A DNA stretch of 52,187 bases from a virus. A program made the translations under genes and the position numbers. Positions 1 to 52,187 of the stretch are shown here, piece by piece. The DNA is taken from positions 1-52,187 of IMG/VR virus record IMGVR_UViG_3300034198_002436; one strand, 5' to 3'. The notes below the pieces were generated by a model. The model saw only the letters and a program-made list of their open reading frames with translations, was not told the DNA's origin and did no database searches. The stretch's first letter is position 1, and the number at the start of each line of letters is the position of its first letter.

Positions 1-225
1 CTCATTAGGTGCTATCAGTGTAGCAGTGTAGCTACAGCCCACGAAATTTAAATTTTTTATTCTGTATCTTTATATACAGAATAGTACTTTTTTTTTATTT
101 TTTTAATATCTAGCTACATAGCTACACTAAAAAGAAAGAAACCTAGATACAGTAAGGAAAGTAGGCAGATTTCTACCTACATTTTCCCTACACTAGACCT
201 ACACAAAAACCTCTCTAGCTACACT
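1..225. repeat. Inverted box-array element A (left copy)
   Basis: Non-coding region at the 3' end of the leftward small-gene operon. The 8-bp box AGTGTAGC occurs twice in tandem on the + strand (17-24, 25-32). Related boxes in the opposite orientation lie at 113-120, 121-128, 176-183, 187-194, 198-205 and 218-225, the last overlapping the stop of the first gene. Between the two sets is an A/T core with a perfect hairpin (58-83) and T-runs (88-104). Read on the - strand, the layout matches element B at 5655-5948: measured from the box at 128, the boxes at 120, 183 and 194 sit at the same distances as their counterparts. The window edge probably removes further boxes. Function unknown; origin, partition site or operator array are possibilities. 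Confidence 0.75.
58..104 (+). terminator. Perfect hairpin plus T-tract in element A
   Basis: A 10-bp perfect stem (58-67 with 74-83, 6-nt loop) is followed 4 nt later by runs of 9 and 7 T separated by one A. For rightward transcription this has intrinsic-terminator shape. It could equally be part of an origin core. Confidence 0.4.
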
Positions 226-424
226 AATTCAAGATAATGTCCTCGTAGCTGAAGCCATGGAGCAAAACTCTGCTAACAGAATGTAACTCAAAATCCTTCA
301 CCCCTGCATCGTACATGTACTGGTACACATTGGTAACGAAATCCTGAAACTTGCATCCTTCAACGCAGTCTACTACCCATAACTCCGCTATACCTTTTAC
401 TTCTACTAATGCTCTGTAATCCAT
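224..424 (-). CDS. Hypothetical protein, 66 aa
   Basis: Last gene of the leftward small-gene operon. It is acidic to neutral, begins MDYRALVEVKG and has two cysteines near residues 20-24 (VDCVEGCKF), with no recognised domain. ATG is preceded by AAACC, the leader type shared by several genes in this operon, with no Shine-Dalgarno. Its stop codon overlaps the last box of element A. Function unknown; probably an early, host-directed or accessory protein given its size and position. Confidence 0.6.
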   Translation of the reverse strand: MDYRALVEVKGIAELWVVDCVEGCKFQDFVTNVYQYMYDAGVKDFELHSVSRVLLHGFSYEDIILN

Positions 425-429
425 GGTTT

Positions 430-672
430 CTAGTATTTATAGTTAATGTCCTCTAATACATCGTGAGGTACAGACAGATGTATCCATCCGTCCTCAAACG
501 AGTACTCGTTTATAAAGATACTCCTAATTAATTTCGATCGAATCAGCCCAAGGTTATCCAGGGCATTACGTTCGTCCAACTCATTGGTGAATATTGAAAA
601 CATTACGTCCACATCACCGCTCAGTTTTTGGTCAGAGTTACTGATGAACTCTTTCAGTTGGTCTATGTTCAT
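430..672 (-). CDS. Hypothetical protein, 80 aa
   Basis: Small protein starting MNIDQLKEFIS, with a basic middle (LIRSKLIRSIF) and an acidic C-terminus. No recognised domain. Its ATG overlaps the stop of the upstream gene by 4 nt (ATGA), so translation is probably coupled. It lies inside the leftward operon of tiny genes. Confidence 0.6.
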   Translation of the reverse strand: MNIDQLKEFISNSDQKLSGDVDVMFSIFTNELDERNALDNLGLIRSKLIRSIFINEYSFEDGWIHLSVPHDVLEDINYKY

Positions 673-1016
673 GGCTTCTGATTGTTATAAAATTCTATGA
701 AACTTAATACTGCTTGGTACATAGCTTCAATGCTATCATCTGCAAATTCTTGGAATAATATGTTATTGCCTCTAGTTATTAAGCACTGCCAATCTTTATC
801 AACTCGCTGAAAATTTTTCTCTACACTATATCCAAGTAACTCAATTTTTTCTAATACGGGCATTAATGAATCATATGATTCGTGGAAACATAATTCATCT
901 TTTGTCCACCAATCTCCGCTATTGTACTTTCTAATGTAATACTCATTTGTTTGTTTATCAAAATGATATTGCATGAATTCTGCAATAATTTGGTTATTTT
1001 CTTCTATTGTGCTCAT
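669..1016 (-). CDS. Hypothetical protein, 115 aa
   Basis: Starts MSTIEENNQIIAEFMQYHF. The protein is rich in aromatic and acidic residues with repeated Tyr/Trp (YYIRKYNSGDWWTKDEL). This text resembles the small 'working-copy' proteins common in Bacteroidota phages, but no function is known. The ATG is preceded by CCACCACC. It overlaps the next gene by 4 nt, and visibly A/T-rich codons are used. Confidence 0.65.
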   Translation of the reverse strand: MSTIEENNQIIAEFMQYHFDKQTNEYYIRKYNSGDWWTKDELCFHESYDSLMPVLEKIELLGYSVEKNFQRVDKDWQCLITRGNNILFQEFADDSIEAMYQAVLSFIEFYNNQKP

Positions 1017-1027
1017 GGTGGTGGGTT

Positions 1028-1210
1028 TTAAAGTTCTCGTTCAATTGCTTCGATGATTTCTCCTTGAATGTATTCACTAGTCAATATTATGTCAAGGACT
1101 CTCATTCGCTCTTCATTACTGCCTTCACTTATGTCGTTAATGCTCCATAAGTTATCTACATAGAATCCTGCATCTCGCAAGACTGCTTTTGCTTTCTCAA
1201 TTTCGTTCAT
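1028..1210 (-). CDS. Hypothetical protein, 60 aa
   Basis: A mostly helical, acidic small protein (MNEIEKAKAVLRDAGFYVDN). No recognised family. The leader ends AAACACC before ATG, as in the neighbours at 1232-1570 and 3609-3716. Part of the leftward operon. Confidence 0.6.
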   Translation of the reverse strand: MNEIEKAKAVLRDAGFYVDNLWSINDISEGSNEERMRVLDIILTSEYIQGEIIEAIEREL

Positions 1211-1231
1211 GGTGTTTGTTTTAAATTTCGT

Positions 1232-1570
1232 TTAAATTAATGGCTTGTTAATGTCTCTTAGCATTGCTGCTTTTTCATAGTCTTCTACTTCACATGCTAC
1301 GTCTATTGCATTTTGTATATCATCTACCTTTACGAATAAATTTGAACTAGTCCAACCTAATCCTCTATTATCAGAAATTGCTCCACAATTACAACCTACT
1401 GTATTATGTTTTATCTTAGGCATACCTATATTAATTTTTTGACTGCCACAACTGTGACAATATAAAACATCTTTTACTGTGTATATATTTCCTTTTACTC
1501 TTTTTTGAGCATAATCTCCTTGTGGGTTTGTCAATGCAATTACTTGGTCTCCAATTTTTAAGTTGTTCAT
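1232..1570 (-). CDS. Putative zinc-binding protein with UVR-like C-terminal motif, 112 aa
   Basis: The N-terminal half looks like a small beta domain (MNNLKIGDQVIALTNP). A cysteine cluster follows (CHSCGS near residue 40, then CNCG near residue 60), suggesting a zinc ribbon. Residues about 85-107 (IDVACEVEDYEKAAMLRDIN) resemble the UVR motif of UvrB/UvrC and Clp-associated proteins, a helical hairpin used for protein-protein contact. The cysteines and helix text are seen directly; the motif assignment rests on pattern memory. The leader is ACACC-ATG. Function unknown; an interaction with host UvrABC or Clp partners is only a speculation. Confidence 0.6.
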   Translation of the reverse strand: MNNLKIGDQVIALTNPQGDYAQKRVKGNIYTVKDVLYCHSCGSQKINIGMPKIKHNTVGCNCGAISDNRGLGWTSSNLFVKVDDIQNAIDVACEVEDYEKAAMLRDINKPLI

Positions 1571-1620
1571 GGTGTAAAATGTTTGTGATTAGAAATACTG
1601 ACATGCCTAACATACATGCG

Positions 1621-1845
1621 TTAATGGTTATCAATATCATGCTCCGTGATATAAAGTTTCTCTTGTGTGTACTTCGTCTCAAAATAAAACTCGTCCTCGT
1701 CCTCGTTGTATACATCAGAGACATCGTCCCCGATTGATTGTCTTACCTCAGCAAATCTTGCCCGAGCTGCTGCCAGATCCAAAAACACCTCGTGCTCGTT
1801 GTAGTCTTGACAGTCTTGTGTGTGGTGGAAAATATATAGTCTCAT
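1621..1845 (-). CDS. Hypothetical acidic protein, 74 aa
   Basis: Starts MRLYIFHHTQDCQDYNEHEV, with an Asp/Glu-rich centre (DVYNEDEDEFYF). No recognised domain. Its ATG overlaps the stop of the upstream 144-aa gene by 4 nt, and its leader is AAGTTATG, the second leader type in this operon. Strong acidity is typical of DNA-mimic or inhibitor proteins, but nothing specific supports such a role here. Confidence 0.6.
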   Translation of the reverse strand: MRLYIFHHTQDCQDYNEHEVFLDLAAARARFAEVRQSIGDDVSDVYNEDEDEFYFETKYTQEKLYITEHDIDNH

Positions 1846-2276
1846 AACTTAATAAATTGATAGTCATACTCACCTTCGTATGCCCCGATAAAAAACTCAT
1901 TCTCTTCTAACTCGTCTTCGTCCAAGTCGTCCTCGTCAGCTTGCTCAATAGCATCTGCTTTCAATTCCTCAAACTCTTCATTTGTACACGGTATTACATC
2001 GTTGATGTTTGTTAAAACAACAAATCCATACAAGTCTTCTGTAATCTCGAATGCTTGATATGAACCGCTGTCGCCATCTTCCTCAAACTCCCAAATAAAA
2101 CCGTTATCACGTTCAGATACCATAGCTTCATCTAGCGTTTGATGTTCGTTCATTAACTCAAAGCATTTCGCCTTTGCTGATGCATCGTTCTCTAGATTGA
2201 AAATTCCCTCTAAAATATTCTCAGTTGAATACCCATCACCATTCCAAGTACTCAATATTGCAAATCTCTTATTCAT
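1842..2276 (-). CDS. Hypothetical acidic protein, 144 aa
   Basis: Starts MNKRFAILSTWNGDGYSTEN. Residues about 100-130 are almost all Asp/Glu (EQADEDDLDEDELEENEFF). The N-terminal 90 residues look like a compact alpha/beta fold, but no family is recognised. It sits between the Cys-rich 234-aa gene and the 74-aa acidic gene, which it overlaps. The leader is GAGTTATG. Net charge is strongly negative. Confidence 0.65.
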   Translation of the reverse strand: MNKRFAILSTWNGDGYSTENILEGIFNLENDASAKAKCFELMNEHQTLDEAMVSERDNGFIWEFEEDGDSGSYQAFEITEDLYGFVVLTNINDVIPCTNEEFEELKADAIEQADEDDLDEDELEENEFFIGAYEGEYDYQFIKL

Positions 2277-2279
2277 AAC

Positions 2280-2984
2280 TCAATGATTTAAAATGTAAAT
2301 ACTTGTACTACCTTTGCCTTGTGTACCACTGCACAAGCCACATTTACTGCAACTGCTCTTGTATCCGCTCTCCTTACTCGCAGGACAGTTAACAATGCCG
2401 TCAATCTTTGTCTCTGTTGCGATGTAGCTACGATATCCCTTCTCTCTTGCAATCTGCTCTCCTTCGATGTCGTGAACGCTAGCCATGAAGAATTCTCCTA
2501 GGTTTGTCTTCTCCCATTGATGTGTGTATCCCGTATGGTTTTGTGCTGATTCAACCATTGCTTTGATTAACTCAATAGGATGTAAGCTAGGCTCTCCATA
2601 CGTCCCGAATCGAACGAACGTATCCTTTGCCATATTAACGGCATCAGCTTGCATACTATCGTTGAACATAGGTAACTCATCGAACGTAGCAAACTCCTTC
2701 GCAATGCTCTTCAACATGCTTATGAATCCTACATATTGGTTGAACTTGTGTGTGTAGCATTTGCCAAACTCGTTGAACGGACAATCTAAACAGTTACTGT
2801 CAGCATTACTGAAAAATTCACGCATCCCAGTGTTCTTGCCTTCTGCGATTAACTCAAACTGTTTTCTTGAGAATGTGTACGTTTGTACGATTCTACGTTT
2901 CTTGTCTGCTTCTATCTTGTCATTGCTTGTAGTGTTCTTGTTAATCACTTGCAATGTATCTCCAATTCTAAATACTAATCTCAT
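2280..2984 (-). CDS. Cys-rich phage protein resembling GP88/DUF7227-type proteins, 234 aa
   Basis: Start chosen at 2984 (MRLVFRIGDT) because an upstream in-frame ATG at 3017 would overlap the preceding gene by 50 nt, while this ATG has the AGTTATG leader of its neighbours. Cysteines form two clusters: C65, C68, C76 (NCLDCPFNEFGKC) and C200, C212, C215, C218 (CPAS...CSKCGLC). Between them is RFGTYGEPSLHP and GYTHQW. This combination recalls the phage GP88-like family, in which paired Cys clusters suggest an iron-sulfur or zinc site. The biochemical role is not established. Largest gene of the island operon. Confidence 0.55.
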   Translation of the reverse strand: MRLVFRIGDTLQVINKNTTSNDKIEADKKRRIVQTYTFSRKQFELIAEGKNTGMREFFSNADSNCLDCPFNEFGKCYTHKFNQYVGFISMLKSIAKEFATFDELPMFNDSMQADAVNMAKDTFVRFGTYGEPSLHPIELIKAMVESAQNHTGYTHQWEKTNLGEFFMASVHDIEGEQIAREKGYRSYIATETKIDGIVNCPASKESGYKSSCSKCGLCSGTQGKGSTSIYILNH

Positions 2985-3231
2985 AACTAAATGTGTTTGT
3001 GTCGTCTGCATAACCAATCATATGTGTGCCTAATCTAAACACATATCTATCACCAATGCTTGTTACGTTTAATACTCTCAATAACTCTGCGCTCTCACCT
3101 TTTTCAACGATGAAATATTCGAAGTGATATTCGCCATCGAACATCGTTAACTCGTCATGTGGCTTTAATGAGCGGATGCCTACACTAAGAACATCGTCCT
3201 CAATGTAAGCTAAGATTTCAATTTTTTTCAT
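2968..3231 (-). CDS. Hypothetical protein, 87 aa
   Basis: Starts MKKIEILAYIEDDVLSVGIR and appears beta-rich (alternating hydrophobic strands), with no recognised domain. Its ATG overlaps the upstream gene stop by 4 nt, and its 3' end overlaps the start of the Cys-rich gene by 17 nt. Function unknown. Confidence 0.6.
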   Translation of the reverse strand: MKKIEILAYIEDDVLSVGIRSLKPHDELTMFDGEYHFEYFIVEKGESAELLRVLNVTSIGDRYVFRLGTHMIGYADDTNTFSYEISI

Positions 3232-3485
3232 ACTAACAAATGTTTGATGTCACCACTACCGATAACATATGTGAATAACTCGTCTATGATTGTCTCTTCG
3301 TCCTTCTCTGTTCTGTCTAATAAGATGAATTGCTCATCGTCATCCTCAAAGATGAATCTGCCTTCAACCATTCCATCAGTGCTCGCAACATCCCAAACGA
3401 TGTTACCACCCCAATTCGCACTACTATGCTGAACAACTCTTCTGTAGTGCTTGTCTAAATATCGTCTAACGTTACTTGCTCTCAT
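3228..3485 (-). CDS. Hypothetical protein, 85 aa
   Basis: Basic N-terminus (MRASNVRRYLDKHYRRV) followed by an acidic C-terminal half (EDDDEQFILLDRTEKDEET). No family recognised. The ATG lies inside the end of the 48-aa ORF upstream (14-nt overlap), so coupled translation is likely. Confidence 0.55.
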   Translation of the reverse strand: MRASNVRRYLDKHYRRVVQHSSANWGGNIVWDVASTDGMVEGRFIFEDDDEQFILLDRTEKDEETIIDELFTYVIGSGDIKHLLV

Positions 3486-3618
3486 ATCTTCCTTGGTATT
3501 TATATCCTAATCTCTCCATGTAATCAACGAAATTCTCAAAGTGAGATTCGTTCTTAAAAGACTTAGAGAAGCATCTCTGCTTCCCTTGTCTATCCTTGAA
3601 TAACAATGTTACTTCCAT
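3472..3618 (-). CDS. Small hypothetical protein, 48 aa
   Basis: A short ORF, MEVTLLFKDRQGKQRCFSKS..., ending RYESK. Beta-hairpin-like start, then a helix (FENFVDYMERLGYK). It is supported by position: its start overlaps the end of the 35-aa ORF upstream and its end overlaps the start of the 85-aa gene downstream, giving a chain of nested start/stop overlaps. Function unknown. Confidence 0.5.
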   Translation of the reverse strand: MEVTLLFKDRQGKQRCFSKSFKNESHFENFVDYMERLGYKYQGRYESK

Positions 3619-3716
3619 AATGTAATGCGTCTTTTACTTTCTTTAACTTTAACTCCGTTCAAGTAATATCCAATTACTTCGTAGTTACCTTCGATTTTCT
3701 CAATTTTTGTGCTCAT
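3609..3716 (-). CDS. Small hypothetical protein, 35 aa (first gene of leftward operon)
   Basis: Short ORF MSTKIEKIEGNYEVIGYYLN..., ending TLWK. It starts after ACACACACC-ATG, the same leader type as genes at 1016, 1210 and 1570, and overlaps the next ORF by 10 nt. Upstream lies about 1 kb with no convincing gene, so this is the likely first gene of the leftward unit. The short length makes it uncertain. Confidence 0.45.
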   Translation of the reverse strand: MSTKIEKIEGNYEVIGYYLNGVKVKESKRRITLWK

Positions 3717-3800
3717 GGTGTGTGTATTATGTGGTTATGTCCCCTCATTACTCAGATTGTCTGCAATCCCTTGGGAAGATTGTATGGTAATTTAAACAAG

Positions 3801-3821
3801 ACTAGTACTATTATTACTAGT
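3801..3821. repeat. 7-bp inverted repeat
   Basis: ACTAGTA and TACTAGT are separated by 7 nt in the divergent intergenic region. Possible operator or small hairpin; no function shown. Confidence 0.4.
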
Positions 3822-4523
3822 GTTACGTCATGCCGATGGTTTGATTATTCATGTGCATAAGCGATAGGATTTCCACCTACGAAGATGCTATATAAAGACT
3901 TACTACTTCTGTTGTTGTTGCACCCTATCTCATGTGCCGATAAACAAAGAACTTGTAACTGCTTGACTGAACTACTCACTACTTGCTTGTAACTGTTTCA
4001 ACTCGAAAGAAGGCATGCTATAAGGTTTCGTACTTCATTCGCTATATGTATACTGATTCATCATCGTAACACCATGTAGCTTGTCAAATTAAAGTCAGCT
4101 CGTTTGCTTGACTGAAACAAACATACTGCATCAATTCCGATTGTGCAAGAACTTTTAGACGAACACCGTCAGATTTTCGACAAAGGACAGATATCCTTCG
4201 ACGAACGTTTTTATACATTTGGTTTTTTACTGTACTTACCATGGTAGGTATAGGTTTCAATGTATTCATATATTCACATTTGAATAGGTTTGTGATTAGT
4301 GGAAGGGGCGAAGGGATAAAGCTATCTTTAAGAACGTCTAACCAATTGATAAACTTCACGGCATAAAATCGTCACGGAATGCAGATAGGTTGACTGTTCA
4401 TTATTGGTTTCCTAAATGCAGAACGATAGACATGCGCCCACAACCCCCGTAAACATTGAGCTGTCCTATAATTAGTATTATGTTAAGTAGGATGCTATGT
4501 GATTGATACACAAGCAGTTAGAC

Positions 4524-4543
4524 CTATAGGCATGCACCTATAG
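4524..4543. repeat. 7-bp perfect inverted repeat
   Basis: CTATAGG and CCTATAG flank CATGCA, giving a 20-bp hairpin or dyad about 150 bp upstream of the promoter for the gene at 4715. Possible operator. Confidence 0.45.
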
Positions 4544-4678
4544 CAAAAAGCCAAAAACATTCAGCCTATCGAACGAAAACAAGACCCCCCTACCTAAAAT
4601 TAATCGACTTTCCCTGATCGCCTCATCACGTCTAACCCCCATATTACCCAACACCCACAAACATCTAATATTTTTTAT

Positions 4679-4686
4679 TACTTTTG
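4679..4686 (+). promoter_or_regulatory. Bacteroidota -7 box (TACTTTTG)
   Basis: Matches TANNTTTG, 28 nt before the ATG at 4715. No clear -33 TTG at the expected spacing. Confidence 0.5.
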
Positions 4687-4714
4687 TACTGTTAACATAT
4701 AAAAACATAACGTT

Positions 4715-5200
4715 ATGCCAAAGAATCCAACCCCAGGAAAAGGGATCATGCAGTACGCACCAGTTACTACAAAAAAGAAAGGAACAACTGGAAGTACATC
4801 ATCAGTAGCAAGTAAAGGAACTTCTACTGCTAAATCAAAAACAGTTACTAAGAAGCCTACTACTTCTACTACACCTGCTACTAAAAAACAAGTAACAAAA
4901 GTTACTACTTTACCAACTGTTACAGTTACAGCTAAAAAAACTACACCTGCTACCACATCTACACCTGCTAAAACTGTAAGTAAAGATCCATACAGATACT
5001 TTATGGGGTCAACAGATATGTCTAAGCCAACTAAAGAGGTAAACAGAGCTACATATGAAAAAGGTGGAATGCCTCGTACAAAAATTGCAGCTACTGACAC
5101 TGCTTCTATTAACAACTTGACTAGATCAAGAGGGAACATGTCATCAAAAGGGTACATTCCATTAACTACAAAAACTACACCTACTAAGAAAAAAAGCTAA
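4715..5200 (+). CDS. Lys/Thr/Ser-rich low-complexity basic protein, 161 aa
   Basis: Residues about 15-95 consist almost only of Thr, Lys, Ser, Ala and Pro (TTKKKGTTGSTSSVASKGTS and similar). The C-terminal 65 residues are more ordered (DPYRYFMGSTDMSKPTKEV), and the end is again basic (TPTKKKS). The high positive charge suggests a DNA- or RNA-binding or virion-packed protein; this is inference, and no family is recognised. It has its own -7 box (4679-4686) and an intrinsic terminator (5226-5254), so it looks monocistronic and possibly strongly expressed. Confidence 0.65.
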   Translation: MPKNPTPGKGIMQYAPVTTKKKGTTGSTSSVASKGTSTAKSKTVTKKPTTSTTPATKKQVTKVTTLPTVTVTAKKTTPATTSTPAKTVSKDPYRYFMGSTDMSKPTKEVNRATYEKGGMPRTKIAATDTASINNLTRSRGNMSSKGYIPLTTKTTPTKKKS

Positions 5201-5225
5201 GTACTTACCGCTTATCAATTTTTTG

Positions 5226-5254
5226 AACCGCTCATCACAATGGGCGGTTTTTTT
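5226..5254 (+). terminator. Intrinsic terminator after 4715-5200
   Basis: AACCGC (5226-5231) pairs with GCGGTT (5244-5249), followed by a T-run to 5254. It lies 25 nt after the stop codon. Confidence 0.75.
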
Positions 5255-5268
5255 GTTTTAATGTGTTG

Positions 5269-5276
5269 TATGTTTG
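5269..5276 (+). promoter_or_regulatory. Bacteroidota -7 box (TATGTTTG)
   Basis: TANNTTTG match between the terminator at 5254 and the ATG at 5303 (26 nt gap). Separate transcription of the secreted-protein gene is likely. Confidence 0.5.
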
Positions 5277-5302
5277 TGTCATAACTTTAAAACACAGTAA
5301 TT

Positions 5303-5656
5303 ATGAAATCAATTATTTTAACAATCGGGTTTGTGTTGACATCAATGGTAGCAATGTCACAGTATGTAGAAACAGTTAGAGGAGAGTTTCCTTTAGAGGA
5401 GTGGTATGAACTTCCTGGAGAAGAATTCAAAGGAGTTAAGTACATTAGTTCAACAGATGAATGGATTAAGGAGTACTTAAAAGAAATGTTGGCAGAGGAC
5501 AGCATCTCTATCGAAAAGCCAGACATCATCAAAAGAAAAAACACTGAGGTATTTTACATGGAGTGGAATTATAAAACGTTGGACGGTCACGAGGTAAATG
5601 TGAGCTACATTAACAACGGATTTATCTCAGATATCTCTTTTTACCAGTTCGATTAG
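5303..5656 (+). CDS. Secreted hypothetical protein, 117 aa
   Basis: Clear N-terminal signal peptide: MKSIILTIGFVLTSMVAMSQ, with likely cleavage after Ser19 or Gln20, a form common in flavobacterial exported proteins. The mature part is acidic (GEFPLEEWYELPGEEFKG) and has no recognised domain; the C-terminus looks beta-rich. It probably acts in the periplasm or at the cell surface, for example in superinfection exclusion or host modification, but this is inference. Its stop overlaps the first box of element B. Confidence 0.65.
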   Translation: MKSIILTIGFVLTSMVAMSQYVETVRGEFPLEEWYELPGEEFKGVKYISSTDEWIKEYLKEMLAEDSISIEKPDIIKRKNTEVFYMEWNYKTLDGHEVNVSYINNGFISDISFYQFD

Positions 5657-5948
5657 TGTAGCTAGACCCCCAAAAATGTAGCAAATGAAGGTTTAGTGTA
5701 GCTCCAATGTAGGTAGAAAAATCGCTATATCCCTTTGTTTATCTATCTTTTACTACTTTTAGTGTAGCTATGTAGTAGTAGTAGTAAGAAAAAAAAAAAA
5801 AACTTTTATATAAGATTTTATATAAAAGAAATAAAAATAAAAAATTTCGGCCTAACGGCTACATTGCAGCACAAAAGGGGTTAACGCACTGATAATCAGC
5901 AGACAAGCCCTACATTTTAGCTACACTGGAGCTACACTGGCCTACATT
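5655..5948. repeat. Inverted box-array element B (right copy)
   Basis: Six forward boxes of consensus ARTGTAGS lie at 5655, 5675, 5695, 5706, 5761 and 5769. Five reverse boxes lie at 5858, 5909, 5920, 5931 and 5941 (starts). Between them is a 14-A run (5789-5802), a perfect 11-bp hairpin (5803-5828) and an A/T-rich core. The reverse complement of element A shares AATGTAGGTAGAAA and TTTTAGTGTAGCTATGTAG with it. Its spacings relative to 5761 (-66, -55, 0, +8, then +96 versus +97) agree, apart from a 9-nt shift of the two outermost boxes. It is therefore a diverged inverted copy of element A. Confidence 0.8.
5789..5828 (-). terminator. 11-bp A/T hairpin with A14 run in element B
   Basis: The stem 5803-5813 / 5818-5828 with loop GATT is perfect but all A/T apart from its closing base pair. 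The adjacent A14 reads as a T-tract for leftward transcription, so the structure would face into the island, mirroring the one in element A. It may instead be an origin core. Confidence 0.4.
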
Positions 5949-5980
5949 AATAGAGTTAACTAACTAAAAATGAGTAACAT

Positions 5981-6286
5981 ATGAAAATGGGAGAAAAAAT
6001 AACAGCAAAAAGACAGATGATCTCACCGTCAGGGTCTATACTGACTGTTGGTAACGAGTACACAGTTTGTGGTATTCAAGAGGACTACTTTTTAATTGTC
6101 AACGACAGAGGTAACCACCATTCGTTCGACAAGTCGACGTTCGACAAGCACTTTGAGAAGCCAAATGAGTTCAAGAAGGCATGCGAGCCGTTGATGAAGT
6201 ACTTGTCGGAGAACCATCACCCACACGTAAGGGTTATTGTAGACTGTAACACGGCAGAGATGCTAAGACGATGTCAAGTACTTTGA
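5981..6286 (+). CDS. Small conserved phage protein with NHHPH motif, probable +1 frameshift at the 3' end
   Basis: The N-terminal half (residues 1-55) looks like a small beta barrel (GEKITAKRQMISPSGSILTV). The second half carries CEPLMKYLSENHHPHVRVIV, a motif typical of short hypothetical phage proteins that end in an acidic segment. In the annotated frame the protein ends abruptly (AEMLRRCQVL). Skipping one base near 6266 would read DDVKYFESDEFILD and stop at 6309-6311, just before the next gene's ATG at 6313, which fits the family end better. Either an indel, an assembly error or programmed +1 frameshifting. Function unknown. Confidence 0.65.
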   Translation: MKMGEKITAKRQMISPSGSILTVGNEYTVCGIQEDYFLIVNDRGNHHSFDKSTFDKHFEKPNEFKKACEPLMKYLSENHHPHVRVIVDCNTAEMLRRCQVL

Positions 6287-6312
6287 GTCGGACGAATTTA
6301 TACTTGACTAAT

Positions 6313-6552
6313 ATGAAGACAGCAATGCAATTAGCTATTAAAGAAGTAGCCGATTTATGGGGGAGTCCAAGCGACACGCCAAATTACACTAAAATTTTTG
6401 AAGTTTTAGAAAGTAAATTAGAAATGGAGAAGCAACAGATAGAAGATGCATATTCTAACGGTAGAGTTGATGAGCAATTTAAAGGAACAGGAGCTTCTTT
6501 TTACATAACTAAAGCAGAACAATATTATAATAAAACCTTTAAATCAGAATAA
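6313..6552 (+). CDS. Conserved small phage protein, 79 aa
   Basis: Start chosen at 6313 (MKTAMQLAIKEVADLWG). The longer ORF from 6271 would overlap the reconstructed end of the previous gene, and MKTAMQ is the usual beginning of this family. It contains LEMEKQQIEDAYSNGRVDEQ and ends EQYYNKTF, both typical of Bacteroidota phage hypotheticals. Helical and acidic. Function unknown. Visibly A/T-rich. Confidence 0.7.
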   Translation: MKTAMQLAIKEVADLWGSPSDTPNYTKIFEVLESKLEMEKQQIEDAYSNGRVDEQFKGTGASFYITKAEQYYNKTFKSE

Positions 6553-6553
6553 G

Positions 6554-6937
6554 ATGAAAGCAATTGAATTAAGAATTGGGAATTATGTAAAATTTGATAA
6601 TCATGAAGATGAATATTATAAAGTTTCAGGTTGTGATATATCTGAATTATCTGATGAATTAATAGATTTAAATGCCTCCCCTATCCCACTAACAGAAGAA
6701 TGGTTGTTGAAGTTTGGGTTTATTAGACACCATTATGATTATGCAAATGATGTTATCTATATTAAAAATATAGCAGATAATGAAATAGATAATGCAGAGT
6801 TTGAATGGGGAGTTTATCCAAATGAGTTAGGTAGTGGTATTCAAATAAAGAACAGAAAAAGTTTAAAATATGTTCACGAAATACAGAACCTATACTTTGC
6901 ATTGACTGGAGAAGAATTAACCTTTAAATCAAAATAA
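6554..6937 (+). CDS. Conserved Bacteroidota phage/island protein, 127 aa
   Basis: Starts MKAIELRIGNYVKFDN and carries PIPLTEEWLLKFGF (residues about 43-56) and KYVHEIQNLYFALTGEEL near the C-terminus. These three blocks mark a widespread but uncharacterised family in Bacteroidota phages and mobile elements. The N-terminal strand set suggests a small barrel. It follows the previous gene by 1 nt and uses A/T-rich codons. Function unknown. Confidence 0.7.
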   Translation: MKAIELRIGNYVKFDNHEDEYYKVSGCDISELSDELIDLNASPIPLTEEWLLKFGFIRHHYDYANDVIYIKNIADNEIDNAEFEWGVYPNELGSGIQIKNRKSLKYVHEIQNLYFALTGEELTFKSK

Positions 6938-6938
6938 C

Positions 6939-7307
6939 ATGAAACAAATAGTATATAACGCAATAGAATGTAGCCACTGCGGTGACACTGTAGTAAGCTA
7001 CCACGTACACGACTTCAAATGTTGTAGTTGTGGATTAGCAAGTGTTGATGGAGGAATGGAGTATGAACGTTATGGAGGTGATGGATTTACTAAGATAACA
7101 GTGTATGCAGACGACGACTTTGAAATAGTACGTAAGCATGCCACACGAGGCTCAAGAGGTAAGGACGGAAAGCAGCCACTGAAGTACATTCCGATATGCG
7201 AAATGGACGAAGACTATCTAGAGGCAGTAATTGACTACGGTGGTGTTGATTGGCATATAGATCTAATCAAAAAAGAGATAGATTATAGGCAAAAGCATAT
7301 AAAATAG
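6939..7307 (+). CDS. Zinc-ribbon phage protein (DUF7695-like), 122 aa
   Basis: Two Cys pairs, CSHCG (residues about 11-15) and CCSCG (about 29-33), with HVHDFK before the second pair and DGGMEYERYGG after it. This arrangement matches a small phage family I associate with DUF7695; the name is from memory. Zinc binding is likely from the CxxC pairs. The C-terminal half is acidic and helical. It follows the previous gene by 1 nt. Role unknown. Confidence 0.65.
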   Translation: MKQIVYNAIECSHCGDTVVSYHVHDFKCCSCGLASVDGGMEYERYGGDGFTKITVYADDDFEIVRKHATRGSRGKDGKQPLKYIPICEMDEDYLEAVIDYGGVDWHIDLIKKEIDYRQKHIK

Positions 7308-7342
7308 CCAAAAAGTTAAATATAATGTGCAAAAGCATATAA
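7289..7342 (+). repeat. 14-bp direct repeat 40 bp apart, upstream of groEL
   Basis: GCAAAAGCATATAA occurs at 7289-7302 and 7329-7342, with a partial third copy (TTCGCATAAAAA) ending near 7365. The first copy overlaps the end of the zinc-ribbon gene. The 40-bp period and the position in front of groEL suggest operator or activator sites. Confidence 0.5.
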
Positions 7343-7375
7343 TTTTTAGTAAATTCGCATAAAAATTTAAATAAA

Positions 7376-8956
7376 ATGATCGTAAAACAACTTTTTTTCG
7401 GAGAAAACGGAAGAGAAAAGCTGATTACTGGTATCGAGAAGATATCGGGAGCTGTAAAGAGTACACTTGGGCCGGCAGGTAACACGGCAATCCTGGAGTC
7501 AGAAAACCACATCGGTGGGTTCACCGTTACAAAGGACGGTGTGACGGTCGCTAAGGCGATCAACCTAGAGGACCCGGTGGAGAACATGGCTGTACAGATG
7601 GTACGCCAGGCGGCAGACAGAACAGCAACAGTTGCTGGAGATGGGACAACCACTAGCGTGGTTTTGACTGAGGCTATTATCAAGCAGGCAATAAATCGGA
7701 TCAACGAGGACAACAACACTATCGAGGTGTTACGTAACATCACTACAATAAGCCAGGAGATGGACAAGTACTTGTCTAAGATGTCTAAGAAGGTATCAGG
7801 GAAGAAGCTTGTGGACGTTGCGACGGTGTCAGCTAACAATGACAAGGTGATTGGTTCAATGATCGCTGACGTGTACAGTAAGGTCGGCATGGTGACAGTT
7901 GAGAACTCACAGACATCAGACACGTACTTCGAGATTATTGATGGTATTAAGATTGACCGTGGGTTCAGTAGTAAGTACTTCGTGAACGAGCATAAGAAGA
8001 ACGAGTGTGTGCTAGACAACCCATACGTGTTGATCACGGACCACGAGATTTCTAACCTACAGAGTCTAGAGGGTATCCTTGCACCAATCATTCAGAACAA
8101 CCGCTCGTTACTGATTATCGGTCAGCTGGACGCTAAGTCATTGGCGACGATAAACCTTAACGTTGCGAAGGGTAACCTTAAGGCGTGTAACATCATCCCA
8201 CCACAGTTCGGGTACAAGAAGGAGGAGGTCATGACGGACCTTGCTATTGCACTTAACGGTCACTACTACTCTGAGCGCACTGGAGACAACTTGGCACTTG
8301 TTGAGTTGAGCGGTCTTGGTCGTGCGGCTAAGGTGATCGTTGGTCAGGACATGACGACCATCATACCATTGAACGAGGAGAACCCAGCACTTGACGAGCA
8401 CATCGCAAAGCTTAACGAGTCACGTTCGTTGAGTACTAACCCAAGAGACATTGAGTTCATTGACGAGCGTATCGCTAACATCAACGGTGGTATTGGTATC
8501 ATCTATGTTGGAGCTAACTCTGACATCGAGCAGAAGGAGCTACGTGACCGTATCGACGACTCTGTGTGTGCGGTTAGAGCAGCTATTGAGGAGGGAATAC
8601 TTCCTGGTGGTGGGATTGCACTTATCAACGTGTGCAGACACATCAAGGACAGTGAGGACACTGACATGAACACAGCGGTTGAGATCATGATGAACGCTGT
8701 TATGGAGCCATTCATGCAGATCATTAAGAACGCTGGCATTGATCCAATGTCGATATCATTAAACATTATAGGTAAGGGAGACGGGTACGGATTCAACGTT
8801 AAAACTAAGCAGTACGGTGACATGATGTCGATGGGTATTATTGATCCGGCTAAGGTTACGAAGAACGCTCTTAAGAACGCTGTGTCTGTAGCTACTACGA
8901 TACTTAACTCATCAGTTATTGTAACAAACATAAGAGAATATGAAGGCAATAGGTAA
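7376..8956 (+). CDS. groEL: Phage-encoded GroEL-like chaperonin, 526 aa
   Basis: Full-length group I chaperonin of near-bacterial length. The ATP site is clear: KSTLGPAGNTAI near residue 29 and AGDGTTT with D89 (D87 in E. coli). The catalytic Asp of the intermediate domain is D395 within RIDDSVCAVRAA, followed by EEGILPGGGIAL. The GGM-repeat tail of bacterial GroEL is absent; the protein ends NIREYEGNR. It presumably folds capsid or tail proteins with the co-chaperonin encoded immediately downstream. By eye it has a higher G+C than the genes at 6.3-6.9 kb. No clean TANNTTTG box precedes it, but direct repeats do. Confidence 0.95.
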   Translation: MIVKQLFFGENGREKLITGIEKISGAVKSTLGPAGNTAILESENHIGGFTVTKDGVTVAKAINLEDPVENMAVQMVRQAADRTATVAGDGTTTSVVLTEAIIKQAINRINEDNNTIEVLRNITTISQEMDKYLSKMSKKVSGKKLVDVATVSANNDKVIGSMIADVYSKVGMVTVENSQTSDTYFEIIDGIKIDRGFSSKYFVNEHKKNECVLDNPYVLITDHEISNLQSLEGILAPIIQNNRSLLIIGQLDAKSLATINLNVAKGNLKACNIIPPQFGYKKEEVMTDLAIALNGHYYSERTGDNLALVELSGLGRAAKVIVGQDMTTIIPLNEENPALDEHIAKLNESRSLSTNPRDIEFIDERIANINGGIGIIYVGANSDIEQKELRDRIDDSVCAVRAAIEEGILPGGGIALINVCRHIKDSEDTDMNTAVEIMMNAVMEPFMQIIKNAGIDPMSISLNIIGKGDGYGFNVKTKQYGDMMSMGIIDPAKVTKNALKNAVSVATTILNSSVIVTNIREYEGNR

Positions 8957-9206
8957 ATACATTCTTATCTCCCCATGTGAGATCAAGGAGGAGAAATCAA
9001 AATCGGGGCTGTTCTTGACGGCCTCTGAGTCAGTCAACACAAGATACAAGGACGCTATCGTCGTTGAGCCAGGTGCTGACGTTGTAGACTCGATAAAGGT
9101 GGGAACAAAAATCTCATACGACTCTGTTCAGGGTCACGACATAAAGATCGACGACGTTGTGTACAGAGTTATTTTGGAGCGTGACGTTGCCTTACTTCTT
9201 GATTAA
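8940..9206 (+). CDS. groES: Phage-encoded GroES-like co-chaperonin, 88 aa
   Basis: Starts MKAIGKYILISPCEIKEEKS. The mobile-loop region is KEEKSKSGLFLTASE, with LFL in place of the usual I-V/I-L contact triplet. The barrel shows RYKDAIVVEPGADVVD, KVGTKISYDS and DVVYRVILERDVALLLD, close to the standard GroES plan, though shorter than the bacterial protein (about 95 aa). It overlaps groEL by 17 nt, and the order groEL-groES is the reverse of the bacterial operon. Its 3' end overlaps the convergent gene at 9169-9666 by 38 bp. Confidence 0.88.
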   Translation: MKAIGKYILISPCEIKEEKSKSGLFLTASESVNTRYKDAIVVEPGADVVDSIKVGTKISYDSVQGHDIKIDDVVYRVILERDVALLLD

Positions 9207-9666
9207 ATCTTTTAATAGCCATCGCATGTACCTTATCTGTGTACGTTGCGGTGGCTTTAAATATTGGGTTATGCTGAGGTGTCTCAGATATCGGTTCCTC
9301 ACCGTTTAGTTTCTTATAGATAGAGGCACACATCTTACGAGCCTTAAACGTCAGCTCGTACTTCTTTTCCTCGCCCCAATTCTTTTTCACCCAGTTATGT
9401 ATAAAACCATCCCTCATCAGTCGAGCGAAGCGTTGGTTATCCCACTTGAATATATTCTCGTACTCTAGGTACTTTGATCTGGTGAACAGACCTTCTGTGT
9501 ACAAGAAAAGCAGCATATCAATATCAGCTGATGACAGATTGTACTTCTTTCTTGCCCAGTACTTTACTACCTTCCAGTACTTGAGGTAGTCGTTCTTTGG
9601 TAGTGCCCTATCGTATATTACATTTCGATAGCGTGTTCTTTTAATTACTCTTTTGATTGGATACAT
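9169..9666 (-). CDS. Winged-helix (MarR-like) phage protein, 165 aa
   Basis: The central part (residues about 45-115: LSSADIDMLLFLYTEGLFTR, RFARLMRDGFI, YELTFKARKMCASIYKKLNG) has the helix-turn-helix plus wing layout of MarR-like regulators. Similar proteins occur in many Bacteroidota phages. The N-terminus is very basic (PIKRVIKRTRYRNVIYDR). It is the only leftward gene within the long rightward block and shares a compact divergent promoter region with the gene at 9706. A transcriptional switch controlling early/late genes is a reasonable inference. Confidence 0.65.
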   Translation of the reverse strand: MYPIKRVIKRTRYRNVIYDRALPKNDYLKYWKVVKYWARKKYNLSSADIDMLLFLYTEGLFTRSKYLEYENIFKWDNQRFARLMRDGFIHNWVKKNWGEEKKYELTFKARKMCASIYKKLNGEEPISETPQHNPIFKATATYTDKVHAMAIKRFNQEVRQRHAPK

Positions 9667-9673
9667 ATGAATG

Positions 9674-9681
9674 CAAAATTA
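9674..9681 (-). promoter_or_regulatory. -7 box (TAATTTTG) for 9169-9666
   Basis: TANNTTTG on the - strand, 7 nt before the ATG at 9666. Back-to-back with the + strand box at 9694. Confidence 0.5.
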
Positions 9682-9693
9682 AATGATTTTGAC

Positions 9694-9701
9694 TATATTT
9701 G
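9694..9701 (+). promoter_or_regulatory. -7 box (TATATTTG) directly before ATG 9706
   Basis: TANNTTTG ends 4 nt before the ATG at 9706, implying a leaderless mRNA. It also decides the start codon against the upstream ATG at 9667. Confidence 0.6.
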
Positions 9702-9705
9702 CAAT

Positions 9706-9858
9706 ATGAAAACACAAATAAAACCAAGATACAGTTGTGACACGTTCATCGACAAGGCTATTCAGATTAAAAAAGCTAAAGAAATGGCTGAAGAGATGAA
9801 AGAAGTTATGATGAAGGAGACTGTTAAGCAGTCAATGATGAACGGTAAGCGCAAGTGA
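9706..9858 (+). CDS. Small basic helical protein, 50 aa
   Basis: Start placed at 9706 (MKTQIKPRYSCDTFIDKAIQ) because a -7 promoter box lies between it and the more upstream ATG at 9667. It is mostly one helix rich in Lys, Glu and Met (KAKEMAEEMKEVMMKETVKQ). No family recognised. Its stop overlaps the GTG start of the next gene. Confidence 0.55.
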   Translation: MKTQIKPRYSCDTFIDKAIQIKKAKEMAEEMKEVMMKETVKQSMMNGKRK

Positions 9859-10079
9859 TCCAGGTCATCAGGAAGCATAAGGGGTTAGGCGACACTGTTG
9901 AGTTCTTGACAGAGGTTACTGGCATTGCATATGCTGTAAGGATGGCAGAGGAGCACGGACTTATTTCTGACTGTGAATGCAATGGTAGAAAGAAGTGGCT
10001 GAATGAAAATGTAAGTTATGGCAGGAAGGACAGCGAAGTACTACAAGGAGAACCCGGAGGCGAACAAGAGGAGGCTTAA
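9855..10079 (+). CDS. Conserved small phage protein with GLGDT and Cys-rich end, 74 aa
   Basis: GTG start within the GTGA stop/start overlap. HKGLGDTVEFLTEVTGIAYA resembles the KGLGDTIEKxTKATGIK pattern of short phage proteins encoded near terminase genes. DCECNGRKKWLNENVSYG matches their conserved Cys/Lys end. The family's function is unknown; zinc binding is possible from the paired Cys. The 3' end overlaps the next gene by 62 nt, so the last residues may be family-atypical. Confidence 0.6.
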   Translation: MIQVIRKHKGLGDTVEFLTEVTGIAYAVRMAEEHGLISDCECNGRKKWLNENVSYGRKDSEVLQGEPGGEQEEA

Positions 10080-10275
10080 ACAGCAGTCTGAGTACAACAA
10101 GACTGAGAAGGGTCTTGCCTCACGTATCGCAGCAAACGCTGGTCGTAGATTGCTTGGACTTAAGAAGGGTGACGTAAGAGATGCAAGCCACACCAAGGAC
10201 GGTAAGGTTGTAGCAGAACATAGAGTAAAGAACAGAGCTAGAAATGGCGCAAACGGTAAAAGCACAAAAAAATGA
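10018..10275 (+). CDS. Basic conserved phage protein (MAGRTAKYYxxNPEA family), 85 aa
   Basis: MAGRTAKYYKENPEANKRRL, then a Lys/Arg-rich helix, DASHTKDGKVVAEHRVKNRA and a basic tail. This start and the HTK-DG block are shared by small proteins encoded in many phages, often beside terminase or packaging genes. Strong positive charge suggests nucleic-acid binding. It overlaps the preceding gene substantially and the next by 4 nt. Confidence 0.7.
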   Translation: MAGRTAKYYKENPEANKRRLKQQSEYNKTEKGLASRIAANAGRRLLGLKKGDVRDASHTKDGKVVAEHRVKNRARNGANGKSTKK

Positions 10276-10619
10276 ACAATCAGAAAGTAAACTACATCCC
10301 AACAGTCAATAACGTACAGATCGATGGATTTGACTTTGCGAATAACATAACAACAGACATCATTGATATGCCTGCATCAAACAAGGCATGGGCTATTCAG
10401 ATCAATGAACTTGATGCTACTGGAGCACCTACTATGACTATTAAATGCTCAAACGACGGTGTTAACTTTATAGATTACTCTACAGCAACAACTGATATTG
10501 ATATTGTTGCAACGCCAATGGTGTTTGAGACTGAGTTTTGTCCTAGATACATGAAGTTATTATTGGAGACAGTAGGTGGAGCTTCAGGAGATACTATATC
10601 AATATCAATGGTTCGATAA
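10272..10619 (+). CDS. Putative virion-associated protein, 115 aa
   Basis: Beta-rich protein (MNNQKVNYIPTVNNVQIDGF, IIDMPASNKAWAIQI, IKCSNDGVNFIDYS). The strand pattern and the 'conditions of mean signal' layout resemble small decoration or tail-associated proteins upstream of fibre genes. No certain family. It sits directly before a 63-aa gene and the tail fibre. Confidence 0.5.
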   Translation: MNNQKVNYIPTVNNVQIDGFDFANNITTDIIDMPASNKAWAIQINELDATGAPTMTIKCSNDGVNFIDYSTATTDIDIVATPMVFETEFCPRYMKLLLETVGGASGDTISISMVR

Positions 10620-10621
10620 TC

Positions 10622-10813
10622 ATGGCAGATAACAAGAAGTCTCTTGACCTAAGAAATAGAGTTAAGAATGAAAAGATTGAAGCGGCAACTATAAGCTCTA
10701 TTACTAAATCTATAAAGATTATGTATAATGCAAGTACTATAACAAAGTTTGAATCAGCTATTGGAAGGGATAATTCTTTAACTATAACTATATTGGAACT
10801 ACCAACTAGATGA
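10622..10813 (+). CDS. Hypothetical protein, 63 aa
   Basis: Starts MADNKKSLDLRNRVKNEKIE; a basic helix followed by Ser/Thr-rich strands. No family recognised. Its stop overlaps the ATG of the tail fibre gene (ATGA), implying coupled expression; a chaperone or adaptor for the fibre is possible but unproven. Confidence 0.55.
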   Translation: MADNKKSLDLRNRVKNEKIEAATISSITKSIKIMYNASTITKFESAIGRDNSLTITILELPTR

Positions 10814-12522
10814 TTATACCACGTCCGTTAAAGAGAGTACTAGGGAAGATTATACCTTTTTCACAAGAGGACAAGATACCTACGTTCAATCTTGGATCTG
10901 GGACGGCAGATAATACGACATACCTTCGTGGAGACGGTACGTGGGCAGCTGTTGGTGGTGGATCAGGTGGACTTTTAAAGGGTACTGCATCAGGTGTTGA
11001 TACATACACTACCACAATAACTGGGGTTGCATCTTATACGGATGGTGACGCATACTTGATCAGATTCACAACTGGAAACACGACGGGGTGTTCATTGAAC
11101 ATAAACTCGTTAGGAGCAAAGACGCTGTATAGAAATAATGACGGAGTATTAATAGGTGGGGACATTGTTAACGGAGCTGAGATGTTTTGTATCTATAACT
11201 CCACACTTAATGGGTTTCAGGTAATTGGTACTTCCCCTAATACATTAATATCATACGTTACAAATGCTGAGTCGGTTACAATAACTAAAGGTCAACCAGT
11301 CTATGCGTTTGGAGGACAAGGTGATAGATTAAAGGTAAAGCTTGCATACAATACTAGCGATGCAACATCAGCTCAGACGGTTGGTTTAGTTTTGTCTTCA
11401 TCTATAGGTGCAAATCAGAAGGGGTTTATAATTGTAAATGGTCTTTTAGACGGTTTAAGCATTTTACCTACATCTACATATGCAGACGGAGATGCTATAT
11501 ATTTAGGAGCTACTGCTGGTAGTATAACTAATGTAAAACCATCTGCACCTAATCACATGGTTTATTTAGGTTTCGTCACCACTGCTAGTAATGGATCAGC
11601 TGGAAGGATGTATATTAGGGTTCAGAATGGGTACGAATTGCATGAGTTACATGACGTTGCAATAGCAACACCAACAAATGGTCAGGTATTGCAGTACGAT
11701 AGTGCTACGTCATTGTGGAAGAATGCTACTCCATCGTCCGGTGCTCTTACAGTTGGAACGACTGCTATAGCTTCTGGAACGGTAGGGAGAATTTTGTTTC
11801 AAGGAGCTGGTAATGTATTACAACAAGACAGTACTTTGTTTTGGGACAATACTAACAAGCGTCTAGGAGTTGGGGCAACACCAGCAAGTACTGTAAGGTT
11901 AGACGTGAGAGCTCAAGGTGCATTGTCAACTGATATCATTGAAAGATGGAGAAATTCAGCAGATTCAGCTAACATTGGTATCATTACTGGTGATGGTGCT
12001 TTCACAATTGGAACATATACCAATCCATCTACTCAACTTACTATTAATTCATCCTTAAATTTCGGCCTTTATGTTGCTGGAGTAACTGGTATCTATGCAC
12101 AGAATCAGCAAGGTTCTGGAAGTAGATATGGGATTCAAGCATTGGGGAGAAGTAATGTTGTTGGTGCTACGGCATATGGAATAAGAACTGGAGCTGATTC
12201 ATCATCAGCATCGACTATTAATTATGGGATCCAAGCATATGCATATAATGGTGCAACAAACTATGCTGGTTATTTCGATTCAACTGGTGGTACAACAAAC
12301 TATGCATTATATGTTCAAAGAGGGGATATTCTACTCGGAAATGCAACAACAAACAAGATTGCATTTTGGAATAAAACACCAATAGTTCAACCTACAACTG
12401 CAATTGCGGCAGCTACTTTTGTGAATAACTTATCAGGTATTTTAAATGATAGCGCAACATTTGATGGTTACACAATAGGTCAAGTTGTAAAAGCATTAAG
12501 AAACGTAGGTATATTGGCATAA
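10810..12522 (+). CDS. Tail fibre / receptor-binding protein, 570 aa
   Basis: The N-terminus has a particle-binding style segment followed by TYLRGDGTWAAVGGGSGG (residues about 35-55), the typical linker of phage fibres. Later parts carry GQVLQYDSATSLWKN and LFWDNTNKRLGVGATPAS (near residue 350), both recurrent in Bacteroidota phage fibres. They are followed by Gly/Ser/Tyr-rich repeats. The C-terminal segment IAFWNKTPIVQPT plus YTIGQVVKALRNVGILA matches the trimerising tip common to such fibres. It probably binds the host surface. No reverse transcriptase or diversity-generating repeat was found beside it. Confidence 0.8.
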   Translation: MIIPRPLKRVLGKIIPFSQEDKIPTFNLGSGTADNTTYLRGDGTWAAVGGGSGGLLKGTASGVDTYTTTITGVASYTDGDAYLIRFTTGNTTGCSLNINSLGAKTLYRNNDGVLIGGDIVNGAEMFCIYNSTLNGFQVIGTSPNTLISYVTNAESVTITKGQPVYAFGGQGDRLKVKLAYNTSDATSAQTVGLVLSSSIGANQKGFIIVNGLLDGLSILPTSTYADGDAIYLGATAGSITNVKPSAPNHMVYLGFVTTASNGSAGRMYIRVQNGYELHELHDVAIATPTNGQVLQYDSATSLWKNATPSSGALTVGTTAIASGTVGRILFQGAGNVLQQDSTLFWDNTNKRLGVGATPASTVRLDVRAQGALSTDIIERWRNSADSANIGIITGDGAFTIGTYTNPSTQLTINSSLNFGLYVAGVTGIYAQNQQGSGSRYGIQALGRSNVVGATAYGIRTGADSSSASTINYGIQAYAYNGATNYAGYFDSTGGTTNYALYVQRGDILLGNATTNKIAFWNKTPIVQPTTAIAAATFVNNLSGILNDSATFDGYTIGQVVKALRNVGILA

Positions 12523-12527
12523 TTAAT

Positions 12528-12535
12528 TAACTTTG
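12528..12535 (+). promoter_or_regulatory. -7 box (TAACTTTG)
   Basis: TANNTTTG 11 nt before the ATG at 12547; the surrounding TTAATTAACTTTGCAA recurs exactly at 18199-18214 in front of the portal gene. Confidence 0.55.
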
Positions 12536-12546
12536 CAAAAAAAACA

Positions 12547-12855
12547 ATGGGATTAGAAATTAAATCAACACAAGAAAAAAGCATCAAGATTATTGGTACT
12601 GAGATAACGCTAGAGAGCGTTTACGGAAGAATTGAGTTTGCAGCACGAGCAGATGGTAAGACATTAGAGATAGCTATATCAACTTATGCATCAAGGAATG
12701 CATTCAAGATGGGAGCTTCTCCAATTACTACGGATGTTCAGCAAGGAAATCTTAACGTTAATTTGGAAGCAGGAGAGATTCAGTCAATAGAAACCGCACA
12801 AACATATTCACAACAAGCTTACTTACAGTTAGGTTATAATGTAGATATTATTTAA
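12547..12855 (+). CDS. Putative small structural protein, 102 aa
   Basis: Beta-rich, no cysteines: MGLEIKSTQEKSIKIIGTEI, with QAYLQLGYNVDII at the end. No recognised family. It follows the tail fibre with its own -7 box and precedes the lysis cassette. A fibre accessory or minor virion component is plausible. Confidence 0.55.
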   Translation: MGLEIKSTQEKSIKIIGTEITLESVYGRIEFAARADGKTLEIAISTYASRNAFKMGASPITTDVQQGNLNVNLEAGEIQSIETAQTYSQQAYLQLGYNVDII

Positions 12856-12863
12856 TACATTTG
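12856..12863 (+). promoter_or_regulatory. -7 box (TACATTTG) directly before ATG 12868
   Basis: TANNTTTG ends 4 nt before the ATG at 12868; implies a leaderless transcript covering the lysis cassette. Confidence 0.55.
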
Positions 12864-12867
12864 TAAT

Positions 12868-12996
12868 ATGAAAAAGAAAGTAATGGAAAAAGCTACTGGA
12901 GAGCGATATGCGTCTAAAGCTAAAATGAAAATGCATGAGAAGTCTGAAAGCCCACGTATGAAAAATAAGGAGCTTAAAAAAGGCAAGAAATGTTAA
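12868..12996 (+). CDS. Small highly basic protein, 42 aa
   Basis: MKKKVMEKATGERYASKAKM... ending KKGKKC. Nearly half the residues are Lys/Arg/His. It has its own -7 box just upstream and overlaps the spanin-like gene by 7 nt. It belongs with the other tiny basic proteins of this block (14584, 20913, 21056). Function unknown; nucleic-acid binding or virion packing are possible. Confidence 0.55.
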   Translation: MKKKVMEKATGERYASKAKMKMHEKSESPRMKNKELKKGKKC

Positions 12997-13481
12997 AGAA
13001 ATCTGTTGCGTTCCTACTGCTATTACTAGTGGTAGGATGCTCTGATGCTCATCAGGCTCAAAAAGGACTTAAGAAGTTCTATCGTAACGGAGGTAAATTT
13101 GAGTGTAAAACGGACACGTTAACAATTACAGAAGTAATTAAAGGGCACGATGGTAAAGATAGTATCGTGTATCGAGATATGCAATATACTTGTCCAGATC
13201 TAATTATACCTAAGACTATTCGTGAGACTAAGATAGAGTATCGTTACTTACGAAACATGCAAAAAGACTCTCTACAGTTTGCTCTTAAGCAGGCAAAGGA
13301 GCGTAATGATTTTGTAATGGATTCACTTGAGAATGATCGTAAACTACAAAATATCAAAGGGAAAAATGCTAAACGATACATAAAAGCAAAGGAATCTAAG
13401 AACTATTTTTGGGTAGGTTTTCTTATTGGAGTGATTGTCAGTTTGTTAGCTTGGATTTTAATAAAGAGATTATTTTCTTAA
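12990..13481 (+). CDS. Candidate unimolecular spanin (lipoprotein with C-terminal TM), 163 aa
   Basis: The N-terminus MLKKSVAFLLLLLVVGC is a lipoprotein signal with lipobox V14-V15-G16-C17. The middle is a periplasmic domain with a long charged helix (residues about 85-135). The C-terminus (139-163) is a single membrane helix, WVGFLIGVIVSLLAWILIKR. Lipid anchor plus inner-membrane helix in one chain is the architecture of unimolecular spanins such as T1 gp11. It is immediately followed by a holin and a lysis-enzyme candidate, supporting a role in outer-membrane disruption. An alternative is an unrelated bitopic lipoprotein. Confidence 0.65.
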   Translation: MLKKSVAFLLLLLVVGCSDAHQAQKGLKKFYRNGGKFECKTDTLTITEVIKGHDGKDSIVYRDMQYTCPDLIIPKTIRETKIEYRYLRNMQKDSLQFALKQAKERNDFVMDSLENDRKLQNIKGKNAKRYIKAKESKNYFWVGFLIGVIVSLLAWILIKRLFS

Positions 13482-13486
13482 ATTTG
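13479..13486 (+). promoter_or_regulatory. -7 box (TAAATTTG)
   Basis: TANNTTTG overlapping the stop of the spanin-like gene, 23 nt before the holin ATG at 13510. Confidence 0.45.
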
Positions 13487-13509
13487 TAATTACTTATTAA
13501 TTACAAGAG

Positions 13510-14007
13510 ATGAAGAAATTAACTCTACTTTTGCTGGCTTTTTTCGGCATATTTAGTCCTATAGAACTGTGTATTTTTATCCTTATGGGTACGATGTTAT
13601 TAGATACATTAGTAAAAATTGTATCTATAAAGATAATATCTGTAAAGACTGATAGAAGATTCTTTGATCTATTTCAGTCAAAACTTTTAAGAACCGGATA
13701 CATAATAAAGGGGTTGGGTTATTTCATTTTAGCACTTGCTGTTTTTCCGTTAGATTATTATATGCTAACACCGTTTCTTGAAGATTCTATTGCATTCTTA
13801 GGTTACAAAGTCTCAATACCATCCACAGCGATATTCACCAACATCTTACTTGCAATATTCTCACTTATAGAGATTGCATCAATCAACGAAAACTGGATAG
13901 ACATAACTGGAAACGATATGCTTAAGGGTGTGTTTAATATGGTTAAGAAGATTAGATCTGGAATACATAGTGTATCAGATACTGTTAATAAAGTAAAAAA
14001 CAGCTAA
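13510..14007 (+). CDS. Phage holin, 165 aa
   Basis: Three hydrophobic segments: residues about 4-35, 65-90 and 100-125. Between TM1 and TM2 is a basic loop (KTDRRFFDLFQSKLLR). After TM3, SINENWIDITGND matches the S-x-x-E-N-x3-G motif of phage holin families seen in Bacteroidota and Firmicutes phages. The C-terminal tail is charged and amphipathic. It would form the inner-membrane lesion that releases or activates the endolysin. It starts 28 nt after the spanin-like gene and ends 1 nt before the lysis enzyme gene. Confidence 0.75.
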   Translation: MKKLTLLLLAFFGIFSPIELCIFILMGTMLLDTLVKIVSIKIISVKTDRRFFDLFQSKLLRTGYIIKGLGYFILALAVFPLDYYMLTPFLEDSIAFLGYKVSIPSTAIFTNILLAIFSLIEIASINENWIDITGNDMLKGVFNMVKKIRSGIHSVSDTVNKVKNS

Positions 14008-14008
14008 T

Positions 14009-14584
14009 ATGTCAAACGTTAGATCATACACAGACAAGGAGCTACTTGAGAGAGTTAAGTCGCTTCCATCATTTAAAGGCTTCCCAAAAGAGGGGGCACT
14101 AGATATTTGGGTTCGATCAAGTGAAGATGCATTTAATTTATTTGACGACAAGATATACACGTTTGAGTGTCACAAGGACAAGGAGCCTACATTCAAGATG
14201 GTATGCACTGGCACAAGTAATGCAGGGCAGTTTGGATTGAAGCATTTTGAGAAGTATAACTCAAAAGGATGTGCAGTTCTTAAGTCTGACTTGTTGATGT
14301 ATAACTCGCACAAGCAAGGACTTCACAAAGGCAAGTTGGCTTACGTGCAAGCAAAAGGATTCCCGTACTATAGAGACAACGACCGTGACAACAGTGCTGA
14401 AGAGATTGGCAAGGAGTACTCGGACATCATCGGTGCTAACTGCCACAGAGCTGGAGCTAAGTCTACAGTTATAAATGACTGGAGTACAGCGTGTCTTGTT
14501 AGAAACATTGAGGTTGAGTTCATTAAGTGGTTGAACTTCATGAAGGGAAGAATTTTATCAGTTGTAATATTAAAAGAGTTCTAA
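14009..14584 (+). CDS. Candidate endolysin / peptidoglycan hydrolase, 191 aa
   Basis: It begins MSNVRSYTDKELLERVKSLP. The segment MVCTGTSNAGQFGLKHFEKY, then KGCAVLKSD, LHKGKLAYVQAKGFPYYRDN and CHRAGAKSTVINDWSTACLV resembles a Bacteroidota phage family with L,D-transpeptidase-like His and Cys residues. In relatives the last block usually reads W-S-A-G-C; here it is S-T-A-C. Immediate position after the holin supports a lysis role. Catalytic class is uncertain. Confidence 0.55.
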   Translation: MSNVRSYTDKELLERVKSLPSFKGFPKEGALDIWVRSSEDAFNLFDDKIYTFECHKDKEPTFKMVCTGTSNAGQFGLKHFEKYNSKGCAVLKSDLLMYNSHKQGLHKGKLAYVQAKGFPYYRDNDRDNSAEEIGKEYSDIIGANCHRAGAKSTVINDWSTACLVRNIEVEFIKWLNFMKGRILSVVILKEF

Positions 14585-14715
14585 TGAAAAAGCAAGCAAC
14601 AGCACAGTTAGAGAAGAAACATGTATCTCGTCCTGGAGTACACGCTAAGACGAAGACATCTAAATTAAAGTCTTCAAAAAATTACCGTAAAATTAATAAA
14701 GGTCAGGGTAAGTAA
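14584..14715 (+). CDS. Small basic conserved phage protein, 43 aa
   Basis: Start chosen at 14584 (MKKQATAQLEKKHVSRPGVH), overlapping the previous stop by 1 nt; an upstream in-frame ATG would lie deep in the endolysin gene. SRPGVHAKTKTSKLKSSKNY followed by a short basic end is a recurrent tiny protein in Bacteroidota phages. Function unknown; probably nucleic-acid or ribosome related because of its composition. Confidence 0.65.
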   Translation: MKKQATAQLEKKHVSRPGVHAKTKTSKLKSSKNYRKINKGQGK

Positions 14716-14724
14716 TTTTTTGTC

Positions 14725-14732
14725 TATATTTG
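14725..14732 (+). promoter_or_regulatory. -7 box (TATATTTG)
   Basis: TANNTTTG 19 nt before the ATG at 14752, after the lysis block. Likely promoter of the packaging module. Confidence 0.55.
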
Positions 14733-14751
14733 TATAAATAAATTAAATACA

Positions 14752-14991
14752 ATGAGCAAAAAATTAACAACAGAAGAGCTTGATAAGTTATCTAGAACTA
14801 GAGAGCAATACTACGACCTAAGAAGTCATCTTACTGACATCGTGTTAACCGAAGAAAGGTTAAAGAACGACAAGCAATCAACACTTATTAATATTGACCT
14901 AGCGTACAACGAGCTTGTTGCTATTCAAGACGAGATTCATACTAAGTACGGATCAGTAAAAGTCAATATGCAAACCGGAGAGGTGCAATGA
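14752..14991 (+). CDS. Small coiled-coil phage protein, 79 aa
   Basis: Nearly all helix: residues about 7-60 have a heptad-like hydrophobic pattern (LDKLSRTREQYYDLRSHLTD). It ends YGSVKVNMQTGEVQ, matching a common short phage protein encoded near terminase genes. Unknown function. Its end overlaps the next start by 4 nt (ATGA). Confidence 0.65.
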   Translation: MSKKLTTEELDKLSRTREQYYDLRSHLTDIVLTEERLKNDKQSTLINIDLAYNELVAIQDEIHTKYGSVKVNMQTGEVQ

Positions 14992-15206
14992 CAATAAGAA
15001 AGATATCTATTGGCACTGACTACATTAAGAGCATGCACTATGTTGTCGGTCAAAGTGTGTTAGACAAGTCTTACATAATAGACACCATTGTCTACACTAG
15101 AGATCTTGACGTTGATATTTGGATTAGTAAGGACAGCGAGGTTATAAAATGGAAAACAATTAATAAAAGCATGCCTTTTATAGTCGAGCATAACATCGAT
15201 TTTTAA
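14988..15206 (+). CDS. Conserved small phage protein, 72 aa
   Basis: MTIRKISIGTDYIKSMHYVV, GQSVLDKSYIIDTI and KWKTINKSMPFIVEHNIDF form a recognisable small family of Bacteroidota phage proteins upstream of TerL. Beta-rich. No biochemical role known. It overlaps its neighbours by 4 and 1 nt, so the four genes 14752-16041 are likely co-translated. Confidence 0.65.
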   Translation: MTIRKISIGTDYIKSMHYVVGQSVLDKSYIIDTIVYTRDLDVDIWISKDSEVIKWKTINKSMPFIVEHNIDF

Positions 15207-15763
15207 TGATTTCACCACATTACTTTGTAGTGACTCCAATGAATGGTCAGAGATATGATAATATCAGAGACTACGGAGGAAAAGAATTTATCATAAGCTC
15301 ATCACAAGAAGATCACACGGTAACCAACAGAGTTGCCGTAGTTCAGTCTGTGCCTATTGGTTATGACGGTCCAATAAAGAAGGACGACCTGGTTATTGTT
15401 CACCACAACGTGTTCCGTATTTACTACGACATGAAGGGTAACGATCGTAGCAGTTGGAACCATTACAAGGGTGATGTCTTCATGATAGAGCATGAGCAGT
15501 TGTTCTTATACAAGTCACCTGATGGTGAATGGAACGCTCCGTATCCTTACTGTTTTGTTGAGCCGATATCAAAGATGGAGTCAAAGGTTGCAACGTTGGG
15601 TGTTGAAGAACATCTTGTTGGAGCAATTGCGTTCATACCTAATAACACTCTATTAAAAAAGGGAGACATGGTGTCATTCATACCAGAGTCTGAGTACGAG
15701 TTCAACATAGACTCACGTAAGTTGTATAGAATGAAAATCAAGAACTTATGTCTGAAGCTTTAA
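15206..15763 (+). CDS. GroES-like double-barrel phage protein, 185 aa
   Basis: Residues about 30-100 (NRVAVVQSVPIGYDGPIKKD, LVIVHHNVF, GDVFMIEHEQLFLYK) follow the order of a GroES barrel: an entry strand, then G-D-x-V/I and a final strand pair. Residues about 130-185 (VGAIAFIPN, LKKGDMVSFIPESEYEFNID) repeat that logic. A tandem GroES-like fold is therefore suggested; this is inference from the strand pattern, as sequence identity to GroES is low. The conserved segments VHHNVFRIYYDMKG and PESEYEF also occur in other phages next to TerL. A head-assembly role is possible. Confidence 0.6.
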   Translation: MISPHYFVVTPMNGQRYDNIRDYGGKEFIISSSQEDHTVTNRVAVVQSVPIGYDGPIKKDDLVIVHHNVFRIYYDMKGNDRSSWNHYKGDVFMIEHEQLFLYKSPDGEWNAPYPYCFVEPISKMESKVATLGVEEHLVGAIAFIPNNTLLKKGDMVSFIPESEYEFNIDSRKLYRMKIKNLCLKL

Positions 15764-16041
15764 TTGATAAAAAGAGAAGAGTACTTCGTGCGGCAGAGAA
15801 AGGTGTCGATGAGTTGATAAAGGTTTTAGAAGAGCCAATCGTCACTCATGGAGAGGAAGACCTTAGTGCTGACAAGATGAAGAATGCAGCGTCTGCAAAG
15901 AGGTTGGCATTTGAAGACGCTATATCTATGATTGAGCAGATTGAGAAGGAGCAGCTTAGAATAGATGAGATTGGTAAAGAGTCAGGCCCTAGCTTTTCGG
16001 GAGTAGAAGGAAGAGCTAAAAAAACCGGAAATGGAAAATGA
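15748..16041 (+). CDS. Candidate small terminase subunit, 97 aa
   Basis: All-helical protein with LIDKKRRVLRAAEKGVDELI, then ADKMKNAASAKRLAFEDAIS (residues about 45-65), ending in a disordered basic tail. Similar proteins lie directly upstream of TerL in Bacteroidota phages. The TerS assignment rests on position, length and helical nature; the fold is not certain. It overlaps both the previous gene (16 nt) and TerL (11 nt). Confidence 0.5.
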   Translation: MSEALIDKKRRVLRAAEKGVDELIKVLEEPIVTHGEEDLSADKMKNAASAKRLAFEDAISMIEQIEKEQLRIDEIGKESGPSFSGVEGRAKKTGNGK

Positions 16042-18262
16042 TTACTCACTATATAGTATAGTTAATGCCGGCATAACAACTTCTGTTATGCGTACTAAGA
16101 ACAAGGCTAAATCTTGGAAGTACGGGTACGACGATAAGTATGACATAGTAGTGATATCAAAGGATGGGACTATTGGTGATATATACGATATAGAAGGCCT
16201 TAAGATTGCACTTCCGTCTACGCCATCTAATATACCAAAGGGAGATAATAGATGGACACCAAAGGAATACCCAAAGGAGTTATCAAAGATAAAGACTATA
16301 TTCGATTGGAATAGAAGAGACAGTGCGTTTAAATCTAATTATGTTGACTTCATTGAAAATGAGTTCGACAACAGAGAGTTCGGGTATTGGTTCATAAACA
16401 ACAGCAAGCCCACATACGTAACTGGTTCTCATTACATGTACCTTCAGTGGTCTAAGACTGATGTTGGTCTACCTGACTTCCGTGAATCAAATAGAATATT
16501 CTACATATTTTGGGAGGCTTGTAAGGCTGACCCTAGATCCTTTGGGATGTGCTACCTAAAGAACAGACGTTCTGGGTTCTCGTACATGAGTTCCGGAGAA
16601 ACAGCAAACATAGGAACCCTTGCATCTGATGCAAGACTTGGGATACTATCTAAGACCGGTGGAGATGCCAAGACGATGTTTACAGATAAGGTTGTTCCTA
16701 TTGTAAATAACTACCCGTTCTTCTTTAGTCCGGTAAGGGACGGTATGACAGTTCCAAAGACTGAGTTAGCGTTCCGTGTGCCTGCTTCTAAGATTACCAA
16801 GAAGAATATGGACGAGGAGCAAGCTGATGAGATTGCAGGACTTGACACGACTATAGATTGGAAGAATACAGCAGACAACTCTTACGATGGTGAGAAGCTA
16901 CTACTATTGGTTCAGGACGAAGCAGGAAAATGGATTAAGCCTGACAACATACTAAACAACTGGCGTGTAACAAAGACGTGTCTTCGTTTGGGTAGTAAGA
17001 TTATTGGAAAGTGTATGATGGGTTCTACATCGAACGCACTAGATAAGGGTGGTGACAACTACAAGAAGATGTTCATGGACTCTGACGCTAAGAAGCGATC
17101 AGCCAATGGACAGACCAAGTCGGGGTTATACTCACTATTTATTCCTATGGAGTGGAACTTTGAGGGGTACATTGATCAGTACGGATGGCCGGTATTCGAG
17201 GACCCTAGTAAGCCAGTTCTAGGTATCGACGGTGAGATGATTAAGATTGGTGTAATTACATATTGGAAGAATGAGGTTGACGCATTGAAGCATGACTCAG
17301 ATGCATTGAATGAGTTCTATAGACAGTTTCCTAGAACAACGTCTCATGCATTTAGGGACGAGTCTAAGCAATCTTTATTCAATCTGACTAAGATATATCA
17401 CCAAATAGATTATAATGACTCTCTGCTCAAGGATAGAGTTATTACTCGTGGCAACTTCCATTGGAAGGATGGTAAGATAGACTCAGAGGTTGTATGGTCG
17501 CCCGAAAGGAACGGAAGGTTCTTAGTATCATGGATACCTGAGAAGTCTTTACAGAATAGAGTAATAGAGAAAAACGGAAGTAAATACCCTGGTAACGAAC
17601 ACCTCGGTTCTTTTGGATGTGACTCGTATGATATATCAGGCGTTGTTGGTGGAGGTGGATCGAACGGTGCACTTCATGGAATGACTAAGTTCCATATGGA
17701 GAACGCTCCTACAAACGAGTTCTTTCTTGAGTACGTGTCTAGACCTCAGACTGCTGAGATATTCTTTGAGGATGTACTTATGGCACTTGTGTTTTATGGT
17801 ATGCCAATGTTAGCAGAGAATAATAAGCCAAGGCTACTGTATCACTTAAAGAACAGAGGATACAGAGGTTTCTCTATGAACCGTCCTGACAAACATAAGT
17901 CAAAGCTATCAAAGACAGAGCTAGAGCTAGGTGGTATACCTAACTCATCTGAAGACGTAAAGCAGGCACACGCATCAGCTATTGAGTCGTTTATTGAAGA
18001 GTATGTAGGTATAGATTTGGAAGGAACATATCGATCACCAGACGAGATGGGTTCTATGTACTTCACAAGAACACTAGAGGATTGGGCTAGGTTTGATATA
18101 AACAACCGTACAAAATTTGATGCCTCTATCAGTTCGGGTTTAGCACTAATGGCTAACAGAAGACATTCGTATGTCGCACAAAAGGAAAAGTCAAAATTAT
18201 TAATTAACTTTGCAAGATACAATAATCGTGGCAATAATAGTCAAATAAAGAACAATGGATAA
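16031..18262 (+). CDS. terL: Terminase large subunit, 743 aa
   Basis: ATPase and nuclease of DNA packaging. The Walker A-like loop is KNRRSGFS (177-184), lacking the usual lysine before Ser; arginines at 179-180 stand nearby. Walker B is LLLLVQDE ending D296-E297. The nuclease domain begins with GCDSYD, D531 and D534 being candidate metal ligands. Length and the RRSGFS variant fit the large terminases of Bacteroidota phages including crAss-like groups. The gene overlaps TerS and the portal gene (8 nt). A promoter-like box for the portal lies in its last 60 nt. Confidence 0.9.
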   Translation: MENDYSLYSIVNAGITTSVMRTKNKAKSWKYGYDDKYDIVVISKDGTIGDIYDIEGLKIALPSTPSNIPKGDNRWTPKEYPKELSKIKTIFDWNRRDSAFKSNYVDFIENEFDNREFGYWFINNSKPTYVTGSHYMYLQWSKTDVGLPDFRESNRIFYIFWEACKADPRSFGMCYLKNRRSGFSYMSSGETANIGTLASDARLGILSKTGGDAKTMFTDKVVPIVNNYPFFFSPVRDGMTVPKTELAFRVPASKITKKNMDEEQADEIAGLDTTIDWKNTADNSYDGEKLLLLVQDEAGKWIKPDNILNNWRVTKTCLRLGSKIIGKCMMGSTSNALDKGGDNYKKMFMDSDAKKRSANGQTKSGLYSLFIPMEWNFEGYIDQYGWPVFEDPSKPVLGIDGEMIKIGVITYWKNEVDALKHDSDALNEFYRQFPRTTSHAFRDESKQSLFNLTKIYHQIDYNDSLLKDRVITRGNFHWKDGKIDSEVVWSPERNGRFLVSWIPEKSLQNRVIEKNGSKYPGNEHLGSFGCDSYDISGVVGGGGSNGALHGMTKFHMENAPTNEFFLEYVSRPQTAEIFFEDVLMALVFYGMPMLAENNKPRLLYHLKNRGYRGFSMNRPDKHKSKLSKTELELGGIPNSSEDVKQAHASAIESFIEEYVGIDLEGTYRSPDEMGSMYFTRTLEDWARFDINNRTKFDASISSGLALMANRRHSYVAQKEKSKLLINFARYNNRGNNSQIKNNG
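18205..18212 (+). promoter_or_regulatory. -7 box (TAACTTTG) inside the end of terL
   Basis: TANNTTTG within TTAATTAACTTTGCAA, the same 16 bases as in front of 12547; 42 nt before the portal ATG. Confidence 0.45.
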
Positions 18263-20696
18263 ACCATCTGTAATTATAAAAAACATTCCGTTTCCTAGTC
18301 AGACTGCAACAGATGCTGAAAAAGAATCTGTAGAGTACGGTTTACAAGTAGGAAAGTCTATCGAGGGGGAGTGGTTTAAAAGGGTAGGCAGCAGCAGTTG
18401 CAGGTATTACGACCAGTATGGTGACTTCCATCGTCTTAGGCTTTATGCACGAGGAGAACAGCCTAACTCTAAATATAAGAATGAGTTAGCTGTTAATGGA
18501 GACTTATCTTATCTAAACTTAGATTGGTCAATTGTTCCTATTATACCTAAGTTTGTTGATATCGTTGTTAACGGTATGAACGATAGATTATATTCAGTTA
18601 AGGCTCAATCGCAAGATGTTTTGTCAGCCGAGAAGAAGAACTTGTTTCAAGACATGATTGAGGGAGACATGGTCGCTAAAGACTTCTTGAAGATGACAAA
18701 GGATGAGTTTGGGGTTGATGCATTTAATGTTCCTGAGCAAGAGCTACCTGAGACATCTGAAGAGCTTAGTTTATATATGCAGTTGAAATACAAACCAGGA
18801 ATTGAAATAGCAGAAGAGGTTGCGATTGACACTGTGTTTGAAATGAGCGACTATAATGACACGATTAAGCCGTTGGTAGATTATGATATTACTACTGTAG
18901 GAAAAGGAGCCGCAAAGCACACATTTGAATATGGGAAAGGCGTTTCAATTGAGTACGTAGATCCTGCCACACTCATACATAGTTATACTGAAAAACCTGA
19001 CTTTTCTGATTGTTATTACTTCGGTGAGGTAAAACAAGTTCACTACACTGAGATTAGAAAAATAAATCCAAATATTACTGACGAGGAACTTAATGACATT
19101 AAGAATCAAGGTTCTTCTTGGTACGATTACTTCCCAGTTATAAGACAATACCAGGACGACATCTTTCAAAATGAGATGGTTACTTTGCTTTACTTCAACT
19201 ACAAGACAGAGAAGAAATTTGTCTACAAGAAGAAGTTTTTTGACAATGGAGGAGAGAAGGTAACTAAGAGAGATGACTCATTTAATCCACCAAAAGACAT
19301 GATGGAAGAGGGTCGATTTGAAAAGGTTGAGTCAATTAAAGAAGTTTGGTACGACGGTATACTTGTTTTAGGAAGTAACACTGTTCTTAAATGGGAGTTA
19401 CTTAAAAATATGGTTAGACCTGAAGCAGCTTCTCAAAAGGCTATGCCTAATTATATTGTGGTTGCACCTAGAATGTATAAGGGACGCATTGAGTCATTGG
19501 TAAAGAGAATGATTCCTTTTGCTGATCAGATTCAGTTGACACATCTTAAGCTTCAGCAAGTAATGTCTCGTGTTGTTCCCGACGGTGTATTTATTGATGC
19601 TGATGGATTAAGTGAGGTAGATCTTGGTAATGGAGCGGCTTATACTCCTGAGGATGCATTGAACTTATACTTCCAAACTGGTAGTGTTGTTGGTAGATCG
19701 TACACTGGAGATGGCGAGTTTAATAACGCAAGAGTTCCTATTCAAGAGTTATCTACTAACAGTGGTCAGAGTAAAATGTCTGCATTGATAGGTGTGTATA
19801 ACTACAACCTTAATATGATACGTGACGTGACCGGTCTTAATGAAGCTCGTGATGGGTCTAGTCCAGATCCAAACGCACTTGTCGGAGTTCAGAAGTTAGC
19901 AGCGTTAAATAGTAACACTGCCACTAGACATATTCTTGAGGGAGGTCTATTGATTACTAAAAAAATGGCACAATGTATATCTCTTAGAATAGCTGATATA
20001 TTAGAATACGCTGACTTTAAAGAGGAGTTTGCGATGCAGATTGGTAAATATAATGTTGCAATACTTGAAGATATTAAGAACTTATACTTGCACTCGTTTG
20101 GTATATTTATTGAACTTGAGCCTGATCAAGAAGAACGTCAGCAAGTTGAGGCTAACATTCAGGTATCATTAGCTAGAGACCAGATTGATCTTGAGGATGC
20201 TATAGATATTAGAATGGTTAAAAATCTTAAGTTAGCTAATGAGTTACTTAAAGTTAAGAGACGTAAGAGATTAGACCGTGTACAAAAAGATGCTCAGATG
20301 CAAATGCAAATGCAGCAACAAGGACAGATGCAGTCTCAACAAGCAGCCGCTGAAGCTAAGTCTCAACAGATACAAATGGAAGCACAAGCTAAAGCATCTA
20401 TCAAACAGATGGAGATTCAGATGGAAATCCAAAAGATGGAACGTGAGGTTGAGCTTAAGAAAGAGTTGATGGGTATCGAGTTCCAATATAACATGGAGCT
20501 ACGTGGAATGGAGACTGAAAATATTATGAAGCGTGAGGATAAGAAAGAGCAAGCTAAAGATAAGCGTGTTGACATACAAGCAACTGCTCAATCTAAATTA
20601 ATCGATCAAAGAAAAAACAACTTGCCTCCAGTGAATTTTGAGTCAAGTGAAGATGACTTGTCAGGATTTGATATGGGAGCATTTGAACCTAGGTAA
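18255..20696 (+). CDS. Portal protein, 813 aa
   Basis: The phage portal forms the dodecameric DNA channel at one capsid vertex. Residues about 85-115 (LSYLNLDWSIVPIIPKFVDI, VVNGMNDRLYSVKAQSQD) match the conserved N-terminal block of crAss-like portals. The central part holds the clip/wing/stem region with DVTGLNEARDGSSPDPNALV near residue 530. The C-terminal 130 residues are a Gln/Lys/Met-rich coiled coil (MQMQMQQQGQMQSQQAAAEA). Length is typical for this phage class. It overlaps terL by 8 nt. Confidence 0.88.
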   Translation: MDKPSVIIKNIPFPSQTATDAEKESVEYGLQVGKSIEGEWFKRVGSSSCRYYDQYGDFHRLRLYARGEQPNSKYKNELAVNGDLSYLNLDWSIVPIIPKFVDIVVNGMNDRLYSVKAQSQDVLSAEKKNLFQDMIEGDMVAKDFLKMTKDEFGVDAFNVPEQELPETSEELSLYMQLKYKPGIEIAEEVAIDTVFEMSDYNDTIKPLVDYDITTVGKGAAKHTFEYGKGVSIEYVDPATLIHSYTEKPDFSDCYYFGEVKQVHYTEIRKINPNITDEELNDIKNQGSSWYDYFPVIRQYQDDIFQNEMVTLLYFNYKTEKKFVYKKKFFDNGGEKVTKRDDSFNPPKDMMEEGRFEKVESIKEVWYDGILVLGSNTVLKWELLKNMVRPEAASQKAMPNYIVVAPRMYKGRIESLVKRMIPFADQIQLTHLKLQQVMSRVVPDGVFIDADGLSEVDLGNGAAYTPEDALNLYFQTGSVVGRSYTGDGEFNNARVPIQELSTNSGQSKMSALIGVYNYNLNMIRDVTGLNEARDGSSPDPNALVGVQKLAALNSNTATRHILEGGLLITKKMAQCISLRIADILEYADFKEEFAMQIGKYNVAILEDIKNLYLHSFGIFIELEPDQEERQQVEANIQVSLARDQIDLEDAIDIRMVKNLKLANELLKVKRRKRLDRVQKDAQMQMQMQQQGQMQSQQAAAEAKSQQIQMEAQAKASIKQMEIQMEIQKMEREVELKKELMGIEFQYNMELRGMETENIMKREDKKEQAKDKRVDIQATAQSKLIDQRKNNLPPVNFESSEDDLSGFDMGAFEPR

Positions 20697-20697
20697 T

Positions 20698-20913
20698 ATG
20701 AGAAAGAATAAGATAAAATTTAATCCATATGCATCTGGCACTGCTGGAAAATCTGGATTTGATGTTAACTACGGAGTATCAGTTAATAAAGGCCCAGTTA
20801 CTTTAGATATTAGCCAAAGTAGAGGAACTGGATATATGCCTGAGACTGATATAAGTATGACAGTTAATATACCTATCACAAAGAGAGTGAAGCATAAAGG
20901 AAAAAAACTATAA
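20698..20913 (+). CDS. Small phage protein, 71 aa
   Basis: Start at 20698 (MRKNKIKFNPYASGTAGKSG), 1 nt after the portal stop; the longer frame would run far into the portal gene. Beta-strand pattern in the middle (PVTLDISQSRGTGYMPETDI) and a basic tail (KRVKHKGKKL). No function known. It overlaps the next ATG by 1 nt (TAATG). Confidence 0.6.
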   Translation: MRKNKIKFNPYASGTAGKSGFDVNYGVSVNKGPVTLDISQSRGTGYMPETDISMTVNIPITKRVKHKGKKL

Positions 20914-21059
20914 TGAAAAAGGGACTATACGCAAACACTCACGCTAAGAGAAAGCGAATCGATCAAGGTTCAGGTGAGGCTATGCGCAAGCCAGGAACAA
21001 AAGGTGCTCCTACAGCTAGTGCATTTAAGAAGGCAGCAAAAACAGCTAAGAAGAAATGA
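20913..21059 (+). CDS. Small basic phage protein, 48 aa
   Basis: MKKGLYANTHAKRKRIDQGS, then MRKPGTKGAPTASAFKKAAK and a Lys-rich end. This 'KKGLYAN-x-HAKRKRI' protein is recurrent in Bacteroidota phages between portal and capsid genes. Role unknown. ATG overlaps the previous stop, and its stop overlaps the next ATG (ATGA). Confidence 0.65.
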   Translation: MKKGLYANTHAKRKRIDQGSGEAMRKPGTKGAPTASAFKKAAKTAKKK

Positions 21060-21334
21060 AAGACTCTAGATTAGTTCGTGCTGGAGTTGCTGGGTATAAT
21101 AAGCCAAAGAAAACTCCAAGTCATCCAAAGAAGTCACACGTTGTTGTGGCTAAGGTTGGAGAAAAGATTAAGACGATTCGTTTTGGTCAGCAAGGTGTTT
21201 CTGGTTCTCCAAAAAAGAAAGGCGAGTCTGAATCTTACAAGAACAGAAGAGAGTCATTTAAGGCACGACATGCTGAAAATATTGCTAAAGGAAAACTATC
21301 TGCTGCTTATTGGGCAGACAAGGTAAAGTGGTGA
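21056..21334 (+). CDS. Conserved basic phage protein (DUF6321-like), 92 aa
   Basis: Carries NKPKKTPSHPKKSHVVVAKV, IKTIRFGQQGVSG and FKARHAENIAKGKLSAAYWA followed by DKVKW. These blocks define a family frequent in phage genomes, which I associate with DUF6321 from memory. Basic, with unknown function. It ends the four-gene chain after the portal, and a -7 box follows. Confidence 0.7.
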   Translation: MKDSRLVRAGVAGYNKPKKTPSHPKKSHVVVAKVGEKIKTIRFGQQGVSGSPKKKGESESYKNRRESFKARHAENIAKGKLSAAYWADKVKW

Positions 21335-21358
21335 TTTTAGCTGTGTTAAAAAAATAGT

Positions 21359-21366
21359 TAATTTTG
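21359..21366 (+). promoter_or_regulatory. -7 box (TAATTTTG)
   Basis: TANNTTTG 22 nt before the scaffold ATG at 21389. Likely drives scaffold and capsid genes. Confidence 0.55.
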
Positions 21367-21388
21367 TAACAATTAAATATAATATATA

Positions 21389-22474
21389 ATGAGTGAATTT
21401 AAAGTAAGAGCTGTAGATTTTGAAGAAAAATCTATGGTTGAACAAGAGCAACAACTGCTTGACAATCATCAAAAAGAAGTTGATGGAATCAAGGATGAGC
21501 CTATTGTAGAAGATACTCCAATTGTAGAGATTGAAAAGACTCTAGAGATTGACGATAATGCAGTTCTTTCACATATTAAAACAAGATATAATAAGGAGAT
21601 TAACTCTTTAGATGACTTATTTCAAGAGCGAGAAGCGAATGAAGAGTTACCTGAGGATGTTGCTACTTATTTGAAATACAAAAAAGAAACTGGTAGAGGA
21701 ATCGATGACTTCGTTAAGTTGAATAAAGACTACGACAAAGAAGATCCTACTAAGTTATTAGCTAGTTACTATAAGGAAATGAATCCTGAATACGACCAAG
21801 ATGATATTGAGTCGGAACTGGAAAGATTTTCTTATGACTCTGACTTTGATGACGATAAAGAAATCAAGTCTAAGGAGCGAGCTAAGAAAAAAGAATTAGC
21901 TGAAGCTAAGAAGTACTTTAACAACCTAAAAGAACAATACAAAGTTCCTCTTGAGTCAAGAGAGTCTTTAGTTCCGGAAGAAGAGAAGAGTGCTTATGAA
22001 GCCTTCAAGACTAATATGAAAGACGTTTCTTCACAGCAAGAAGAAAATGTAAAGCGTTCAAAGTTTTTTGCTGAAAAAACTAATGAGTTATTCTCTGAGA
22101 AGTTCGAAGGTTTCGGATTTAAAATTGACGATGATAACAGTGTTAGTTTCAAGCCAGCAGAAGCGAATGTACTTAAGGAGAAGCAGTTAAATATATCTAA
22201 CTTCATTGGAGGATTTTTAGATGACAATGGATACCTTAAGGATGCTGAAGCTTTTCATCGTGCTATATCTGTAGCTCAAGACCCTGACAAGTTTGCTAAA
22301 TTCTTTTATGAGAAAGGCAAGGCAGATGGTGTCACTAACCTAAGTAAAGATTCTAAGAATATTGACATGGTTAGACAAGCACCAACTCCAGCGACTGATA
22401 AGTCAGGATTGCAAGTGAAAGTAGTTGAAAGCGGTTTTTCAGATGGTTTAAAATTTAAAAAACGTAAAAACTAA
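21389..22474 (+). CDS. Putative capsid scaffolding protein, 361 aa
   Basis: Acidic, almost wholly helical protein directly upstream of the major capsid gene. Residues about 50-150 contain NKEINSLDDLFQEREANEEL, PEDVATYLKYKKETGRGIDD and LLASYYKEMNPEYDQDDIES, as in scaffold-like proteins of Bacteroidota phages. The C-terminus is short and basic (GLKFKKRKN), typical of scaffold-capsid contacts. Assignment rests on position, charge pattern and helical nature. Confidence 0.7.
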   Translation: MSEFKVRAVDFEEKSMVEQEQQLLDNHQKEVDGIKDEPIVEDTPIVEIEKTLEIDDNAVLSHIKTRYNKEINSLDDLFQEREANEELPEDVATYLKYKKETGRGIDDFVKLNKDYDKEDPTKLLASYYKEMNPEYDQDDIESELERFSYDSDFDDDKEIKSKERAKKKELAEAKKYFNNLKEQYKVPLESRESLVPEEEKSAYEAFKTNMKDVSSQQEENVKRSKFFAEKTNELFSEKFEGFGFKIDDDNSVSFKPAEANVLKEKQLNISNFIGGFLDDNGYLKDAEAFHRAISVAQDPDKFAKFFYEKGKADGVTNLSKDSKNIDMVRQAPTPATDKSGLQVKVVESGFSDGLKFKKRKN

Positions 22475-22479
22475 ACAAA

Positions 22480-23877
22480 ATGGGTTTAAACACACCAGGG
22501 TATTCACTTACTCCAAGCGCAGTTAAGGCGGCATTGCCAACTAACTATTTAACTGATTTCAATTTCTTGAATCAGTATCTTCCTGACACTTACGAACAAG
22601 AGTTCGAGCGTTACGGAAATCGTTCTGTAGCATCTTTCTTACGTAACGTAAGTGCTGAGATTCCATCTGCATCAGATTTGATCAAATGGTCTGAACAAGG
22701 TCGTTTACATACTAAGTATACTGGAGTAGCTAATTCAGGTTTTTCATCTGGAACAGAGGTATTTACAATGCCAACAACATCTCCTGCTACACTTTGTAAC
22801 TTTAGAGTTAATCAAACTGTTATCTTGTCTTCTGAGACATTAAACGTTTCTAAAAAAGCGATTATTAGTGCTGTAGCTACAGATGGATCAACATTTACAG
22901 CTAAGTATTATACAAATGAAGCTTCAACTCCATTTACATCTGGAACAATTACAGCATTTGTTTACGGTTCTGAGTTTAAAAAAGGAGACGTTGGAATGGC
23001 AGGTTCTTTGGAAGCAGTTTCTCAATTCTTCGATGTTAAACCAATTATCATTAAAGACAAATACTCTGTATCTGGATCTGACATGGCTCAAATTGGATGG
23101 GTTGAAGTAACTACTGAAAACGGTGCTACTGGATACTTGTGGTACTTGAAATCAGAACATGAGACTCGTCTTCGTTTTGAAGATTATATGGAGATGATGA
23201 TGGTTGAGCATGTTGAGGCTGCTGCTTCTTCTGCTGCATTAGCATACTTATCAAATGCTACAACTCCAACAGCTGGAACTCAAGGTTTATTCTCTTCTGT
23301 AGAAGAGCGTGGAAACGTTTGGTCAGGTGGTAATCCAACTACATTGTCTGACTTTGATGCTATTGTTGATCGTTTAGACAAACAAGGAGCTATCGCTGAA
23401 AATACAATCTTCGTAAATCGTGAGTTCTCTTTCGACATCGATGATATGTTAGGTTCAGTTAACGCTGCTTTCGCTGGAGGTACATCTTTCGGATTGTTTG
23501 ACAACGATAAAGAAATGGCATTGAACTTAGGATTTACTGGATTCCGTCGTGGATATGACTTCTACAAATCAGATTGGAAGTACTTGAACGATGCTACATT
23601 ACGTGGTGGTTTAACTGCTGGAAACATTAACGGTGTATTGATTCCTGCTGGAACAACATCTGTTTATGATGAAGTAATTGGTAAAAACATGAAACGTCCA
23701 TTCTTACACGTTCGTTACCGTGCTAACGAAGCTGAAAACCGTAAGTTGAAAACTTGGACTACTGGTTCTGCTGGTGGTGCTGCAACTAGCGACTTGGATG
23801 CTATGGAAGTACAGTTCTTGTCAGAAAGAGCACTTTGTACATTAGGAGCTAATAACTTCGTATTGTTCAAAGACTAA
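22480..23877 (+). CDS. Major capsid protein, 465 aa
   Basis: Starts MGLNTPGYSLTPSAVKAALP and contains YLPDTYEQEFERYGNRSVAS near residue 40. The downstream domain is beta-rich, with an E-loop/P-domain style region and YDEVIGKNMKRPFLHVRYRA near 390, consistent with an HK97 fold. Arg is coded almost only by CGT here, while neighbouring genes favour AGA, as expected for the most highly expressed gene. It is followed by a strong terminator. Homology is likely to crAss-like capsid proteins. Confidence 0.85.
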   Translation: MGLNTPGYSLTPSAVKAALPTNYLTDFNFLNQYLPDTYEQEFERYGNRSVASFLRNVSAEIPSASDLIKWSEQGRLHTKYTGVANSGFSSGTEVFTMPTTSPATLCNFRVNQTVILSSETLNVSKKAIISAVATDGSTFTAKYYTNEASTPFTSGTITAFVYGSEFKKGDVGMAGSLEAVSQFFDVKPIIIKDKYSVSGSDMAQIGWVEVTTENGATGYLWYLKSEHETRLRFEDYMEMMMVEHVEAAASSAALAYLSNATTPTAGTQGLFSSVEERGNVWSGGNPTTLSDFDAIVDRLDKQGAIAENTIFVNREFSFDIDDMLGSVNAAFAGGTSFGLFDNDKEMALNLGFTGFRRGYDFYKSDWKYLNDATLRGGLTAGNINGVLIPAGTTSVYDEVIGKNMKRPFLHVRYRANEAENRKLKTWTTGSAGGAATSDLDAMEVQFLSERALCTLGANNFVLFKD

Positions 23878-23886
23878 TAAATTCTC

Positions 23887-23914
23887 AGAGAGCCTCATCA
23901 GTGAGGCTCTCTTT
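23887..23914 (+). terminator. Strong intrinsic terminator after capsid gene
   Basis: AGAGAGCCTCA (23887-23897) pairs perfectly with TGAGGCTCTCT (23902-23912) across a 4-nt loop, followed by T-rich sequence. Separates capsid mRNA from the downstream unit. Confidence 0.85.
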
Positions 23915-23940
23915 ATTTTTATAATTTAAATTTAATTACA

Positions 23941-24699
23941 ATGAAAAAGAAACAAGATCCTAAGGATAGGACTTATCTATTATGTGGAGATGGTGCTCCA
24001 GTTAGTCACTTTGTTCAATCAAGACACACACACAGAAGTCCATTACTTCATTTTGATGAAGAAAAAAATGAGAATAGAGCATTAAGATATGCTCGTAATC
24101 AGAAGTCAATATTTATTGATGAACAAGATGGTAATGCAATCTTAGAACAGATTGTTGTTAGCGATGGAGCGTTAATGGTTCCAAGAACAAATCCAATCTT
24201 ACAAGAGTTTTTATATTTTCACCCTGGTAATGTTATCAATGGTGGTAATGAGTTCTATGAGTTAGACTTAGAGAAAGAAGCACAACAAGATGTTGATGAG
24301 TTATTCGACGAAGTTGATGCATTGATTGCTGCTCGTGAGTTAGACTTGAATACTATGATGGCTATCGGTCGTGTTTATCTTAACGGTAACGTAGACAAGA
24401 TGTCTAGTAATGAGTTGAAGCGAGATATATTATTGTTTGCTAAGAACTATCCTCGTGATTTTATGGAAGCAGTAAATGATCCAGATTTAGCTACAAGCAA
24501 CATAGCTTCTAGAGCTATAAATGAGGGGTATGTTACATTTAGAAATAACAAAGACTTATTCTATAACTTGAAGGATAATAAAAAGAAAATATTAACAGTT
24601 CCATTTGGAGAGAAAGCAGAAGATGCATTAATGGCATGGTTGCACTCTGAAGCTGGTAACGAGTTCTACAATTATCTTACAAAAGAGTTTGAAGAATAA
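23941..24699 (+). CDS. Putative virion or head-associated protein, 252 aa
   Basis: Starts MKKKQDPKDRTYLLCGDGAP, then SHFVQSRHTHRSPLLHFDEE. Residues about 95-170 are acidic and helical; near the end is VPFGEKAEDALMAWLHSEAG. Similar proteins follow the capsid gene in Bacteroidota phages, but the function is not known. Positioned between capsid and connector genes, so a minor head or head-completion role is plausible. Confidence 0.6.
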   Translation: MKKKQDPKDRTYLLCGDGAPVSHFVQSRHTHRSPLLHFDEEKNENRALRYARNQKSIFIDEQDGNAILEQIVVSDGALMVPRTNPILQEFLYFHPGNVINGGNEFYELDLEKEAQQDVDELFDEVDALIAARELDLNTMMAIGRVYLNGNVDKMSSNELKRDILLFAKNYPRDFMEAVNDPDLATSNIASRAINEGYVTFRNNKDLFYNLKDNKKKILTVPFGEKAEDALMAWLHSEAGNEFYNYLTKEFEE

Positions 24700-24703
24700 T
24701 AAC

Positions 24704-24711
24704 TATATTTG
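24704..24711 (+). promoter_or_regulatory. -7 box (TATATTTG)
   Basis: TANNTTTG just after the preceding stop, 30 nt before the ATG at 24742. Confidence 0.5.
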
Positions 24712-24741
24712 TGCTTTATTAACCCATTAATTTTTTTTAAA

Positions 24742-25023
24742 ATGGAAAAGTTTTTATCAATCCCAGTTACTAATGAGCAAAGTCAATTAGTTTCTGCAAA
24801 TGACATTAAGTTGATTGAGCAAGGATCAACAACTACTGTTGTTATTACTTACGGTGGCGGAAAAGTTACTACTATAACTCATGGGGCTTCTAGTTCAGGA
24901 GTTGAAGAGATGCGTGATGCTATTCAAAATGCTGTTGTTGCTGCATTAATTACTCCTTGGCAATCTGTTGCATTTGATGTAGTTGGATTACCAAAAGCTG
25001 TATCAGGAATTGCTATTGCATAA
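24742..25023 (+). CDS. Small putative structural protein, 93 aa
   Basis: Start at 24742 (MEKFLSIPVTNEQSQLVSAN); the longer frame from 24709 would begin inside the promoter box. Beta-rich, with TTVVITYGGGKVTTITHG, then a helix (EEMRDAIQNAVVAALITP). Comparable small proteins in T4-like and other phages are decoration or uncharacterised virion proteins. It has its own promoter and terminator, so it is likely abundant. Confidence 0.6.
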   Translation: MEKFLSIPVTNEQSQLVSANDIKLIEQGSTTTVVITYGGGKVTTITHGASSSGVEEMRDAIQNAVVAALITPWQSVAFDVVGLPKAVSGIAIA

Positions 25024-25046
25024 TTAGCACAAACATTATTTAAGAG

Positions 25047-25073
25047 AGGCACTATTAACGTAGTGCCTTTTTT
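25047..25073 (+). terminator. Intrinsic terminator
   Basis: AGGCACTA (25047-25054) pairs with TAGTGCCT (25061-25068), followed by a T-run through 25073. Confidence 0.8.
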
Positions 25074-25075
25074 AT

Positions 25076-25083
25076 TATCTTTG
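25076..25083 (+). promoter_or_regulatory. -7 box (TATCTTTG) directly before ATG 25089
   Basis: TANNTTTG immediately after the terminator and 5 nt before the ATG at 25089; implies a leaderless transcript. Confidence 0.55.
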
Positions 25084-25088
25084 TACTT

Positions 25089-25799
25089 ATGATTAACAAT
25101 GTAAGAAATACGGTACTCACTATATTGAGTAAAGATAATCGTGGATACTTGACTCCGGCTGAGTTTAATCTACTTGCTGATCAGGCTCAGAAAGAGATAT
25201 TTGAGAATTATTTCTATCAATACAGTATCTCATTATCAAAACAAAATGCTAGACTTCATGGCTCTGGGTACTCAGATATTCCTGCAAGAATGGCTGAGGT
25301 TATTGACTTATTTATGGTTCCTGGAGAGGCACTTATTTACGATGACACTACATATTCAACACCAATATTCGTATTACCAGCTGAGTTCTATAAAATAGAG
25401 AACGTTATATATAACGATGTTACAGAGATTGACTATGTAACCAAACAAGAGGCTAGAATGTTGAACTCAGCTAAATTTACAAAGCCTAACGTTACATTTC
25501 CAATCTATACAATAGATGGAGAAGGTATTAGGGTGTATCCTGACGTTATAGATGATTTAGTGACTGCTGACTATATAAGATACCCATTAGCCCCAAAGTG
25601 GACATGGGTATCGTTAAGTGGTGGTGAGCCGGTATTTAATCAGTCAGCATTAGACTATCAAGACTTTGAGTTACCGTTGAGTGATGAGAATAATTTGATA
25701 ATTAAAATTCTTCAGTATGCAGGACTTACTATACGTGAGGCTGATATAGTTCAGGCAGCAAAGTCTGAAGAGATACAAGATAAACAAGAAAAAAATTAA
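25089..25799 (+). CDS. Head-tail connector / ring protein, 236 aa
   Basis: Starts MINNVRNTVLTILSKDNRGY, then LTPAEFNLLADQAQKEIFEN and YFYQYSISL. This N-terminal block is highly characteristic of a crAss-like phage structural protein between capsid and muzzle genes, interpreted as a ring/connector protein. The C-terminal half is beta-rich with a helical end. It is followed by a second connector-type gene after 3 nt. Confidence 0.75.
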   Translation: MINNVRNTVLTILSKDNRGYLTPAEFNLLADQAQKEIFENYFYQYSISLSKQNARLHGSGYSDIPARMAEVIDLFMVPGEALIYDDTTYSTPIFVLPAEFYKIENVIYNDVTEIDYVTKQEARMLNSAKFTKPNVTFPIYTIDGEGIRVYPDVIDDLVTADYIRYPLAPKWTWVSLSGGEPVFNQSALDYQDFELPLSDENNLIIKILQYAGLTIREADIVQAAKSEEIQDKQEKN

Positions 25800-25802
25800 T
25801 AG

Positions 25803-26705
25803 ATGTCTAACTACATTAGTCCAGCAGAACAGTACTATACCAATGGTGGTGTAGCTCCAACTGACAGTAATTGGGGTGAGTATCAGTACGTTGTATTAGC
25901 TGATATTGTTAATCAGTTTATAGCTAACTACGTAGGTAATGATAAGATGATTAATAACGTCAAGCGTAACCAAGTTGTGTTTGAGGCAAAGCAGGCTATA
26001 AAGTTGTTAAACTTTGATGCTCTACGATCCGTAAAGGCTATAGAGCTTTTAGTTACAGACAACTTAAAGCTTATACTTCCTCCTGACTACGTTAACTATG
26101 TTAGGGTTTCAATTGAGATTGACGGACAGCTTAGAGTTCTTTCTGAAGATAGGAGAACAAACACCGCTGTTAAGTACATACAAGACAATGCAGGAAACGT
26201 AACGTTTGATGTTAACGGTGACATTGTAACTGGAATATCTGATCTTGATAAACATAGACTTGGTCAGTATACTGGACCTGGACCTTATAACGGTTGTATG
26301 GGATGGTGTATTGATGGTAACTGGTACTTCAGCTACGCTATAGGTGGTCGTTTCGGTATGGAGACAAGTGAAGCAAATGCAGGACCAATGTTTAGAGTAA
26401 ACAACGGTGTGATTGACTTCAGTTCAGCGATGGCTGATAAACTTGTAGTTCTTGAGTACATATCAGACGGTATGCAGAACGGTGACGATACCCTTGTAAG
26501 TGTTCATCAGTTCGCTGAGGAGTTTGTGTATAGATACATAAAGTGGAAGTTGTTAAGCAACAAGATTAATGTAAATTTGTACGACAAGAAGTTAGCTCGT
26601 GATGAGAAGCAGGCTGAATTTAGAAATGCAAAGTTAAGACTTAGTAATTTACATCCATCTAGACTTTTAATGAGTCTTCGTGGTCAGAATAAATGGATTA
26701 AATAA
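25803..26705 (+). CDS. Second connector / ring protein, 300 aa
   Basis: Residues about 20-75 (IVNQFIANYVGNDKMINNVK, FEAKQAIKLLNFDALRSVKA) form an N-terminal helical bundle. A beta region follows (LILPPDYVNYVRVSIEIDGQ), and a C-terminal helical end (EEFVYRYIKWKLLS). The layout is that of connector proteins encoded just before the muzzle/stabilization gene in crAss-like phages. No enzymatic motif. Confidence 0.72.
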   Translation: MSNYISPAEQYYTNGGVAPTDSNWGEYQYVVLADIVNQFIANYVGNDKMINNVKRNQVVFEAKQAIKLLNFDALRSVKAIELLVTDNLKLILPPDYVNYVRVSIEIDGQLRVLSEDRRTNTAVKYIQDNAGNVTFDVNGDIVTGISDLDKHRLGQYTGPGPYNGCMGWCIDGNWYFSYAIGGRFGMETSEANAGPMFRVNNGVIDFSSAMADKLVVLEYISDGMQNGDDTLVSVHQFAEEFVYRYIKWKLLSNKINVNLYDKKLARDEKQAEFRNAKLRLSNLHPSRLLMSLRGQNKWIK

Positions 26706-26707
26706 TT

Positions 26708-29700
26708 ATGCCAAGTATAAACAATTACTTCACATCTGGAGTAATGAATAAGGATCTCGATGAGAGAATTATACCAGATGGAACATATCGTGATGCATTA
26801 AATATAACTGTAGAGAATTCCACTGGAGCAAACTCAGGTGCAGTTCATAATTCACTTGGGAATAATTTAATTTCTAATCTTGCAGATATAATAGATGTAT
26901 ACGATCCACTTACGTCTAATGCTAGAACTATTGGTGCAATTGTGTATGAGCAAACTCAGTTAATCTATTGGTTGGTTTCTGCTGATAACTTTGATGCTAT
27001 ACTTGAGTATAATGGAGTAATTGGTGTTACAACTGCCGTATTAGTCTCAACTACTGGGCAGCTTAATTTTAGTAAAGAGTATATAGTTACTGGTATAAAC
27101 TATATCAATGGTTTTCTTTATTGGACGGACAATTTTAATCCACCTAGAAAGATAAACATCTCAAGATCTAAGACATACTCAGTTGATGATTCACGAATAG
27201 ATGATGATTTAAATGTAATAATTGAGCCGCCATTAAATGCGCCATCTATTCGTTTGTTTAATACACCTAACAGTAATAATTCAGATCAACATAACAACAT
27301 AGATGAGAAGTTTATATACTTCTCTTATAGATTTGAATATGTGGATGGTCAGTATAGTTCCATGAGTCCATTCTCTGCTGTTGCATTTAATCCTAAGAAC
27401 TTTGTTCTTGACTTTAATATCGGTAACACCAAGACAATGGTTAACCAATATAACTCAGCTGAGATTCAATTCAAGACTGGTGGCAGAAATGTTAAGAGAA
27501 TACAGTTAATAATGCGTGACACACGTAACTTAACTTGTAACATAATAGAGACATTCGATAAGTCTGATTTATCTATTTCTGACAATTCATTCTATAGATT
27601 TATATTCAATAACAATAAGACATATGCCATACTTGAGCAGGCTCAGATTACTAGACTTTTTGACAATGTTCCATTACTAGCTAAGTCTCAAGACTTTGTG
27701 GGTAATAGAATAATGTATGGAAACTATACACAGTTTTACGATATACAATTTCCAGTAGCTATTAATGTAGCTTTTGGATCAACTGACAACAGTGGCGCAC
27801 TTCCTATACAGACATTTCGTTCAGATAGAAACTACGAGATTGGAGTTATTTATTTAGATGAATACGGAAGACATACAACCGTTCTTACATCGATAAATAA
27901 CACCGTATATATTCCACCAACACAATCTGATAAAGGAAACAGTTTAGATGTAACTCTGTATAATACACCTCCTACATGGGCAACTAACTATAGACTTGTA
28001 GTTAAGCAAAGTCAAGGTGAGTACTACAATATACTTCCGATGTATTCATACACTCTTGGACAGTTTAGATATTATCTAATACATGAATCAGATAGAGATA
28101 AGTTTGCAGTTGGAGATTACTTGATATTTAAATGTGATGCAGCAGGACCAACTTATTCAAATAAGAAGTACAAGATACTTGAGTTTAAGAATCAGCCTGC
28201 TGGATTTTTAGGAATATCTGGAGCGTTAGAAGGACTTTATATTAAAATAAAGGTAGACTTTCCTAATGAACTAAATCCTGGTTCTGGACTTACTCAGTAC
28301 TGGTTTGGGTCATTTGGTGCTGATTTAGCTCAGTATGTTGCATCATCTCAACCAGTTATATCTACCCCTGGAGTTTTACCAAGGTATCAATATATAGAAG
28401 ACCCTATATATTATGGCGAAAATAACTCAAATATTTTATCTGTAGATGGGTCTACAACATTACAAGCTGACTATAGAGTAACTGTAGAAGCTCTATCTAA
28501 TACACAATTTAGATGGACTACAGATATATCTGCTTCTGGTGGATGGACTAATGTTAATATATCTATAAATACGCCTATAAGTATAGGTTCATTATGTACT
28601 GTATATTGGTCAGGAAACCCAGTATTAGGAGATGTATGGAAAATAAACATAAGAGGAGCTAGATTAGATGGGTGGACTACACCTACATATTTTGGAGGAT
28701 ATGGAGTTTATAATTATGCAAATAATTCACAAATTAATTATAATCCATTTACTCCTTTAACTTTAGATCAAAATCAAGATGTAACTATATATCCTGGTGA
28801 CATAATAGAGATAACGTTTAATGAGACACTTAATGAATATTCAGTTAATCAAACTAGACTTTATTATAGCAACGGAACGTATGAAAACATAGAGGAATGG
28901 TTTGTGGAATCTGGTGAGTATTTAAACTTTTCTCATGTCAATATAAATGGCATAGATGAAGTAGCTAGTAATATATCATTCAGAAGAGGTACTGGATTTA
29001 CAACAACAGTGGTAAATAGTATCTCTTTTAGTAGCATAGAGTGTGATAATACTGATCCTCAGCTACGCACATACCCAGTATATATGATATTAAGGGGAAG
29101 TGATGGTCCTGGTAGTGAAGTAAATAGAATGTCCGCAGCTATTACTGTTAAACACCTAGAAAATGCTATCATAGCTGAAACAGTTGGAAAAGATTTGGAT
29201 ATTGATATCTATCATGAGTTATCTGAAACATATAAAATAGCAAATGGAAGACACGAAGTTCTTTGGAAGTCAAATGACTATACTGCTCCTTCATATGCTG
29301 CTGGATTTACTAACCTAGGTCAGTTAATACCTGGTACTCCAATCACAGTTAATGATCAACAGCATAACTTCCATGTAGGCGAACAGATATATATTCATTC
29401 GTCTAATACGTCATTGCTTCCGTCAGGACCACGTACAATATTGCAGGTTCCTAATCCATACAACATTGTTGTAGATTTACCATTCCCTGGTATTGGTGCA
29501 GCAACTCCAGCAGGAGTATCTTACTATGAGTTTGAGCAAAATCAAACTGGTAATAATCTAGCCAATGGTGCTAAGATAAGAATAAACAATACGAAGGTAA
29601 TTAACTCTGACTATAATGCATGGTCATTTACAAACGGAATGGAGTCTTATAGAATCCGTGATGATTTTGCTCAGGCTACTATTCAGTACAGCCCAAGAGC

Positions 29701-30604
29701 GTCTTCAACTGTAGATGACTACAAGCAGAAGAAAAGTGAAAACGCTATATGCTACAGTGGAATATATGGAGAGAACACTGGTATAAACAAACTAAATGAG
29801 TTTAACTTATCTTTAGCTAACTTCAAGTACTTAGACAAAGAGTTCGGTTCAATTCAGAAGATGCATGCTAGAGATACTGACTTGATTGTTTTCCAAGAAA
29901 ATAAAGTGAGTCAAGTTAAATATGGTAAGAACTTATTGTACGACGCTGTTGGAGGAAGTCAAGTAGCATCTATATCAGAAGTTTTAGGAACTCAGATTTC
30001 ATATCCAGGAGAGTATGGTATAAGTAGGAATCCAGAATCTTTCTCTATGTGGGGAGATAATTTATACTTTACTGACTCAAGAAGAGGTGCTGTTTTAAGT
30101 ATGCAAGGTGATCAGATTGTAGACATATCTAACATCGGTATGAGAAGATACTTCAAAGACTTAATGTCTGAGTATTCTGATACTCAAAAGCTAGGTGGAT
30201 ATGACCCAAGAAATAATATGTATATACTATCTAGCAATGAAAATAGTGTAATACCTTGTGACTTGACTATAGACAACGATTTAATAAAACTTCCTTCTAA
30301 TACATCTGGAAATATATATAACCTATTTAACATAACATCTTCTGTAGGGTGGGAGATAGAGCTAATAGATATTGGATTCGGTATTAATTGGTGTACGTTA
30401 TCAATTACGCAAGGAATTGGAAATCAGTTGATAACAGCAACTGTTAGCAATAACACTACAGATTTTAATAGAAGCGTTAAAGTTAGAGTTTACTTCTGTG
30501 ATGAATTTATTGACTTTACAGTAAATCAAGCAAAAGGTAAAAGGATAAGAGTCAAGCCAATAGTATTAGTAAACCAGCCAATAGGCAGTAATAAGGTAGT
30601 GTAA
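26708..30604 (+). CDS. Muzzle / tail stabilization protein with C-terminal BACON-like domain, 1298 aa
   Basis: The N-terminal block MNKDLDERIIPDGTYRDALN (residues 14-33) and NITVENSTGANSGAVHNSLG are the signature of the large tail 'stabilization' or muzzle protein of crAss-like and related phages. The body is beta-rich and multi-domain, with a late conserved segment (residues about 1040-1180, LNEFNLSLANFKYLDKEFGS). Residues about 1195-1276 (SSVGWEIELIDIG, ITATVSNNTT, RSVKVRVYF, FTVNQAK) resemble a BACON domain, the carbohydrate/mucin-associated Ig-like fold. It is the tail component through which DNA exits. Confidence 0.8.
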   Translation: MPSINNYFTSGVMNKDLDERIIPDGTYRDALNITVENSTGANSGAVHNSLGNNLISNLADIIDVYDPLTSNARTIGAIVYEQTQLIYWLVSADNFDAILEYNGVIGVTTAVLVSTTGQLNFSKEYIVTGINYINGFLYWTDNFNPPRKINISRSKTYSVDDSRIDDDLNVIIEPPLNAPSIRLFNTPNSNNSDQHNNIDEKFIYFSYRFEYVDGQYSSMSPFSAVAFNPKNFVLDFNIGNTKTMVNQYNSAEIQFKTGGRNVKRIQLIMRDTRNLTCNIIETFDKSDLSISDNSFYRFIFNNNKTYAILEQAQITRLFDNVPLLAKSQDFVGNRIMYGNYTQFYDIQFPVAINVAFGSTDNSGALPIQTFRSDRNYEIGVIYLDEYGRHTTVLTSINNTVYIPPTQSDKGNSLDVTLYNTPPTWATNYRLVVKQSQGEYYNILPMYSYTLGQFRYYLIHESDRDKFAVGDYLIFKCDAAGPTYSNKKYKILEFKNQPAGFLGISGALEGLYIKIKVDFPNELNPGSGLTQYWFGSFGADLAQYVASSQPVISTPGVLPRYQYIEDPIYYGENNSNILSVDGSTTLQADYRVTVEALSNTQFRWTTDISASGGWTNVNISINTPISIGSLCTVYWSGNPVLGDVWKINIRGARLDGWTTPTYFGGYGVYNYANNSQINYNPFTPLTLDQNQDVTIYPGDIIEITFNETLNEYSVNQTRLYYSNGTYENIEEWFVESGEYLNFSHVNINGIDEVASNISFRRGTGFTTTVVNSISFSSIECDNTDPQLRTYPVYMILRGSDGPGSEVNRMSAAITVKHLENAIIAETVGKDLDIDIYHELSETYKIANGRHEVLWKSNDYTAPSYAAGFTNLGQLIPGTPITVNDQQHNFHVGEQIYIHSSNTSLLPSGPRTILQVPNPYNIVVDLPFPGIGAATPAGVSYYEFEQNQTGNNLANGAKIRINNTKVINSDYNAWSFTNGMESYRIRDDFAQATIQYSPRASSTVDDYKQKKSENAICYSGIYGENTGINKLNEFNLSLANFKYLDKEFGSIQKMHARDTDLIVFQENKVSQVKYGKNLLYDAVGGSQVASISEVLGTQISYPGEYGISRNPESFSMWGDNLYFTDSRRGAVLSMQGDQIVDISNIGMRRYFKDLMSEYSDTQKLGGYDPRNNMYILSSNENSVIPCDLTIDNDLIKLPSNTSGNIYNLFNITSSVGWEIELIDIGFGINWCTLSITQGIGNQLITATVSNNTTDFNRSVKVRVYFCDEFIDFTVNQAKGKRIRVKPIVLVNQPIGSNKVV

Positions 30605-32367
30605 TGATAACTAATTCAAAATTAACAGCAAATGGTAGTTCATTAGAGTTAAATAATGTTCAAAATACTCGTACTGGGATAGCATTATTTGATTCAATAA
30701 CTGGGTATGGAGGATTTGATTATATTCCATCTGATGGAGACTCTGTAGATGTAAGAGCATATGTAGACGATTCGTATAGCGTCAATGGATTCAGAGCCGA
30801 CCTTAATAATAACGTGTACTACTTGGTATCAGATCAAGAGTATACTGAGGCAGATAGAGATGTAATACTGTCACTAGCTACGGTTATACCTATGACATTT
30901 TATACTACATATTATGAAGGTTCATTTACGTTTAACAATCCAGATGACTATCAGAACTTATACATTATATGGGACTATGTATGTAAGATAAATACTAGTG
31001 CAGTTATAGAATATGTAGGTGGTGCTAGTGGAGTTGTTAAGACTATAGAAGTTGAGTTTGAAGATCCTGTAGGTGTCACTGGGGTGGTATATAACTCACC
31101 ATCAATTAAGCCACCGTCTAGATTTATACTTGAGTTCAATGGATCAGTTGTAGGGGATACTGGATATATTGGTCTTAATAGCATGGATAATTACAATGCA
31201 TTAATATCAGCAGGAGTAAATCCAGCTGATATAAACCTAGTATTTCCATATGATGGATTAGTTTATAATGGTGTAGGATCTATAGATTTTAAAAAGATAG
31301 TAGGAGACTTAGCTTATGGAAGAGTTGTAGCGTATTCTCCACTAGAATACTCAGGATGGGAGCTTCAAAGAATATATCCAAGTCTTACATCGTTCTACAT
31401 TTCTACTGACAATGGAACAGTTGGAGATGTTTGTTCTCAGATAGCAAACACGGAGATGTTCCATAATGGATCGTCTGCACTTCCTTCAGCTGGTGATATT
31501 ATTTATACCGACAGTTTAGGCGGTGGACTTTACGATGGAGGTAATTTTTTACACTTAGTAAGTGTCACAATCATGACTGTTCCTGCTGTGTCTGGTGCTC
31601 AATATGTGTCAGTAAATAATAGTGGTGTTTCATCATCTCTTATTGGATGTGACTGTGTAGAAACTTTAGTTCCAGTTATTATTCAAGACGATATAAACAT
31701 AGTTCAAGGACTATACACGAACCTATCTCTGTACGCTGAAAATAATCCAACGTCATGGAATGTAGTTACAACGTGCCTTAATTATGCAGTAACTGGAGGA
31801 TCAAAGGGGACTATTTACTCGTACACCGACTGTGAGACATTAGCAACAACTAGAAGAACTGTTAGCGTTGATTTTAATGATACTATATGTTCAACTACAG
31901 TTCCAACAGTTATAATTGGAGACGGAACAGTAACAGAGACTGGTGTGTGTTTAGGTAGCATACTGCCTAATGGATTGTCTTTTGACTATAACACTGGAGT
32001 GCTTAGTGGAGTTCCAACAGAGGCGTGCGACTACTCTATTGAGTTGATTGCAACCAACTGTATTGGAGATAGTGCTCCTTATACATTAGGTATCTCTGTT
32101 TCATCAGGAATACGATTGACTCCATTCGCTATGGACGTTGAGAATGTATCTGCTGACGGAACTGCTGCATGTGCTATTTCTCCTATCTATACGCTTATGT
32201 ATCATAACGGTGTAAACGACTTGCCAGTACTTCATGACGACATCTATATGGATCACAAAGGCATAGAGTTATTTATGGGTGGTAGCAGATGGTATAACAT
32301 CGATGCATCGACATATTCAATAAAAGTTTGTGAGACTGGTAAAGTTTGTGACACACATACTTGTTAA
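30604..32367 (+). CDS. Tail adhesin with Ig-like (putative Ig) domain and repeated C-terminal module, 587 aa
   Basis: Residues about 453-500 (LPNGLSFDYNTGVLSGVPTE, then YSIELIATNCIGDS) match the putative Ig (He_PIG) fold used in bacterial and phage adhesins. Two copies of a related module are visible: MFHNGSSALPSAGDIIYTDS (near residue 285) and LMYHNGVNDLPVLHDDIYMD (near 533), each followed by a Leu/Phe-x-Gly-Gly block. The second ends with KVCETGKVCDTHTC. Cysteines are frequent late in the protein. The gene overlaps the muzzle stop by 1 nt. It likely contacts the host surface. Confidence 0.7.
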   Translation: MITNSKLTANGSSLELNNVQNTRTGIALFDSITGYGGFDYIPSDGDSVDVRAYVDDSYSVNGFRADLNNNVYYLVSDQEYTEADRDVILSLATVIPMTFYTTYYEGSFTFNNPDDYQNLYIIWDYVCKINTSAVIEYVGGASGVVKTIEVEFEDPVGVTGVVYNSPSIKPPSRFILEFNGSVVGDTGYIGLNSMDNYNALISAGVNPADINLVFPYDGLVYNGVGSIDFKKIVGDLAYGRVVAYSPLEYSGWELQRIYPSLTSFYISTDNGTVGDVCSQIANTEMFHNGSSALPSAGDIIYTDSLGGGLYDGGNFLHLVSVTIMTVPAVSGAQYVSVNNSGVSSSLIGCDCVETLVPVIIQDDINIVQGLYTNLSLYAENNPTSWNVVTTCLNYAVTGGSKGTIYSYTDCETLATTRRTVSVDFNDTICSTTVPTVIIGDGTVTETGVCLGSILPNGLSFDYNTGVLSGVPTEACDYSIELIATNCIGDSAPYTLGISVSSGIRLTPFAMDVENVSADGTAACAISPIYTLMYHNGVNDLPVLHDDIYMDHKGIELFMGGSRWYNIDASTYSIKVCETGKVCDTHTC

Positions 32368-32372
32368 TTTAG

Positions 32373-32380
32373 TATCTTTG
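32373..32380 (+). promoter_or_regulatory. -7 box (TATCTTTG) directly before ATG 32385
   Basis: TANNTTTG 4 nt before the ATG at 32385; implies a leaderless transcript. Confidence 0.55.
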
Positions 32381-32384
32381 CGAC

Positions 32385-33128
32385 ATGACAGTATCATTCT
32401 CACCAATATCAAATGGATGGACTTCATTTTGGTCATATCAGCCAGAATGGATGGCAGGATTAAATAGTTCGTTCTATACATGGAAGGATGGTAACTTATA
32501 TGTTCATGATTCTAATAGCACAAGAAATGCGTTCTATTACGACTTCAGCGAAGATGCATATTTCTTGTACAACTCAGAAATAACATCTATACTCAATGCA
32601 GAGCCAGACACAATAAAGGTATTCAAGACGGTGTCTTTAGATAGCGATGATTATTGGACTTGTGAGATGGAGACTGATCTTTCTTCGGGTCAAATTCAAG
32701 GAAGTTACTTTATTAATAAGGAAGGTGAATGGTATGCTCATATAAGAAATGTATCTGATACAATTGACACTACCGGATTATCTACTCAGGGCATTGGCAC
32801 AGTATTTTCATATGCATCTTTAGTTCTTTCTTTCTCGTTTGATATAACAAACCTAATAAGCATTGGTGATGTGCTACACTTTATAGATGGATCAAACCAA
32901 ATGGTTGAAATAGGAACTGTTCAGTCTTATACTTCAAACTCTATAACAATAGCTTCTTTAACCGGTACTGCTCCAACTGCTGGAGACTTTATATTATTCA
33001 CAAGAAATAGTGTAGCAGAGTCTTATGGACTTAGAGGCTACTATATGGAGGTTACGTTTACAAACTCAAGCCTACTAGATGTTGAGTTTTTTGCATACTC
33101 ATCTGAAGTATTTAAAAGTTATCCATGA
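32385..33128 (+). CDS. Tail-associated protein, 247 aa
   Basis: Residues about 5-45 (NGWTSFWSYQPEWMAGLNSS, FYTWKDGNLYVHDSN) are a recognisable start of a conserved phage tail protein of Bacteroidota phages. It continues with EITSILNAEPDTIKVFKTVS. The remaining part is beta-rich. No enzymatic motif is visible. Its stop overlaps the GNAT gene ATG by 4 nt. A role in fibre attachment or tail assembly is likely. Confidence 0.65.
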   Translation: MTVSFSPISNGWTSFWSYQPEWMAGLNSSFYTWKDGNLYVHDSNSTRNAFYYDFSEDAYFLYNSEITSILNAEPDTIKVFKTVSLDSDDYWTCEMETDLSSGQIQGSYFINKEGEWYAHIRNVSDTIDTTGLSTQGIGTVFSYASLVLSFSFDITNLISIGDVLHFIDGSNQMVEIGTVQSYTSNSITIASLTGTAPTAGDFILFTRNSVAESYGLRGYYMEVTFTNSSLLDVEFFAYSSEVFKSYP

Positions 33129-33526
33129 AAGTAAGATATTTAAATGAAAATGACTACGACACTACGTTATGTAAGTGGTGGTCTGATTGGAGATGGACAC
33201 CACCGTCAAGAGACATACTACCTGAGAATGGATCTGGTGGTATAATGGTGTACAAGGATGAAGTAGAGATATGTGCAGGGTTTATATTTCTTACAAACTC
33301 TAAGACAGCATGGGTTGAGTTTATCGTATCTAACTTTGACTACAAAGAAAAAGATCGTTCTGAAGCTATAACAATGGTTATAAATACTCTCACAATCATT
33401 GCTCAAGAAAAGGGTTACAAGTTCATATACACATCACTTAAAAACAAGAGCCTAATACAAAAATATAAATTGTGTGGGTACACTATGGGGGATGGCAATT
33501 GCCAGGAGATGATAAAAGTGTTATGA
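33125..33526 (+). CDS. GNAT-like N-acetyltransferase, 133 aa
   Basis: Compact single-domain protein with the GNAT plan. MKVRYLNENDYDTTLCKWWS is strand 1 plus helix, GGIMVYKDEVEICAGFIFLT the central strands, VEFIVSNFDYKEKDRSEAIT the acetyl-CoA loop region, and YTSLKNKSLIQKYKLCGYTM the C-terminal helix and strand. Similar proteins are frequent in phage tail modules, where they are suggested to modify virion or host proteins; the target is unknown. The acetyl-CoA P-loop (Q/R-x-x-G-x-G/A) is not canonical, so activity is uncertain. Confidence 0.65.
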   Translation: MKVRYLNENDYDTTLCKWWSDWRWTPPSRDILPENGSGGIMVYKDEVEICAGFIFLTNSKTAWVEFIVSNFDYKEKDRSEAITMVINTLTIIAQEKGYKFIYTSLKNKSLIQKYKLCGYTMGDGNCQEMIKVL

Positions 33527-33552
33527 TTTTTTAATTATTGCAATATTTTCAG

Positions 33553-33560
33553 TAACTTTG
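33553..33560 (+). promoter_or_regulatory. -7 box (TAACTTTG)
   Basis: TANNTTTG 19 nt before the ATG at 33580; likely start of the cargo-protein unit. Confidence 0.5.
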
Positions 33561-33579
33561 AAGTTCAAAAGATTAAATA

Positions 33580-34239
33580 ATGGCAGCAGTAACTGGAATG
33601 ATATCAGCAGGAGTGGCATTAGCAGGAGTAGGTATGAGTGCTGCTCAAGCTGTGAAGGCTGACAAAGAAAAGAAAAAAGCTCAAGCGGCAGCAACAGCGG
33701 CAGCTAATGCATTCAAAAATATTAAAGAAACAAACGCATACTCTGGTATTCAAGTTCCAACACTTGGATATGATTTAGCTAGTCAGAGAATGAACCAACA
33801 AGCAATGGCTGGGCTAGGATCTCTTCAAGGAGCTGGAGCTGAAGGTGTTCTTGGTGGAGTAGGTCAACTTCAAGAAGCTACAAATGCAGCTCAGTTAGAT
33901 ATTGCTGCTCAACAGAACGATGCTCAGTACAATAGAGACTTAGCTGAGGCAGGTGCTCAGATGGGCATTGAAGAGAGAAGACAAGAGAGAGAGATGAACT
34001 TATACGACGCTCAGTTAACTGGTTCTCAAAATGCAGCAGCTACAGCTCAAGCAAATAAGAATGCGGCTATAACCGGAATGGTAGAAGGAAGTCTTGGTGC
34101 TCTTGGATCTGTAGCTGACGCAACATCATTGTATAAGGAAAAAGGTAAAGGAGCACCTTCACTTAAGGAGCTTAGAAAACTAGGATATAATGATGAAGAA
34201 GCACAGCAAATAATCGACAGTAAAACACAACAATATTAA
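33580..34239 (+). CDS. Internal virion / DNA-ejection protein, 219 aa
   Basis: N-terminal hydrophobic segment (residues 1-25: VTGMISAGVALAGVGMSAAQ), followed by a long Ala/Gln-rich helix (AAQLDIAAQQNDAQYNRDLA) and a Gly-rich hydrophobic stretch near 165-180. This composition is typical of T7 gp14-like internal core proteins that enter the host envelope. It is the first of three consecutive genes that end with the giant protein. Confidence 0.6.
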   Translation: MAAVTGMISAGVALAGVGMSAAQAVKADKEKKKAQAAATAAANAFKNIKETNAYSGIQVPTLGYDLASQRMNQQAMAGLGSLQGAGAEGVLGGVGQLQEATNAAQLDIAAQQNDAQYNRDLAEAGAQMGIEERRQEREMNLYDAQLTGSQNAAATAQANKNAAITGMVEGSLGALGSVADATSLYKEKGKGAPSLKELRKLGYNDEEAQQIIDSKTQQY

Positions 34240-34241
34240 TA

Positions 34242-35684
34242 ATGGAATACGCAGGGTATAAACCAACAGACATTATAGATTGGGCAGGACTTACCGGTAA
34301 GGTAGCTGACAAGATTACAGCTATTAGTAAAGACCGTGAGGCTAGAAAGCAAGAGCTTGACGATATAATGTTGGCATCTCAAAAAGAATTAAGTAAAGGA
34401 GTTGACTTAAAAAACCAATCTCTACAGAACGTTCTGATTGATGGTGCAGACCAAGGTAGAACATTATTAAATAAATGGAATGCTGATTTAAAGAATGGTA
34501 CTTTAGATCCAAAATCATACAAGCAAAAAATAACTAACCTTAACGACTATTGGCTTTCTTTAGCAGGATCAGCTCAAACGTATGATCAAAGATACGAAGA
34601 AGTGATGAGCAGACAGAAGCCTGATGAAAACGGAAAAATTGCTGGTTCAAGTTTAGAGTTAGAATTAGCTTCACGTTTTGGTGCTGCTACAGAACTTAAG
34701 AATAAGAAGATTAGGATAGGTGAAGATGGTATGGTTTTCTTAGCTGAAGTTGATCCAAACACTGGAGAGATTATAAGAGATATAACTGACACTAAGAGTT
34801 TAAATAGACCTGAGAACATGATTGTAAATCGAGTTTACGTAAATTCTGAGGTTGAAGATATGATGAAAGGTTTTAAGGCTAATACTGATATTCAAGCATT
34901 GGCTAGAGGTGGAAGTAAGGCAATTACATCCATTAAAGCAAACGATTGGTATAAAGAATCTAAAGCAAGGATAGCTAGTACAATTGCTCCTAATAGTAAT
35001 CCTAGAGCGCAATTAAGTGTGTTAGTAGATAACGGTGCAATTCCTGATCCTGAGTACTACGAGACTGAGTCAGAAAAACAGCAAAAACTTGAAGAAATTA
35101 TTGCTCAAGAGCAGGCTATAAAAAAATCAGTTGGTAAAGATTTAACTGAAGCAGATATTGACGCTATAGAGTTAAGACTTATAAAACTATCTAGTCAAGA
35201 TGGTATAGTAAATCCAGTACTGACTAAAAAGCAGCAAGAGCTAGCTATACAAACTGTAGAGCAGACTGTTGACATGAGTGTAGAGACACTTGTTGATTAC
35301 AATGCTCCTGAGTCTTATAACTACAATCCAAAAGAAGACACTCCTAAAGAAGTATGGTATGGTGATTACGAGAAAGCATACAATGCATTTATGGGAGGTA
35401 AACCGAATAGCCTAGCAACATTAAATGACATGACTGGTGGTAAGTATATAATTGAATACACAAAAGGCAAAGGGTATACAGTTAAAGATGCAGATAAGAG
35501 GGTAGTAAATAATACAGATACAAATCCAATTACAAATATAGATAGATTACAAGATTACTTAGGTGTATCATCTTTAAAAGAATGGGAAAAACAGAAGGCA
35601 GCATTTAATGCCGCTAAGGGTGGAGCTAGTAAGCCAGTTGTACCAACAAAAAAAGAAGATTTAAGAACAAAATATAAATATTAA
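34242..35684 (+). CDS. Internal virion protein, 480 aa
   Basis: Soluble, mostly helical and charged (MEYAGYKPTDIIDWAGLTGK, ITAISKDREARKQELDDIML). No known domain or enzyme motif. The C-terminal third is disordered and ends GGASKPVVPTKKEDLRTKYK. It is located between the ejection protein and the giant protein with 1-2 nt gaps, so it is probably a second cargo protein ejected with DNA. Confidence 0.55.
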   Translation: MEYAGYKPTDIIDWAGLTGKVADKITAISKDREARKQELDDIMLASQKELSKGVDLKNQSLQNVLIDGADQGRTLLNKWNADLKNGTLDPKSYKQKITNLNDYWLSLAGSAQTYDQRYEEVMSRQKPDENGKIAGSSLELELASRFGAATELKNKKIRIGEDGMVFLAEVDPNTGEIIRDITDTKSLNRPENMIVNRVYVNSEVEDMMKGFKANTDIQALARGGSKAITSIKANDWYKESKARIASTIAPNSNPRAQLSVLVDNGAIPDPEYYETESEKQQKLEEIIAQEQAIKKSVGKDLTEADIDAIELRLIKLSSQDGIVNPVLTKKQQELAIQTVEQTVDMSVETLVDYNAPESYNYNPKEDTPKEVWYGDYEKAYNAFMGGKPNSLATLNDMTGGKYIIEYTKGKGYTVKDADKRVVNNTDTNPITNIDRLQDYLGVSSLKEWEKQKAAFNAAKGGASKPVVPTKKEDLRTKYKY

Positions 35685-35685
35685 T

Positions 35686-38600
35686 ATGCCAAACGAAGTA
35701 GTGTTAAGCGAAGCAAATAGAGCGAAGTTAGATGGAATTGTTAGTAAAATGATTGCTAATAAGGAATCAGATGAGAATATTAAATTTGTTGTAGAAGACT
35801 TTAAGAAAAAATATTCAGAAACTCCAAAAAAAAAAGGGTCTACTTCGCAAAATGGTGCTTGGTATTCAAAGGCAGTCAAAGAAGCTGGGTTGCCGGTTAC
35901 AGACAAACCGAAAGCTCAAAAGGCTTCGGTATTTTCACCTTCAAACATTAAGGAATTAGCTAAATCTGATGAGCAAAAGTTTACTGAAACACAAAGCCGT
36001 CTTAAGTCTGACATTAATAAACTAGAGGTTGAGCAAGAGTTATCTGATGCTGAGATGGCTCAAATACTTAAATGGTCTGATGCAGATGTAAAGAGAGCTA
36101 AACAAGGAGTTCCTAGTAAAAATGTTGTAGCAAAGCCTGCAAATGTTGATCCAAAATCTACTGATAGATATAATGACATGCTTTCTTCAAAGGTTGGAAT
36201 AACTTCTAATCAATTGAAAGCTGTAAATGATGTTGAATCAAATAAGACTAATGACTTAAAATCTAGAGTTACATACTACAACAATGTAGATACTCAAGAA
36301 CGCCTAAAGAATAAGGGTTACGATATTGATGTTAATGGAAATCTTGACGATGAAAAAACAAAGAGTGCATTAACAAAGGAAAATGCAAAGTGGAAAACAT
36401 ACAAGATTGAACAAGATAAGAAGAATGAAATATTTGACAAGATAGATGATAATATTGATGCGTATCTTGTATCTAATACAGAAGAATATGTTGTTGATGA
36501 ATTAAGAAAAAAGTTTAGTGGATCTGGATTCATATTCGAAGAATCTGGAATGGGTAACTACTTGACTGTTAAATTTACTCCTAATGGAAGTAGTACAACT
36601 AAGGAAATTGAAATCCCTCTAGCTGGTATAAGTAGTTCACTTTCTTTAGCTAAAGAAGGAAGCTATAATGAAGCAGGTAAAATTAGCGAAGAGAATGCTA
36701 AAAAGCTAAAAGACTTCATGAAGGGTGCATATATCACAAAGAGTGAATGGAAAAGTTTTTCTCCTACAGATACTGAAGCAGGAAGTGATGCATACAATGA
36801 ATCGAATAATTTAACATGGATGCTTAGAGCAACTGAGCTAATGGCTAAGAATCCTGCTAAATATGGTAAGGAACTTATTGGTGATGACGTAGGTGGGAAT
36901 ATACTAGATAAAGCTTCTTTTGCTGTAAAGAATGAATATAAGTGGCTAGAAGGAGAATATGCTAATTTAAAGAAACAGATAGATGCATACAACCAAAATC
37001 CAACTGACACTGAAAGAGTTGCTATAAACAATAAACTTCATGAACTTTCTGTAAAGGAGTACAACTTAAATGAAAAAGCAAACAAGATATCTCAAGCCGA
37101 TAAGTATTGGGGTAAATCAGCTGCTGCTTATGCGTTAGATGAAGCAAAAAAAGGTAATCTAATAGGAAACTGGGCAAGTGCATATTTAGGTGGAAGACTA
37201 CTTAAATCAACTGAAAAGGCTTTACTTGGTTTATCAATGGATGTAGGTGCTGATTTAATTGGAGCAGAAAATTTAACTGATGCTTCAACATACCAAATGT
37301 ATAAAGATGATGGTATGTCAGATGATGATATAAAAGAAAAAGTATTAGCTGATTCTAAAAGATTTATAATGCCAAAACTTGATGCTGCTTATACTAGAAT
37401 ATTATCATTAGGAACTACAACAGAAGAATATAAAAAATCTCCTGATAGACCTTGGTACGAACAATTAGGCTCTGCATTAGCTGAAAGTATTGGAGCAGCT
37501 CAAAGCCCAAATGCTAAACTTGGATTTTTCTCTATGGCATATGATAGCATGCAGACACAGATGCTAGGTAAAGAATTTGATGGGTTAACACAGTCTGAGA
37601 AGATGCTTGTATCTGTTCCATATGCTTTAGCAGTTGGAGCATTAGAAAAATTTGGCTATGACGCATCTGTTGGTTTTAGTAAGAGTGGTATATTTAATAA
37701 GACTATAAATACAGTAATTAGAAAATCACTTACAGACTTACCTAAAGATGCAACAGTTAGTCAAATAAATAGAGAAATAAATAAGAACGTATCTAATTTA
37801 GTTAAGAGTGGTGTTATAAAAATAGCTGCTGGTTCTATAACTGAAGGAAATGTTGAGGGTATACAAGGACTAACAGAGATTGGAACTAAGGCTATTGTAA
37901 ATGAACTATACGATAAAGAACTATTTCAAGATATACCAGACTTATCTACAAAAGATGGTTTAATTGAAGCAGTTGGAATAGCATCAGAGGACGCTGCCCT
38001 TGGAGCGTTAGGCGGTTTAATAATGGGTGGAGGTGCTATATCAACCACCACATACAAGCAGGCTAAATTCAACGAGACTAGTGACTACAACTTTGATGTT
38101 TTCTACGGTACGTTGATGGATGACAACTTAAGAAAATCAATCAAGTATAACACCAAGATTAAACTTAAGAACGGTGAGATGACAGAGTCAGAAGCAAAAG
38201 AAGAGATTGAGTCAATCGATAGAAATACCGGAATACTTAGATCTATTCCTGCTGATTTATCGTTACGAGATAAGAAGGATTCTTTCAACTTGATTATAGA
38301 ACGAAATAAATTAGAGCAAGAAATTGATGGTAAGGATGCTGCGTTAATCGTTAAGCAGAAAGCCAGAATATCAGAAATAAATAATGAACTAAACAAAATA
38401 TCAGAAAATGCCACTAAAGAAAACAATGTCGAGCAACAAAAAGATACAACTGAAGGTAGTAAAGTCGAATATCAGGGAGTTGTTAAAGGACAACAAGAAG
38501 CCGGGTCTACAGAAGGGACAGTTGGGCAAACCACGCAGCAAAAAACAGATACTGGCGATAGCACTGTCGCAGGCGAAACGCAAGAAGTAACCAGATCAAT

Positions 38601-41600
38601 AATAAATAGACCTTCAACACTTTCTGAGTTTGGAGGTAAGAAATTTGACACTCCTATTCAAGGTGATACATATGTACAAGGTAAGCAAGTTGTTTTTGAA
38701 GACAGAGCTACCGGAAGAATGTATGAACTTGGGAACGTAGATGAAGTAATAGACTCTACGATACCTGGACTTAATGCACAGCCTGAGTTGGTGTCAGTAA
38801 CTAAGGATGGTAAGATATCTGTAGAAGGTTCTGAATGGAATATACAGTCAGAGCTACCTACAATGGGTATTGAGTATAACCCTGCTGGAGAAGTTGAAAG
38901 AGTGTCACTTAAAGACGACAACGGAAATACAACTATGTTTGATGGTCAAAAGGCTGTTGACATAGCATATCAGATTGAATTACAAAAAATTCAATCACCA
39001 GAACAACAACAACTTATTAACGAACTATTAGAACAAGATGAAGAATTCAAATCAGCAACAGCCGATATCAAACTTACAGAAGCTCCAGTTGCTACCGAAG
39101 AAAAAGCAGTTACAGATACTGAACAGACTGCTCAACAAACAGAAAAAGTAATTGAGCAACAGCCTGCTGCGCAACCTACTAGAACAGTAGAGCAAGAAGT
39201 AGAAGAGCTTGGTCAGTTGATATCAGGTTCGGATGTTGAGATTGACAACGCAGCGAATGTTATCAGTAACAAGAGGATGTCTAAGGTTGTTGCAAAGGCA
39301 GCTAAGGCAATTGCAAGAATAACTCCAGGAGTTAAGTTTAAGGTATACGAGGATGACGCATCTTACAGACAAGCTGTTGATGAGACTACAGAAGGTGCTT
39401 CTAGTAGTGGGACATTTGATCCTTCTACAAATACTGTGCATATAAATCTAACAAATGCTAACAATAGAACGGTAGCCCATGAGGTGTTCCATGCTATACT
39501 TCTAAACAAGGTTAGAACAAACAAGGACGCAGCGGCAGTTACTAAGAAGATGATCGAGGCTATATCTTCTAAGTTAGAAGGAATGCCTGAGCTTAAGAAG
39601 TACCTAGATGACTTTGCTTCTAACTACGACGAAAATATTCAGAACGAAGAAAAGTTATCTGAACTAGTTGGTATACTGGCTGACAACTATATGAACTCAC
39701 CGGCATCTGTTAAAGACATTATAGCTAGATGGATTGATCGTTTGGCTAAGATGTTTGGACTTGACCCATTCCAAAGAAACGAGGTGTACGACATGCTTAA
39801 TACCATAGCAAGAAAAACTGCTAAAGGAAAAACTATTAAGGAAAAGGATATCAAATTAATACCAAAGGGAGATACTATTGAGGAAATGAATAAGCGATTC
39901 CAAGCTGACTTTTCTGACTCTGTGTCTAAACTTACATTTATATTTGATAAAAATGGTGGTAAGTTTAAGAAACTTGAAGATGATGGATACATAACTAAAG
40001 ATAAGTCTTTATCTGACTTTAATGGAAAATATGTATTTCTACATCAGCCTGATGCAGCATTCTCAGGAATGATTTACAAAGATGGAGAAATATTAGTTGA
40101 AGGTAAAGGTGGTGTATTTTATCCTATTAAGTTCCATGAAGATGGATATTTTTGGGCTAGTACATCAACTACTGCTATTAAAATGGCAGACGATTTAAAT
40201 AAGGTAATGGAACAAAATGAAGGAACTATATATATGGCTCTAACATCTGCTCCTAATAATAAATTGATGTCAAGTACTACAATGTCAAATGCTGTACTTG
40301 ATTTCTTCTCATCAAAAGCATTAGATAAAAACTTTAAAATTAACCCAAATCAATTAAAGTTATCACTAATAAAAGCTGCTAATGATGTAAAATTCAAAAA
40401 GACAAAAAACAAAACTACTGGCGTAGTAACTGAGAAACCATTTGGATTAAGGTTAAAACTAACACCAAAATTAACGATTGAAGAAATACAATCAGCTATA
40501 AGAACTAAATTAGCTTCAGATAAGAGTAGTTTTGAGGATAGAAAGAATTTTGCAATAGAGTTAACTAAATTAATGGCTACTGAAATAAATAAAAATGATG
40601 TAGCTGTAAATCAGTTTGGTAAATTATTTTCTGAAGGTATACAGAATAAATACTTTAAGGGAATAACTAAAACTGGTAAGTTAAAAATATCGGCAGCAAA
40701 TATGACTCAAGCATTATCTGAAATGTTTACTGAGCCAATGCTCAAGGAAGGTGTTGACAGAGACAAAGGTGGTCAGGTATATGCTATACTAGAGCTTAAT
40801 GGTGCGGTAAAACCTTTTAAAACTGATCAACATGAGTCATATCCTATGGCTATTAAGTCAGATAGCGATTCAAAAGTTAAGCTTCATATACTTAAAGATA
40901 GACAGAATTGGTATGATGTATTTGAGGATTTTGAAACTAATGAAATTGTAGCTTCTAAAGAAAGACAATCTAAAATATACCCAACATCTGGCGTATCTGT
41001 TAGAGGATTAAGAGTCAATACTTCAAAAATTGAAGGTAAACCAACAACAGAAGAATTAGCTACACCTCGTAATCAAAAAACCACTAAGGTATACAACGCA
41101 AGTCCAAAGGAAGTTGGTGAATTAGGTAAGCGATCTGGAGTGGTATATTTTGCTACAGACAAAAGAGAAGCTGACGCATATGCATTGATGAATAGAGGTG
41201 AGGTTCGTGAGTTCGACATGCCTACATCACTAATAAAAGATGAGAAGGTAGTAAAAGACAAAATCAAAGAACTTGGACTACAGCCAAAAGATACTAACTA
41301 CACTATCGATGAGTCAAGCGTGTATGAACTAATTGACGATCGATTTGACAACTCGCTTAGTCCTCAAGATATCAATAAACTATTCTCTGCCCTAAAGAAG
41401 GATGGAGTTAAAGCATTTAGCTACGAGGATGGGGCACAAGTTTCCGGACGAACTACTGAAAGTATTGCAGTTATTGATACTGATGTTGTGCAAGGAATGG
41501 TTAGAAAGCAACAAGCCAGTAAGAAAGACATCAACAAAGTAATAAAGGTAGCTAAGTCAAAAGACTTCTCTAATGACGCTATACGTCAGTACTTGTTGAA

Positions 41601-44600
41601 GGAAGGATTTAGTGAAGACCAGATCAATAATGCAATGGCTCCTTACGAGTACAAGGATAAAGTTATGTCTGACTTCAATAAGAACTTTGACAAGCTTGTA
41701 AAAGAAGGTGCAACTGAAGACAATGCATTCAACGAAGCAATTGAGAACATTGTCTACAAGGTTGAGGATGACATTGTACGTGAGGAAATTATCCGTGAAC
41801 TTAAAAAGGAATATGGAAAGAGAATCAAGTCGGCACCAAGAGCTGAAAAAATTACCGGAAAAGCAAAACCTATCACAATCATCACTGATGATGTTAAGGG
41901 TCTTACTGACGTAATTAAGAGAGAGATTAAGGCAGCGAAGGATAAAAAGAACCAAGTTGATGCTGTTCTTACTTCTATTTCTGCCCAGGTTAAGGACATG
42001 GTCGTTAAAGGTAAAATAAGTGTTAGACAGATGTCTGCGATTATTAATGCCTTGAAGAATACCAACCTAGATAACCAGGTTATGGTTGATCGATTTGTAG
42101 ACTACGTGTCACGAGTAATAAGTCGTGCTGACTTTATTGAGAGGGTAAACAAGGGGATGAACTTTAAGAAAGCTATCAAGCGAAATCTTAAAGGTAAAGC
42201 CAATCCATTTGTTGCCGTTGCTAAGTCATTCACTGAGCTTAACCCTAAGTGGGTTGTTGACATCGACAAGTACAACGAGATTGCTGAGTTGGTATTTAAC
42301 TCTGTTAAACCAACTAGAATAAGCAAGGGAGAAATATCGTTCAAAACTGAGGCTGATATTGAGCTTATTGGTAAGTACATTGCTGAAGAGCAAGCTAACC
42401 ACTTGAAGATAAAAGAAGAGAACTTACGAGCATTATACGAAAAGGCTACCGGAGAGAAAAGCGAAGGGAAGTCTGTGTCAGATATGCTTGACGAACTTAG
42501 AAGTGATAAGGTTAAAACTGACTATACAGATAAGATTAAGGCTGCTTTAAAAGAAAAGATAAAACAATACGAGGAGCTTGTTACAGAGAACGATCCAAAA
42601 GAAGTTAAGCAGGCTATTAAAATAGATGTTGACTTGATTGATGCTAAATTAGCTATTGGTATTCTGGATGCACTTGACACATACTTTGCTAACGACTCAA
42701 ACGCTTCTTTAAAAGCACTAATGGCTACATATAAAGGTATAGTGATGGCCAAGAACTTCAAGTTAGTTGCGAAGCCGTTGAGACTTATTGGATCTAAAAA
42801 GGTTGGTAGAGCTCAGAGCCAGGAGTTTACCAACATAAACATAGTCCTCAAGAGAATGTTTAGAGGTCAAAACGCTGCGTTGTCATTCATGGAGGCAGTT
42901 GGATTTAGTGATATAATCCAAGGTTCAAACAGAGCTGAACGCCAGGCTATGAATAAACAGAATGAGTACTCTAGAATGTTCAATAAGGTTAAAAACTTCA
43001 ACAGTGCTGAGAATATATTTGAAAGAAACGTTATAGCATTTATTGCAAGAAGAGATATCAACGCAAACGCTGAGGAGTCTATCAATAAAAGAATTAAGTT
43101 ACTTAAAGACTCAGTAGATGTACTAAGAAAGTCAGGAACTTCTATTGAAATAGCTAAAGCTGACTTATACGAAAAGGTATTAAAAAAACTTGGTCTATAC
43201 GAAGAAGGTGCTACACTTGAGTCGGCTAGAAAGAAAGCAGAGTCTTATAACTTAAGTGCTGTTGACTTTGTGACTAACATGTTCTCAGAGATTTACGACC
43301 CATTAAGCGACACTGCACTTGGGGTGTATAACACAATGCTTGAGAACGACATAAACTATACGCCAGACAAGTACTCTACACTTGATGCTAAGATTGGTAA
43401 AGATGAGTTTGACTTAGATTCATCTGGATTTATGATGTTTAACTCAAACTTCAAGGTTGATGAGAACAAGGCTTCAGTATTGATGTCTACAAATAGACCT
43501 GAGAGACTGCCTAAAAACATGTACGTAGACCTTGATTTCGATAGCAACATGTTTAGGTCATATAGACTAGCTCTTAACGACATGTATACAGCTGAAGCTA
43601 TACGACAAGCTAATGCGTTCATTAATTCTGATGAGTTTGAGAATATCATACCAACGGCTGAAGATAGAGCAATCGTTGAGTCTGCTATCAAGTCATATGT
43701 AATTACTAAGAAAGGAAAGAACTACATCGAGAAGTCAAGCATTTCTTTCATGAACTCTATACTTGATACTATAGGTGGATTGGGTGCTGCAAGAGCATTA
43801 GGTGGATTCTCTCAATTTTTAAATCAGCTTGGTACTGCTCAGATGAATACTTTCATAAATGCTGGTGAGTACATGAGACCATTTGATATATTTGACAATG
43901 ACTTAGCTAATATGATTGCAAACTCAGGACTTCCAATATCTAATCTTGGAGTTGAAGCACTTACCACTATTGAGAATACAGAAAAAGAGTTAGAGAAAGT
44001 AAAGATAGCAGCTGGTGCTATAAGTGCTATTGATAAGTATGGTCTTTCATACATTAAAAAATCAAACGAAAAGTTACTTAAGGTTGTGTTAAGTAATCCA
44101 GATAGATACGCCAGAATACAAGCATTCGCTGCTTACTACAGAAAGTCAATGAAGGCTCAAGGATTAAAGGCTGACTTCAGTGCTCCTATGAATGAAAAGG
44201 CGGCTAGATATGCTCAGGCTATGATTGATGCCAACATGGATGTTACTGATACAGCTATGCGAGGTAAATTCTTTACGGATAAGGAATCTTACAAAAAAAT
44301 TATCAAACAAGTATTCTTCCCATTCTCTACGTTCTCTTTGAACCAAAGAAACAGAGTATGGTCTGATATTGCTGTAGTTGGTAATAAATTAAGTAGTAAA
44401 GAGGATTTTTGGACAGCTGTTCGATCATCTTTAGCATTTTCAGCAGAATTTTTCACATACAATGCAATAAGATACGGTGTTGGATTATTCCTTATACGTA
44501 CTGCTTGTGAAGCTATGGGATTAGATGATGATGAGGAAGAAGCAATAGTTGAAAAATATACAACTAATCTTTTAAAGTCTATTAAGTCAGGAGCTGTTAC

Positions 44601-45354
44601 AGACATCTTATCTCCATCTCCAGTGTTCGATGAAGCTACACTAAATGCAATGAATAAACTGATGCTTGCAACTGGAATTGGTTCAGCAAGTGAAGAAGAG
44701 TTCCAAAAGTATATTAGCGAAGTTAATGATAAAAGAGCATTTCAAGGTAAAGAACCGTTGACTGAAGATGAAGTAAAAGATAAAAAAGATAAGTTCTTTG
44801 AAGACGAGCAGTTCCAGTTCTATGTAGATAACGAAAAGTCATCAGGTATGCTTGGTATACAGTACTCTAAATTAGCCGAGTTGTATGACATACTTAAGGC
44901 TCGTTCTACTGGATACTATACTAGAGAAAAATTTGCTGGAGGAGGAGAAGAGGAGGTAAAGCTATCTGATGATGCTAAAGAAAAACTTGACTATATAGCA
45001 CTCCTTAAGTTGGTTGGTACTACAGTTGGTACTAGAGAGGTTGATCAGATAGCTGATAAGATGTTCAAGATAGCTAAAGAGAAGTACTCGTTGACTGAGA
45101 AGCAGAACGAGAAATACGAAGCTGTTAAGAAGAAGTACAAGGTTGATCCTTATAAGATGTCATTAATTACATCTTCAATGAAGGAAGAGACGATGATAGA
45201 AGAGATCGAGTACATCGAGAGTACTGGTGGTTTAACTCCAAAACAATCTAAGGAGTACGCTAAACTAAGAGCTTACGGAGCGATTGATGGATGGGGATTG
45301 GATGATATAAGAAAAGGTAAAACTACAGAACAGATAATAGCCTCCCGAAAATAA
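35686..45354 (+). CDS. Giant polyvalent internal virion protein, 3222 aa
   Basis: A single unbroken frame of 9.7 kb. Residues 1-500 are helical and charged. Residues about 560-800 contain hydrophobic, Gly-rich stretches (GALGGLIMGGGAISTT). A disordered Gln/Glu/Thr-rich linker lies near 910-970. A zincin-type motif HEVFH is at 1265-1269, with E1326 about 57 residues later (EEKLSELVG). Residues about 1800-1945 (GVVYFATDKREADAYALMNR, then EFDMPTS) look like an ADP-ribosyltransferase of polyvalent proteins. The C-terminal 1000 residues resemble ejected-protein domains, with a hydrophobic patch near 2915-2940. It is probably packaged and injected to act early in the host. It ends in a hairpin. Confidence 0.75.
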   Translation: MPNEVVLSEANRAKLDGIVSKMIANKESDENIKFVVEDFKKKYSETPKKKGSTSQNGAWYSKAVKEAGLPVTDKPKAQKASVFSPSNIKELAKSDEQKFTETQSRLKSDINKLEVEQELSDAEMAQILKWSDADVKRAKQGVPSKNVVAKPANVDPKSTDRYNDMLSSKVGITSNQLKAVNDVESNKTNDLKSRVTYYNNVDTQERLKNKGYDIDVNGNLDDEKTKSALTKENAKWKTYKIEQDKKNEIFDKIDDNIDAYLVSNTEEYVVDELRKKFSGSGFIFEESGMGNYLTVKFTPNGSSTTKEIEIPLAGISSSLSLAKEGSYNEAGKISEENAKKLKDFMKGAYITKSEWKSFSPTDTEAGSDAYNESNNLTWMLRATELMAKNPAKYGKELIGDDVGGNILDKASFAVKNEYKWLEGEYANLKKQIDAYNQNPTDTERVAINNKLHELSVKEYNLNEKANKISQADKYWGKSAAAYALDEAKKGNLIGNWASAYLGGRLLKSTEKALLGLSMDVGADLIGAENLTDASTYQMYKDDGMSDDDIKEKVLADSKRFIMPKLDAAYTRILSLGTTTEEYKKSPDRPWYEQLGSALAESIGAAQSPNAKLGFFSMAYDSMQTQMLGKEFDGLTQSEKMLVSVPYALAVGALEKFGYDASVGFSKSGIFNKTINTVIRKSLTDLPKDATVSQINREINKNVSNLVKSGVIKIAAGSITEGNVEGIQGLTEIGTKAIVNELYDKELFQDIPDLSTKDGLIEAVGIASEDAALGALGGLIMGGGAISTTTYKQAKFNETSDYNFDVFYGTLMDDNLRKSIKYNTKIKLKNGEMTESEAKEEIESIDRNTGILRSIPADLSLRDKKDSFNLIIERNKLEQEIDGKDAALIVKQKARISEINNELNKISENATKENNVEQQKDTTEGSKVEYQGVVKGQQEAGSTEGTVGQTTQQKTDTGDSTVAGETQEVTRSIINRPSTLSEFGGKKFDTPIQGDTYVQGKQVVFEDRATGRMYELGNVDEVIDSTIPGLNAQPELVSVTKDGKISVEGSEWNIQSELPTMGIEYNPAGEVERVSLKDDNGNTTMFDGQKAVDIAYQIELQKIQSPEQQQLINELLEQDEEFKSATADIKLTEAPVATEEKAVTDTEQTAQQTEKVIEQQPAAQPTRTVEQEVEELGQLISGSDVEIDNAANVISNKRMSKVVAKAAKAIARITPGVKFKVYEDDASYRQAVDETTEGASSSGTFDPSTNTVHINLTNANNRTVAHEVFHAILLNKVRTNKDAAAVTKKMIEAISSKLEGMPELKKYLDDFASNYDENIQNEEKLSELVGILADNYMNSPASVKDIIARWIDRLAKMFGLDPFQRNEVYDMLNTIARKTAKGKTIKEKDIKLIPKGDTIEEMNKRFQADFSDSVSKLTFIFDKNGGKFKKLEDDGYITKDKSLSDFNGKYVFLHQPDAAFSGMIYKDGEILVEGKGGVFYPIKFHEDGYFWASTSTTAIKMADDLNKVMEQNEGTIYMALTSAPNNKLMSSTTMSNAVLDFFSSKALDKNFKINPNQLKLSLIKAANDVKFKKTKNKTTGVVTEKPFGLRLKLTPKLTIEEIQSAIRTKLASDKSSFEDRKNFAIELTKLMATEINKNDVAVNQFGKLFSEGIQNKYFKGITKTGKLKISAANMTQALSEMFTEPMLKEGVDRDKGGQVYAILELNGAVKPFKTDQHESYPMAIKSDSDSKVKLHILKDRQNWYDVFEDFETNEIVASKERQSKIYPTSGVSVRGLRVNTSKIEGKPTTEELATPRNQKTTKVYNASPKEVGELGKRSGVVYFATDKREADAYALMNRGEVREFDMPTSLIKDEKVVKDKIKELGLQPKDTNYTIDESSVYELIDDRFDNSLSPQDINKLFSALKKDGVKAFSYEDGAQVSGRTTESIAVIDTDVVQGMVRKQQASKKDINKVIKVAKSKDFSNDAIRQYLLKEGFSEDQINNAMAPYEYKDKVMSDFNKNFDKLVKEGATEDNAFNEAIENIVYKVEDDIVREEIIRELKKEYGKRIKSAPRAEKITGKAKPITIITDDVKGLTDVIKREIKAAKDKKNQVDAVLTSISAQVKDMVVKGKISVRQMSAIINALKNTNLDNQVMVDRFVDYVSRVISRADFIERVNKGMNFKKAIKRNLKGKANPFVAVAKSFTELNPKWVVDIDKYNEIAELVFNSVKPTRISKGEISFKTEADIELIGKYIAEEQANHLKIKEENLRALYEKATGEKSEGKSVSDMLDELRSDKVKTDYTDKIKAALKEKIKQYEELVTENDPKEVKQAIKIDVDLIDAKLAIGILDALDTYFANDSNASLKALMATYKGIVMAKNFKLVAKPLRLIGSKKVGRAQSQEFTNINIVLKRMFRGQNAALSFMEAVGFSDIIQGSNRAERQAMNKQNEYSRMFNKVKNFNSAENIFERNVIAFIARRDINANAEESINKRIKLLKDSVDVLRKSGTSIEIAKADLYEKVLKKLGLYEEGATLESARKKAESYNLSAVDFVTNMFSEIYDPLSDTALGVYNTMLENDINYTPDKYSTLDAKIGKDEFDLDSSGFMMFNSNFKVDENKASVLMSTNRPERLPKNMYVDLDFDSNMFRSYRLALNDMYTAEAIRQANAFINSDEFENIIPTAEDRAIVESAIKSYVITKKGKNYIEKSSISFMNSILDTIGGLGAARALGGFSQFLNQLGTAQMNTFINAGEYMRPFDIFDNDLANMIANSGLPISNLGVEALTTIENTEKELEKVKIAAGAISAIDKYGLSYIKKSNEKLLKVVLSNPDRYARIQAFAAYYRKSMKAQGLKADFSAPMNEKAARYAQAMIDANMDVTDTAMRGKFFTDKESYKKIIKQVFFPFSTFSLNQRNRVWSDIAVVGNKLSSKEDFWTAVRSSLAFSAEFFTYNAIRYGVGLFLIRTACEAMGLDDDEEEAIVEKYTTNLLKSIKSGAVTDILSPSPVFDEATLNAMNKLMLATGIGSASEEEFQKYISEVNDKRAFQGKEPLTEDEVKDKKDKFFEDEQFQFYVDNEKSSGMLGIQYSKLAELYDILKARSTGYYTREKFAGGGEEEVKLSDDAKEKLDYIALLKLVGTTVGTREVDQIADKMFKIAKEKYSLTEKQNEKYEAVKKKYKVDPYKMSLITSSMKEETMIEEIEYIESTGGLTPKQSKEYAKLRAYGAIDGWGLDDIRKGKTTEQIIASRK

Positions 45355-45362
45355 GGGAGGCT
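45339..45362. terminator. Hairpin between convergent units
   Basis: AGCCTCCC (45339-45346) pairs with GGGAGGCT (45355-45362) across 8 nt. It spans the stop of the giant gene and lies 5 nt from the end of the convergent metallophosphoesterase gene. The T-tract is weak on both strands. Confidence 0.6.
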
Positions 45363-45366
45363 TATG

Positions 45367-46482
45367 TTAAAATAAGTTAACTAGGCGAGCTACCTGGCCG
45401 TATTCTGGATGGAAGACAAATGCTTCTACCGCAGCAGGGGAAAATTGATAACCGTTTCTATGATGCCAACTGTCTGTACCTGACGGAGAGCGTAATGTCT
45501 CAACGTTTACAGACATGTAGTCCTTACCTGACTTGTGATGTACGTGGTGACCAAGGATGTATCTATGCTTGCAGTGATGCCAGTGCTCAGAAGCTTCGTG
45601 AGCCATTAACATTGGAAGGTCTTGAATCTTTGCTCCATCCATATGAGTAGTTCCAATCAGGTTCTTACCGTACACTGAGTACTTTCTGTGCGACATATCT
45701 GCCTTAAACGTTACGTTTTCATTGTTTCTAAACCAACTAGTTATAGAGTCAAGAAGCATGAACCCACTCATGTAGTCATGGTTAGATGGGTTGTATACAA
45801 CCTCAACGTCAGCAATCTGTACAAGCGTTTCAATTATCTCAACTAATAACTTCTTAGCAGTCAAGAAGTTCTCGTACCACATTCCGTCTGTGTCCTGGGG
45901 AGTACCACTTGTGGTTGTTCTCCTAGGGTTGTCGGTGTGTAGGATGTCGTTTCCTGCCACGAATATAATCTTGTCGATGTTCCATCCGTGAGACTTCTGT
46001 ATTATACCATTAAGTCCGTCACGAACTCTCTGTACAGCGATTTGTTGGTTGTAATCCTCACCAGTCTCAAAAGAACTGCATAGCTTTCCGATATGAATGT
46101 CGGCAGGATCAAATACAAGGCAGTGAGGGTCACTTATAGGCCCTCTAACGATAGGTTTATAGTTTGGTGACCATTTAGATATCTCAGCGATAAAGTCCTC
46201 TCTAAACTCGTTATAATCGAACTCTTTTTTACTACCGACAACTTCGATTGAGTAGTGCTTGCTCTTGTGCCAAAAACGTTTAACGTTGTCAACATCAATA
46301 CCAACTCTTTCACACTCATCAATAATTCCTTGGTTCTTGTGAATTGCGTGTTGAATTTTTCTTGTGAACTGGCTTGTTGGGAATATTCCTTCTTCTTTAG
46401 CGATTATCCTAGCAACCTCTGATTGGTTTGTTATACCGCTCTTATAAAGCTCAACAGCCCGACGTTTAATTTCCTTCGTCAT
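45367..46482 (-). CDS. HTH plus calcineurin-like metallophosphoesterase, 371 aa
   Basis: N-terminal helix-turn-helix segment (MTKEIKRRAVELYKSGITNQ, SEVARIIAKE; residues 1-30) is followed by a metallophosphatase. Its motifs appear in order: DPADIHIGKL (near 125), GNDILHTD (near 178), NPSNHD (a GNHD/E variant near 231), GTTHMDG (near 274) and LGHHVHHK (near 309). All metal-ligand positions appear intact. Proteins of this type occur in many phages; the substrate is unknown, with nucleic-acid ends or nucleotides likely. It is the most downstream gene of the leftward arm. Confidence 0.8.
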   Translation of the reverse strand: MTKEIKRRAVELYKSGITNQSEVARIIAKEEGIFPTSQFTRKIQHAIHKNQGIIDECERVGIDVDNVKRFWHKSKHYSIEVVGSKKEFDYNEFREDFIAEISKWSPNYKPIVRGPISDPHCLVFDPADIHIGKLCSSFETGEDYNQQIAVQRVRDGLNGIIQKSHGWNIDKIIFVAGNDILHTDNPRRTTTSGTPQDTDGMWYENFLTAKKLLVEIIETLVQIADVEVVYNPSNHDYMSGFMLLDSITSWFRNNENVTFKADMSHRKYSVYGKNLIGTTHMDGAKIQDLPMLMAHEASEHWHHCKHRYILGHHVHHKSGKDYMSVNVETLRSPSGTDSWHHRNGYQFSPAAVEAFVFHPEYGQVARLVNLF

Positions 46483-46642
46483 AGTAAGATTTTTGTATGT
46501 CGCTAAGTACCTTTCTTAACGACTTAATGGTTTCAATTAATGTTTCTCTGTCATTATCTACCATCGATTCATATAAATCAGATGTCAATGAATGTACTTC
46601 ATCCATTGTCGAATTGACATAAGTTAGTAAATTTTCAGACAT
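46466..46642 (-). CDS. Small helical protein, 58 aa
   Basis: Short ORF MSENLLTYVNSTMDEVHSLT... ending KSYYDEGN. It is one long predicted helix with a charged surface. Its stop lies inside the metallophosphoesterase start (17-nt overlap), and a -7 box lies 16 nt upstream of its ATG. It fills an otherwise empty gap; function unknown. Confidence 0.55.
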   Translation of the reverse strand: MSENLLTYVNSTMDEVHSLTSDLYESMVDNDRETLIETIKSLRKVLSDIQKSYYDEGN

Positions 46643-46658
46643 CTAATCATGTTTTTGG

Positions 46659-46666
46659 CAAATATA
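46659..46666 (-). promoter_or_regulatory. -7 box (TATATTTG on - strand)
   Basis: TANNTTTG 16 nt upstream of the ATG at 46642. Likely promoter of the 58-aa gene and metallophosphoesterase. Confidence 0.5.
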
Positions 46667-46678
46667 TACCTTTTTATC

Positions 46679-46936
46679 TTAAGAATAGTATAATTTGCTA
46701 CTAAATTTTAGATTAGTTACCTCATATGTGTACGAAAAGTTTCTGAATTTGGTGAAGTCGATTGAGTTTTTTACAAGTCTTTTTAACTGCCGGTCTAGAT
46801 CACACTGTTCAATTTTTCCATTCTCGTCACACACGACTGGGCATAGCTCCCTAGTTATTATTCGAACGTCACGCTTCTTCTTGTTCACTATGTTGACCGC
46901 TCTGACTTTCACTGTTGCTATGTATAATGCCTTCAT
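46679..46936 (-). CDS. Hypothetical protein, 85 aa
   Basis: Start placed at 46936 (MKALYIATVKVRAVNIVNKK), although the frame is open to 46960. It is basic and beta-rich (KKRDVRIITRELCPVVCDEN), with two Cys five residues apart. It overlaps the upstream gene by 68 nt whichever start is used nearby. No family recognised. Confidence 0.5.
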   Translation of the reverse strand: MKALYIATVKVRAVNIVNKKKRDVRIITRELCPVVCDENGKIEQCDLDRQLKRLVKNSIDFTKFRNFSYTYEVTNLKFSSKLYYS

Positions 46937-47234
46937 ATGGGTCTGATATATTGTTGACAATAAATTCTCTGAGCATCTCTCTGCCCTCGTTCTGTTGTTC
47001 CCAGATTCCTAGGACTCGTTTATCTAAATCTTCCTTCGTTAAGTTCTCACCGAACGATCCTCGCTCAAAGAACTTACGGTCTGATACCCTTATCTCGTTC
47101 ATAGCCATGTTTAACTTCTGAGCGAGCTTGTGCTTGAACACGTTTGTGTCTCTCAAGTCTTCAATGTACTGAGCTAGTTCCGGTAAGAACATTGCGAGTG
47201 CTAAGTACTTCTGTGCTGGTGTTGGTTGTTTCAT
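46869..47234 (-). CDS. Hypothetical protein, 121 aa
   Basis: Helical protein (MKQPTPAQKYLALAMFLPEL, FKHKLAQKLNMAMNEIRVSD) with a disordered, Ser/Gln/Glu-rich tail. No recognised domain. Its ATG overlaps the stop of the 70-aa gene upstream by 4 nt. Position in the replication arm suggests a DNA-metabolism accessory role, unproven. Confidence 0.55.
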   Translation of the reverse strand: MKQPTPAQKYLALAMFLPELAQYIEDLRDTNVFKHKLAQKLNMAMNEIRVSDRKFFERGSFGENLTKEDLDKRVLGIWEQQNEGREMLREFIVNNISDPYEGIIHSNSESQSGQHSEQEEA

Positions 47235-47443
47235 CTGCTTACTTCTATTTTTGGATAATTAATTAAATGGTAATAAACTTCATAATTATATCTTTTACCT
47301 CCTTTAAAGTGATCTGGATCTTCATCTATCATTTCTTGACATTTAGAGATAGCATTTTTTTTAGCAGCATCGAAATCTTTATCAGGTTCAAACACCCACA
47401 TTAGTCTATTTGCTCTCTCTTTTGGACTAACTACGTGGCTCAT
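47231..47443 (-). CDS. Hypothetical protein, 70 aa
   Basis: Starts MSHVVSPKERANRLMWVFEP. It contains KNAISKCQEMIDEDPDHFKG, a pattern met in short Bacteroidota phage proteins (an amphipathic helix after a Lys/Arg-rich start). Function unknown. Overlaps the GIY-YIG gene by 4 nt. A/T-rich. Confidence 0.6.
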   Translation of the reverse strand: MSHVVSPKERANRLMWVFEPDKDFDAAKKNAISKCQEMIDEDPDHFKGGKRYNYEVYYHLINYPKIEVSR

Positions 47444-48165
47444 TTCAATTCTTGTTTTAATTTTTGAATATAAATAAATCTTTCATTTCCTCTTTGCATC
47501 ATACTTTTAATACTTGAGTATTTCATTGCATTCATCTCACTAGCTTCTTTTAATGATTGGTAACTGACTCCAGTTGTCGTATCTAAAACAATCCTAGACC
47601 TAGGATGCTCAGAACCTCTTTTGTTTATTTTAGTCATTCTTTCTGAATGTTCTTTTTTCCATTCATCTGACCTTTTAACTCCAAACATTGGATTCTTTTC
47701 ACCACTTAAAAATTCTTTGCCTTTATTCCAAGGCTCTCTACCTTTCATGTGATGACCTTTTTCTTTTATCCTTTTTTTAGTACACTCTGAAATAATTTTC
47801 TTATTCGCATCACTTATAGTTTTCCCTCTGTGCACATTACCAATTTTTCTTTTGGTTTCTTCCGACATACAGATATATGTTTCATTAATTTTTGGTAGTA
47901 GTAAGTTAAGTCCATTTTCACCTATGCAATTATACATATCTCCATAATACGCTTCATAGTAATTCCTATATGAAATATCACATTCATGTATTACTTTAAA
48001 TACATGATTTTCCCATCCATATTTTTTAAGTGAATTAAATATTTTAACTTGACCTTTTACTCTTAAAGTTTTATATCTATAAATCCTATCATTCAAATTA
48101 ACCGTAGAACCAACATAAAAATTACCAACTGGGTTTTTTATTAGATAGATAAAAACATTTCTCAT
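47440..48165 (-). CDS. GIY-YIG homing-type endonuclease, 241 aa
   Basis: The N-terminal nuclease (residues 4-95) has FIYLIKNPVGNFYVGSTVNL with Arg27 as the conserved catalytic arginine, and a Glu within YYEAYYGDMY. NUMOD-type DNA-binding repeats follow: SEETKRKIGNVHRGK (near 103) and EKNPMFGVKRSDEWKKEHSE (near 155). Then comes a NUMOD1-like helix-turn-helix (IVLDTTTGVSYQSLKEASEM, near 192). Full length and apparently intact. It is free-standing and markedly A/T-richer than the helicase genes to its right, consistent with a later insertion. Its own -7 box lies directly upstream. Confidence 0.85.
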   Translation of the reverse strand: MRNVFIYLIKNPVGNFYVGSTVNLNDRIYRYKTLRVKGQVKIFNSLKKYGWENHVFKVIHECDISYRNYYEAYYGDMYNCIGENGLNLLLPKINETYICMSEETKRKIGNVHRGKTISDANKKIISECTKKRIKEKGHHMKGREPWNKGKEFLSGEKNPMFGVKRSDEWKKEHSERMTKINKRGSEHPRSRIVLDTTTGVSYQSLKEASEMNAMKYSSIKSMMQRGNERFIYIQKLKQELK

Positions 48166-48169
48166 GTTG

Positions 48170-48177
48170 CAAATATA
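48170..48177 (-). promoter_or_regulatory. -7 box (TATATTTG on - strand) directly before ATG 48165
   Basis: TANNTTTG ends 4 nt before the GIY-YIG ATG; implies a leaderless transcript. Confidence 0.55.
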
Positions 48178-48183
48178 ATGAAA

Positions 48184-48381
48184 CTATTGGTTCTTCGAAA
48201 TTTCTTTGTGTAATTTTTCTAGATACAAACAGAAGTCCATTGCCTCTTGTTGTGCCTCTTTTATCCATTCTAATGTGCTCAAATCATTTCTATCCATCGT
48301 GTTGTTGTACTTTTTAATTCCAACTTTAGAACGTTCCTTAAATTGACTTATTACGCTTTCTACAATTGTGTCTTTTTTCAT
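48184..48381 (-). CDS. Small conserved phage protein, 65 aa
   Basis: Helical protein with KYNNTMDRNDLSTLEWIKEA and QQEAMDFCLYLEKL. The pattern 'K-Y-x-x-T-x-D-R-x-D-L-S, then H/A-Q-x-E-A-M-D' is common in short phage proteins, sometimes compared with pyrophosphohydrolase helices, but its function is unknown. Overlaps the VRR-NUC gene by 4 nt. Confidence 0.65.
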   Translation of the reverse strand: MKKDTIVESVISQFKERSKVGIKKYNNTMDRNDLSTLEWIKEAQQEAMDFCLYLEKLHKEISKNQ

Positions 48382-48638
48382 ATTTTCTCTGTTGTTTCAC
48401 CGTCATGAACAAACGTTCGACCGAACAATCCGTCTCTTATCTCCTTCATCCTAAAGTCTTGAAGTGCTCTTGGCTTCTTGCCTTCCTGCTTGACTTCATA
48501 GAACTCAGCATTGCTTCCTGGAGGAAGGGCGATAAGATCTGGAATACCTGGCTTGTTTGTTACTGACAGCTTGATTACATAATAACCTTTGCTCTCTAAT
48601 TCTTTTATTAACTTAGCTTGGATCTTGCTTTCTAACAT
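48378..48638 (-). CDS. VRR-NUC nuclease, 86 aa
   Basis: Stand-alone VRR-NUC fold of the PD-(D/E)xK superfamily. MLESKIQAKLIKELESKGYY is the N-terminal helix with Glu. KPGIPDLIAL supplies the metal-binding Asp. EFYEVKQEGKKPRALQ carries E-x-K and the conserved Q. Such proteins cut branched DNA and fit a role in phage recombination or replication. The gene overlaps its neighbours on both sides, and the catalytic set appears complete. Confidence 0.85.
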   Translation of the reverse strand: MLESKIQAKLIKELESKGYYVIKLSVTNKPGIPDLIALPPGSNAEFYEVKQEGKKPRALQDFRMKEIRDGLFGRTFVHDGETTEKI

Positions 48639-48849
48639 CTTTAAATTTTATTGGATACTTGTGAAGGAACGGAGTCACTTCTTTTAATTTGGCAAACTTA
48701 ATATATTTACCGTTCTTATCCAATACTTTTATCTGATTAATTACAATGCCTTGTCCTTCTATGTACTCGTACCTTGTTACTTCAAGCGAGTGGGGCTTCG
48801 GGACTTCCAAGTCCATCACCTTGATCAGTAGTTCCACATTCTCGTTCAT
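48613..48849 (-). CDS. Hypothetical protein, 78 aa
   Basis: Start at the ATG 48849 (MNENVELLIKVMDLEVPKPH); a TTG three codons upstream is less likely. Beta-rich with Lys-rich end (LHKYPIKFKDVRKQDPS). No recognised family. It overlaps both the VRR-NUC gene (26 nt) and the upstream 72-aa gene (68 nt). Confidence 0.5.
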   Translation of the reverse strand: MNENVELLIKVMDLEVPKPHSLEVTRYEYIEGQGIVINQIKVLDKNGKYIKFAKLKEVTPFLHKYPIKFKDVRKQDPS

Positions 48850-49000
48850 CGAATTCAATTTCAGTTTGGTTTGTACTAAACTCTAGTAATCTAGTCAGCA
48901 TATTACATAGACCGTCTTCTTGAACCTTTAGTCTTCTAATAGCTGTCCTAACATCCTTAAGTTGGTTGTTAACGTCTTTTATTTCATCACTTAATTCCAT
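48782..49000 (-). CDS. Small coiled-coil protein, 72 aa
   Basis: Starts MELSDEIKDVNNQLKDVRTA; a single coiled coil over residues 1-40, then an acidic, flexible end. Overlaps the helicase gene stop by 14 nt. Likely an accessory protein to the helicase, by position only. Confidence 0.5.
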   Translation of the reverse strand: MELSDEIKDVNNQLKDVRTAIRRLKVQEDGLCNMLTRLLEFSTNQTEIEFDERECGTTDQGDGLGSPEAPLA

Positions 49001-50225
49001 AGTCCTTCTTAAAAATATTTGTTGTGTATCTCTTCTTTGATTTTACTACCTTGTAAATCTTATCCTCTATTCCACCTTCTGAGAATATCCAGAACACTTG
49101 ATTGTCAGGTCTATCCATGGTAGTCATTCGGTCCCTGGCCTGCCAAAAGGAGACAGCCGAGTGTTGGATGTTATAGAACACCAAGAAGTCAGCGTTCCTT
49201 AACGATATACCCTCACGCCCTGACACCACTTGTAGTGCTATGTTCTTGTCGGTACTATTGAACTCATCCAAATCAGTCGTTAGATTGTCAGCTCCGAAAA
49301 CCTGCATCAGTGCATTAAGCTCCTCCTTGAACACGTAGAATATACCTATCTTTGAGCCAGTAAAGTGCGACTTAATAAACTCAGCCTTGGTGGTATCAAT
49401 AACCATTGATCGACCGGACTCAAACTTAACCGTTCCACTGTACAGCTGGTGCATTTTCTGCATAAGCTTGGCTGCCGTATCACCAAGCACCACCTCACTC
49501 TTTCCTTGTATAACCAAGTCCTTCTGCAATGTATTTACCATGGTATATATAACTGGTTTCATCTTGACGTAAAGGACTGACTCTGTGATTACAGACTTGA
49601 AGCCTGCCTGCTCCTGGGTATAGGTAATCATAAGGTGAGAAATATCTCCCATTATCTTAGACTCTATGCCTGCTGTGTAGTCGTTATGAGCAAACGCTCC
49701 GATTCTCTTCTGCCTTACATCGACGTAGTCTCTTGACCACTTGTAGAAGTTTTGGTATCTAGTCCATGGAGACTTATAAGAGACCCACATCTGATGGTAC
49801 ATCTGACTGAACGACTCAGGAGTTGGTGTTCCGGACAGCATTATTATTGGCTTGTCACCGAACATACTCTTGAACAGCTTGGCTCCACTTGACGGCTTTG
49901 GAAATGATCCATGTCTATGGTTTTCGTCCATCACCACCACATCGTAATCCGTGTGAGGTAGCTTGTGCATTGACTCGTTGTTGCATATAACAACGTTAAA
50001 TAACTTGTCGAACCCAAACTCCTCGTAGTCACTTTGCACGCTGCTTATAGCCTTCTTCTTGGTTAAGAACAGAACGTTTTTAGCACCGAACAGATGACAT
50101 ACCTTCAGGCTGGTGCAGGTCTTTCCAGTCCTAACTCCCCATGCCATGTACAGTATGCCGTACTTGTTCAGTATATCAACCCCTAGCGTTGCGCCATTGA
50201 GCTGATACTCTCTAAGCTCTTTCAT
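48987..50225 (-). CDS. SF2 (SNF2-like) helicase/ATPase, 412 aa
   Basis: The helicase motifs are in order. Q-like start is LREYQLNGA (residues 4-12). Walker A is GVRTGKT (30-36). Motif II is MDENH at D100-H103, where Asn replaces the usual Ala/Cys. Motif III is SGTPT (131-135). Motif VI is QARDR (362-366). The protein is short, with compact inserts (the region near 160-240 is unrelated to known inserts). It probably unwinds or remodels DNA during phage replication or recombination. It lies 1 nt downstream of the primase-helicase. Confidence 0.85.
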   Translation of the reverse strand: MKELREYQLNGATLGVDILNKYGILYMAWGVRTGKTCTSLKVCHLFGAKNVLFLTKKKAISSVQSDYEEFGFDKLFNVVICNNESMHKLPHTDYDVVVMDENHRHGSFPKPSSGAKLFKSMFGDKPIIMLSGTPTPESFSQMYHQMWVSYKSPWTRYQNFYKWSRDYVDVRQKRIGAFAHNDYTAGIESKIMGDISHLMITYTQEQAGFKSVITESVLYVKMKPVIYTMVNTLQKDLVIQGKSEVVLGDTAAKLMQKMHQLYSGTVKFESGRSMVIDTTKAEFIKSHFTGSKIGIFYVFKEELNALMQVFGADNLTTDLDEFNSTDKNIALQVVSGREGISLRNADFLVFYNIQHSAVSFWQARDRMTTMDRPDNQVFWIFSEGGIEDKIYKVVKSKKRYTTNIFKKDYGIK

Positions 50226-50226
50226 A

Positions 50227-52187
50227 TTAAAAACCTAAATCTGTTTGCTCGTCGTGCTTGATGTTGAACTTGATCATCATCCCTTGTGCGCTCCTATACT
50301 TAACCGGTGGCGTGTTGTACATAAACTCACCGTACAGATGTATCCAATGGTAGAACTTATTAAGTGCCAGTGTGTACTTACCTCTAGGACTGTAGTCAGG
50401 GTTCTGATTGATAAAGTGTTGATACAAGTCCTGACCTAACACCTCGCTACCAACCTTAGTCTTCTCGTTGTACCTATCCTTAGCCCACTCGTAGAAGTCC
50501 ATGGATGTCTCTGCGATGAACTTACGCTCACGAAGGTTCTTGAACTTACTTTTACGAAGACCTTTCTTAAGGTACATCTGAAGATTAGATATCATGTAGT
50601 TGTCGAACTTAAGCCACTCCTCCTTACTCCAACCGGTGAACAGCTGATGACCGAACTCGTCCTGAGGTGTGTGGTTCTTACTGTAGTGCTGTGCAAACTC
50701 AAGCTCCCACTTACGTCTCTCAAAACTGTTACCAGCTCCCTTGATCGCATAGTTGGTCGTGATAATAATCTTAGGCGAGTCCTCAAACTCTAGCTTAATC
50801 TCGTCCTTGTTCTTCTTCTCAAGCGTTATACCCTCTGTTATTATGGAGAATAGACGCTCAAAGTCAAAGTAACGGTTAACATCATCGAACACAAGTATCT
50901 GAGTATCAGCTGACACACGTTGGTATGGGAACGACTTTTGGAACGAGAACCCCTTACCGTCAATTATTACACCTTTCTTCATGTAGTTAATAGCCGACAC
51001 ATAGATACCTTTACCAGTACCACCCTCAGGGTTGTCAGATATAACCTCGTCGTTAATAATAACGGCAGGACAAAAACTAGCAGGCTTGTGGCTGTGTAAT
51101 AAGTAACCAGCCGTCGACTCAATCGATCGAATTCGATCAGGCTCGTTGCCACCAATGTTGTTGATGAATCTCTTAAATTCACAATCACTAAAGTCTGTGA
51201 CATTGAAGTCACGGTTGATACACTGCTTCTGCCAAATGTATCCGTCGATGTTCATGTAGTCAATCGTCTCAACCTTGTCCTTGGTAACCTTTACCGCACA
51301 GTTGCGGAAGTAGATGTGAGCTGTGTCCTCAGTGTCCCTAACTATCTTAGGAGATATTGAGTCAAGGAACGACAAGTGGTCGTCCTTAAATAGCTTGGTC
51401 TTGTCAGCAAAGTAGTTGTAGATACTCTTGTCGTCCAACTCGTACAAGTACTTTAGCACATGGTCTTTAATGATGTCCTCAAAGGCATCTGATATGATGT
51501 TGTTACCAATCCTTACAAACACGAACGACTTACCTATGTAGTACTTATAGTAGCCATTAGACTCCAGAAAGTCCTTGTACATGTGGTTGACGTGCTTAAC
51601 GATGCCCTTACTGCTCTTAGCCCAGAACTCGTTGCTGTACTCTATGTTACTTATAACAGACTTGGCAATGTCTCCATGTATCTTCGTAACGTCCTCAGCA
51701 GGAACGCCTTGCTTGACCATGTTAACGATGTTGTCAATCTTCTCAGTGTCCTCGTAGAACTTAGTGCCGTGAGCCTCGCTGTTCTTGTATGCACTGTCGA
51801 CTATTACTGTTATCTCTCCAATGGTGAACCCATCAGACTGGAACGTAGACAGAGTGCTCAATGCCTCTGACTTACTTATGCCGTACTCATTAAAGGCTGC
51901 CGCTAGTACGAACGTGTTGTTGTTACGCTGTCCTGCAACCAGTCCAAAGTTATTGTTCCACCAGATCATAAGCCTTCTTATAATCTCGTTAGGGTTGTCT
52001 AGCTTAATTGTCTGACGACTAGTAGCAGAGTCGAACGTTTGGTGCTCCTCTACAATAATATTACTCCAGGTGTCACTAAACTCGTTGACATATATCTCAG
52101 GGTCGTATGACTCAAAGCATACACGACTGATGTTCTTTGACGTTGTGTCGAACTCAGCCATGTTGTAGTGCTTCTCTAAAGACAAGA
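50227..52187 (-). CDS. D5-type primase-helicase (SF3), 5' truncated by the window edge
   Basis: Visible residues are about 650. Near the visible start, SRVCFESYDPEIYVN resembles the end of a primase-polymerase domain. A PriCT-like region follows (NTFVLAAAFNEYGISKSEAL, near residue 91). The SF3 ATPase core has Walker A GGTGKG (388-393), Walker B ILVFDD (430-435) and sensor KIIITTNY (near 470). The frame is open to the edge, and an apparent start would be a TTG two bases inside it. The missing upstream part is expected to hold the primase active site. It would unwind and prime phage DNA. Confidence 0.85.
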   Translation of the reverse strand, partial: LSLEKHYNMAEFDTTSKNISRVCFESYDPEIYVNEFSDTWSNIIVEEHQTFDSATSRQTIKLDNPNEIIRRLMIWWNNNFGLVAGQRNNNTFVLAAAFNEYGISKSEALSTLSTFQSDGFTIGEITVIVDSAYKNSEAHGTKFYEDTEKIDNIVNMVKQGVPAEDVTKIHGDIAKSVISNIEYSNEFWAKSSKGIVKHVNHMYKDFLESNGYYKYYIGKSFVFVRIGNNIISDAFEDIIKDHVLKYLYELDDKSIYNYFADKTKLFKDDHLSFLDSISPKIVRDTEDTAHIYFRNCAVKVTKDKVETIDYMNIDGYIWQKQCINRDFNVTDFSDCEFKRFINNIGGNEPDRIRSIESTAGYLLHSHKPASFCPAVIINDEVISDNPEGGTGKGIYVSAINYMKKGVIIDGKGFSFQKSFPYQRVSADTQILVFDDVNRYFDFERLFSIITEGITLEKKNKDEIKLEFEDSPKIIITTNYAIKGAGNSFERRKWELEFAQHYSKNHTPQDEFGHQLFTGWSKEEWLKFDNYMISNLQMYLKKGLRKSKFKNLRERKFIAETSMDFYEWAKDRYNEKTKVGSEVLGQDLYQHFINQNPDYSPRGKYTLALNKFYHWIHLYGEFMYNTPPVKYRSAQGMMIKFNIKHDEQTDLGF

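Follow-up and report, generated by a model that had tools for sequence, protein, structure and literature searches.

Short oriented boxes are gathered in two arrays near the left end of the DNA of a virus of Bacteroidota, and the question is what these arrays do. The window, meaning the whole 52,187-nt stretch analysed, is the IMG/VR record IMGVR_UViG_3300034198_002436, a complete virus record of an incomplete genome. An initial annotation made from the sequence described two inverted, homologous but diverged box arrays at 1–225 (A) and 5655–5948 (B), and MAFFT alignment confirms that A and B are homologous beyond the boxes, with differing central sequences. The window is a linear fragment, as its last gene runs off the right end and its homologues extend ~130 N-terminal residues further; this gene is therefore truncated, base 1 is a break within array A, and a circular contig is ruled out. 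The coordinates of both arrays and of the two landmark genes are collected in Table 1.

Table 1. Array features and landmark genes of the window
Feature	Position	Strand	Remarks
Array A	1–225	-	Left arm cut by contig end; sense to the leftward early operon
A, inner box pair TATGTAGC/AGTGTAGC	113–128	-	16 nt
A, outer boxes	176–225	-	176–183, 187–194, 198–205 (degenerate), 218–225
A, opposing inner boxes	17–32	+	17–24, 25–32; further ones would fall past the contig end
A, AT-rich centre	37–113	.	81% AT; 10-bp perfect hairpin 58–67/74–83
Array B	5655–5948	+	–
B, outer boxes	5655–5713	+	5655, 5675, 5695, 5706
B, inner box pair	5761–5776	+	5761 and degenerate 5769
B, AT-rich centre	5776–5857	.	82% AT; A14 run 5789–5802; 11-bp perfect hairpin 5803–5828
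B, opposing boxes	5858–5948	-	5858, 5909, 5920, 5931, 5941
B, IHF-like site	5882–5894	-	TATCAGTGCGTTA, one mismatch
groEL	7376–8956	+	Landmark 3' of array B across the family
Primase-helicase, proposed initiator	50227–52185	-	PriCT_1, SF3/D5-like helicase motifs, C-terminal winged helix; N-terminus past contig end

The octamer ARTGTAGS has 27 copies in the window where 7.4 would be expected, and no more than 15 were counted in any of 100 shuffles. Its density is unequal along the window, with 16 of the 27 copies falling within arrays A and B. Array B contains five exact right-pointing and five exact left-pointing copies; the latter number agrees with the initial annotation, while the sixth right-pointing box listed there is the degenerate TATGTAGT at 5769. 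Array A had been read as six boxes in the same order, and it is homologous and in the same register, but only four left-pointing and two right-pointing copies are exact, TATGTAGC at 113–120 and TGTGTAGG at 198–205 being degenerate and the array being cut by the contig end. Measured from the main box, relaxed TGTAG starts lie at -97, -77, -66, -55, 0 and +8 in A (reverse complement) and at -106, -86, -66, -55, 0 and +8 in B, which matches the register and the single 9-nt shift already noted. The least stable 80-nt stretches of the whole 52 kb are the two AT-rich centres, that of B first (start 5768) and that of A second (start 44). The A14 run and the perfect hairpin previously seen in B are present, and the stems stand out against shuffled sequence in both arrays (P 0.005 for the 10-bp stem and P <0.005 for the 11-bp stem). 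Each array opens where the preceding, unrelated gene stops: its first box, AGTGTAGC, provides the TAG that ends ORF 224–424 at A and ORF 5303–5656 at B. Rfam and tRNA scans of the window gave no match.

The genomic setting can be read from the relative MW202828, a circular metagenomic genome of 60,850 bp whose map matches that of the window: a leftward replication operon, a divergence, and rightward groEL–groES and virion genes. The segment between arrays A and B is a divergent early-gene region rather than an inserted island, and terminase, portal and virion genes are found in these phages. A GIY-YIG endonuclease with a NUMOD3 motif (homing-type) is encoded at 47440–48165 (minus strand) within the replication operon of the window. 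The GC-skew minima fall between A and B; as they coincide with the transcription divergence, they are no independent evidence of an origin, and GC skew was set aside as confounded with gene direction.

Arrays of the same plan are common to a large phage family, for which the phage collection yielded no isolate. Loss of the array from related phages had been proposed as the observation that would speak against it, and a scan of the relatives, searched for any clustered word with no sequence assumed, finds the array kept and its plan unchanged, with box words that differ from phage to phage. In this plan, boxes face inward from both sides onto an AT-rich centre of 59–106 nt. Across 20 measured arrays, the left boxes mostly point right and the right boxes mostly point left, and the inner gap is 59–106 nt in 18 of them and mostly 65–82% AT (58–82% overall). 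The array centres are in the lowest 0.6% of stability in all five genomes tested (the window and four others). The core word is TGTAG in the window and TGCTG, TGACG, TGTTG or TGTCG elsewhere, and both arrays of one genome carry that genome's own word. The clustered words are AGTGCTGA in G004, TATGTTGG in G011, ACTGACGA in G014 and TATGTCGA in MW202828 and L117, each with a second array of the same word 3–11 kb away.

An exact-word scan recovered two arrays in six genomes (the window, G004, G011, G014, G035 and MW202828). When whole genomes were scored for any word that makes two separated clusters, these six reached 27–51, with the array loci ranked first, compared with 13–21 in most others; the pair scores of elemoA and phi40 (16–17) stay at background. 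Two arrays are likewise present in L117, the second just 5' of groEL, and two arrays are readable by eye in G037, G040 and G041; in several relatives no second array was found by exact words in the whole-genome paired scan. A score of 42 in G033 was rejected as an array pair, being due to a direct terminal repeat (44–118/58074–58148, in L248 and L250), so that the contig, from IMG/VR, probably represents a whole circular genome. An exact-word cluster search of 78 further loci gave 31 positives compared with 8 in shuffled controls, and single matches among these loci were therefore not counted as arrays. A search of IMG/VR with the exact array words matched only the sister contig L082/L086, and comparison of the arrays with phage records at the DNA level gave no real match.

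In the sister contig L082, array B is kept almost base for base, while the hairpin is rewritten and still paired. A PAPS-reductase-like gene (by eye; L082 1609–2344) follows array B there, at the place where the window directly has ORF 5981–6286. The hairpin is significant only in A and B of the window and in L082; it is therefore a feature of this lineage, and a universal family hairpin is ruled out. An exact match to the IHF consensus was counted in 11 of 34 family arrays, where 1.5 would be expected and 300 shuffles gave at most 7; it often lies in the spacer between the inner and outer boxes. A phage-encoded HU or IHF was looked for and none was found, so a host protein would be required. 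GC-rich CGCGTCG-type repeats, unlike the rest of the genome, lie just left of array B in L106 (MW202828 in reverse-complement orientation, 17650–17900). Contigs L112–L117 of this phage family have been assigned to Aliivibrio, Pseudomonadales and gammaproteobacterial MAGs, probably through binning errors, given their Bacteroidota-type promoters.

The arrays are associated with one gene, that of the primase-helicase. In MW202828 and L117, the two arrays lie before different genes, one before that of the primase-helicase and one before groEL. An array lies 5' of the primase-helicase gene in MW202828, L016–L081 and L117, and directly so in MW202828, L117, L122–L125 and L130 (of which L117, L122–L125 and L130 are contigs filed under bacterial genomes); in the window itself, array A is not adjacent to this gene. 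The association extends to smaller relatives, which are IMG/VR contigs of up to ~30 kb related solely through the primase-helicase (~40% identity). Here a single array, with boxes that include CGTGACG, ATGACGATA and TGACAAC, ends ~45 nt before the primase-helicase start, and an array was found within 650 nt upstream of the gene in ~39 of the 50 loci whose upstream sequence was long enough (manual count). In some of the other loci, as read in L036 and L041, an HNH-type gene stands between the array and the primase-helicase gene. One scan of IMG/VR returned at least 575 primase-helicase matches, and all 16 contigs of one primase-helicase-bearing set also encode GroEL. The phages elemoA and phi40 have homologous virion genes and other replication genes; the BT4734-like primase family (PF08800) is found in 0 of these 2 records compared with 15 of 15 in the family.

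The full-length homologue of the primase-helicase contains BT4734-like_N and PriCT_1 domains (PF08800 and PF08708 above cut-off in L002), and the SF3-type motifs GGTGKG, VFDDV and TTN were read from the alignment as Walker A, Walker B and SF3 motif C. Its C-terminal domain, at 50227–50604 in the window, is modelled as a winged helix with a pLDDT of ~88–95 over the domain; the full-length model is poor in the helicase core. A Foldseek search with the C-terminal model placed winged-helix proteins among the best matches, none of them significant. When protein distance, taken window by window, was compared blindly with box distance over 17 taxa, the correlation was highest at the wing of the winged helix (r 0.58, 0 of 1000 permutations); thinned to one taxon per box, the maximum had P = 0.51, and without the CAACACTT group the peak shifted to residues 227–242. 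Owing to these thinning tests and the dependence on one group, the covariation was downgraded from proof, and the sequences are only suggestive of box words that covary with the wing. A change from Arg to Gln in the recognition helix accompanies the change from TGACG to TGACA boxes (L016/L031 compared with L077/L078/L125), an observation made post hoc.

The architecture of the arrays, their conservation, the instability of their centres, the box word particular to each phage and the association with the primase-helicase lead us to consider it probable that these are paired replication origins bound by the phage's own SF3-type primase-helicase. Among the four functions put forward in the initial annotation, a duplicated replication origin is the one favoured; a mobile-island boundary and a partition site find no support, and an operator for a phage DNA-binding protein stays as a rival. 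We infer that each array would be an iteron-type origin, at which the C-terminal domain of the primase-helicase would bind the inward-pointing boxes on both sides. The AT-rich centre would come to lie between two opposed assemblies and melt, and the helicase would load itself and prime DNA synthesis. In many relatives, bending of the spacer is probably due to an IHF/HU-type protein of the host. The two copies in one genome may be two origins, or an origin and a second bound site; the second copy could be a second origin, a fork barrier like SPP1 oriR or a looping partner as in P4, and the data favour none of these over the others. The same binding may in addition control the promoter that follows.

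Such control could also be the whole function of the arrays. They would then be operators through which a phage transcription factor, or the primase-helicase itself, controls the two following operons, a reading that we regard as unlikely but worth serious weight. The arrays stand at the heads of transcription units, and host-type -7 motifs (TAnnTTTG) were seen by eye after array B in MW202828, G011, G014, G037 and G041 and after the arrays in L024, L077 and L078; autoregulation of Rep proteins through their iterons is common. However, operators leave unexplained both the conserved AT-rich centre with its inward-facing arms and the loss of the array together with the primase, and an operator role would be compatible with origin function. 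The protein at 9169–9666, initially described as winged-helix and named as a possible binding partner, is unlikely to bind the boxes: this small minus-strand protein (phrog_17028) is kept across the family and also in elemoA and phi40, which have neither the primase-helicase nor the array pair.

We consider it very improbable that the arrays act at the RNA level, as nut/put antitermination elements of two divergent early operons. Both arrays of the window are sense to their own operons and both carry hairpins, but the hairpin reaches significance in this lineage alone, no Rfam match was found, and the combination of a conserved RNA hairpin and a linear box by which lambda-type nut sites are recognised was not found. 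Furthermore, the boxes are inverted copies at unequal spacing, so that they form no continuous stems, and arrays are found 5' of the primase-helicase start and where the genome reaches its AT-rich minima. Recombination sites, either attP or the ends of an invertible segment bounding a mobile island, are extremely improbable: inverted copies do flank a segment, the contig breaks in array A, and IHF-like sites and arm-type boxes also occur in attP, but 15 records, the complete MW202828 among them, gave no tyrosine integrase (PF00589; control 14/14), the centres of A and B differ whereas a recombinase core must match, there is a single array near the primase of the smaller relatives, and array B of L082 stays put while adjacent genes change. 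Partition sites are extremely improbable as well, since, for all the resemblance of clustered short boxes to centromere arrays, no ParA (PF13614) or ParB (PF02195) family member was found in the 15 records, in searches run with positive controls.

If read as origins, paired arrays of this kind are a variant of the PICI-type origin and not a PICI. In PICI and SaPI origins, each element has its own iteron together with a helicase (Rep or Pri-Rep) that loads itself, carries an iteron-binding domain at its C-terminus and is in some cases fused to a primase (PMC6092414, PMC7581432); SaPI Rep and Cch2 bind their iterons through this C-terminal domain (PMC7581432). The arrays described here are likewise linked to the gene for a helicase initiator fused to a primase. 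By comparison, the PICI origin lies immediately 3' of the initiator gene, whereas the array lies 5' of it in MW202828, L016–L081 and L117; the genomes are phages of ~60 kb (two copies) and ~30 kb, not islands; the primase is of the BT4734-like family, no PF00589 integrase is present, and the origin is doubled. The SCCmec protein Cch2 (D5-type) offers a further parallel, as its isolated C-terminal domain binds short direct repeats (AAGTG) beside its gene, at a putative origin (PMC7581432). Both systems have a D5-like helicase with short direct repeats next to its own gene, but the Cch2 site has only three direct repeats and belongs to a cassette element with a separate CCPol primase.

Two separated sites are also found in other phages. 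Satellite phage P4 has two cis sites, ori and crr, which carry the same repeats and act as looping partners. Its alpha protein joins a primase to a helicase and to a C-terminal domain for origin recognition, a layout like that proposed for the present candidate, but the primase family is another one, and in the present phages both sites have the full plan of two arms and an AT-rich centre. P4 ori depends on alpha (PMC6092414). SPP1 resembles the present phages in having two separated arrays with repeats and an AT-rich unwinding element in one genome; the second of its origins oriL and oriR, oriR, has been proposed to halt replication forks and so set off the synthesis of concatemers (PMC6316719). 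The arrays here are 3–11 kb apart. SPP1 divides the work among a distinct origin-binding protein (gp38), a helicase loader and a DnaB-type helicase, whereas the candidate in the present phages is one SF3/D5-like fusion.

A broader reading is possible, though we hold it only tentatively. In it, a widespread lytic family would have paired PICI-like origins whose address word is often rewritten in both copies together; the winged helix, its wing above all, would encode the word; related phages would be replication-incompatible; and the groEL-proximal copy would have a separate role as a fork barrier or late-replication switch. An origin with iterons on both sides of an AT-rich centre was previously described as unique to PICIs. 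Such an origin, in doubled form, across a large and uncharacterised family of phages would provide an origin model open to testing, a natural series of initiator–iteron pairs from which the recognition code of the winged helix may be read, and a practical route to origins and origin-based replicons for Bacteroidota phages.
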